Virus record (IMG/VR): IMGVR_UViG_3300032296_000404
Location: 1-37,572 of that record
DNA from: a virus
Direction: 5' to 3' (one strand)
DNA: 37,572 nucleotides
A program made the position numbers and the translations under genes. A model generated the notes under the pieces. It saw only the letters and a program-made list of their open reading frames with translations. It ran no database searches and was not told the origin of the DNA. This document shows positions 1 to 37,572 of this stretch, piece by piece. Numbering within the stretch: the stretch's first letter is position 1; each line of letters begins with the position of its first letter.

Positions 1-25
1 AGTTCTTTCGTACTTACCCTATGTT

Positions 26-42
26 TGCCCCCCCTCCCGTAA
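26..42. other. candidate cohesive-end (cos) region
   Basis: A GC-only core (a run of seven C, then TCCCG) lies in otherwise AT-rich DNA about 40 bases before the small terminase gene. In HK97-like phages with an HNH endonuclease beside the terminase genes, the cos site lies between the HNH gene and terS and often has a GC-rich overhang. Here the HNH gene ends the window and terS begins it. The assignment rests on position and composition only. Confidence 0.2.
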
Positions 43-79
43 AATAAGAGAATAGACAAGAGAAGAAAGGGAATTCCCG

Positions 80-466
80 ATGCCAAGCACAAAGTTTAGA
101 AAACCGCCTCGACAGATCATTGGTTACTTTCGTGACCCGAGTACGTTTGACTCGCAGATGTTTGAAACTCTGATTCGAGATGAATTGGAGGGTGTCTACG
201 GGACGATCACGCCAAGCGATGAAACGCTGATTGCGTCGTTGATTTTGGTCACGGAGTCTTTGCTTCAGGCGCAGGCTCGGATCAACGAAGAAGGCGCGGT
301 GGCGGTTTATGCGTCGGGCGTAGGAAGTTCGGCATGGACGAAGCTGCGGAATGAATCCATCGACAAGATCATCAAGATTCTTGGCGAAATGGGCCTTGTG
401 TCTCGGGGTCGGCCAAAGAAAGTGAACAAGCCCACCGAGGTAGACGAACTGTTTGCCCATGCTTGA
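80..466 (+). CDS. terminase small subunit (P27-like)
   Basis: Protein of 128 aa that probably recognises the packaging site and recruits the large terminase to the DNA. It is mostly helical, has the usual length of a small terminase and has a basic stretch near the C-terminus (GRPKKVNK). The ATG at 80 follows a GAAAGGGAA Shine-Dalgarno region. The assignment rests on size, helical character and position directly before terL, whose start overlaps this stop. Motifs are weak, so the P27 label is tentative. Confidence 0.75.
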   Translation: MPSTKFRKPPRQIIGYFRDPSTFDSQMFETLIRDELEGVYGTITPSDETLIASLILVTESLLQAQARINEEGAVAVYASGVGSSAWTKLRNESIDKIIKILGEMGLVSRGRPKKVNKPTEVDELFAHA

Positions 467-2123
467 CCCTGCGTTTCAGTACGCGGCTGCGGTCACTCGG
501 GGGGATATAGCGGCGTGTGAGGATGTTCGCCTAGCCTGTCAGAGATTCCTTGACATGGCAGAGCGTAAGGATGCGCCCTACGAATTCGTGCCGTCAAAAG
601 CCGAACACATCCTCAAGTTCGTCGCTTTCTGCCGCCACGTTAAAGGCCCGGACGCAGGCAAGCCTATCGTCTTGCAGCCTTTCCAAGTCCTGTTTCTCGC
701 AGGCGTTTACGGATTCAGGGACAAGGCCGACCACTCTAAGCGGTGGGTCACCGATGTCATCCTGTTTGTGCCCCGAAAGTCGGGCAAGACGACCCTAGCT
801 TCTATCGTCGCTTTGTACGAACTGATGTTCGGGGATTCAGGTGCGGAAGTCTTTACTTTGGCGACAAGTCGGGAACAGGCAAGCATTTGCTTTGATTCCT
901 CCAAAGCTATTGTGGAGGCTATGCACGAACAGCTTGCGGCCAAGTTCCTGACCTACCGATCTGAGATTAAGAAACAGGGCGACTCGACTTCTACTTACCG
1001 AGCATTGAGCCGGGACAACCGCAAGACCGGCGACGGCAAGAACCCTTCTTGTGCCCTCATAGACGAGGCTGCACAGATCACAGAACGATCCTCCATCGAA
1101 GTCCTGCACTCAGGCATGGGGGCGCGAAAGAACCCGCTGCGGGTCTACATGACAACGGCGTCGTTCACCCGCGAGACAAAGTTCTTTGAAGACCTGACCT
1201 ACTTTCGCAGCCTGCTTCGAGGCGATGTTTCCGACAATGGCAAGTGGTTTGGGTTGTGCTACTCCATTGATCAGGGCGACAACTGGCGCGATCAGGCTAC
1301 ATGGGGCAAGGCCAATCCTATGCTCGGCATCTCGGTCACGACTGAGCATATTCAGCACATGGCAGACGAGGCATCTGCCAAACCGGCAAGCCTCAACGAA
1401 TTCCTTTGCAAGCAACTCAACGTCTATGTCTCGGCCAATGCCGCATGGGTGGATCGCAAGCATTGGGATGAGTCCATTGCCCCGATGCCCGAGGGCAAGC
1501 CCGAATCAACTTTCATCGCCTTCGACTTGGCGCACTCCCGCGACCTGAATGCAGTCTGCACGCTTCACAGGTACGGTGAGGAAGACTTCTACGCAGAGTT
1601 TCAATTCTTCCTGCCCGAAGACTCACTCGACTTTGTGCCCAACCACTACCTGAGCATCTTTGAGCAGGCGCGTCAGTCCGGCATTCTTAGGTTGACCCAA
1701 GGCAACGTGACCGACCTAAACGAAGTGGAGGCTTACATTACCTCCCAAGCTCAGAAGTACGACGTTAAGGAAATCGCCTTCGACCCGTACAACGCTGCTG
1801 CACTGGTCGCCAACCTCTACGGCAACGGTTTGCCGGTGAAGAAGGTGGGGCAGGGCATGGCAGTCTTGTCCAACCCGTCAAAAACGACTGAGCAACTGAT
1901 TCTGAAGAAGGCAATCAAGCATTCGGGTAATCCCTTTGTCGGTTGGCAGCTAGGAAACTGCGAATGCTTCGTGGACATCAACGCCAACGTCAAGGTTAGG
2001 AAGAACGCGGCAGACGCATCAGCCAAGATTGACGGCATCATCGCCATGATCATGGCCGTGCATTGCCACTTGGACAATGTTTACACCTCGGAATCGTTTG
2101 GTTTCCGCACGCTTGAGTGGTAA
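459..2123 (+). CDS. terL: terminase large subunit
   Basis: The packaging motor ATPase and nuclease, 554 aa from ATG 459; an in-frame TTG lies six bases upstream at 453. The N-terminal ATPase has a Walker A-like PRKSGKTT (Lys about residue 110) and a Walker B-like ALIDEA (Asp202, Glu203). The C-terminal RNase H-like nuclease shows acidic residues in FIAFDLAHSRD (Asp356), EIAFDPYN (Asp442) and AKIDGI. The layout matches the Terminase_1 group of HK97-type cos phages. The start overlaps the terS stop, so the two are probably translationally coupled. Confidence 0.95.
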   Translation: MLDPAFQYAAAVTRGDIAACEDVRLACQRFLDMAERKDAPYEFVPSKAEHILKFVAFCRHVKGPDAGKPIVLQPFQVLFLAGVYGFRDKADHSKRWVTDVILFVPRKSGKTTLASIVALYELMFGDSGAEVFTLATSREQASICFDSSKAIVEAMHEQLAAKFLTYRSEIKKQGDSTSTYRALSRDNRKTGDGKNPSCALIDEAAQITERSSIEVLHSGMGARKNPLRVYMTTASFTRETKFFEDLTYFRSLLRGDVSDNGKWFGLCYSIDQGDNWRDQATWGKANPMLGISVTTEHIQHMADEASAKPASLNEFLCKQLNVYVSANAAWVDRKHWDESIAPMPEGKPESTFIAFDLAHSRDLNAVCTLHRYGEEDFYAEFQFFLPEDSLDFVPNHYLSIFEQARQSGILRLTQGNVTDLNEVEAYITSQAQKYDVKEIAFDPYNAAALVANLYGNGLPVKKVGQGMAVLSNPSKTTEQLILKKAIKHSGNPFVGWQLGNCECFVDINANVKVRKNAADASAKIDGIIAMIMAVHCHLDNVYTSESFGFRTLEW

Positions 2124-2148
2124 AGTAAGCGGGAAACGGGGGCCAAAC

Positions 2149-3549
2149 ATGGGAATCCTAGACATTTTCAAGCGGAAACAAACGCAAAACAACGAAGCAA
2201 ACACGTTGTTTGGGCAGACCGCGCTAGGTAACAACGTCGTCTATCAGGGCGACAACCGCAGGCCGACGGTCAATACGCAGATTCTGTACGTCACCACGAG
2301 TGCCGTTACAGACGCAGGGCGGGTGGTGGATGTATCCACGCTGTCCCGAAATAGCACGGTGATGGCAGCACTTGGCGCAAAAGCCCGCGCCTTGAGTCAA
2401 TTGCCCATCAAGATCATGTGCGAGTTGGACGACGGCACCGTGGTCGATGCCACCAAGGATTCTCGCGTTTCCACCCGGAACAAGACCAAAGCCCAACAAG
2501 TCCTGACCCTGCTACAGAACCCCAACCAATTCCAAAGCCAATACGAGTTTTGGTATCAGTGGTTGATGTGGCACGACCTCTTGGGCGAAGCCTTCACGCT
2601 TTGGTGGCGCAAGGATCAAAAGAATCCTACGCAGACGCCCACCGAGATGTTCATTCTCGATTCGACGCTGATTGCGGTCACGCTCACCCCGACCCGCTAC
2701 CCGTCGTATCGCCTGTCCACGCCTTCCTACGGGTTTTCCAAGGATGAGCCGCTAGAGTATTACCAAGTCATGCACTGCAAGGATATGCCTTGGCAGGGTT
2801 CAGCGGGCTTCAACAAGGGCATCCTTGCGGTGGAGTTGGTCGGTCTAGATCAGGACATCGACCTATACGCCAACTATGTCATGCAGAACGGCGCGAAGCC
2901 CTCGGGAATGTTCGTCACCGAATCGGTCATTCCTGACGCTAAGTACAAAGAGATTGCGGCGCGGCTTAAGGAAGCATGGTCAAGCATGACTGGAAGCCGG
3001 ACAACCGACCCGTCCAAGCCCGGTCAGGGGATGCTGCTCGATCAGGGGATGAAGTACGAACCCCTGAAGATGCTTTCCCTGCAAGACGCCGACGCTGCGG
3101 CGTTAAAGCTGCAAACCATGAAGCGGATTTGTGGCCTGTTCGGCGTGCCCCCGGCGATGATTGGGATCGCAGACGGGAAGTACAACAACACGCAAACGAT
3201 GTTGGACGAATTCTACAAATCCACGATGTACCCGATCATCGTGAACATTCGTCAGAAGCTCAAGCAACATTTACTAGCGGGCTACCCCTCACTGTGCGTA
3301 GAATTTGACACGCAGCAATTCCTTATGGGCGCACCGCTAGACCAAATGAATTATGTGGTGGCGGGCGTAAATGCAGGCATACTTACGCCCAACGAGGCGC
3401 GGGAATACCTCGGTAGGCACACGATGGACGGGGCTAGTGAGTTGGTCGGCAAGAACAGCGATCAAAAGCCCATTCCGGGCAGTTCACCACAAGACACGGG
3501 CGGCGGCGGCGGGAATCAGACCCGGCGCATGAACATCGGCACAACTTGA
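2149..3549 (+). CDS. portal protein (HK97 type)
   Basis: Protein of 466 aa forming the dodecameric DNA entry ring at one vertex. The start MGILDIFKRK is typical of HK97-family portals. ATG 2149 follows a GGGAAACGGGGG ribosome site. An in-frame upstream ATG at 2077 would add 24 residues overlapping terL and is unlikely. The middle has the family-like stretches LLGEAFTLWW and RICGLFGVPPAMIG. The C-terminus ends in a low-complexity Gly/Gln-rich tail. The position between terminase and protease supports the call. Confidence 0.93.
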   Translation: MGILDIFKRKQTQNNEANTLFGQTALGNNVVYQGDNRRPTVNTQILYVTTSAVTDAGRVVDVSTLSRNSTVMAALGAKARALSQLPIKIMCELDDGTVVDATKDSRVSTRNKTKAQQVLTLLQNPNQFQSQYEFWYQWLMWHDLLGEAFTLWWRKDQKNPTQTPTEMFILDSTLIAVTLTPTRYPSYRLSTPSYGFSKDEPLEYYQVMHCKDMPWQGSAGFNKGILAVELVGLDQDIDLYANYVMQNGAKPSGMFVTESVIPDAKYKEIAARLKEAWSSMTGSRTTDPSKPGQGMLLDQGMKYEPLKMLSLQDADAAALKLQTMKRICGLFGVPPAMIGIADGKYNNTQTMLDEFYKSTMYPIIVNIRQKLKQHLLAGYPSLCVEFDTQQFLMGAPLDQMNYVVAGVNAGILTPNEAREYLGRHTMDGASELVGKNSDQKPIPGSSPQDTGGGGGNQTRRMNIGTT

Positions 3550-3555
3550 CCGAAT

Positions 3556-3774
3556 ATGGCAGTTCACGCAAAATTGCTTGCAGCACTTGCAAACCAAGTG
3601 CGTCGGCCTGCGGAATTGCCAATTCAGGTTCCGCGCCTGATGTCCCCGAAAATACAAGACATAAACACGACGGTCTTTGAAGGGGTCATCAATGAAACAA
3701 ATCCAACTGATCTGCGAAGCAAAACTGGTTCTACCCGAGGCGGCAGGAAACCAAGAGCCAAGCGGAAAGATTGA
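3556..3774 (+). CDS. doubtful small ORF between portal and protease
   Basis: Open frame of 72 aa starting seven bases after the portal stop and overlapping the first 83 bases of the protease gene in another frame. It has no obvious Shine-Dalgarno site and no recognisable family. The C-terminus is very basic (RGGRKPRAKRKD), but that part lies in the overlap and may be a shadow of the protease. It is listed because it fills the only gap in the head operon. It may equally be non-coding. Confidence 0.25.
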   Translation: MAVHAKLLAALANQVRRPAELPIQVPRLMSPKIQDINTTVFEGVINETNPTDLRSKTGSTRGGRKPRAKRKD

Positions 3775-4486
3775 AGCCACCGTCACCACTTGGGGACCGC
3801 GTGAAGGCGCTGATGGTCGGCGCTTCTATTACAAGCCGGAAGGCTTTATGCAGTGGGCTAAGGAATTCGCTGACACCAAGCGACCGCTGCCCATGTTTGT
3901 CAATCACAACGCCGATGCAATGCCGGTGGGTGAGTGGACTGCATTCGAATTCACTGACAAGGGCATGATGGCTGAGGGCCGTCTGTACCTGAACACCACT
4001 CAAGGGTCTGATCTGTATCAAGTGATGACCGAATCCCCGGCTATGTTCGGCGGTGTCTCTGTAGGAGCATACGCAGATGAATACTGTATGGTCGATGCTG
4101 AAGGCAATCCCCTCCAAAGCGGTAGCGACATGGAGGAAGGTTATTTCCAAATTTCGCAAGGCGGACTCCGAGAAGTCTCCGTCGTAATGCATCCCAACAA
4201 CCCGATGGCAGAAGTACACAAGTTGGAATTCTTCCGACCTGATGGCTCTGCTGATCTCAAGATTTTGGAGAAGGCTTTGCGTGAAGCAGGGCTGTCCAAG
4301 AAAGATGCGGTCGCTGCCGCATCTACCTTCAAGAAAGTGTTGGAGCAGCGTGAGGTTGTGACGACTGTTCTTGAAATTGCGCCGACTCAGGGTGAGCCTG
4401 ATGCGGAAGCGACCGAAGCCGAATTGCTTGCTGCTCTTGAGCAGCGGGAAATTCTCAAGCATCTTTCCAATCGTCTGAAAGGCTAA
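3692..4486 (+). CDS. prohead maturation protease (S78-like)
   Basis: Protein of 264 aa that probably cleaves the capsid N-terminal scaffold segment during head maturation. The expected catalytic positions are visible: His72 in FVNHNADAMPVG and Ser123 in GGVSVGA, followed by REVSVVMHPNNPMAEV, the usual third conserved stretch. The C-terminal third is acidic and helical and could act as a scaffold. ATG 3692 follows an AAGGGG site; a TTG at 3677 is less likely. It ends two bases before the first capsid gene. Confidence 0.9.
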   Translation: MKQIQLICEAKLVLPEAAGNQEPSGKIEATVTTWGPREGADGRRFYYKPEGFMQWAKEFADTKRPLPMFVNHNADAMPVGEWTAFEFTDKGMMAEGRLYLNTTQGSDLYQVMTESPAMFGGVSVGAYADEYCMVDAEGNPLQSGSDMEEGYFQISQGGLREVSVVMHPNNPMAEVHKLEFFRPDGSADLKILEKALREAGLSKKDAVAAASTFKKVLEQREVVTTVLEIAPTQGEPDAEATEAELLAALEQREILKHLSNRLKG

Positions 4487-4488
4487 TC

Positions 4489-5832
4489 ATGTCTAAGGAA
4501 ATCATCGAAAAACTGGACGCAATCGAAGCGTCTACCCTTGCCAAAGCTGAAGAAATTGCAGCCAAGGCTAACGAGTCTGTCGAAGCTGCCAAGGCTGAAC
4601 TGACCGAGAAGGTCGCCACTTTGGAAGCCAAGGTTGCAAGCCTGAACGCTCCCGGCCTGATTCGTCCCATCGCCAAGTCTGTGCGTCAGGATGTGAATCG
4701 CAGCGTGCGTGAGCAACTGCGTGACTACGCCAACGGCGGCAAGAGTTTCGAAAAGGAACTCAAGATGTTCGCCGACGAGTCGCAGTACTACGCATACATG
4801 AACGAAGCCTCTCTGCTGACCGCAGGCGGCGATGGCAAGGGCGGTCGTACCGCATACGATCCCGTGTTCGTGTCTCTGCGTATGTATAACCCGATGCGCG
4901 GCCTGTCGCGTACCGTGGCTACCGAGGGTTCGTCTTATCAGTTCCGGGTAAAAACGGGCAATGCGGGCGCACAGTGGGGCTACGCCATTCAGAACAACGG
5001 CGCAGCAACGACTGAAAACACCTCGATTTGGCAACTGGTGCTGAAGGACATCAACGTCCAATTCCCGATCCGTACTGCCGCACTTGACGACATCGACGGT
5101 TTGGAAGCGAATGTTGTTGATGACTGTTTGGCCGAATTCGCGCAAGCCGAAGCCCTGTCCATGATCATCAACGACGATCAGACCGGCACGGGCACTTCGG
5201 TGACCACTGGCGGCGCTGATGGTCTGCGTGGTTTGGATCAGTACGGTGGTGCAAATTCCACCTACACGGGCGGCACGACCTCTACGGCTGCATTCGGTTC
5301 GTCGGGCACTTCCTCGACCTCCGGCCTGCACTCCCTGGCAACGTATGACCAATTGACCACGAACGGTTTTGCAAGCGCGAACAACGTGACTTTCCAAGAC
5401 CTCGTGAACATGGTTTATGCGCTGCCGCAAGCCTACTGGACGCCGAATGCCAAGTGGATGATCAACCCGGTCATGCTCTCGGCAATTCGCGGCCTGAAGG
5501 ACAACCAAGGCACGCCGATCTTTGAGCGTATGCACCCCGCCGCTGAAGACGGTATCGTGGGCAAGCTGCTCGGCTTCGATGTGGTGGTCAACACCTATGT
5601 TGACACCCCCACCGCCGCCGGTGCTTCCGCAGGCACGGTCGCCAAGTACCCCCTTTACTTTGCAGACTTCAGCCGGTTCCACACGATCATCGACCGTCTG
5701 AACATGGTCATGCGTCGCTACGACCAAACGGCTCCGGGCTTCATCACCTTCTTCGGTGAGAAGCGTTTGGCCACGAGCGTGCGCGATCCCTTCGCAGGGG
5801 TTCGCTATCGCTCGACCGCTACGGGCGCTTGA
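4489..5832 (+). CDS. major capsid protein, HK97 fold (copy 1)
   Basis: Protein of 447 aa. Residues 1-60 are a charged Ala/Glu/Lys-rich helix, probably the delta scaffold domain removed by the protease. From about residue 105 the HK97-fold body follows, with NPMRGLSR, DGLRGLDQY and the C-terminal signature SVRDPFAGVR. It lies directly after the protease and is followed within a few bases by a strong terminator, consistent with the main capsid gene being the most abundant transcript end. It is clearly homologous to the next gene along the whole capsid domain. Confidence 0.92.
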   Translation: MSKEIIEKLDAIEASTLAKAEEIAAKANESVEAAKAELTEKVATLEAKVASLNAPGLIRPIAKSVRQDVNRSVREQLRDYANGGKSFEKELKMFADESQYYAYMNEASLLTAGGDGKGGRTAYDPVFVSLRMYNPMRGLSRTVATEGSSYQFRVKTGNAGAQWGYAIQNNGAATTENTSIWQLVLKDINVQFPIRTAALDDIDGLEANVVDDCLAEFAQAEALSMIINDDQTGTGTSVTTGGADGLRGLDQYGGANSTYTGGTTSTAAFGSSGTSSTSGLHSLATYDQLTTNGFASANNVTFQDLVNMVYALPQAYWTPNAKWMINPVMLSAIRGLKDNQGTPIFERMHPAAEDGIVGKLLGFDVVVNTYVDTPTAAGASAGTVAKYPLYFADFSRFHTIIDRLNMVMRRYDQTAPGFITFFGEKRLATSVRDPFAGVRYRSTATGA

Positions 5833-5833
5833 T

Positions 5834-5862
5834 AAAGGGAGGGACTTCGGTCCCTCCTTTTT
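5834..5862 (+). terminator. rho-independent terminator between the two capsid genes
   Basis: The stem GGAGGGA / TCCCTCC closes on a C(UUCG)G loop. It is extended by A-T pairs and ends in TTTTT. It starts two bases after the stop of capsid copy 1 and ends before the ribosome site of copy 2. It should lower the expression of copy 2 and all downstream genes relative to copy 1. Confidence 0.88.
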
Positions 5863-5874
5863 CGCGGGGACTTC

Positions 5875-7212
5875 ATGCCAAAACCAAACGATGCAATGAA
5901 AGCCGAAGCCAAGCGTGGACTAGCTTGGCGGGAGGAATTCAAGCGCGGTGGTACAGCGGTCGGTGTTGCGCGTGCGCGTGACATTGCCAACGGTGCTGAT
6001 CTATCGCCTTCTACGGTTGCTCGGATGGTTTCTTACTTCGCAAGACACGAAGTAGATAAGAAGGGCGAGGGTTGGAGTCCCGGCGAAAAAGGATACCCTT
6101 CAGCGGGGCGAATCGCGTGGGCATTGTGGGGCGGCGACCCCGGCAAAACTTGGGCAGAAAAGGAACACGCCAAAATGAAGCAATCGGCTAATCAACCTTC
6201 GGTCATCACCGAAGCATTCTTGGATGCAATCAAGACCGCGATCATTGAGAATCGTCGCGTCACGGTTGATATTGCCGAAGCCTCGGCGCTTACCGGCTCC
6301 GGCTCGGGCATTGGTGGTCGCGTCATCTTTGACGACGCCTTCGCTGCTCTGCGTTACGCAAACCCCTTCCGTCAGGGCGCGCGCATTCGGGACTGCGAAG
6401 GTTCCGATATGCAGTTCGTTGCCAAGACGGGTAACGCCACCAACCAAGCGGGCAACCCTTGGGGCTACGCGGTGCAGAACAACCTTGGTTCTCCCGACAC
6501 GAACACGACCATTTGGCAGCTTCCCGTGCGCGTCGTTGCTGCGCGTCTGCCGATTCGCTCGGCTGTCCTGTCCGATGTGAACAACCTCGACGCCACGCTC
6601 GTCGAAGACCTGATGCTTGAGTTTGCCCAACTCGAAGGCGCAAGCATGGCGGTCAACTCCGACCAAGCCGGTTCGACCACGACCACCACGGGCGCAACCG
6701 ATGGTCTGCGTGGGTTGAATATGTACCTCGACGGTGCAGCATCGGCCTACGGCACCTCGGGCACGGCGATCACCAACGGCATCCACACGATTGCCACGCA
6801 AACGGCAACGACCGCGATTGCCTACAACGACATCACCGCTGCGGCTTCCAAGCTGCCCGGTCAGTATTGGTCGCTTCCCGGCACGGCATGGCACATCGCT
6901 CCGGCGACCATCGAACTGCTGCGCGAACTCAAGGACACCAACAACCTCCCAATCTTCCTCGAAACGGGTGACGATGACGGCGGTGCGGTGGCGCACATCT
7001 TCGGTTGGCCCGTCATCCCAAATCCCTACCTGTCGGCAACGTACCCGATCTACCTTGCCAATTGGCCGCGCTTCCTGACGATCTGCGACCACACCGAATT
7101 CAGCATTCAAATGATGGAACAGACGCTGCCCGGTTTCGTGACGATGTACGCTGAAAAGCGCGTGGTTAGCTCCGTGCGCGACCCGTTCGCAGGGGTGCGG
7201 ATCAAGCTCTAA
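5875..7212 (+). CDS. second HK97-fold capsid-like protein with extra N-terminal domain
   Basis: Protein of 445 aa. Residues 101-445 align with the body of the previous capsid protein: both have NPxR near the start, a WGYA(I/V)QNN stretch, DGLRGLxxY and SVRDPFAGVR at the end. Residues 1-100 are different: a basic domain with RGLAWREEF, RGGTAVGVARARDI, RHEVDKKGEG and GRIAWALWGGDPG, a pattern I recall from other phage structural genes but cannot assign. An in-frame ATG at 6175 (residue 101) sits exactly at the domain junction, about ten bases after AAGGA, so a capsid-only product is possible. It could be a minor capsid or vertex protein, or part of a mixed shell. Confidence 0.85.
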   Translation: MPKPNDAMKAEAKRGLAWREEFKRGGTAVGVARARDIANGADLSPSTVARMVSYFARHEVDKKGEGWSPGEKGYPSAGRIAWALWGGDPGKTWAEKEHAKMKQSANQPSVITEAFLDAIKTAIIENRRVTVDIAEASALTGSGSGIGGRVIFDDAFAALRYANPFRQGARIRDCEGSDMQFVAKTGNATNQAGNPWGYAVQNNLGSPDTNTTIWQLPVRVVAARLPIRSAVLSDVNNLDATLVEDLMLEFAQLEGASMAVNSDQAGSTTTTTGATDGLRGLNMYLDGAASAYGTSGTAITNGIHTIATQTATTAIAYNDITAAASKLPGQYWSLPGTAWHIAPATIELLRELKDTNNLPIFLETGDDDGGAVAHIFGWPVIPNPYLSATYPIYLANWPRFLTICDHTEFSIQMMEQTLPGFVTMYAEKRVVSSVRDPFAGVRIKL

Positions 7213-7221
7213 GGGGTTGTC

Positions 7222-7908
7222 ATGTCAGTCAACAACTATCTGACGTATGGTGGTCCGGCGCTTGCGCCGACCCGCAACCCTTTTAACTACGCGAAGTTTG
7301 AGCAGATTGACCGCGACAATGTGACGCCTTGGCTTACGCTTGAGGAAATCACTCAACAGCTAAACCTGTTCAACGACGAGTCTCAAGACACCTACCTGTC
7401 GATGCTTGAGGTTGCGACCCGTCAGGCTATCGAGGACTTGATCGGTCTGCCGATCATGCCGATCAGCTATCGGGTGTACTACAACGCAAGCAGTCTGTAC
7501 GGCGTACCTCTGTCGCTTGACTTGCCCGAGGTAAGCCAAGGCAGCACGGGCGGTTGCTACAACGGCAACAACGGCGTGGTGATTGACCGGGTAGGGTATT
7601 GGAACGACGACACGCCTTCGGTGTTCGTGCCTCTTACTGCAAGTCAGTATATGTACGACAACTCGGGCAACAAGGTGATCCTTGCTGACCTCCCGAGCGA
7701 CCTAAACGTGTTTATGACCTCTCCGGTGGTCTGCGAATACACGGTGCAGCCTAGCCCCTTGGCGGTGTATCCCGTGATCAAGCAGGCCGGTCTGCTCTTG
7801 CTCACTCACCTCTACAACAACCGCAGCAACAGCACCGATGGAATGCTTCGTGACATCCCCTTCGGCGTGACTGCTCTCTTGCGGCCTTACAAGCCTTTGG
7901 TGATGTAA
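7222..7908 (+). CDS. head-tail connector (gp6-like adaptor)
   Basis: Protein of 228 aa, probably the ring of adaptor subunits beneath the portal. The helical region with WLTLEEITQQLNL and a following ATRQAIEDLIGLP resembles the phage gp6/phiE125 gp8 connector family. The position directly after the capsid genes and before the head-closure gene is standard. ATG 7222 follows AAGGGG. The middle is richer in Gly/Tyr/Asn than short gp6 homologues, which accounts for the extra length. Confidence 0.8.
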   Translation: MSVNNYLTYGGPALAPTRNPFNYAKFEQIDRDNVTPWLTLEEITQQLNLFNDESQDTYLSMLEVATRQAIEDLIGLPIMPISYRVYYNASSLYGVPLSLDLPEVSQGSTGGCYNGNNGVVIDRVGYWNDDTPSVFVPLTASQYMYDNSGNKVILADLPSDLNVFMTSPVVCEYTVQPSPLAVYPVIKQAGLLLLTHLYNNRSNSTDGMLRDIPFGVTALLRPYKPLVM

Positions 7909-8253
7909 ATGGCAATCGCACGGTTTGAGAACATCGCGGTAAACAATCTGACTTTCGGCAAGTCGGATTTTGGCGAGCAATCGACCACTCAAACCAAGTG
8001 GTTTGATACCCGTGCGCGTGTCTCAGACGTTGCCAACAGCCTTCGCATCTCCGAGAAGTACCGGCTTTATCAGGACTTGGTGCAGTTGACGCTGAACTAC
8101 ACGCCCAACACCAAGCTGATGGTGGATCGTCAAGACCTGTATTCGATCACTTGGCGCGGGCATGAGTGGCGCATCAGCGACTGCCGAGAAGCTAACGACC
8201 GAATGAGCATCACCTTCATGTGCTATCGCAACGATCCTGTGGCGGCGGTCTGA
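7909..8253 (+). CDS. head closure / head-tail joining protein
   Basis: Protein of 114 aa starting directly after the previous stop. The C-terminal part, with SITWRGHEWRISDCREAND, has the short beta-barrel pattern of head-closure proteins of the SPP1 gp16 / HK97 joining type. Order and size agree. It probably seals the filled head and receives the tail. Confidence 0.7.
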   Translation: MAIARFENIAVNNLTFGKSDFGEQSTTQTKWFDTRARVSDVANSLRISEKYRLYQDLVQLTLNYTPNTKLMVDRQDLYSITWRGHEWRISDCREANDRMSITFMCYRNDPVAAV

Positions 8254-8254
8254 C

Positions 8255-8671
8255 ATGGCACAGAGCAATCCCGTCGTCTACGGCAAGGCAATCCAAGCGG
8301 CGCTGCAAGCTGTCGTCACGCCTGTCCCCGTCTATGCGGCGTTCAACCGGAACTTTGCGACTCAACCCAAGTTTGTGACTTGGTTCCTGCGAAACATCCA
8401 TCAAGATGTCTACACGGGTCAGAACCAAAACAACAAAGGGATTGATCGGCCAATCTTCCAAGTCAGCATCTTCACGCAAGTGATTGAAGACGGTTTCACA
8501 ATTTCCAATCAAATCCTACAATCCTTGCATGGCTACAGCGGTTTGTTTGGGGGTTCACCAAACGGCATCTATGTGTCCAAGGTTGATGTGATGTGGCTCT
8601 ATAACTCGTATGACAACGAAGAAAAACTCGCGCAGATTTTTCTAGATTGTCAGCTTGACATTCCAACATAA
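8255..8671 (+). CDS. tail terminator / tail completion protein
   Basis: Protein of 138 aa with the size and gene order of the tail-terminator family (lambda gpU or DUF3168 type), which caps the tail tube and joins it to the head. IFQVSIFTQVIEDGF followed by LHGYSG is the kind of strand-loop-helix pattern seen in that family. The gene directly precedes the tail tube gene. Sequence similarity alone is modest. Confidence 0.65.
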   Translation: MAQSNPVVYGKAIQAALQAVVTPVPVYAAFNRNFATQPKFVTWFLRNIHQDVYTGQNQNNKGIDRPIFQVSIFTQVIEDGFTISNQILQSLHGYSGLFGGSPNGIYVSKVDVMWLYNSYDNEEKLAQIFLDCQLDIPT

Positions 8672-8711
8672 GACAATCGCATAACCCTGATTTCTTGGAA
8701 AGGAAAGAAAA

Positions 8712-9233
8712 ATGGCTCTCCCGAATAAAGTGTTGCCCGGTTTTAGTGCTGCTCTGTGGGCACAAACTGGCGCCACCCCGACCCCCTTCTCAAACACTAA
8801 CCTCTCGACTTGGACTGCCCAAGTGCAAGACATCGTCGGCACCACCGCCGGTGGTCTTGGCACCGAGGGTCTGCAACTGAACGTTGAGGCTGTCCCGGCC
8901 TTCGGTCAGGATGACGCAATGGCTAACTTCTCGGTTGCCGGTTCGCGTCAGTCTGACAAGATTCCGACCCAATCTGCCCCGACCTCTCTGACGGTCACCG
9001 CAGCTTGGAACCCCTCGGATGCCGGTCTGCTGCTGATGCGTGCTGACGCCGCCAACGGCACGATTGACCGCACCTTCGTGGTGTCGGCCTATGACGGCAC
9101 GAACGTGGTTGCCTATGCTTTCAACGGTCGCGTGAGTCAGTTCCAAATTGACGCACAACCCGGCGCGGAAGCTAAGTGTGTCTTCTCGATCCACCCCCGT
9201 GGCAATCAGTACGGTTGGTCAAACAACACCTAA
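8712..9233 (+). CDS. major tail tube protein
   Basis: Protein of 173 aa, Ala/Thr/Gly-rich and mostly beta-strand, the expected size and composition for a siphovirus tail tube subunit. A very strong ribosome site (GGAAAGGAAAGAAAA) precedes ATG 8712, consistent with high expression. It has the usual place between the tail terminator and the assembly chaperones, although an HK97 gp10-like gene sits between it and the chaperones here. Confidence 0.8.
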   Translation: MALPNKVLPGFSAALWAQTGATPTPFSNTNLSTWTAQVQDIVGTTAGGLGTEGLQLNVEAVPAFGQDDAMANFSVAGSRQSDKIPTQSAPTSLTVTAAWNPSDAGLLLMRADAANGTIDRTFVVSAYDGTNVVAYAFNGRVSQFQIDAQPGAEAKCVFSIHPRGNQYGWSNNT

Positions 9234-9236
9234 GAC

Positions 9237-9461
9237 ATGACCACGACAATACAAAATACGAATGACCTTCTTTCCTTTCTTGTGACCCAAGCCGAGTCCC
9301 GCAAGGACTGGTTTGGGTTCACACAACAAAGGATGACGGCGATTTCGTTAGCGCACGAGATTGCTGCGCGTCATGCCAACACGATGACTCCCGAAGAAGT
9401 CGTCGAGTACGCTATCGCAATCAACACGCAAATCTTCCACAAGATCATTAAGCCACAGTAG
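9237..9461 (+). CDS. small hypothetical protein in tail operon
   Basis: Protein of 74 aa, helical, with no recognised family. It starts three bases after the tail tube stop and ends six bases before the gp10-like gene, so it is clearly part of the operon. The middle (TPEEVVEYAIAINTQIFHKII) reads as one or two amphipathic helices. A role in tail assembly can only be inferred from position. Confidence 0.7.
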   Translation: MTTTIQNTNDLLSFLVTQAESRKDWFGFTQQRMTAISLAHEIAARHANTMTPEEVVEYAIAINTQIFHKIIKPQ

Positions 9462-9467
9462 GTCATC

Positions 9468-10052
9468 ATGGCAGGCTTCACATTCAAGTTTGAAGGTCTG
9501 TCGGATGTCTTGCAAGTGTTCGATGAGCTTGCCCGAGAGATTGGGGATAAGGAAGCAAAAAGCAAAATCCTAGTTCCGGCAACTAGGAAAGCTATGCAAC
9601 CCGTGTTGCGTGCGGCGCAACAAAATGCCCCGGTAGACACTGGCGGCCTTCGCTTGTCTTTGCAAGTCGAGGCGCGGCGTCCAAGCCGAAAGGATCAACG
9701 CTCTAAGTACGTCAATAACACAGATACTGTGATTGCCGCCGTAACGACCGCATCCGGTCGCAAGCTCAAAAAAATGAGCGAAGGCAAAGGATTGGAGCAA
9801 TCCCGCAGGCGACTTGCCTCAATGGAGCAAGATGCTCACGTCGGAGCATACAGGGCGCATAATTTCATGGGCATTGATTCTGATGCTCGGGCGATTGCTC
9901 AAGAATTCGGCACCGCAAGAATGAGAAACAAAGATGGAAATCCATTCTTGCGTCCTGCGCTTGAGAGCAATGCAACAGCAGTAGCCAATGACTTGGGAAA
10001 AACATTGGCCGCGCAGATCACTAAATACAAGTCAAGGAAATTTAAGAAATGA
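9468..10052 (+). CDS. HK97 gp10-like tail component
   Basis: Protein of 194 aa with the family hallmarks: NAPVDTGGLRLSL near residue 60 and AQEFGTARMRNKDGNPFLRPAL near residue 150. The family acts in head-tail joining or tail completion. It usually precedes the tail terminator; here it follows the tail tube gene, a displaced position. The middle carries a basic, low-complexity insert. It overlaps the following chaperone gene by four bases (ATGA). Confidence 0.88.
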   Translation: MAGFTFKFEGLSDVLQVFDELAREIGDKEAKSKILVPATRKAMQPVLRAAQQNAPVDTGGLRLSLQVEARRPSRKDQRSKYVNNTDTVIAAVTTASGRKLKKMSEGKGLEQSRRRLASMEQDAHVGAYRAHNFMGIDSDARAIAQEFGTARMRNKDGNPFLRPALESNATAVANDLGKTLAAQITKYKSRKFKK

Positions 10053-10528
10053 GCAAGATTGCAGCCGCGCTTGGTGAGTCATACCAAGCCAAGCGGGAAG
10101 AACTCCGCATTCGCAAGTTTGAACTTGGAGGGCATACCTTCAAGGTCAGGGTTCCGGTCGTCGCTGAGACTGATGCTATTTTCAAACGCATCAACGAACC
10201 CGACGAAGTGAAGATTCAAGAACTGTTCGACAAGCTGTCAAAGCCAATTCTTGAATTTAAGGACGACGCCGAAAAGACCGGCTTCGAATTTACTGACGAC
10301 GATATTCTGATTGAGGGCAAATCGACCCGTCAGACTGTCCGCACTCAAGTGATGACGCAAACGCGCATCACCGAATTCATCAAGCTGCTTGTCCCTGTAG
10401 AGGGCACGATGGCAGACATCACCTACGAGGACATCGAAGCGGAATTCCCGATGTCCACGCAGCTTGCCCTAATTGAGAAGATTGCCGAAGTCATCTCCCC
10501 GAACTACCGGGAATCGCGGGGAAACTGA
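10049..10528 (+). CDS. tail assembly chaperone, short form (gpG-like)
   Basis: Protein of 159 aa, acidic and helical, in the position of lambda gpG just before the tape measure. It should coat the tape measure during tail assembly. The zero-frame ends GGA AAC TGA, and the seven bases ending at the AAC are a GGGAAAC slippery heptamer, so a share of ribosomes is expected to continue in the -1 frame into the next open frame. Confidence 0.82.
   Translation: MSKIAAALGESYQAKREELRIRKFELGGHTFKVRVPVVAETDAIFKRINEPDEVKIQELFDKLSKPILEFKDDAEKTGFEFTDDDILIEGKSTRQTVRTQVMTQTRITEFIKLLVPVEGTMADITYEDIEAEFPMSTQLALIEKIAEVISPNYRESRGN
10519..10525 (+). promoter_or_regulatory. -1 programmed ribosomal frameshift site GGGAAAC
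   Basis: The heptamer fits X XXY YYZ in the zero frame (G GGA AAC) and lies immediately before the TGA stop of the short chaperone. Lambda G/T uses GGGAAAG. The -1 frame is open from 10477 to 10884, with no strong independent start at its head. Shifting back one base gives a 278-residue product. Confidence 0.88.
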
Positions 10529-10884
10529 CACGCTCGTTGAAGAAACAGGTAGAGGCGGCAATGATCTTCAACGGGCACACACAAGACTCAATTGCTGCCA
10601 TTGACTACGATTTAATGGGCGATATACAGACGATGTATGCCGACGGGATGCTTGGCAATCACAACGTCATCTACCTGTTGGGGTCGCTTGTCTCGGGCGT
10701 CTTCAACTACATGAGATCATCCAATGCGCCGCCGTTTTCGCTTGAGAAAGTGCTTGGTCCCGCATACGATTACATCTATCCCCCGCTAACCGAGGAACAG
10801 AAGAAGGCTCAAGCCAACGAGCAGCTTCTGACCTTTATGACGATGGCACCGGGCTTCAATAAAGAAAGGTTCAAACGTGGCTAA
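10525..10884 (+). CDS. -1 frame extension of the tail assembly chaperone (gpGT-like)
   Basis: After the slip the frame adds 119 residues to the 159 of the short chaperone. The only independent start nearby is a TTG at 10537 without a clear ribosome site, so expression as a fusion is more likely. In lambda the T part contacts the tail tube protein while the G part binds the tape measure. The end overlaps the GTG start of the tape measure gene. Residues FNGHTQDSIAAIDYDLMGD begin the compact helical part. Confidence 0.8.
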   Translation: MTRSLKKQVEAAMIFNGHTQDSIAAIDYDLMGDIQTMYADGMLGNHNVIYLLGSLVSGVFNYMRSSNAPPFSLEKVLGPAYDYIYPPLTEEQKKAQANEQLLTFMTMAPGFNKERFKRG

Positions 10885-12862
10885 CATGATTGCACGCTTG
10901 GGCGTACTGCTCGGGCTGAACACCGCCGAATTCAATCAGGGTCTTGCTCAATCGGGCAAGAAGATGGAAGAGTTTGTCGGCAAGGCAAAAGGCATGGCAA
11001 CGGTGGCAACGGCGGCATTTGCTGCCATGACCACCAAGGCAATGTTGTTTGCCGATGAAATTGCTGACGTGGCGGCGGCAAATGATGTGGCCATTGATAC
11101 CGTCGTCAAGCTACAGAATGCCCTAGCCAACTCAGGCGGCAAAGCTGAAGATGCAGGCAAGATGTTTGCCTCGTTCACTAACTATGTGGACAAGGCGGCA
11201 GAGGGATCGTTTGAGGCGCAACGAAACTTTGCCAAGATTGGCGTTTCGCTCAAAGACCTTGAATCCCTGACAAGTCAGCAGCTTTTCCTAAAGACCGTCC
11301 AAGGTCTTGCTGAGATTGAAGACCCGCTGACGCGCTCCGCAAAGGCAATGGAGTTGTTAGGCAAGGCGGCAAAGGGCGTAGACATCGCGGGCGTTGCCGA
11401 AGGCATCAACAAGGCCAATGATGTAACAGAGCGTCAGGCCAACGCCATCAAGTTGCTTGCTGACTTTTACGACAAGCTAGGTCAGGCAAGTCGCAATCTG
11501 ACGCTTAACTTTGTTGACTTCCTAGAGCCTGCACTTCGCAGAATCAACGAAGCATTGGACAAGATGAGCCAACACGCCAAGTCAGGCACGCTCATCCAAG
11601 GTTTCTTCGGCACGCTCAAGAAAGACTTTGCCGAAATTCAAATCACGGCGGCAAAAGACGAAATTGCCGCAATGGAAAAGCTGCTTCAAGACCCGAACGT
11701 GTCGGCGTTTTGGAAGGGAACCTATCGGGAGAGGATGAAGGAAGCCCAAGATCAGCTTGCCAAGTGGCAACCGATCCTTGCGGCGATGAATGGCGAACTC
11801 AAGAATATGCAATCGGGCAGTTCGCAAGCCGGTGCCGGTCGCGGGTTCATCAATCCTCCCTTGGTTACCGGGCCTTCCGGCCCAAAGATTCGGGATGTGA
11901 AGGAAGGTGTTAATCCTGAAGAAGAAAAGCGCAAGCGAGAAGAAGAAAAAGAAATCAAGCGCCGTGGAGATATGGCTGCCAAGGCACATCGCGCTCGGAT
12001 GGAAGAACAGAAAGACATAGACGATGCGACTGTCGCATACATAAATTATGTGCAGGCAATCAAGGAGTACGACGAGGCTCAGAATCGCGCATTGACTACT
12101 GAAGAGCGTTTGACCAATCTTGAATTGCAGCGCAGCAATATGCAAGAGTACAACTATCAATTTTTGCGCTCAAGCATTAGTTTGACTGCTGAACTTGCAG
12201 AAGAACATAGAAAACTGAGCGAAGCCTCTCTTGCCCCCAAGGATCGTGAAGATGCTGAAAAGCGTTTGAATGAACTCTATCAGCGTAGGTTGCAATTGCT
12301 TAACATGATTCGAGAAGAATCAGAAAAAGCCAACCAAGACATCGGCGTGTTTGAAGGCTTTAAAAAGGCTGCGGGCGACTTCTTCAAAGAATTCCCGAAG
12401 GACATGGAAACCGGCGCGATGATGTTCGGTTCGCTGATGGGCAACATGACCCGTGCGCTTGACGACTTCGTGCGTACCGGCAAGCTGAACTTTAAAGAGT
12501 TTGCCCGCAGCATCATCCTTGACATGATTGCTATTCAACTGAAGGCTTCGGCCATGAAGTTGTTGTCAAGCGTCTTCGGCTTCAACCTTCCCACGCGGGC
12601 GATGGGCGGGCCTGTAACGGGCAACTCTGCCTACCTTGTCGGTGAGCGTGGGCCTGAACTGTTTGTGCCGCGCATGAGTGGCACCATCATCCCTAACCAC
12701 AATCTGCAAAGCGCAGGCGGTGGCACCACCGTGACCAACAACTACATCAACGCGATTGATGTGAAGTCGTTTGAAGAACGCATCATGGGCAGTTCAAACG
12801 CAGTGTGGGCGGCTAACCTGTACGCTCAGAAACGACTGCCATTGGGCGCAGGGAGAATGTAA
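10877..12862 (+). CDS. tail tape measure protein
   Basis: Protein of 661 aa setting tail length. The N-terminal third is Ala-rich and helical with several hydrophobic stretches. The middle (about 330-490) is highly charged coiled coil. The C-terminus has the well-known stretch from AMGGPVTG through AYLVGERGPELFVP to SGTIIPN. Start GTG 10877 lies about seven bases after AAAGG; ATG 10886 is in frame but badly spaced. At about 0.15 nm per residue, the known rule for tape measures, it predicts a tail near 100 nm. Confidence 0.93.
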   Translation: MANMIARLGVLLGLNTAEFNQGLAQSGKKMEEFVGKAKGMATVATAAFAAMTTKAMLFADEIADVAAANDVAIDTVVKLQNALANSGGKAEDAGKMFASFTNYVDKAAEGSFEAQRNFAKIGVSLKDLESLTSQQLFLKTVQGLAEIEDPLTRSAKAMELLGKAAKGVDIAGVAEGINKANDVTERQANAIKLLADFYDKLGQASRNLTLNFVDFLEPALRRINEALDKMSQHAKSGTLIQGFFGTLKKDFAEIQITAAKDEIAAMEKLLQDPNVSAFWKGTYRERMKEAQDQLAKWQPILAAMNGELKNMQSGSSQAGAGRGFINPPLVTGPSGPKIRDVKEGVNPEEEKRKREEEKEIKRRGDMAAKAHRARMEEQKDIDDATVAYINYVQAIKEYDEAQNRALTTEERLTNLELQRSNMQEYNYQFLRSSISLTAELAEEHRKLSEASLAPKDREDAEKRLNELYQRRLQLLNMIREESEKANQDIGVFEGFKKAAGDFFKEFPKDMETGAMMFGSLMGNMTRALDDFVRTGKLNFKEFARSIILDMIAIQLKASAMKLLSSVFGFNLPTRAMGGPVTGNSAYLVGERGPELFVPRMSGTIIPNHNLQSAGGGTTVTNNYINAIDVKSFEERIMGSSNAVWAANLYAQKRLPLGAGRM

Positions 12863-13513
12863 ATGTCATTCCAAACCATCGTTGATATTCAGCAGTCGAT
12901 GACTGTGAACAACCGACGCACTATCGGTCAGCAAGTGACGCGGGGCGGGCAGATCAGGACGGCGCAGTACCTTACTTCCGTTCCTTGGGTTTTCACCATC
13001 GTCCCGCACAACTACCTGTACTACCCACAGGTGCGGGATGTCATTCAGACCATCGACAACCTCGACCGGCAGACGGCGGCAAACATCACATTTAGCGGCA
13101 CCACGCTTTCTTGGTTCACGGCTTATCAGGGCGACCTAAGTGCAGGACAAGCTGCGGCTTTGACGCTTGCATCAGTCCCGCCTGCCAACTCTCAGACGAT
13201 CACGGTTGGCAATCTTCCTGCCGTATCTTCCACGTCCTATGTCTTTAAGGCGGGCGACTTCCTGCAACTCGGCAGCTACGTCTACAAAGTCACGGCCAAT
13301 GTGCTGCGAGGAAGTGCCTCAACGGTCAGCGTCAATCTTCATCGTCCGGTGATTGGCACACCCGCCACAGGAACGCTCACGGCAGTTGGTTCGTCTGTTT
13401 ACTTCCCCGTGTATGCGGAAGTCTGCCCGACCTACTCGCTCACGCCTATGACAAACGGCGCGTTTGTGAATTGGGATGAGCCATTCGTGTTTCGGGAGAA
13501 CGTCGCGCCATGA
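12863..13513 (+). CDS. minor tail protein (probable distal tail)
   Basis: Protein of 216 aa directly after the tape measure, where distal tail proteins are encoded. It begins with an amphipathic strand region (MSFQTIVDIQQSMTVNNRRT) and has a central beta-rich part with FKAGDFLQLGSYVYKV, a pattern seen in phage tail proteins that include a small barrel. It overlaps the next gene by four bases. The role is inferred mainly from position. Confidence 0.6.
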   Translation: MSFQTIVDIQQSMTVNNRRTIGQQVTRGGQIRTAQYLTSVPWVFTIVPHNYLYYPQVRDVIQTIDNLDRQTAANITFSGTTLSWFTAYQGDLSAGQAAALTLASVPPANSQTITVGNLPAVSSTSYVFKAGDFLQLGSYVYKVTANVLRGSASTVSVNLHRPVIGTPATGTLTAVGSSVYFPVYAEVCPTYSLTPMTNGAFVNWDEPFVFRENVAP

Positions 13514-14163
13514 CCACCACGATGACCGCGCTTAACAGCGCAAACATCCGACACGCCGAATTCGTCAAGCTGTCAGTTGGCAATCCTTCATCGCCAACCG
13601 TCTACACCTTCTGTAACGCCGCTGCGGCTGTTACGGTAAGTGGCATCACGTTTAGCGCACTTGGCGCGCTATTGGCCGTCGGTGAAGTGCAGCGCGATGT
13701 CAAAGCGACTTCGTTTGACATGTCGATTTCCCTCACGGGCATTGACCCGAACTACGTTGCTCTGATCCTATCAAGCGACATCAAGGGAAGCACCGTAGAG
13801 ATTTGGCGCGGCTTCCTTGATTCTGACAATCAGATCATCACCACGCCGACACTTCAGTTCTTTAAGCGGTGGCAAGGCATCATCAACAACGTCAACATTA
13901 CAGAAGACTTCAACGAGCAGATGCGGCAGCGAGTGGCGACTTGCAACATCACTTGCTCAAGCATGAGGCGGGTTCTAGAAAACCGGCTTGCAGGCATTAA
14001 GACCAACAAAACCATTTGGCAATCAATCTACCCCGGCGACACCTCCATGAGCCGAGTCGATGCCATCTCAAACACCTACTTTGACTTCGGCGGCAAGCCC
14101 AACACGGGCAGCATTTCAGAGCCGGGTGGCGGGCAAGAAATACCGGAGACACAACAAAATTGA
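13510..14163 (+). CDS. minor tail protein (baseplate-hub-like, DUF2163-type order)
   Basis: Protein of 217 aa. It begins with the segment HAEFVKLSVG followed by DMSISLTGIDPNYVALILSSD and a later EIWRGF, the order of strands seen in proteins that build the ring between the distal tail and the tip in phages and gene transfer agents. The C-terminus, after SNTYFDFGGK, is flexible. The stop overlaps the TTG start of the acetyltransferase. Confidence in 'tail' is high, in the exact subunit moderate. Confidence 0.62.
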   Translation: MTTTMTALNSANIRHAEFVKLSVGNPSSPTVYTFCNAAAAVTVSGITFSALGALLAVGEVQRDVKATSFDMSISLTGIDPNYVALILSSDIKGSTVEIWRGFLDSDNQIITTPTLQFFKRWQGIINNVNITEDFNEQMRQRVATCNITCSSMRRVLENRLAGIKTNKTIWQSIYPGDTSMSRVDAISNTYFDFGGKPNTGSISEPGGGQEIPETQQN

Positions 14164-14606
14164 TCCGCGAAGCCTCCAAGTTTGATTTAGATGCTTGCGT
14201 TGAGATGATGCGTAAGTACGCATCAGAGTCGCCTATCTTCAAACTTCGACAAGCAGCTTTCCACGACAACTATTATGTAAGGCACTTCCTGTTTAGCCTG
14301 ATCTGTGGTCGCGGGTTTATCTTTGTTGACAGTCAATATAGAGGAATGATTGCTGCCATCGTCACGCCAAACATTTGGTGCCCCGGCGTGCATGAAGTTA
14401 AAGAGTTGGCTTGGTGGGTTGACCCCGAGCATCGAAGCGGAACAATCGGAGGCAAGTTGTTTGTCGCCTACAAGGTCAAGGCTGAAAAGCTGATCAAGGA
14501 AGGTCGAGCGCAAGTGATGAGCGTGTCGCTTATGGCTAACAGCCCATCAATCGATTTAGAGGGTCGCGGGTTCAAGCGGATTGAGTCCACCTTCTGCAAG
14601 GAATAA
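14160..14606 (+). CDS. GNAT-type N-acetyltransferase in the tail module
   Basis: Protein of 148 aa. MIREASKFDLDACVEMM is a typical GNAT first strand and helix. ELAWWVDPEHRSGTIGGKLF is the acetyl-CoA binding motif A region (R/Q-x-x-G-x-G/A, here HRSGTIGG). The ending with MANSPSIDLEGRGFKR matches the last GNAT strands. The start is TTG 14160, overlapping the previous stop. I recall the same family at this site in other phages, where an NlpC/P60 peptidase often sits. The substrate is unknown; a lysine or N-terminus of a tail protein is possible. Confidence 0.8.
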   Translation: MIREASKFDLDACVEMMRKYASESPIFKLRQAAFHDNYYVRHFLFSLICGRGFIFVDSQYRGMIAAIVTPNIWCPGVHEVKELAWWVDPEHRSGTIGGKLFVAYKVKAEKLIKEGRAQVMSVSLMANSPSIDLEGRGFKRIESTFCKE

Positions 14607-14609
14607 GAA

Positions 14610-17600
14610 ATGCCGGTATCAATCACACTTTCGACTGTCGCCTATGCAATTGGTCAAGCGGTAGGAACCGTAATTGGTTTGTATCAATCAAGCGTTTTGT
14701 TCGCGATGGCGGCGAACTTCGCTATTTCCTATACCGTCAATCGCGTCTTTGGAGCAAAGCCTCCTCGACAGCAAGACAACGGGGTTCGGCAGCAAGTCCC
14801 GCCAAGCGCAGACAACTCAATTCCTGTTGTCTACGGTGAAGCATGGATGGGCGGCACGTTTGTCGATGCGGTGCTGACCACCGACAACCAAGCGATGTAC
14901 TACGTGTTGGCGATCAGCAATATTTCGCCAAACGGTCAGTTCACTTTTGATACTACGCAGTTCTACTACGGTGATCGGCTTATCACGTTTGCGCCGGGGA
15001 CCAACCAAGTCGCATCTCTGACTGACGGCGCAGGTAACGTCGATACAAAGATCAACGGTTACCTTTACATTAACCTCTACACCTCGACAACAGGCGGTGC
15101 AATTACGCCGGTTTTAGGCACCGCGCCGAATGTTGCAATGGGAGGCGCAGACATCCCCGCTTCGCTTCGTTGGCCTTCCTCTGGTCGGCAAATGAACGGG
15201 CTTGCATTCGCAATCGTTTACCTAAAGTATTCGACCGATGCGGGATCAACCGGCTTGCAGCCTCTGACCTTTAGGGTCAAGCACGCATTGAATTTTACGG
15301 GTGTCGCCAAGCCCGGCTCTGTCCTTAAGGACTATCTGACCAACACGGTCTATGGCGGCGCGGTGCCTTTGGCAAACGTCAACACCACTGCTTGCGACGA
15401 CCTTGATACCTACTCAGATCAAACCATCACCTACACGCCTTCTGGCGGCGGGTCTGCGACTCAAGCGCGGTATCGGATCAACGGTGTACTTGATACGGGT
15501 GAAACCGTACTGAACAACATCGAAAACATTTTGATTGCTTGCGACTCATGGATTGGCTATCAAGCCGAGTCGGGGCAGTGGGCACCCATCATCAACAAAG
15601 CAGAGTCCACGGGCTTTGCGTTTGATGACACCAACATCATTGGCGACATTCGAGTATCGGCCACCGACATCACATCGAGCATCAACGAAGTTGAGTTGTC
15701 GTTCCCTTGGAAAGAAAACAAAGACAAGCCGGGGTTTGTGTACTTGTCTTTGTGGAAACCAATTCCTTCACCATTGCTTTATCCAAATGAGCCGGTAAAC
15801 AAGTACACCGCGACCTTGAGCATGGTCAATGACTCTGTTCAGGCGCAGTACCTTGGCAATCGCATGTTGGAGCAGGCCCGCGAAGATTTGGTTGTTTCAT
15901 TCAACACGGCATACACCGGCATTCAGGTCAACGCAGGCGACGTGGTTAGCGTAACCAATGCAGCCTACGGTTGGACGAACAAGCTGTTCCGCGTCATCAA
16001 GGTCAATGAAGCAAGTCTGCCGGATGGCAACCTTGGTGCGCGTTTTGAATTGAGCGAGTACAACGCATCGGTATACGACGATATGCCGATCACGGCATTC
16101 GCGCCTGCGCCCAACTCTGACCTTCAATCCGGGTATTACTTCCCGGCACTGGCAGCACCGACTTTTAGCGATCAGCAGCCTGCTCTGTCGCCCCCGACAT
16201 TTAGCGTCACCTGTCAATTGCCAAGCACTGTGCGGGTCACAAGCGTGACTCTGTACTACACCAAATCGGCCACTCCCTCAATAACCGATTGGGATGTGTG
16301 GAGCGTTCAAACGCCGATCAATGAAGCAGTGTTTCCTGCCGGTTCGGCAATCAAATTTAGTAACGTCATTGTTGGCTCGGGCACCTACTACTTTGCTTTT
16401 GCGATCAGCAATGAGATTGCCACATCGCAGAAGTCAACGACTTCAGCTTCGTTCTCTTGGGCACCGATTGTTTCTTCGCTAATCGCTACGTCTTGGTCAC
16501 CTGTTGTGATTCAGGTGCCGCGAACGGGCGGCGTACCAAGTTTCACAAACATCAATCCGCAGCTTTATTTGACGTTCGGCGGCGTTCAGGTCAACTTTGT
16601 CACATCGCAAACTGACACTGACCCTGCTTTCGTAAACAACACTTGGCGCATTGGCAATTCGTCCACCACCGGGAATGGTGACATCACCACCACGGGCGGT
16701 CTTGTGATGGGCGCTATCACAGACGGTGGCACTTATGCGCGGTGGGGCGACCCCACGGCCATGACAAGCTCGCCTGCGCTGTTGTCTGTTCCTGCTCGAT
16801 ACAAGGACAACACGGGCACCGTTTATCAAACCGCGTTCAACTCCTTACAGTTCATCTTTTTGGATGCGGGTATCGTCGGCCCGACTGGGCCTACAGGCAA
16901 TTTGGGGCCAACAGGAAGCCAAGGACCGACCGGCATAACCGGCCCGACCGGCAACCAAGGTCCGACCGGCACGCAAGGCCCGACCGGCATAACTGGTCCA
17001 ACGGGCGTAACAGGCCCAACGGGTACGCAAGGCCCGACAGGGACAACGGGGCCGACCGGCATAACGGGGCCAACAGGCAACACCGGCGCAACGGGCAATC
17101 AATACGCAATTGCGTATTTGTATCAATGGTCGCCCACGCAACCCGGCAACCCGTCGGGAACTTCGACGTATGTTTGGGCAACCGGCGTAAATACTTCTTA
17201 CACGGGCGGCAATGGATGGGGCGTGTCTCTGCCATCCAACCCCGGCACTCCCGGCATTTATTTGTGGATTGCCGCAAAAGAAGTTGCAGACGTGGGAGGC
17301 ACTGTTAGCACCACGGTGAATTGGACTAGCGGGTTCAATGTCATCGCTCAGTCTGCAAATGGCATAAATGGCCCCACTGGCACTCCCGGCAGCAAGACGG
17401 CGCGTCCGGTTGTTTATCAATGGGCGGTCACGCTTCCCGCAGGGCCGACAGGCACATCAACCTATACATGGTCAACGGGAACATTTACTCCGAATCCTGC
17501 CGGGTGGAGTTCCACAATTACTGCTTCCCCGTCGGCGGGATTTACGTTGTGGTCTGCGACAGCATCAATCATTGATGCCGAAACTGCCACGACCACCACG

Positions 17601-19061
17601 ATCAATTGGACGACGGCGAGTATCGTCGCTGCGGGATATGCGGGAGTCACTGGACCAACAGGAGTCACTGGTCCAACAGGCACGGGTACAAATGGCGCAT
17701 CCTCTCGTATCTGTTTTGCGCGGGTGCCCAACAACCCGGCTCCGGTATCGGGCAATATCACCACATCGGGTTTTGTATCATTCCCATCAAGCGCACAGTC
17801 TTTGTCCACTTGGGGCTTCTCGGCTACTTGGGGCGCGTCTGACCCCAACCCATCTAGCACTGACTCGCTGTATCAAAGCGATGGCATCTATGACCCGACC
17901 ACCGGCAACACGGTGTGGACGACGCCTTACATCTCAAGCCTGAAGGTCGGCACGCTGTCGGCCATTACGGTCAACACGGGTGCGCTGACGGTTCAAGACA
18001 CCTTGACCATAAACACCCTTGGCAAGATCAGGGGCGGTCAGACCGACTACAACACCGGAACAGGTTTCTTCCTTGGCTACAGCGGTGGCGCGTACAAGTT
18101 CAGCATCGGCTCGACCACGCAATCGCTGTTGTGGGATGGATCAACACTTAGCGTCACGGGCAACTTTGTCGGCAAGTCGGCATTGTTTAATGGTTCCACC
18201 GTTGACGGTTCTTCAACCGCCACGGTCATCATCAAGCCTTCCACAACTTCAGGCGCAAACAGTCTGACAGTTGAAGGAACCGGCGCGGGTTATGCCGTAA
18301 GCGTTTCTTCAAATTCCACCGGAACCCCTGCACTTTCTTCGCAAGGGTTTTGGTACGGCGTTGAAGGTATCGGCTTTGCTCCCGGCACTACACGCGCAGC
18401 TATCGGCGTGCGCGGAATCGCGTATGGTCAAAACACGGTTGGCGGGCAGTTTGAGGAATCGGGAGAAAGCACCTCTCTTGCGCTGAAGGCGGTTGGCAAA
18501 GCAGTCATTACGGGCGATCTAACCGTCAATGGCAGCACCGTCACTACTAACGGCGGGTATATCGTCATTAACGGCACCAATGGCGCAGTCCAAGCCGCAG
18601 GCGGGTCAAGCGTCACGGTTGCGCTCTCAGGCCGATTCAGTCCGACAACAGACAACACAACCACTTGCGGCGGCGTGGGTGCTAGGTGGTCGGTGGTCTA
18701 TGCGGCCACTGGCACTATCAACACCTCTGATGAGCGCGACAAAACAATCTTAGGGTCATCCCTTGGTTTGTCGTTTATCAACGCTCTTGAGCCTGTTTCT
18801 TACAAGTGGAAGATTGGCGGTGTAGACGCAGAAGGCAACCCGAGGCCCGGTGTTCGCACTTTCCACGGGCTTAAAGCCCAACAGGTCAAAGCCACCCTTG
18901 ACTCTTTGGGTGTGGACGACTTTGCCGGATGGGTGCTGAACAACAAAGACGACGACCAAAGCACTCAGGGTTTGCGATATACAGAATTCATCGCTCCGCT
19001 GATCAAAGCGGTGCAAGAGCTATCGCAAAAAGTTGCTGACTTGGAGGCAAAACTTAAATAG
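14610..19061 (+). CDS. tail tip / host specificity protein fused to fibre with S74 chaperone
   Basis: Protein of 1,483 aa. It starts with a membrane-like N-terminus (about 1-45), then a tip protein core to about residue 560, including [14 protein letters not shown]. Fibronectin-like and beta domains follow. A collagen-like GPT-repeat stretch spans about 757-830. Next come two similar domains of about 85 residues (YLYQW...TSTYVWATG and VYQW...TSTYTWSTG), separated by more GPTG. The C-terminus is a peptidase S74 intramolecular chaperone: the catalytic pair Ser1373 and Lys1378 in TSDERDK. Cleavage before Ser1373 would release about 111 residues. The region should trimerise and bind the host. Confidence 0.87.
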
Positions 19062-19091
19062 AATTTAGCAAGATAAGACACCATCCGTAGC

Positions 19092-19189
19092 CCCGCAAGA
19101 GTGTGGGGAGCGTCACTACCCGGTTAGGGGAAACAGGATGTCAAGCAATCAGGGCTTCCTGTGCTTTGCAAGAAAGGCAGGGTAAAGCC
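19092..19189 (+). ncRNA. structured RNA leader before the 162-aa tail gene
   Basis: Two hairpins are visible in the intergenic DNA. The first is CCCCGC at 19091-19096 with GTGGGG (one G-U pair). The second is long: GGCTT pairs with AAGCC, enclosing CCTG/CAGG and CTTT/AAAG with a GCAAG loop, and it ends directly before the ATA at 19190. A short CCC/GGG pairing lies between them. Helices this regular in a non-coding gap suggest a folded mRNA leader that hides the ribosome site. I recognise no known riboswitch family. Confidence 0.5.
19138..19185 (+). CDS. 15-codon upstream ORF (possible leader peptide)
   Basis: ATG 19138 follows AGGGGAAACAGG at good spacing and reads MSSNQGFLCFARKAG before TAA. 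The last part covers the ascending arm and loop of the second hairpin, so ribosomes translating it would melt the hairpin and stop four bases before the ATA of the next gene. That geometry fits a translational coupling or attenuation leader. Evidence for actual translation is only the ribosome site. Confidence 0.4.
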   Translation: MSSNQGFLCFARKAG

Positions 19190-19678
19190 ATAGCGATTTT
19201 CAACAAGAATACGCTTGCCCAAGTCAGCGGGTTCGACAACCCCATTCTTGCCGGTGAACTGGTTTGGAACCAAAAGACCTATTGGAATCTTTCGTTCACC
19301 AACTGTTCCACCGGCCTGCCGATCCCTCTGACCGGCGCAACGCTTGACGCTCAGATCGTCCGGCGACAAGTCAGCAACATCGTAGACACCCGCAACGGTC
19401 TGACATTCGACATTGCGGATTACACGCCGACCCCCACGCCGGTCAACCTCACGATAAGCAACCGCAATGACGCGGCAGGCACGTTTACGCTTGTCATTGA
19501 CGATTCCACTTGGTCGCTGATCAACAGCGATCCTCAGCTAGAAATCAACGCTCAGGATTGCGTGGGTTTCTCAGGTCGCATCAAGGTTTCCTTCCCCGCT
19601 AGTGGCAGCACGCCGCAGGATGACGCAATCATCTTCCTGCTGTTCCTTGTTCGCTCCGACGGGGTGGTGGTGGTATGA
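19190..19678 (+). CDS. tail protein with apparent AUA start
   Basis: The conserved-looking part begins at ATA 19190, reading as (M)[14 protein letters not shown] if ATA initiates. The frame is open upstream to a GTG at 19103 and a TTG at 19166, but those would put the folded leader inside the gene. Length 162 aa, beta-rich, with [23 protein letters not shown] and a Gly/Val C-terminus. It overlaps the collagen-like gene by four bases. I recognise no family; position says tail fibre or fibre-associated. The start could also be a sequencing error for ATG. Confidence 0.65.
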
Positions 19679-21948
19679 GCAACATCAAGGTTGTCGTCCA
19701 AGACGGTAACAACGTCAATCTTCAGGTCATCCCCACGCCTGATGTAAGCGTCAGGCTTGACCGCAGCGTTTCCGGGGCTACAGGACCGACCGGGCCTTCG
19801 GGGGCGCTTGGCCCAACCGGCCCTGCCGGAACTGCCGGACCCACGGGTGCCACGGGTGCCCCCGGTCCTGCGGGTGGACCTACTGGTCCCACGGGAGCTA
19901 CGGGCAGCACAGGCGCGACCGGCCCGACCGGAAGTGTTGGCGCAACCGGCCCGACTGGGGCGCAGGGCATTCAAGGCGCGACCGGCCCCACGGGAAGCAT
20001 TGGGCCTACGGGTCCGACCGGCAATCAAGGCGGGCAAGGAACAATTGGCCCGACCGGCCCGCAAGGCGTTCAGGGCATCCAAGGCATTCAAGGCGATCAT
20101 GGGCCTACCGGACCGCAAGGCCCGACCGGATCACAAGGTGTGGCAGGCCCGACCGGCGCGATTGGCCCTACCGGAGATATTGGACCTACTGGACCGACGG
20201 GTACACAGGGCGCTCAAGGCAATCTTGGACCGACTGGGCCGCAAGGAAACCAAGGCATTCAAGGTGACCACGGCCCAACAGGACCGCAGGGCGCTACAGG
20301 CCCGACCGGAGCGCAGGGAAACGTAGGCGTAACCGGCCCAACTGGCGCTCAAGGGGACACTGGACCTACGGGACCACAGGGCGTACAAGGTATTCAGGGT
20401 GACCAAGGCGTGCCCGGACCGACCGGCCCGATTGGACCTACAGGTTCTCAAGGCAACGTAGGTCCGACTGGTCCTACAGGCGATGCCTCAACCGTGCCCG
20501 GACCCACTGGTCCAACAGGCCCGCAAGGTATCCAAGGCGACCACGGACCCACCGGACCCCAAGGCGTGCAGGGCGATCAAGGCTTTGTTGGACCTACCGG
20601 CCCTCAAGGCTCGACAGGCCCGACTGGCCCGCAAGGCAACCCCGGCGCAGGCGGCACTGTCGCGTATTGGGGATCGTTTTGGTCTACGCAGGATCAAGTC
20701 GCGGCGGCTCCCGATACGGCTTACTCAATCACACTCAACAACACCGATCCTGACTCAAACGGGATTAGCGTTGTCTCAAACAGCCGCGTCACGTTCTCGC
20801 AGGCGGGAACCTACAGCCTGACGTTCTCAATTCAGTTCGTCAACACCGACACGCAGATTCACGATGTCAACGTGTGGCTGCGGAAGAACAACGCGGGAAG
20901 CTCGGGCGACATTCCCGATTCCGATACTCGTCTGAGTATTCAGCAGCGTCACGGCAACGTGGACGGGTATGGTCTGATGACTGTCAACTTCGTGCTGAAG
21001 TTGGCAACGGCAGACTACATCGAAATGATTTGGTCAACGACAAATACGACCACATCAATTCAGACTGTCCCGCCGGGAACAACTCCGGTTTCCCCGCAGA
21101 TTCCGGGCGTTATCTTCACGGCCACCCAAGTCACCTACACGCAGAACGGCCCGACTGGCGCTGCCGGTCCTACGGGTCCACAGGGCTTTGTTGGTCCCAC
21201 TGGTCCACAGGGACCGCAAGGCATCCAAGGCACTCCCGGCGATACGGGCGCAACCGGCCCAACGGGGGCACAAGGGAACACCGGCCCGACCGGGCCTACG
21301 GGTGATGCTTCTACCGTCCCCGGCCCGACTGGACCTATCGGCCCGACTGGCGCACAAGGGATTCAGGGCGATCACGGACCAACCGGACCCCAAGGCCCGC
21401 AAGGCATCCAAGGCGATCAGGGTCCACAGGGCAACACCGGGCCTACCGGGGCGCAGGGTGCTGTCGGCCCGACCGGGCCTACCGGAGCGCAAGGAATCCA
21501 AGGCGACACCGGCCCAACGGGACCGCAAGGACCGCAGGGCAATCAGGGCATCCAAGGCGACACCGGACCTACCGGACCCACTGGCGCACAGGGCATCCAA
21601 GGCATTGCAGGGCCAACCGGCCCCACCGGAACCACGGGCGCTGTCGGACCTACTGGGCCTACAGGTGCACAAGGCATTCAGGGCGATGCAGGACCAACCG
21701 GCCCTCAAGGCGTGCAGGGCATTCAGGGTGTGCAGGGCAATACCGGACCCACCGGCCCGACAGGCTCTACGGGCGCAGCCTCAACTGTTCCCGGCCCAAC
21801 TGGCCCGACTGGTTCGACCGGCCCTATGGCGGCGACGTATCTTCCCGTGTTGACCAATGGCGGCACAACGGTCAACGTGGCAATCAGCGGTGGTTTCTTG
21901 TCGGTGTTCACTTATGCCGGAACAACGGTCAACGTGCCGGTCTACTGA
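19675..21948 (+). CDS. collagen-like tail fibre with central globular domain
   Basis: Protein of 757 aa. Residues 1-33 are an attachment segment. Residues about 34-328 are Gly-X-Y triplets, mostly GPTGPTG and GPTGPQG with some GIQGIQG and GDHGPTG. Residues about 329-490 are a globular beta domain ([10 protein letters not shown] start, then [12 protein letters not shown]), similar in layout to C1q/TNF-like heads. Residues about 492-717 are a second collagen-like stretch and 718-757 a beta C-terminus ([14 protein letters not shown]). Triple-helix formation with rod-head-rod order is expected. The repeat DNA is GC-rich and nearly identical over many units. Confidence 0.87.
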
Positions 21949-21958
21949 GGATAAAAAA

Positions 21959-22228
21959 ATGGCAACTCGTTATTCACTTGTCCTAAACGGCACAACGATT
22001 CAAGAGCTTCAACCGGGCGACACGTTGCTTGGTTCAATTGCATCGTTGACCGGCGGTGGTGCAGGACAGATCGTGTATCAGTCCGGCGCAAACACCACAG
22101 CTTTCCTCGGCGCAGGAACAGCAGGACAACTTCTGCAATCGAATGGTAGTTCCGCACCTTCTTGGGTAACACCTAACTATGTAACAACTGGCAAAGCTAT
22201 TGCGATGGCAATAGTCTTCGGAGGCTGA
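21959..22228 (+). CDS. small tail-associated protein
   Basis: Protein of 89 aa starting at ATG 21959 after GAGG; the frame is open further upstream inside the fibre gene, but that part is a shadow. It contains GGGAGQIVYQSGANTTAFLGAGTAGQLLQSNG, a pattern common in phage fibre tips and adhesins (Gly-rich loops with regular hydrophobic strands). Position between the fibre and the next virion-like protein suggests a fibre cap or chaperone. The family is otherwise unknown. Confidence 0.65.
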   Translation: MATRYSLVLNGTTIQELQPGDTLLGSIASLTGGGAGQIVYQSGANTTAFLGAGTAGQLLQSNGSSAPSWVTPNYVTTGKAIAMAIVFGG

Positions 22229-22229
22229 A

Positions 22230-22583
22230 ATGGCAAATCCTAATATCGTCAACGTAACTGCAATTTACGGCAAAACTGCCGTTCTTTCTGTTACTACAAC
22301 CGCAACCGCTATCGTCACCAATTCTGCTGCAAGCAACAAAGTATTGAAGGTCAATGCTTTGTATGTTGCCAACATTGATGGCACTAACAATGCTGAAGTG
22401 ACGGTAGATGTGTTTAGGTCTTCGGTGGCCTATGCAATTTCTTCAACGATTGTTGTGCCTGCTGATGCCACGTTAGATGTGATTAGCAATTCCATCTACT
22501 TGGAAGAAGGCGATTCGTTGCGTCTGACGGCAAACGCCAACGGTGATCTGCAAGCCGTTTGCTCCTACGAAGACATTTCGTAA
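22230..22583 (+). CDS. small virion-like beta protein
   Basis: Protein of 117 aa. The segment TTTATAIVTNSAASNKVLKV followed by NALYVANIDGTNNAEVTVDVF is a jelly-roll-like pattern I recall from short structural proteins of aquatic phages. It begins two bases after the previous stop and ends just before the glycine-rich gene. It is probably part of the tail fibre network. The exact role is not visible. Confidence 0.65.
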   Translation: MANPNIVNVTAIYGKTAVLSVTTTATAIVTNSAASNKVLKVNALYVANIDGTNNAEVTVDVFRSSVAYAISSTIVVPADATLDVISNSIYLEEGDSLRLTANANGDLQAVCSYEDIS

Positions 22584-22585
22584 TC

Positions 22586-23476
22586 ATGGCTGACTTCCCG
22601 TCACCGACAAGCGCCTACGGGCGCTGGAACCTGATGGATCAGCGTGATGCTGTCATGGGTGGGAATTGGCCGAGTGTGCCTGTGCTTGTTGACTACCTTG
22701 TTGTCGCCGGCGGTGGCGGTGGCGGTGGGTATCTTGGAGGTGGCGGTGGTGCAGGAGGTTATCGCGACGGGAGTAGTCTTGCGCTGAATTCCGGCATCTC
22801 ATACACGGTAACTGTTGGAGGCGGTGGCACGGGTGGTACTGAACAGACCTCCTCAAGTGACGCAACAAGTGGCGGTAATTCTGTGTTCAGCACAATCACC
22901 TCGACTGGTGGCGGACGCGGGGCAAACGGCTACAACAAAGCAGGCGCAAGTGGTGGCTCTGGCGGCGGTGGTTCAAACAGTTCAGGCGCAGGAGGTGCAG
23001 GTAACACACCATCTACATCACCCAGTCAAGGTAATTCGGGCGGGACATCAACCGCTAATGTGAACTACGGTTCAGGAGGCGGCGGTGGCGCGTCTGCCGC
23101 AGGGGGTAGTCCATCTGGAACCGACAATGGTGGCAACGGAGGTGCTGGAACGGCATCTTCCATTACCGGCTCATCAATAACGCGAGCAGGCGGCGGCGGT
23201 GGTGGTACTTATGCCAGTTCTGGTGGATCGGGTGGATTGGGCGGCGGTGGTCAAGGTGGCACCAACGGTGGTGGAAGTACATCGGCTACGGCTAACACCG
23301 GAGGCGGTGGTGGAGGCGGAGGCTATGCAACTGGTGTTGGTGGCGCAGGAGGTTCCGGCGTCGTGATTATCAGCGCGCCCCGCGCAGCAGTCTCAACCAC
23401 TGGATCGCCAACGGTTACGACCAACGCAGGTCGCACCATCTACACGTTCAACGCCTCCGGCTCAATCACGTTCTGA
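22586..23476 (+). CDS. glycine-rich tail adhesin (copy 1)
   Basis: Protein of 296 aa. Residues 1-32 are a module shared with two later genes (FPSPTSAYGRWNLMDQ, then GGNWP). Residues 33-40 are VDYLVVAGG. Then come about 220 residues of glycine-rich loops (GGGGAGG, GGSGGGG) with regular hydrophobic strands, the layout of phage glycine-rich receptor-binding domains (polyglycine type II sandwich). The end is GSGVVIISAPRA and a GRTIYTFNASGSITF tail. Start ATG 22586 is preferred over an upstream in-frame start at 22559 inside the previous gene. Confidence 0.82.
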   Translation: MADFPSPTSAYGRWNLMDQRDAVMGGNWPSVPVLVDYLVVAGGGGGGGYLGGGGGAGGYRDGSSLALNSGISYTVTVGGGGTGGTEQTSSSDATSGGNSVFSTITSTGGGRGANGYNKAGASGGSGGGGSNSSGAGGAGNTPSTSPSQGNSGGTSTANVNYGSGGGGGASAAGGSPSGTDNGGNGGAGTASSITGSSITRAGGGGGGTYASSGGSGGLGGGGQGGTNGGGSTSATANTGGGGGGGGYATGVGGAGGSGVVIISAPRAAVSTTGSPTVTTNAGRTIYTFNASGSITF

Positions 23477-23478
23477 CC

Positions 23479-24366
23479 ATGCCTCAATTCCCAAGCTCCA
23501 CATCAGCATCAGACGTTTGGAGTCTGATGGACAACTACCGCGCAGAGGCAGGCGACAATTGGCCGAGTTTGTCCATTCTTGTTGACTACCTTGTTGTGGC
23601 CGGTGGCGGTGGTGCCGGGGGCAGTTCGAACGGTTGGTGCGGCGGTGGTGGCGCAGGCGGTTTACTGACTGCGTCTAGCTATTCTGTTCCTATGGGAACA
23701 TCACTTACAGTGACCGTGGGTGGCGGGGGTTCAGGGGGTGGAACATCAAACACAAACGGCAGTAACTCCGTTTTTTACAACATCACCGCTACCGGCGGCG
23801 GGAAAGGCGCGAATTACAACGGCAGCACGGGCGTAGCCACCGCCGCAAGTAATGGCGGTTCTGGGGGCGGCGGTGGTCAATACGCTCCTGCTGCAAAAGG
23901 ATTGGGTACTGCGGGGCAAGGAAATGCCGGTGGAGAGCCTGATTTAGCGGGGTGGGCAACCGGCGGCGGGGGTGGTGGTGCCGGTGCTGTTGGTCAAAAC
24001 GCAAATGCTTCTGGAAGCGGATACGGGGGAAGTGGGGGCAATGGCCTCGCATCTTCAATCACAGGCTCAAGCGTTACATACGCAGGCGGTGGGGGTGGAG
24101 GCACTTACTACGGTAGTTCCACTTCTGGTGGTTCTGGCGGCGGGGGTGCCGGTGGTTCATACGCAAGTGCGGGTGCGTCAGGCACGGCAAACACTGGTGG
24201 GGGTGGCGGTGGCGGTGGTGCCGCAACGACAGGCACAGGAGGCTCCGGGGTAGTCATTATCAGTTCCCCTCAAGCAGCCGCATCGACTACTGGCTCCCCC
24301 ACCGTCACAACCTCTGGCGGTCGCACCATCTACACATTCACTGCCTCGGGCAGCATCACTTTCTGA
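23479..24366 (+). CDS. glycine-rich tail adhesin (copy 2)
   Basis: Protein of 295 aa, a paralogue of the preceding gene with the same N-terminal module (FPSSTSASDVWSLMDN), the same VDYLVVAGGGG entry and the same GRTIYTFTASGSITF end. The glycine-rich loops between differ in order and length, which is the part expected to meet the receptor. Only two bases separate it from copy 1. Tandem duplication followed by loop divergence is the simple explanation. Confidence 0.82.
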   Translation: MPQFPSSTSASDVWSLMDNYRAEAGDNWPSLSILVDYLVVAGGGGAGGSSNGWCGGGGAGGLLTASSYSVPMGTSLTVTVGGGGSGGGTSNTNGSNSVFYNITATGGGKGANYNGSTGVATAASNGGSGGGGGQYAPAAKGLGTAGQGNAGGEPDLAGWATGGGGGGAGAVGQNANASGSGYGGSGGNGLASSITGSSVTYAGGGGGGTYYGSSTSGGSGGGGAGGSYASAGASGTANTGGGGGGGGAATTGTGGSGVVIISSPQAAASTTGSPTVTTSGGRTIYTFTASGSITF

Positions 24367-24377
24367 GGATAAGAACA

Positions 24378-24758
24378 ATGGCTCACTTCGCAGAGATTGG
24401 TCTGAACAACACGGTGCTTCGAGTCATCGTCGTTCACAACAACGAACTCATGGACAACGGCGTGGAGTCCGAAGCCAAAGGGGCTGACTTCTGCCGCAAC
24501 TTGTTCGGCGGCACATGGCTGCAAACCTCCTACAACGCCACGATCCGCAAGAACTACGCAGGCGAGGGCTTCACCTACGACAGCACCCGCGATGCGTTCA
24601 TCCCGCCTAAGCCGTTCCCGTCGTGGGTGCTGAACGAAGACACCTGCCGGTGGGACGCGCCCGTGCCGTATCCGACGGATGTTGGCACGCCTGAAGCGCC
24701 CAAGCGGTATGTCTGGGACGAAGCCACGACATCGTGGATGTTGCTCACGCAGGAGTAA
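24378..24758 (+). CDS. tail-associated hypothetical protein of the MAHFAxIG type
   Basis: Protein of 126 aa. MAHFAEIGLNNTVLRVIVVHN, then CRNLFGGTWLQTSYN and RKNYAGEGFTYDSTRDAFIPP, are familiar from short structural genes of many aquatic phages. The C-terminal half is Pro/Trp-rich and modular. It starts after GAGGATAAG, a good ribosome site. It lies between the adhesin genes, so a fibre accessory or hinge role is likely. Function is not established. Confidence 0.7.
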   Translation: MAHFAEIGLNNTVLRVIVVHNNELMDNGVESEAKGADFCRNLFGGTWLQTSYNATIRKNYAGEGFTYDSTRDAFIPPKPFPSWVLNEDTCRWDAPVPYPTDVGTPEAPKRYVWDEATTSWMLLTQE

Positions 24759-24761
24759 GGC

Positions 24762-26819
24762 ATGGCTCAGTTCCCATCTCAGTCGGCGGCTTCCGGCCTT
24801 TGGTCACTCAAGAAGCAGAAACGCGCACAGCAAGGTTTGAATTGGCCTCCGCTGTTTGGGCCTGCTGACGACTATTTTGAGTACGTCACGATGCTGCTCC
24901 CCGGCAACGGTACGAACGGGGCGCAGAACAACACCTTCCTCGACAGCAGCACCAACAACTTCACGATCACCCGCAACGGCAACACAACGCAGGGTACGTT
25001 TACGCCGTTTGGGAGCAATTGGAGTAATTATTTTAACGGCTCAAGTTATCTAAGCGCAGCAAGCAGTTCCGCATTTGCATGGGGCACGGCATCATTTACC
25101 GTTGAGTGTTGGTTCTTTTTGACCGCAACTTCGGCGTATCAATCGCTGTTTAGCACGCGGTCAAGCGGCGCTGTCGGATCGTTTCTTGGTTTTGAAACAG
25201 GAACATCAAGACCTGTTTGGTATACCAACAGCGCTCAAGTTGCATTATCGGCAGTGTCTGCCCCGTTAAATACTTGGAACCACATAGCGTTTGTTAAAAA
25301 CGGAACAACATTAACCATATATTTAAACGGTACAAGTGTTGTATCAGTCACAGATAGTACCAATTATGTCGGCACTACTGCAACCATTGGTTACGATATA
25401 TTGGATAACAGTTGGGCATTCAACGGCTATATATCCAATCTGAGGGCGGTAAAAGGAACCGCCGTCTACACCGCCAACTTCACTCCCCCAACCTCGCCCC
25501 TCACCGCTATCACCAACACTTCTTTGCTGACCTGTCAGAGCAACCGCTTCATCGACAACAGCAGCAACAACTTTGCCATCACGCGCAACGGCGATGTGAG
25601 CGTCCAACGCTTCAGCCCGTTCAATCCGACTGCGCCCTATGCCGCAGGCACTGATGGCGGGAGTGGTTACTTTGATGGAAGCGGGGATAGCCTAACTGTT
25701 GCAAACAATGCCGCGCTGTATTTTGGTACGGGCGACTTTACGATTGAATGTTGGATCAATACTTCTGCTACCGTTGCATATCAATCTATTGCCAATGTAT
25801 ATGGTGCTCCAACAAGCAATAATGGTTGGTACTTTGCTTTAAGTGCTTCCGGGTCCGGTCTTTATCTTTCTGTGTTTAGTGGTTCAGCTCTTGAAGTATT
25901 AGAGGCAGGCAGTGGCCTTAATGACGGCGCTTGGCACCATGTTGCCGCTGTTAGAACTGGAACAACTTTAAGCACATATATTGACGGAACAAGGATTGCA
26001 ACGACTACAAACTCTTTTGATATCACAGCCACATCCGATCTTCGGATTGGTACATGGCAAAGCAATACTCGTTTCACTAACGGCTATATAAGCAACCTCC
26101 GCATTATTAAGGGGAGTGGTCCATATAACGCCGCATCGTCCACATTGACCGTCCCAACTTCTCCGCTGACGGCCATCACCAACACTTCTTTCCTGACCAA
26201 CTTCATTAACGCAGGCATCATCGACAACGCCGAGATGAACAACCTTGAAACGGTTGGCGACGCGCAGATCAGCACCGCGCAGAGCAAGTTCGGCGGGGCG
26301 TCAATAGCGTTTGATGGGAGTGGGGATGCTGTTACCACCTCGCCAACTGTCAATCTCGTACTTGCAGATGGTAATTTCACAGTTGAATGCTTCGTTAGAT
26401 TTAATACTCTGAACGCAGACTTTAAGCGCGTGTTGGGTTTTCAAAACGGGTCAGCAAGTAACAGCAACTACAGTTATTTCATTCAAATCCTACCTACAAA
26501 CGCTGTTCGTGGTGGCGTTTGTTCCGGGAGCACAGCCTTCACTGTTGATAGTTCAGCGACGGTCACTACTGGTGTTTGGTATCACCTCGCGTTTGTAAGA
26601 AGCGGCTCCACGCACACCTTGTACATCAATGGCATAGCAGCAGGAACAACCACTACTGCCACATTCAACGCAATCCCGGATGGTCGTCTGTGGATTGGAA
26701 GAGATGCCGGTGGAAGTTTCCCGTTAGATGGTTGGATCGACGACCTCCGCATCACCAAGGGCTATGCCCGGTACACCGCCAACTTCACGCCGCCGACTGC
26801 GCCGTTCCCGCTTTACTAA
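24762..26819 (+). CDS. tail adhesin with three LamG-like domains
   Basis: Protein of 685 aa. Residues 1-30 carry the shared module (FPSQSAASGLWSLKKQ, LNWP). Three concanavalin-like LamG domains follow at about 45-230, 280-445 and 500-675. Each has a strand such as FTVECWFFL, FTIECWINT or FTVECFVRF, a W-H-x-A-F/A-V-R/K turn, an LYINGI-like strand and NGYISNLR / DGWIDDLR near its end. The repeats end with TPPTSPL. LamG-like folds bind sugars, so this probably binds surface polysaccharide. Confidence 0.83.
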   Translation: MAQFPSQSAASGLWSLKKQKRAQQGLNWPPLFGPADDYFEYVTMLLPGNGTNGAQNNTFLDSSTNNFTITRNGNTTQGTFTPFGSNWSNYFNGSSYLSAASSSAFAWGTASFTVECWFFLTATSAYQSLFSTRSSGAVGSFLGFETGTSRPVWYTNSAQVALSAVSAPLNTWNHIAFVKNGTTLTIYLNGTSVVSVTDSTNYVGTTATIGYDILDNSWAFNGYISNLRAVKGTAVYTANFTPPTSPLTAITNTSLLTCQSNRFIDNSSNNFAITRNGDVSVQRFSPFNPTAPYAAGTDGGSGYFDGSGDSLTVANNAALYFGTGDFTIECWINTSATVAYQSIANVYGAPTSNNGWYFALSASGSGLYLSVFSGSALEVLEAGSGLNDGAWHHVAAVRTGTTLSTYIDGTRIATTTNSFDITATSDLRIGTWQSNTRFTNGYISNLRIIKGSGPYNAASSTLTVPTSPLTAITNTSFLTNFINAGIIDNAEMNNLETVGDAQISTAQSKFGGASIAFDGSGDAVTTSPTVNLVLADGNFTVECFVRFNTLNADFKRVLGFQNGSASNSNYSYFIQILPTNAVRGGVCSGSTAFTVDSSATVTTGVWYHLAFVRSGSTHTLYINGIAAGTTTTATFNAIPDGRLWIGRDAGGSFPLDGWIDDLRITKGYARYTANFTPPTAPFPLY

Positions 26820-26834
26820 AACATGAGTTAAAAA

Positions 26835-27056
26835 ATGGAATCGCAAGTTTTCATTAATTCTATTTTTGGTGTGGCCGCATTCCTCGGGGGATGGGTGCTT
26901 AACAACATCACGCGCACGATCAATCGGATTGATAAAGACTTGCGTGAGATGCCTCATGTCTATGTCACCAAAGACACTTACCACCGCGACATAGACGAAC
27001 TGAAGGATATTTGCAGGCAAATCTTTGCCAAGCTAGATCACAAAGCAGATAAGTGA
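26835..27056 (+). CDS. small membrane protein, possible holin component
   Basis: Protein of 73 aa with one hydrophobic segment (about 6-23, NSIFGVAAFLGGWVLNN) and a charged helical C-terminus (DELKDICRQIFAKLDHKADK). The layout resembles XhlA-type accessory lysis proteins. It is the first of three small membrane genes before the lysozyme and is coupled to the next by a TGATG overlap. The holin assignment is by context. Confidence 0.6.
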   Translation: MESQVFINSIFGVAAFLGGWVLNNITRTINRIDKDLREMPHVYVTKDTYHRDIDELKDICRQIFAKLDHKADK

Positions 27057-27550
27057 TGGAACCGATAACCGGCATTCTTGCGGCAGTCTCAGCAGCGAAT
27101 GCCGCCTTCGGTGCAGTCAAGAAACTTGTCGCCACGGGCCGCGAGATTCAGGATGTTGCCGGTCAGATTGGCAAGTGGTACGGGGCGTTTGGGGACTTCA
27201 ACCGCCTCGCCACCGAGAAGGCCAACAAGAAGCCCTCGGTCTTTAAGCGTCTGCTGCACGACGACAGCATTGAGCAGGAAGCTTTGCAGATCACGATGCA
27301 CAAGCAGGCGTTGATCAAGCAAGAGTACGAACTGAAGATTCTGATCATCGCTCACTACGGTGAGAACGTCTACAACGAAATGATCATGGAGCGCATCCGG
27401 CTTAAGCGGGAGCGCGACAAGCGAGAGCGCGAGCATCGGCTGCGGCAGCAAGACTTCATGCTCAACGTCAAGTACGGCGGGGCAATTGCACTTCTCGGAA
27501 CCGCTGTCTTGGCGGTTCTTTACTATTTGGCAGACAAGGTGAGGCACTAA
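27056..27550 (+). CDS. membrane protein of the lysis cluster
   Basis: Protein of 164 aa from ATG 27056. The N-terminus (about 5-25) is hydrophobic and Ala-rich. The centre is a long charged coiled coil. The C-terminus has one membrane segment (IALLGTAVLAVLYYLA, about 145-160) before KVRH. The arrangement could be a spanin-like or holin partner, but no lipobox or proline-rich region is visible. Proteins like this sit in the same place in other aquatic phages. The function is unknown. Confidence 0.6.
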   Translation: MEPITGILAAVSAANAAFGAVKKLVATGREIQDVAGQIGKWYGAFGDFNRLATEKANKKPSVFKRLLHDDSIEQEALQITMHKQALIKQEYELKILIIAHYGENVYNEMIMERIRLKRERDKREREHRLRQQDFMLNVKYGGAIALLGTAVLAVLYYLADKVRH

Positions 27551-28053
27551 TGCTTTCTCTACTCTCGACCCTTGGCGGCTTGCTGATCAGCGGCCTGCCC
27601 AAACTCTTAGACTTCTTCCAAAACAAGGCAGACCAAGCACACGAACTGCGGATGATGCAGGTGCAGACTGAGCGCGAATTGCAAATGGCAGCAGCGGGGT
27701 TTGCCGCGCAGGCTCGGATGGAGGAAATTCGCACCGAACAGGTGATGCTAGAGACAGACGCCCGCATGACCGAAGCGGCGCTAAAGCACGATGAGCAAGT
27801 TCTAGAAAAGGCAAGCCGGTGGGTTGCAAACTACGTCGGCACTGTGCGCCCGACCGTGACCTACATCTTCGTGTTTGAGTTGGTCGCCATCAACGCATTC
27901 ATGGCGTGGTATCTGTGGAACCATCCGCAGCTTATTCAGAGCATGGACGACATCATTCAGTATGCCGACCTGATCTTTTCTACCGATGAGATGGCAATCC
28001 TTGGCGGGATCATCGGCTACTGGTTCGGCTCGCGTGGGTGGGCTAAGAAGTGA
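27550..28053 (+). CDS. holin (3-TM type)
   Basis: Protein of 167 aa with one N-terminal amphipathic or membrane segment (LLSTLGGLLISGLPKLLDFF), a helical charged middle and two C-terminal membrane helices (TYIFVFELVAINAFMAWYLW and EMAILGGIIGYWFGS). The final part (EMAILGGIIGYWFGSRGW) is characteristic of the 3-TM holin family found in gene transfer agents and phages. It overlaps the lysozyme start by four bases. It should open the inner membrane to release the endolysin. Confidence 0.82.
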   Translation: MLSLLSTLGGLLISGLPKLLDFFQNKADQAHELRMMQVQTERELQMAAAGFAAQARMEEIRTEQVMLETDARMTEAALKHDEQVLEKASRWVANYVGTVRPTVTYIFVFELVAINAFMAWYLWNHPQLIQSMDDIIQYADLIFSTDEMAILGGIIGYWFGSRGWAKK

Positions 28054-28553
28054 AACTGAGCAAGGCGGGCGAAGACCTCATGCACAAGTATGAGGGGTTC
28101 CGCAGCAAGCCTTATCTTTGCCCGGCCCACATTTGGACCATCGGGTATGGTCACGTTCTCTACCAAGAACAGATCAGGCTCCCGGTAGTCCGAAAAGAAG
28201 GCTACACCGGGATGATTCGCAATGAATACAACATCAAGCCCGAAGACAATCGCGTATGGACCAAGACCGAGATCGATGAGCTATTCCGCGATGATGTCGG
28301 CACTTTTGAACGTGGTGTTCTTCGACTTGTTCCCGGCGTGGTTGGCCGTCAAGGCAGCTTTGACGCTCTTGTCTCTTTTGCCTTCAATGCCGGTCTAGGC
28401 AACCTTCAACGCAGTCAGATTCGGATGCGTGCCAACCGAGGCGATTGGGAAGGTGCGGCAGATGCGTTCAGGCAATGGACAATGGGGGGTGGCAAAGTGC
28501 TGCCGGGTTTGGTAAAAAGGAGGGAAGCGGAAATCGCTTTGTTTCTCTCATAG
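28050..28553 (+). CDS. endolysin, GH24 lysozyme
   Basis: Protein of 167 aa from GTG 28050 (overlapping the holin stop). The catalytic triad spacing E-x8-C-x5-T is seen: Glu15, Cys24 and Thr30 in YLCPAHIWTIGYGH, the Cys variant common in lambdoid lysozymes in place of Asp. A second conserved part is FNAGLGNLQRSQIRMRANRGD near residue 115. There is no signal peptide or SAR helix, so release needs the holin. It cleaves the glycan of peptidoglycan. Confidence 0.92.
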   Translation: MKLSKAGEDLMHKYEGFRSKPYLCPAHIWTIGYGHVLYQEQIRLPVVRKEGYTGMIRNEYNIKPEDNRVWTKTEIDELFRDDVGTFERGVLRLVPGVVGRQGSFDALVSFAFNAGLGNLQRSQIRMRANRGDWEGAADAFRQWTMGGGKVLPGLVKRREAEIALFLS

Positions 28554-28567
28554 GACAAGACTAGAAT
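28539..28567 (+). promoter_or_regulatory. candidate sigma70-type promoter for the HNH-glycosyltransferase cassette
   Basis: TTGTTT at 28539-28544, a 17-base spacer and TAGAAT at 28562-28567. The -10 box matches 5 of 6 consensus bases and the -35 box 3 of 6. The predicted start near 28574 is the first base of the hairpin at 28574-28599. The promoter overlaps the end of the lysozyme gene. Confidence 0.5.
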
Positions 28568-28573
28568 GCGAAA

Positions 28574-28599
28574 GCCCAAGATGCGCTAACACCTTGGGC
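28574..28599 (+). terminator. hairpin after the lysis genes (terminator or mRNA 5' stem-loop)
   Basis: GCCCAAG and CTTGGGC form a perfect seven-pair stem with a 12-base loop. The sequence that follows, CTTCT, is too poor in T to be a strong terminator, so the hairpin may instead protect the 5' end of the cassette mRNA. It starts at the predicted transcription start of the cassette promoter. Confidence 0.5.
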
Positions 28600-28630
28600 C
28601 TTCTGACCAACAACGAAAGGATGGTTCGTT

Positions 28631-29128
28631 ATGGCTCCCAAAATTCTACCCATAGAACAACTGCAACGGTTGTTCAGATATGACCCCGACACGGGGCATC
28701 TTCATTGGATTGCGACCGGCAAAGGCCGCATCAAGAAAAAGTCCGCAGGCACAATCGTCAAGGCGGGATACATTGGCGTGATGATTGATGGCAAACGCCA
28801 TTACGTCCATCGTATCGCGTGGGCATTGCATCATGGCAAGCATCCCGACGATCAGCTTGATCACATCAACGGCATCAAGACTGACAACCGCATTTGCAAT
28901 TTGCGCGAGGCAACAAACGCGCAAAACGGCAAGAACATCAAACTTAAATCAAACAACAAGACAGGACACCCCGGCGTGCATTTCAAGGCAAACGCATGGG
29001 CAGTTTCAATCAAGGTCAATCATCGACAGATTTATCTAGGTCGCTACAAAGAAAAGCAACAAGCAATTGATGCGCGATCAAACGCAGAAAAACTTTATTA
29101 TGGTGAATGGACAAGGAACAAGATATGA
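28631..29128 (+). CDS. HNH endonuclease with AP2-like DNA-binding domain
   Basis: Protein of 165 aa. An HNH centre lies around residues 60-90: His60 in YVHRIAWALHHGKHP, Asp77-His78 and Asn80 in QLDHINGIKTDN and Asn90. An AP2-like DNA-binding part lies at about 113-160 (GHPGVHFKANAWAVSI, YLGRYKEKQQAIDAR). This is the common free-standing homing endonuclease design. It has a separate promoter and overlaps the glycosyltransferase by four bases. It likely spreads itself and its neighbour between phages. Confidence 0.87.
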   Translation: MAPKILPIEQLQRLFRYDPDTGHLHWIATGKGRIKKKSAGTIVKAGYIGVMIDGKRHYVHRIAWALHHGKHPDDQLDHINGIKTDNRICNLREATNAQNGKNIKLKSNNKTGHPGVHFKANAWAVSIKVNHRQIYLGRYKEKQQAIDARSNAEKLYYGEWTRNKI

Positions 29129-30177
29129 AAATTTGCGTGAATGCGATCTCAAAAAATGAAGAACAGTTTGTTAAGCGTTTTTGCGATTCAGCAAAAGATG
29201 CCGATCTGATCCTCATAGCCGACACCGGCAGCACAGACCGCACGGTTGAACTTGCCAAGGAATGCGGCGCAACGGTCTATGACATCTGCATCACCCCTTG
29301 GCGATTTGATGCGGCGCGTAATGCGGCGATTGCTCTCACGCCCAAAGACATCGACGTTATTGTCAGTCTTGATTTGGATGAGGTATTAGAACCCGGATGG
29401 CGCGAGGAAATTGAGCGCGTTTGGGAGATGGGCAAGACTACACGTTTGCGCTATCTTTTTGATTGGGGTCACGGCATTCGGTTTAAGTACGAAAAGATTT
29501 TTGCCCGACACGGCTACTCATTCTTTTGTCCGGTGCATGAATACCCAATCCCTGATGTGCGGATCAATGAGGTATACGCAGAAACCGATATGCTTTTAGT
29601 AAGCCATTACCCGGACCCAACCAAGTCCCGTGGGCAGTATCTTGATCTGCTGCGTATGTCGGTCAAAGAAAACCCCAATGAGCCTCGGAATGCTTTTTAC
29701 TTTGCTCGGGAACTGACCTTCTACCGTCTGTGGGATGAGGCGATTGACCGGCTCAATCACTACCTCAAGATGCCCGAGGCGACTTGGCAGAATGAGCGTT
29801 GCTACGCGATGCGCCTGCTGTCGGAAGCCTACCAAGCTAAGGGCGACTTCCACACGGCTCTAACTTGGGCGCGAAGGGCAACGGCAGAAGCTCCAAATAC
29901 ACGCGAACCTTGGATTCGCGTTGCCGAACTTGCCTATCTATTCAACAATTGGCCCGACTGCTATTCGGCCTGTCGCGCCGCCCTCGACATCAAAGACAAG
30001 GCTGCTGTATACACAATGGACCCGTCAGTGTGGACAGAAAAGCCGCACGACTACCTAAGCATTTCAGCTTGGCACATTGGTCTAAAGGCAGAGGCAATCG
30101 AGCATTGCAAAAAAGCCTTGGAATTTGCGCCAAACGATGAGCGCATCAAGAACAACCTCGCTATGATGCAAGCGTAG
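29125..30177 (+). CDS. glycosyltransferase family 2 with TPR-like C-terminus
   Basis: Protein of 350 aa from ATG 29125, seven bases after AAGGA; an in-frame ATG at 29107 is less likely. The N-terminal GT-A fold shows MKICVNAISKNEEQ, the nucleotide-sugar region ADTGSTDRT and the metal-binding DxD at Asp83-Leu-Asp85 in SLDLDEVL. Residues 170-350 form helical repeats resembling TPRs (ALTWARRATAEAPN, AIEHCKKALEFAPND). Substrate unknown; modification of host surface sugar or of virion protein is possible. It sits with the HNH gene as an accessory unit. Confidence 0.85.
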   Translation: MKICVNAISKNEEQFVKRFCDSAKDADLILIADTGSTDRTVELAKECGATVYDICITPWRFDAARNAAIALTPKDIDVIVSLDLDEVLEPGWREEIERVWEMGKTTRLRYLFDWGHGIRFKYEKIFARHGYSFFCPVHEYPIPDVRINEVYAETDMLLVSHYPDPTKSRGQYLDLLRMSVKENPNEPRNAFYFARELTFYRLWDEAIDRLNHYLKMPEATWQNERCYAMRLLSEAYQAKGDFHTALTWARRATAEAPNTREPWIRVAELAYLFNNWPDCYSACRAALDIKDKAAVYTMDPSVWTEKPHDYLSISAWHIGLKAEAIEHCKKALEFAPNDERIKNNLAMMQA

Positions 30178-30215
30178 TTGCCTCTCTCCTGCTGAGTTAT
30201 AGGCAAAACTCGGCC

Positions 30216-30473
30216 TTAGCCCCCCTTAGTGGGGGCTTTCTTTTGCCACTCAGACAGGATCACTCGCTCAAGGTACTTGCGGCCTGCAATGCCTCGGTGT
30301 TCCTCCACACCGCGAAGATACTCCCGACGCTCTGCAAGGGGTTTGGACAGGACGTAGCGGGCTTCGCACTCGGCACGAAATTGCTCAGACGCACGATAGT
30401 CTCGGTCTGTCCCGGCTTCTGACGGGTCAAGACCTTGTGCTTGTTCTTGCACATTCGCGACCTTCGTGTCCAC
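30216..30473 (-). CDS. small acidic helical protein, last of the early operon
   Basis: Protein of 85 aa with EQFRAECEARYVLSKPLAERREYLRGVEEHRG and RKYLERVILSEWQKK, a pattern of two helices I recall from short phage early proteins that often end such operons. It starts inside the preceding zinc-ribbon gene in another frame. The 3' end overlaps the terminator hairpin. Function unknown. Confidence 0.7.
   Translation of the reverse strand: MDTKVANVQEQAQGLDPSEAGTDRDYRASEQFRAECEARYVLSKPLAERREYLRGVEEHRGIAGRKYLERVILSEWQKKAPTKGG
30218..30246 (+). terminator. terminator between converging gene blocks
   Basis: The stem AGCCCCC / GGGGGCT is followed by TTTCTTTT on the plus strand, a good rho-independent terminator for the glycosyltransferase cassette. 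The same bases encode the last codons (AP-T-KGG) of the minus-strand gene that ends at 30216, so stop, terminator and coding sequence overlap. On the minus strand the T run is weak. Confidence 0.85.
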
Positions 30474-30532
30474 TGCTCTGTCTTCCTTGTCTCAAGGGTG
30501 CGAAGAAACAAACCACACTCAGGGCACTTCAT
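30260..30532 (-). CDS. zinc-ribbon protein, C-terminal part doubtful
   Basis: MKCPECG at the start and RRSRMCKNKH about 25 residues on give a C-x2-C / C-x3-H type zinc ribbon like those of phage transcription regulators. The first about 45 residues look like a real protein. The remaining half overlaps the 85-aa gene in another frame, lacks recognisable structure and is likely fixed by that gene. Start ATG 30532; an in-frame TTG lies at 30553. A real protein that is longer than its ordered domain is my reading. Confidence 0.5.
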   Translation of the reverse strand: MKCPECGLFLRTLETRKTEQWTRRSRMCKNKHKVLTRQKPGQTETIVRLSNFVPSAKPATSCPNPLQSVGSIFAVWRNTEALQAASTLSE

Positions 30533-30710
30533 CTTTGGACAACTCAAGGTCAATCATCAGGTTGCGGATGGTTGCATGAAGCATACCGATTTCGCGGTTA
30601 AGCCTTGAGATGTCATCGTCAGGACAAATGGCTTTTGCTTCGTCGTAGATTTTGTTAAGCAAAGCATCGGCGACTTTGTGCGTTTCGTCTATTCGTTTCT
30701 TGTAGTTCAT
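30519..30710 (-). CDS. small helical hypothetical protein
   Basis: Protein of 63 aa from ATG 30710, coupled to the upstream nuclease gene by a TGATG overlap. It consists of one or two amphipathic helices (RIDETHKVADALLNKIYDEAK, then LNREIGMLHATIRNLMIDLEL), suggesting dimerisation by coiled coil. A longer in-frame version beginning at 30794 overlaps the nuclease and is not favoured. No family recognised. Confidence 0.7.
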   Translation of the reverse strand: MNYKKRIDETHKVADALLNKIYDEAKAICPDDDISRLNREIGMLHATIRNLMIDLELSKDEVP

Positions 30711-31138
30711 CACAGCCCCACAAATCGCGTCATGTTTAGCTTGATAGCGGGTTCCATGTCTTGAGAGTCTGCCCGGTCTTGTCTGCCCCACCACACGATC
30801 CCGTCATGGGAAAAGTCTGTGGTTCTTGTATAGCCGATGCAATCAGGAAAGCCGACCACAAGGTAGAAGGGCAACCTAGCGATTCGGCACATCTGCTCTG
30901 CTGCTGACCACTTGGCTAGACTGATCTTGAAACCCCCATAGCGGTCATGTGTCTCAATGTCGTACTTGGTGGTCTTGATTTCGGCAAACGCAAAGGCTTT
31001 TTCTCCTCGCGTCATTGCGTAGTCGAGGTGATAGCGAATCGGCAGCTTCATCATTTGGCATTGCGCCCTTTCAGCAAACCGATCCGCTATCTGTTGCTCT
31101 ACGCTCAGATGCTTCTGAGTTTCGTAGAGTGGCCTCAT
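30710..31138 (-). CDS. PD-(D/E)XK nuclease-like protein
   Basis: Protein of 142 aa. Asp39 (RYHLDYA) and the Glu53-x-Lys55 pair (FAEIKTT) fit the nuclease core, followed by SLAKWSAAEQMC and LPFYLVVGF, which fit the later helix and strand. Single-domain nucleases of this type occur in phage early operons with exonuclease and annealing genes. It could be a resolvase or restriction-like enzyme. It overlaps the next upstream membrane protein by four bases (ATGA). Confidence 0.72.
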   Translation of the reverse strand: MRPLYETQKHLSVEQQIADRFAERAQCQMMKLPIRYHLDYAMTRGEKAFAFAEIKTTKYDIETHDRYGGFKISLAKWSAAEQMCRIARLPFYLVVGFPDCIGYTRTTDFSHDGIVWWGRQDRADSQDMEPAIKLNMTRFVGL

Positions 31139-31287
31139 CTAAATATCCAAAGGATCGCCAAGATGACGCCGATGCAAACAGCGGCCATGCGCCACTCGCT
31201 AGGCTTGTCTTGATCAATGATGGGATAACCGACCACGAACTCGCATTCGGCCATCGTACGGGGTGTCTTGTAGTGTGATGATTTCAT
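31135..31287 (-). CDS. small membrane protein with C-terminal TM helix
   Basis: Protein of 50 aa from ATG 31287. The C-terminus MAAVCIGVILAILWIFR is a membrane helix; the N-terminal 30 residues are polar. The overlap ATGA with the nuclease gene supports its being real. The ribosome site is weak. An in-frame start at 31344 would add 19 residues and overlap the neighbouring gene. Tail-anchored proteins of this size in early operons often target host inner-membrane functions, but nothing in the sequence shows which. Confidence 0.6.
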   Translation of the reverse strand: MKSSHYKTPRTMAECEFVVGYPIIDQDKPSEWRMAAVCIGVILAILWIFR

Positions 31288-31289
31288 GG

Positions 31290-31490
31290 TCAGAGACTGA
31301 ACGGGCAGTAAGAAGTAAACACGCGGGTGGTGGTGTACTTGCATTGGTAGTCCACGCAGTACGTCCCCACATACCGATAACCTTGCGCGGTGCTGATGCC
31401 CTCACAGGAAATCAGCGTGCCCGCACGGGCGAAGGCCACCACAGGCGAGAGGTTGGCGGCGGCGATAAGGAGAATGAAAAGAGTTTTCAT
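31290..31490 (-). CDS. small secreted Cys-rich protein
   Basis: Protein of 66 aa with a clear signal peptide (MKTLFILLIAAANLSPVVAFA, cleavage after about residue 21). The mature part of about 45 residues has four cysteines (29, 45, 50 and 62 approximately), likely two disulfides in the periplasm. A phage early gene that exports a disulfide-rich peptide is suggestive of superinfection exclusion or envelope control, but that is inference. It abuts the SSB gene, sharing a base with its stop region. Confidence 0.72.
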   Translation of the reverse strand: MKTLFILLIAAANLSPVVAFARAGTLISCEGISTAQGYRYVGTYCVDYQCKYTTTRVFTSYCPFSL

Positions 31491-31891
31491 CAGAAGGGCA
31501 CCTCGTCAAAAGTTTCGGGGTTGTTGTCGGGGTCATGGCGACGACCCGACGCGGAAGGCGGGGACTCTTTGAGTCTGTCTCCGGCAAAGGCAACGCTGTC
31601 CACGATGCCGGTCAAGCTGCTCTTTTGATTGCCGTCGTTGCCCTTGAAGGTCTTCACATGGACATCCTTCAGGTCCACAAACAGCGTCACGCCTTTTTTG
31701 AGGTAGGGCGCAAGCGACTCGGCGCGTTTGCCGAATAGCGTGGCGTCTACCCATTGAGAGGGCATCTTGCCGGTCTGATCTTTCATGCCGTAATTCCACG
31801 CGAGGGAAATGTTGGCAACAGGCTCACCGCCTGCGGTCCGTCGCAGTTCGACATCCTTACCGATGCGACCGACTCCAATTAGCTTCATCAT
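31490..31891 (-). CDS. ssb: single-stranded DNA-binding protein
   Basis: Protein of 133 aa. MMKLIGVGRIGKDVELRR, NISLAWNYG and TLFGKRAESLAPYLKKGV are the OB-fold strands of bacterial SSB. The C-terminus ends in acidic ...FDEVPF, the tip that recruits host replication and repair proteins (DDDIPF in E. coli). The linker is short. Start ATG 31891; ATG 31888 is the next codon. It lies beside the exonuclease and ERF genes, as in recombination modules. Confidence 0.9.
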   Translation of the reverse strand: MMKLIGVGRIGKDVELRRTAGGEPVANISLAWNYGMKDQTGKMPSQWVDATLFGKRAESLAPYLKKGVTLFVDLKDVHVKTFKGNDGNQKSSLTGIVDSVAFAGDRLKESPPSASGRRHDPDNNPETFDEVPF

Positions 31892-32490
31892 TGGGAAATC
31901 CTTTCGACCATCTTGGTCACTTCATCTAGAAACAAACGCACTTCCTTCTCAATGTCCGCGATCAGTGCGTCATCGCGGTCAACCCTGACAATCATCAGTT
32001 GAAGGTGGTCAGGGAATCTCGGGTCATAGCTCACGAAGTCGCAGAACTTCCGACCCGTGCAGGCCATCTGCCACTGCATTTGATACACGTACTTCGTATC
32101 AGGCTTGCGGGTAGACAAGTTCTTCAGGTGCTGCTTGGACTCGGGGCACTTGATCTCAATCAGCCCATCCTCCCCGACAAACCCGTCAGGCGATGCCCCG
32201 GACATGGGGATCGTCGGATGTTCAATCATCCCCACCTCGGTCACGAAGTTTCCTGTTGTGGACTCATACGCTGACCTGGCTGCGGGTTCCTGGTCGACGC
32301 CCCATTGCATCGCGGCGTTCATAAACGACGGCGCTTGAGCATTGGTGATGCGCTCTAGGGCAAGCTCCATCAGATAGTTTTCCCGCGAAGCCCCGTAGCC
32401 GGTCTTCGTCTTTGCCATCACATCAGCAATACGCGATGCGGTGGCCTTGCCTAGACGGGCGGCGAACCATTCAGGTGACTTCTGTTCCAT
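31888..32490 (-). CDS. YqaJ-type (lambda Exo-like) exonuclease
   Basis: Protein of 200 aa. The start SPEWFAARLGKATASRIADVM with the later ASPDGFVGEDGLIEIKCP gives the Exo core: acidic residues in GASPDG and the E-x-K of IEIKCP, a PD-(D/E)XK nuclease. It digests one strand of dsDNA ends to feed the ERF annealing protein. It overlaps both neighbours by a few bases. Confidence 0.92.
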   Translation of the reverse strand: MEQKSPEWFAARLGKATASRIADVMAKTKTGYGASRENYLMELALERITNAQAPSFMNAAMQWGVDQEPAARSAYESTTGNFVTEVGMIEHPTIPMSGASPDGFVGEDGLIEIKCPESKQHLKNLSTRKPDTKYVYQMQWQMACTGRKFCDFVSYDPRFPDHLQLMIVRVDRDDALIADIEKEVRLFLDEVTKMVERISQ

Positions 32491-32762
32491 CAGTCATCTC
32501 CATTTAGTTTGACGCACTCACCATCAACCCATTCGCAAACAGGTTCGTCAGCAACTGAAAGCACGAAGTTTTCTAGGTCGGGATCACCCCCGCAGCCGGT
32601 GACCACATAGCCAAAGTCGCCAATCTGAACAATCACGGGCGCATTGGTGTTGATGAACTCGTCAAGATCGCATCCGTTTATCGCGGCATTTGTCCGTGTC
32701 TGTTGAACATCAGACATTGTTTTCAACACGAAATTCATAGAAAGAGGTTGTAAAAGCATCAT
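32490..32762 (-). CDS. hypothetical protein between exonuclease and ERF
   Basis: Protein of 90 aa from ATG 32762, overlapping the ERF stop. The stretch FGYVVTGCGGDPDLENFVLSV is beta-rich. The C-terminus is acidic (GECVKLNGDD). No family recognised. Tight coupling on both sides suggests a role in the same recombination step. A longer in-frame start at 32813 overlaps the ERF gene and is not favoured. Confidence 0.68.
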   Translation of the reverse strand: MMLLQPLSMNFVLKTMSDVQQTRTNAAINGCDLDEFINTNAPVIVQIGDFGYVVTGCGGDPDLENFVLSVADEPVCEWVDGECVKLNGDD

Positions 32763-33316
32763 GCCCCCGCTTTCTCTGCTGCGTTCTTGAGGGAAGGCCC
32801 ATGCGCGGCCCACAAAGCACGCTTCTGTCCCGTGTTGGGCATGGCTGCAAACTGCTTATTCAGGGCTGATACGCCTTCCATTGCGGCATCCTGAAGCATG
32901 GGTAGCCACTGACGCTCAAAAGCGGCGTAATCGGGGTCAGGGCGCTTGGAGGCGGCATTCCCGTCGTCATCCTCCGGTGCGATGCCACAGGTCGCCATGA
33001 GTGACTGCCTTCTTGCATAGGTCAAAGCCGAGCCGTAGCCCTGCGGGTCTTGCTTGGCGGCGGGCACATGATATTTACCACCCGTCATCTGCTCCCCGGA
33101 CTCGTGCAGCAGGACGGTTTCCACGATCACGCCGTCCTGACACTCGTGGGTCTGCTGAATCAGGGCGATGCCGTTGTTGTTCAAGGCATCAATGACTGCC
33201 TCGACGCAGGCGGCAAGGTCGGCGTATCGGCTTTTAAAGTGGGGGTTTGAGGAAGTCTTGAGCGCAGGGGCGAATGCCTTTTGCGCCTTGACTAAGGCTT
33301 GTGCTATCTGTTTCAT
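32759..33316 (-). CDS. erf: ERF-family single-strand annealing protein
   Basis: Protein of 185 aa from ATG 33316 (start MKQIAQALVKAQKAF). The ERF core is visible: NPHFKSRYADLAACVEAV, GGKYHVPAAKQDPQGYGSALTYARRQSLMATCGIAPEDDD. It anneals complementary strands, working with the exonuclease and SSB. A longer in-frame start at 33427 would cover the small gene upstream in another frame and is not favoured. The start is preceded by AAAGACAAGAC, a leader seen again at 35543 and 35722. Confidence 0.9.
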   Translation of the reverse strand: MKQIAQALVKAQKAFAPALKTSSNPHFKSRYADLAACVEAVIDALNNNGIALIQQTHECQDGVIVETVLLHESGEQMTGGKYHVPAAKQDPQGYGSALTYARRQSLMATCGIAPEDDDGNAASKRPDPDYAAFERQWLPMLQDAAMEGVSALNKQFAAMPNTGQKRALWAAHGPSLKNAAEKAGA

Positions 33317-33330
33317 GTCTTGTCTTTCAC

Positions 33331-33468
33331 TTAGAAGGGTGCAGGTGGAGCCTTGGCAATCTTGTCGCGTTTCTGCTCGGCAAGCAGGCGCGACAGCACC
33401 TTGGGTGGTAAGGCTCCAAAAGGCCAACCAAGGGGATTCTTTTGTTTGTTGGGTGAGAGCGTCATCAT
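33331..33468 (-). CDS. small basic protein (45 aa)
   Basis: Starts ATGATG at 33468 and reads MMTLSPNKQKNPLGWPFG, then PPKVLSRLLAEQKRDKIAKAPPAPF before TAA, 14 bases upstream of ERF. The protein is basic and Pro-rich. The start context (acggga ctaa ATGATG) resembles that of the first early gene at 35996. It is not recognised. Size and position favour a real gene in the recombination operon. Confidence 0.6.
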   Translation of the reverse strand: MMTLSPNKQKNPLGWPFGALPPKVLSRLLAEQKRDKIAKAPPAPF

Positions 33469-33501
33469 TTAGTCCCGTAAAAGCTCTATTGTCGTCAGAT
33501 G

Positions 33502-33822
33502 TTAGCGTGTTTTAAGAGTGAAAACCCTAGTAAGCCAATCAATCGCTTGTCCGTTGCTGACCTGTCCACTCGTGACCCGTAGGATCGTCCAACCCCGGCA
33601 GATCGCTTCGGCGTACTTCTCGCAGTCAAGGGTGAAGCCCACGCCTGTCGTATGCCTCCCACCTGTCCACACGCCGCCTTCGATCTCGACGGCGATAAGT
33701 TCATCAGGCCAAGCGAAGTCGAGCCTCCACCGGCGCTTGGGATGGAACTTGTACTCCCGAACCGGGGGCATGACCCGCATGGCGCGAAGGTGCAGGGCGA
33801 ATAGTTCTTCAGGGTTGCTCAT
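33502..33822 (-). CDS. Vsr/DUF559-like endonuclease
   Basis: Protein of 106 aa with WRLDFAWPDELIAVEIEGG (Asp35, Glu46, Glu48), then GRHTTGVGFTLDCEKYAEAICRGWTILRVTSGQV. This is the core of the very-short-patch-repair-like PD-(D/E)XK family common in phages, usually called endonuclease or resolvase. It could process branched DNA from the recombination system. It overlaps the HNH gene by 14 bases. Confidence 0.82.
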   Translation of the reverse strand: MSNPEELFALHLRAMRVMPPVREYKFHPKRRWRLDFAWPDELIAVEIEGGVWTGGRHTTGVGFTLDCEKYAEAICRGWTILRVTSGQVSNGQAIDWLTRVFTLKTR

Positions 33823-34111
33823 TCGGCCAAAGTCCTTCTAGCTGCAAAAGCCTCTTGGTGCGCTCGTGGGCTTCGTTCCAAATCATCTGTTTGGTCTGTC
33901 GGCACAAACGGCCCTGATCAACCTCGTAGTGGCACTCATAGCAAAGGGCTGCGACATACTGGTCTGAAGCCTTGATCCCGCGACCCTTGCCGTGGATGCT
34001 TTGATTCGAGTGCGCGGCCACGATGGTGCCGTTGTCGATCCCGCATGACTGACACCGCAGCGTGCGGCAGAACTCAAGGATGCGCTTGTTCCGCACATAG
34101 GGATACTTATT
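33809..34111 (-). CDS. HNH-like DUF1364-type protein
   Basis: Protein of 100 aa if it starts at TTG 34111, preceded by GGGGGTGG; an ATG at 34156 would overlap NinB by 50 bases. CRTLRCQSCGIDNGTIVAAHSNQ, GRGIKASDQYVAALCYECHYEVDQG gives Cys-x2-Cys, a His and Cys-x2-Cys-His, a zinc-bound HNH-like finger of the type called DUF1364 near NinB/Rap genes in lambdoid phages. It probably nicks or resolves branched DNA. Confidence 0.78.
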   Translation of the reverse strand, partial: NKYPYVRNKRILEFCRTLRCQSCGIDNGTIVAAHSNQSIHGKGRGIKASDQYVAALCYECHYEVDQGRLCRQTKQMIWNEAHERTKRLLQLEGLWPNEQP

Positions 34112-34517
34112 CAAAGACCACCCCCAAGCTCTGCACGGCGTAGGACTCGACTTCATTCATGTAGGTGGTGAACTCCGACACGCTCATGTCTGTCGTGCTG
34201 CGACGCCGACTGACGACCTCGCCATCGGGCAAAGTCACGTCCTCACAAACGCCAAACTTTCTAGCAAAGAACTCGTGCCACACATCTGCTGAGTGTTGCT
34301 TGCCCTGCACCCAAGCGGTCGCGGCGATGGTCTTTAGGACAAGTCCCCAATAGCGTTTGTTTTGTTCGCTATTCCTCTTTGTCTCTGCGGTGGTGACGAT
34401 AAGCCGCAGGGGAGTCCCCGCGTCGGCCATTGCTTTCGCGTTCGACCCCACGAAGGCCACAAAGACGTTCCACACGTTCAGGTCGCGCAAGTGAAACTCT
34501 CGATACAAATGCGTCAT
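34107..34517 (-). CDS. ninB: NinB-like recombination mediator
   Basis: Protein of 136 aa from ATG 34517, preceded by GAGGA; another in-frame ATG at 34547 has a poorer site. KRNSEQNKRYWGLVLKTIAAT, WHEFFARKFGVCED and the end RRRSTTDMSVSEFTTYMNEVESYAVQSLGVVF fit the NinB (lambda Orf) family, which loads annealing protein onto SSB-coated DNA. The arrangement SSB, exonuclease, ERF, NinB and HNH resolvase-like in one operon supports it. Confidence 0.85.
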   Translation of the reverse strand: MTHLYREFHLRDLNVWNVFVAFVGSNAKAMADAGTPLRLIVTTAETKRNSEQNKRYWGLVLKTIAATAWVQGKQHSADVWHEFFARKFGVCEDVTLPDGEVVSRRRSTTDMSVSEFTTYMNEVESYAVQSLGVVFE

Positions 34518-34620
34518 AGCTGCCGTCCTCACATAGTCGCTCGACATGGTTGATAGAAGGGTATTGGTAGTACAGGCACTTTTCTCTGCGGTCGCACCAA
34601 CCGCCCATGCACGAAATCAC
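34369..34620 (-). CDS. small Cys-cluster protein overlapping NinB
   Basis: GTG 34620 overlaps the previous stop (GTGA), good evidence for translation. The start MISCMGGWCDRREKCLYY has Cys4, Cys9, Cys15 and later Cys30, a cluster I recall from phage small proteins. Residues beyond about 35 lie in the NinB region in another frame and may be shadow. The gene may encode 83 aa, most of it unstructured. Metal binding is likely. Function unknown. Confidence 0.55.
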   Translation of the reverse strand: MISCMGGWCDRREKCLYYQYPSINHVERLCEDGSYDAFVSRVSLARPERVERLCGLRGVERESNGRRGDSPAAYRHHRRDKEE

Positions 34621-34988
34621 GATGCCACCTTGTAACCAATCCGGCCATTGGCGCGGGCTTCGTATTCACCGTTCCCGGTGGTCACTTGCACCATCTGAGC
34701 GTGCTTCTTTTTGTCTCTGTACTTCTGCTGACGCTCTGCCGAACTCATCTTTCGGCGCTTGGCATCCTTGCCTTGTCCCAACTTGTAGACCTTGAGCAAG
34801 TCCCTGCCTCGGCTGTCTTTTTCCCACATATGGATGTGTGCAGCACCGGCCTTGTGAAGCTCCCGGCAGTAGTGCAGCACGGTAATGTAGTGAAGGCCCG
34901 TTGCCTCGGCTAGTTCGTAACAGGTGTGCGTGCCGTCAAGCAGCAGCTTGATTAGCTGCGCCTGAGACATGGCGTTGACTTTAATCAT
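34617..34988 (-). CDS. winged-helix-like DNA-binding protein
   Basis: Protein of 123 aa. Residues 8-50 (SQAQLIKLLLDGTHTCYELAEATGLHYITVLHYCRELHKAG) are a clear helix-turn-helix with a recognition helix and wing. The rest is basic (AKRRKMSSAERQQKYRDKKK). It starts ATG 34988, overlapping the previous stop. It may regulate the early operon or act at an origin. It resembles DNA-binding proteins of early regions in other beta/gammaproteobacterial phages. Confidence 0.75.
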   Translation of the reverse strand: MIKVNAMSQAQLIKLLLDGTHTCYELAEATGLHYITVLHYCRELHKAGAAHIHMWEKDSRGRDLLKVYKLGQGKDAKRRKMSSAERQQKYRDKKKHAQMVQVTTGNGEYEARANGRIGYKVAS

Positions 34989-35329
34989 TGGACTCGTCGG
35001 ATTGCTTGGAGGGCTGCGATACGCGCAGGACTGTTTTTAGACTCTCTACGGTGTCTTTCCTGCTCGGCAAGGTATCGGGCTGTCTCGTCGGCCTGCGACT
35101 TGATCACAGGGATTTCCTTGGCTCGTGGCGGGAACACATCGCGCCAACCCATCAACGTTGATTGGTCAAGCGAAGCATTTGGGTCATGTCCGGCAGCGCG
35201 TAGGTCATACAGTGACTTCAGCACCATCTTTTGTGCGCGGTCGGTAAAAGGAATCTTCTTCATGGCCTTACGCATCTCGCAGAAGCCTTTCCAAGCCTCG
35301 GGGTCGATCCACTCAGGAAGGGCGATCAT
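34985..35329 (-). CDS. replication-protein C-terminal-like domain
   Basis: Protein of 114 aa from ATG 35329 (MIALPEWIDPEAWKGFCEMR). The pattern W-x2-F-x2-M-R, then RAQKMVLKSLYDLRAAGHDPNASLDQSTLMGWRDVFPP, is a domain often found at the end of phage replication or DNA-binding proteins; here it stands alone. The C-terminus is charged. A start at 35473 would add a Cys-rich shadow of the two tiny membrane genes, so the shorter form is preferred. It could recruit host helicase, but that is a guess. Confidence 0.68.
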   Translation of the reverse strand: MIALPEWIDPEAWKGFCEMRKAMKKIPFTDRAQKMVLKSLYDLRAAGHDPNASLDQSTLMGWRDVFPPRAKEIPVIKSQADETARYLAEQERHRRESKNSPARIAALQAIRRVQ

Positions 35330-35445
35330 GTCAGCCCCCACAAGTAGCTGACCAACATCCCGACCAACACAAAAGGCCCGAGGAAGATCACAAGCAAGAT
35401 GGCGAGTGCCCATGCAGCGGCAAGCCAATCGGTAAGCCACCTCAT
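35326..35445 (-). CDS. tiny membrane protein (39 aa)
   Basis: ATG 35445 reads MRWLTDWLAAAWALAILLVI, then FLGPFVLVGMLVSYLWGLT, one or two tightly packed membrane segments with no charged tail. Its stop overlaps the ATG of the next gene (ATGA). An overlapping frame in the same strand reads as a Cys-rich polypeptide and is a shadow. Phage membrane proteins of this size can block host channels or toxin exit; nothing in the sequence shows a target. Confidence 0.6.
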   Translation of the reverse strand: MRWLTDWLAAAWALAILLVIFLGPFVLVGMLVSYLWGLT

Positions 35446-35447
35446 AC

Positions 35448-35543
35448 TCACACCCAAAGCGCATCAAGCGCATGAAGAAGGAAGGCGCAGCCGATCAAGC
35501 CGGTGAGGATGGCGAAGGCTATGTCGATGAGTTTTTGTTTCAT
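35448..35543 (-). CDS. tiny membrane protein (31 aa)
   Basis: ATG 35543 reads MKQKLIDIAFAILTGLIGCA, then FLLHALDALWV: one hydrophobic segment with a basic N-terminus. The leader ending AGACAAGACATG is the same as at ERF and at the 56-aa gene next to it. It ends two bases before the start of the 39-aa gene. Likely a single-pass inner-membrane peptide made early. Confidence 0.6.
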   Translation of the reverse strand: MKQKLIDIAFAILTGLIGCAFLLHALDALWV

Positions 35544-35551
35544 GTCTTGTC

Positions 35552-35722
35552 TCACTCAACTTTGGTTACAACGATTTCGGTGTTTGGATACTTTTGCACG
35601 ATAGGGTCAAGCACTTTGCTGATGGCATCGCGCACATCAGAAGCGGCAACTTCCGTGACGATGCTGCCCCACCCATTCATCCAAAAGTAGACGCGAAAAT
35701 TGGTTTTGGTTGGCTTGTTCAT
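35552..35722 (-). CDS. small hypothetical protein (56 aa)
   Basis: ATG 35722 reads MNKPTKTNFRVYFWMNGWGS and later ASDVRDAISKVLDPIVQKYPN, alpha/beta in outline. It is preceded by AAGACAAGAC. It follows the terminator after the 77-aa gene, so its transcript comes from read-through or a nearby promoter. The product is not recognised. Confidence 0.62.
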   Translation of the reverse strand: MNKPTKTNFRVYFWMNGWGSIVTEVAASDVRDAISKVLDPIVQKYPNTEIVVTKVE

Positions 35723-35732
35723 GTCTTGTCTT

Positions 35733-35755
35733 AAAAGATGCCCCCCGAAGGGGGC
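35733..35755 (-). terminator. terminator after the first early gene
   Basis: On the minus strand GCCCCC-TTCG-GGGGGC is a six-pair stem with a UUCG loop, followed by ATCTTTT. It lies eight bases after the stop of the 77-aa gene and before the leader of the 56-aa gene, so it should attenuate the rest of the early operon. Confidence 0.82.
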
Positions 35756-35762
35756 GGGATGG

Positions 35763-35996
35763 TCACAGGCTCATGTTGCCTTCGTACTTCTTGATTCCAC
35801 CGCGAGGGCCGACGATTGCAAAAAAATCAGCAGTGTTTTGGAACCATGCCAAGTCGCCGTGGATGTTGGTTGCAGCAAACAAAAGTTTGTCGTTGCCCAA
35901 CTCTTGAACCGTAAAGGACAGTCGGCCTTGGTGATATTGCTGTGACAACAGGTTGGTAGCGCGGCGAATTGCAGATTGTTGGTTTGCGTTCATCAT
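35763..35996 (-). CDS. first early gene, small DNA-binding-like or regulatory protein
   Basis: Protein of 77 aa with MMNANQQSAIRRATNLLSQQYHQGRLSF and a beta-rich second half (FTVQELGNDKLLFAATNIHGDLAWFQN). It is first after the control region and ends before a terminator, so it should be made first and most strongly in the early block. That is the place of early regulators or host-takeover proteins, but I recognise no family. Start ATG 35996 (ATGATG). Confidence 0.68.
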   Translation of the reverse strand: MMNANQQSAIRRATNLLSQQYHQGRLSFTVQELGNDKLLFAATNIHGDLAWFQNTADFFAIVGPRGGIKKYEGNMSL

Positions 35997-36010
35997 TTAG
36001 CTCCGTTAGG

Positions 36011-36028
36011 CATCGCGTTGTTGCGATG
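36011..36028 (-). repeat. perfect inverted repeat CATCGC-N6-GCGATG
   Basis: Two six-base arms with a six-base centre (GTTGTT), close to the predicted start of early transcription. It could be a repressor operator overlapping the start site or a hairpin at the 5' end of the mRNA. Confidence 0.55.
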
Positions 36029-36031
36029 GAT

Positions 36032-36042
36032 GAATCCTAGCA
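36032..36042 (-). promoter_or_regulatory. candidate extended -10 promoter of the early operon
   Basis: On the minus strand TGCTAGGATTC contains TG-N-TAGGAT, an extended -10 box. The -35 region is poor, as is usual for extended -10 promoters. The predicted start lies in the inverted repeat at 36011-36028. This is the only good promoter-like element before the early genes. Confidence 0.45.
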
Positions 36043-36067
36043 CGACACAAGCGTCACACTACAGTGG

Positions 36068-36080
36068 AAACCCTAGGTTT
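36068..36080. repeat. short palindrome AAACC-CTA-GGTTT
   Basis: A 13-base palindrome with 5-base arms, just upstream of the -35 area of the early promoter. Possibly an operator or activator site. No other copy was found nearby. Confidence 0.35.
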
Positions 36081-36178
36081 TGCAGGTTTTTTATCACTTG
36101 CTTTGCGCTTTGTTGTGCAAGAATGCGCCCATCTGTCGGACTGGTAACCCGGCAGAAGCACACAACTGCGAACAACCG

Positions 36179-36286
36179 AACCCTTATTGTGGGGGCGGGC
36201 TTCGTCAAAGCGCATGGAAGGTGTTGTGGCCAACCATGTTGCGGCAAACCAAGCCTAAGGCCCGTATCTCACAATAAGGGTTTTTT
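36179..36286 (+). ncRNA. folded small RNA closed by a 13-pair stem and U tract
   Basis: AACCCTTATTGTG (36179-36191) pairs perfectly with CACAATAAGGGTT (36270-36282), followed by TTTTTT. Inside, GGG pairs with CCC and GGGCTT with AAGCCT, and CATGG pairs with CCATG near the tip with a TGG/CCA pair inside. The result is a rod with a terminator-like end, not an mRNA: the frames across it are poor shadows. Transcription to the right from upstream of 36179 is needed. The family is unknown. A phage regulatory RNA or an origin-linked RNA would fit. Confidence 0.5.
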
Positions 36287-36291
36287 GTTTG

Positions 36292-36560
36292 GTGCTGCGT
36301 ACCCGTCAGGGCGCGTTAGCTGATGGGCCTGCATGGGCTGCACCCGAGAAACACCGGCACTTGTTCACCCCAAGGCTTGCCGTCCGGCCTGTTAGCGAGG
36401 GACCGGGAAAGACGGTGCGGCAAGTGGTGAAGACAAACGCGCCATCGAAGGAATCGCTACCTCATGGGACGCTTGGGGTCTTTGACGGGATCAGAGACTT
36501 GGAGCCGGGAAGAAAGCTGCGGGGCTTTCACCCTTGGGGAACCTATGCTTAAATAGCAAA
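36292..36560 (+). other. further hairpin-rich non-coding DNA before the Dps-like gene
   Basis: TTCACC (36364-36369) pairs with GGTGAA (36426-36431), CTTGCC (36376-36381) with GGCAAG (36419-36424), and the inner part has TCCGG/CCGGG. GAAAGC (36512-36517) and GCTTTC (36524-36529) form a perfect six-pair hairpin. One open frame of 87 codons runs through it from a TTG at 36289 without a ribosome site and is judged not to be a gene. The region may be a 5' leader or part of the replication origin. Confidence 0.35.
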
Positions 36561-36575
36561 AGGGCAAAAAAAGAG

Positions 36576-36584
36576 TTATCCACA
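36576..36584 (+). promoter_or_regulatory. perfect DnaA box TTATCCACA
   Basis: An exact match to the DnaA consensus lies in an A-rich stretch (aaaaaaagag just upstream), overlapping the ribosome site region of the next gene. No second perfect copy was found in the control region, so this may mark part of a replication origin or a DnaA-controlled start. Confidence 0.5.
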
Positions 36585-36593
36585 GGGGCAGTC

Positions 36594-36992
36594 ATGCGAT
36601 TCGCAATCAACGAAGCTCAAGAGCAAAACGACCCGGTGATGGCATTCACCATGCATCTGCTTCACAGCGTCACCAATGCCCACATCCTGCACCTGACGAC
36701 CCGCAGCTACGCAGAGCATCAGGCACTGGGCACTTTCTACAGCGAGATTGGCGACCTTGTAGACGCATTCGTTGAAGCCTTCCAAGGCAAGTACGGCCTG
36801 CTCCACGACTTCATCGCAGACTACAAGCTACCCGGCACCGACCCCGTGGCCTACCTCGAAATGCTCAAGGTAGAGGTAGAAACGCTCCGTAGGGCACCTA
36901 AGTTCCCTCAAGACGCAGAATTGCAGAATGAGGTGGACAACATCGCCAACCTCATCAACAGCACGCTCTACAAGCTGCGCTTTCTTGGCTGA
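36594..36992 (+). CDS. Dps/ferritin-like helical protein
   Basis: Protein of 132 aa from ATG 36594 (ribosome site AGGGGC); the frame is open 60 bases upstream, but no start fits better. LLHSVTNAHILHLTTRSYAEHQALGTFYSEIGDLVDAFVEAFQG carries the His, Asp and Glu spacing of a helical metal-binding bundle, as in small phage Dps-like proteins (DUF5856 type). Such proteins may bind metal or protect DNA. The gene follows the control region and could be an early plus-strand gene. Confidence 0.68.
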   Translation: MRFAINEAQEQNDPVMAFTMHLLHSVTNAHILHLTTRSYAEHQALGTFYSEIGDLVDAFVEAFQGKYGLLHDFIADYKLPGTDPVAYLEMLKVEVETLRRAPKFPQDAELQNEVDNIANLINSTLYKLRFLG

Positions 36993-36994
36993 TC

Positions 36995-37219
36995 ATGCCC
37001 CTGCGCCATACCAAAGCCGGATGGATGTGGGGCAGCAAGGGGCCGTTTCCCTCTAAGGCCAAGGCTCTATCCGTCGCAAGGGCAGCATACGCAAGCGGAT
37101 ACCGGGAGGCACCATCCCTACCTCACCCTTCAACACCAAGTGCAGCCACCTCGGGTGCAAGAACCCTCGATCAAAGCTCAACAGCTACTGCCTCGACCAC
37201 GGGGGCAAAGAAAGCCTGA
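36995..37219 (+). CDS. small basic protein; C-terminal part doubtful
   Basis: Protein of 74 aa. The first 38 residues (MPLRHTKAGWMWGSKGPFPS, KAKALSVARAAYASGYRE) look like a real small basic phage protein. The remainder is Ser/Thr/Ala-rich and overlaps the HNH gene in another frame, so it is likely shaped by that gene. Starts three bases after the Dps-like stop. Confidence 0.6.
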   Translation: MPLRHTKAGWMWGSKGPFPSKAKALSVARAAYASGYREAPSLPHPSTPSAATSGARTLDQSSTATASTTGAKKA

Positions 37220-37536
37220 GCCGAGATTACGACGCCATCTACAACACCTCAGCATGGCGACAACTCAGGACCGCACAGCTATCCCGTCATCCCCTATGCC
37301 AAGCCTGCCTAGTCGAAGGCAAGGTGACCTTGGCCCTCCATGTGGATCACGTCTTCCCGTGGCGCAGATTCGGGGAACAGGCATTTAGGCGCAACATCCT
37401 CCAAAGCCTCTGCCAAAGCCACCACAGCTACAAGACCGGGCTAGAACAGCGCGGGATATACGAGGCGTACACAGACAAGGTGGAGCAGTTCACCGATGAT
37501 GACTACGCACGCGTGGTTGCGGAGAGGTTAGGGTAA
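37114..37536 (+). CDS. HNH endonuclease of the packaging region, apparent AUC start
   Basis: 140 aa if translation starts at ATC 37114, which follows GGGAGG at four bases, where an ATG would be expected; the frame has a stop at 37054 and no ATG, GTG or TTG until 37321. The product reads PTSPFNTKCSHLGCKNPRSKL after the start, with Cys-x4-Cys and Cys-x2-His fingers, then Cys-x2-Cys (LCQACL), the HNH core HVDHVFPW, NILQSLCQSHHSYKTG. This is the terminase-linked HNH type needed for cos packaging in HK97-like phages. An N-terminal truncation, frameshift or sequence error is the alternative. Confidence 0.8.
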   Translation: MPTSPFNTKCSHLGCKNPRSKLNSYCLDHGGKESLSRDYDAIYNTSAWRQLRTAQLSRHPLCQACLVEGKVTLALHVDHVFPWRRFGEQAFRRNILQSLCQSHHSYKTGLEQRGIYEAYTDKVEQFTDDDYARVVAERLG

Positions 37537-37572
37537 ACCCGCGAGAAACTAAAAAAAACAGGGTTTGACGGA

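Follow-up and report, generated by a model that had tools for sequence, protein, structure and literature searches.

Between the leftward early genes and the rightward genes of an uncultured phage lies a perfect stem followed by a run of six uridines, and the question is whether this hairpin is a plain terminator, a small RNA or part of a larger element. The window, meaning the whole stretch of DNA that was analysed, is a 37,572-base virus record from IMG/VR. Its PHROGs matches include the large terminase, an O-like replication initiator, NinB, an exonuclease and an Erf annealing protein, together with a single-strand binding protein, an endolysin and HNH proteins. An earlier note, made from the sequence, had proposed an unrecognised structured RNA of about 108 bases at 36179-36286, terminator-ended and unlike a simple terminator, and had suggested that it might serve in regulation, as a decoy or in replication.

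RNA1, a structured phage RNA family

The perfect closing stem, the folded interior and the six-U tail are all present where the earlier note placed them. All 13 closing pairs form between AACCCUUAUUGUG (36179-36191) and CACAAUAAGGGUU (36270-36282), and the minimum free energy of the hairpin is -52.3 kcal/mol, compared with -32.9 +/- 3.6 for shuffled sequences (z -5.4, 0/200). Interrupted by one bulge, this stem, P3, reaches inward to 36202/36258, and at its outer end there is an additional pair, 36178/36283. The two internal helices, P4 and P5, were drawn correctly, but their loop-loop contacts with two additional hairpins on the 5' side were overlooked. Size and extent were also misjudged: the RNA, termed RNA1 here, measures about 155 nt (approximately 36130-36286), and the noted hairpin represents its 3' half only. 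Alignment of 79 related stretches places the true onset of the conserved RNA 48 or so bases before the noted start. P1 (stem strands 36132-36139/36149-36156) and P2 (36158-36160/36167-36169) stand outside P3 on its 5' side, while P3 encloses P4 and P5. The features of the locus are as follows.

36098-36124, plus strand: weak promoter-like TTGCTT-15-AAGAAT, recognised by eye against the TTGACA-17-TATAAT-like promoters of relatives at the same place
36130-36286, plus strand: RNA1, structured non-coding RNA with terminal U-run (match to model R1, covariation)
36132-36156, plus strand: P1 hairpin with loop ACUGGUAAC at 36140-36148 (fold; 6/6 modelled pairs covary)
36142-36145, plus strand: P1 loop UGGU, kissing the P5 loop ACCA at 36248-36251 (compensatory UGGC:GCCA copies)
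36158-36169, plus strand: P2 mini-hairpin with loop CACAAC at 36161-36166, kissing the P4 loop GUUGUG at 36223-36228 (fold, covariation)
36178-36202, plus strand: 5' strand of the P3 terminator stem (fold, covariation)
36210-36242, plus strand: P4 hairpin with loop GUUGUG at 36223-36228 (fold, covariation)
36243-36255, plus strand: P5 hairpin GGC-AAACCAA-GCC, with invariant stem and loop ACCA at 36248-36251 (alignment, fold)
36258-36283, plus strand: 3' strand of the P3 terminator stem (fold, covariation)
36281-36286, plus strand: six-U tail (sequence)
36303-36547, plus strand: E2 type a, a second large structured non-coding RNA (25/40 predicted pairs change on both sides; non-coding)

Relatives were collected by two routes. 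The conserved block just downstream of RNA1 (36303 on) served as a query that returned more than 100 viral contigs, and in most of these a hairpin and T-run directly precede the block. The 79 stretches came from scanning viral contigs for GGCAACCAAGCCTAAAGCYC, an interior motif of the relatives of the window hairpin. Alignment A2 comprises 53 distinct RNA1 sequences, including the window; the structure was set by hand from one member (L141), and pairs were then counted over A2.

Across the 53 sequences, 94.9% of 2648 cells are paired, against 80.6% in shuffled alignments and at most 44.5% when the structure is slid, a control biased in favour of the structure because the latter was read off one aligned sequence. 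Changes on both sides affect 31 of 50 pairs. The covariation score reaches 0.383, compared with 0.129 +/- 0.006 in shuffles (0/500) and no more than 0.093 in slid controls. Double-change cells number 355 against 104 in shuffles, a large excess even allowing that kinship among sequences can raise them above shuffles in the absence of any structure. The earlier note had made its proposal depend on covariation of the closing stem among relatives, and that stem covaries. Model R1, whose 53 sequences include the window, matches 36130-36284 with 103 bits, and the features defining the family (P1-P5 and both loop-loop pairs) all occur in the window. Two segments, GCUUCGUCAAAGC and GCGGCAACCAAGCCUAAAGC, are near-invariant in the alignment.

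Searches for known families returned no convincing assignment. Rfam at curated thresholds gives no match in the window, and relaxed searching (E <= 5, 35900-36700) gives implausible sub-threshold matches only. The c4 antisense RNA model (RF01695) has no match in the window at its gathering threshold and none at E <= 5 in 35900-36700. The phi29 packaging RNA model behaves likewise, with no match in the window and none under relaxed settings in 35900-36700, and the GOLLD, ROOL and HEARO models have no match in the window or in 25 related loci. No earlier description of RNA1 was found in the literature, in a search that covered chiefly openly available journals. RNA1 is thus a real phage RNA family, previously undescribed and without an Rfam match, and its massive covariation bears out the unrecognised structured RNA that had been proposed.

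The 3' half of RNA1 is a predicted intrinsic terminator, in which a G+C-containing P3 stem is followed at once by U6. A simple terminator scan permitting loops of 3-8 only did not call it. Regarding initiation, a standard promoter scan found none at 36098-36124 in the window. Promoter scores of at least 9/12 occur in 49% of RNA1 upstream flanks against 4% of shuffled ones, and in many relatives a sigma70-type -10 element lies a few bases upstream of the RNA1 start. Together, covariation and these promoters directly upstream in relatives strongly support the view that the element ends in a terminator and exceeds a simple one.

Loop-loop pairings and RNA1 subtypes

The P1 loop UGGU can pair with the P5 loop ACCA, and both are nearly invariant. 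This pairing was predicted first, and P5 loops with a changed first base of ACCA were then sought. The scan returned GCCA copies of RNA1, one of which (L106) was already known; the P1 loop is UGGC in nearly all of them and UGGA in one. After deduplication, the counts are 57 UGGU:ACCA, 5 UGGC:GCCA, 1 UGGA:GCCA and 1 misassigned partial copy, with the variant copies all resembling the clade of the window and so representing few independent changes. Scans for variants at the two C positions of the P5 loop returned unrelated coding DNA only.

The second pairing is far more variable. In the window, the P2 loop CACAAC and the P4 loop GUUGUG match over 6 bp, and both are predicted to be open loops (unpaired probability ~1). 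All six P2xP4 pairs change on both sides in the 53-sequence alignment. At least six complementary bases occur at nearly fixed positions in 58 of 63 RNAs, and the mean length of the longest complement is 6.0 nt for loops of one RNA and 4.6 nt for loops of different RNAs. The 58 RNAs carry 29 distinct P2 6-mers, with complementarity nearly always kept. As candidate trans-pairing sequences, the P2 6-mers do not find targets above chance in E2 and the flanking 450 nt.

Among 142 pairs of RNAs that differ by at most 10% elsewhere, kissing-loop sites differ by 42%, compared with 0.5-13% in other helices and 9% at unpaired sites. One example is the pair L162 and L188, whose 46-nt flanks are identical, whose E2 starts are 97% identical and whose RNA1 bodies show two differences, alongside 3+3 compensated changes in the P2xP4 loops. 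Positive selection on these loops is not claimed as proven, because recombination between alleles could give the L162/L188 pattern and the comparison is among RNA1 sites rather than with a neutral rate.

In some loci, hairpins of other sequence precede the same downstream block. Subtype C has a 5' loop (such as GUAGGAA, GUCGAAA or GUAGUUGU) that complements a segment within the terminator hairpin; this loop pair is variable, and the longest complement averages 6.7 compared with 5.2 across loci. Subtype B displays long complementary matches, judged by eye. Neither subtype is convincingly detected by model R1 (at most 14 bits). Both share the RNA1 plan with different sequences, and their kinship is unproven, resting on plan instead of homology.

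E2 elements, gene setting and distribution

The earlier note overlooked a second structured RNA 3' of the hairpin. This element, E2 type a, is closed by a 5' CC...AGGG that pairs onto CCCUUGG. An open reading frame of 87 aa (36289-36552) lies over it and was rejected as a gene, since any given frame is open through E2 in at most 11 of 69 copies. In a Manatee Spring record (MW202484.1 33533-33892; L002:2939-3298), an annotated hypothetical protein spans an RNA1-like terminator and E2, and is probably the same open reading frame artefact and not a gene.

In most copies, E2 begins shortly after the RNA1 U-run, and reading of the short gap revealed no obvious promoter. It comprises five or more types without an Rfam match, and RNA1 is kept while the type varies. 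Downstream of 51 of the 58 type-A RNAs lies a sequence of one or another of five E2 types; in the other 7, the downstream sequence lies outside the E2 patterns used, and some of it is coding.

Several copies depart from the basic arrangement. A stem-enclosed tRNA-like stretch lies inside E2 type b at L144:3327-3442 (minus strand) and L201:1667-1782 (plus strand), scoring 33.7 bits with the Rfam tRNA model and carrying a long insert; ARAGORN calls no tRNA at either place. An extra stem-closed domain separates the RNA1 terminator from E2 in L019, L026, L028, L059, L064, L067, L125 and L129, several of which are subtype C, and in L026, L125 and L129 it holds a segment resembling a tRNA T-arm. L047:2105-2410 and L055:6619-6924 carry a tandem duplication of the initial part of E2 type a. 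Near position 3401 of L136, E2 type a seems collapsed, with its 5' end running straight into CACCCTTGGGGAACCTATG, the conserved 3' end.

RNA1 sits between a leftward early block, whose outermost open reading frame ends at 35996, and rightward genes from 36594. The first long downstream open reading frame is codirectional with RNA1 in 45 of 50 loci and on the opposite strand in 5, and several loci lie near replication genes. In the window, the first gene after E2 (36594-36992, plus strand) matches phrog_858, named as a starvation-inducible transcriptional regulator. Further along, an HNH endonuclease frame (37324-37536, plus strand) seems to begin upstream of its first ATG/GTG/TTG.

In collections of isolated phages and plasmids, type-A queries gave credible relatives only in Manatee Spring records, the other rows being weak chance matches. 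The E2 block also occurs in one contig of the genome collection, a metagenome-assembled genome. Among 22 records with a TerL related to that of the window, model R1 gives one weak match (19 bits) and the E2 block gives 3-mismatch matches only, at chance level, while the near-identical contig behind L003 carries the RNA1-E2 module. No RNA1 subtype was seen upstream of TerL in the 8 of these 22 that were inspected; subtypes that R1 does not detect could still occur among them. The module is mosaic and probably accessory in this phage type. Most records of TerL relatives lack it, so this type of phage can do without it. No integrase was found in the window or in 22 other records, which makes lysogenic immunity unlikely.

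Possible roles of the RNA1-E2 module

Direct support exists for the RNA1 fold, for both kissing pairs through covariation, for the promoter signature of relatives, for the position before E2 and for the non-coding nature of E2. The reading tentatively preferred here is a leader and terminator, locked by kissing loops, that would control read-through into E2. RNA1 would be a compact non-coding leader transcribed from its own promoter. The P1 and P2 loops of its 5' half would dock, within one molecule, onto the P5 and P4 loops inside the terminator stem, drawing the terminator into a single tertiary structure in which it is either folded or held back. This structure may set how frequently RNA polymerase terminates at the U-run and how frequently it continues into E2 (36303-36547), and may thereby control expression of E2 and of the downstream genes. 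A cis role is favoured because E2 follows shortly after the U-run without an obvious promoter and the next genes are mostly codirectional. The lambda 6S RNA, or pR'-tR' late leader, is likewise short and terminated and is transcribed from a sigma70 promoter ahead of a gene block; its read-through is Q-dependent. Lambda 6S RNA is not known to have a kissing-loop fold, and RNA1 differs in usually being followed by another structured RNA. A regulated terminator alone does not account for the rapid change of the P2xP4 loops. Such turnover suits recognition between RNA1 molecules better than a leader, and the accessory spread suits a free small RNA.

It is possible, if rather unlikely, that terminated RNA1 is itself a stable trans-acting product (a sponge, a decoy, an anti-defence RNA or an inhibitor of a host machine), with E2 as a second effector of the same accessory cassette. 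The relatives' promoter signature, the terminator, the compact fold with its nearly invariant segments, the mosaic presence and the lack of an integrase in the records searched are all consistent with such a product. It leaves unexplained, however, why E2 lies so regularly close behind with no evident promoter, and the sole target search, using the P2 6-mers, was negative.

An unlikely proposal is that the hypervariable loops pair between RNA1 molecules, so that RNA from one genome would promote termination (or assembly) solely on RNA1 molecules that carry its own allele. By analogy with P4 CI RNA or c4 RNA, this could provide copy control or exclusion of superinfecting phages with the same allele. 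The divergence of kissing loops in otherwise similar RNAs, the compensated L162/L188 changes and the separate variable loop pair of subtype C point in this direction. There is also a precedent, as RNA-RNA pairing by P4 CI causes premature termination before replication genes (PMC4825925). Yet the expected covariation is identical whether pairing occurs in cis or in trans, allele recombination could yield the L162/L188 pattern, and lysogenic immunity is disfavoured as noted above. The P4 CI RNA/seqA-seqC leader and c4 of P1-like phages resemble RNA1 as phage leaders near replication genes with internal complementary segments. Transcription termination within the P4 leader (PMC4825925) can be likened to the predicted RNA1 terminator, and complementary loops are also present in RNA1. 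P4 CI, however, arises by processing of a primary transcript and base-pairs with seqA and seqC, the segments up- and downstream of itself, whereas in RNA1 the loop-loop pairs are arranged around an intrinsic terminator, with no known processing and no integrase found.

Very unlikely is a cis-acting antitermination leader like HK022 put, in which RNA1, E2 or both would bind their own polymerase and cause later terminators to be ignored. Like RNA1, put is a promoter-proximal structured phage RNA of the early region, and it binds RNA polymerase and suppresses pausing and termination (PMC9378689). RNA1 heads mostly codirectional genes, with several loci near replication genes. Unlike put, it ends in a terminator and has a different fold, and most relatives lack it, so that their transcription must work without it. 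That RNA1 is merely an unusually long intrinsic terminator with incidental folding is scarcely credible: its stem and U6 make a good terminator by sequence, but covariation in the outside hairpins, two long-range pairings and strongly conserved loop sequences contradict this.

Other phage RNAs offer partial parallels. The phi29 packaging RNA is of similar size to RNA1 and has complementary loops; its loops join different molecules in the packaging motor, and its gene setting differs. GOLLD and ROOL are comparable to E2 rather than to RNA1, being phage-borne and heavily structured with kissing loops. In GOLLD, tRNAs sometimes lie in the linker (PMC12286853), and some E2 copies hold a tRNA-like stretch. 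GOLLD is much larger than E2, with many members exceeding 800 nt, and E2 lacks an Rfam match. The literature read on GOLLD and ROOL describes no linked RNA1-like leader.

These findings add a new RNA family without an Rfam match from uncultured phage contigs. They also reveal a cassette of two parts, a conserved leader and, behind it, one of several large RNAs that are unrelated to each other. With the E2 elements come new candidate ornate RNAs that can be compared with GOLLD and ROOL. Quite unlikely on present evidence is the idea that RNA1 acts as an allele code, in which two hypervariable complementary loops would allow phages that share the same water to recognise their own RNA and disregard that of others, controlling a mobile cassette of interchangeable ornate RNAs, some with tRNA-like inserts. 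The fast-changing yet matched loops offer a direct and cheap test of RNA-based self-recognition between phages.
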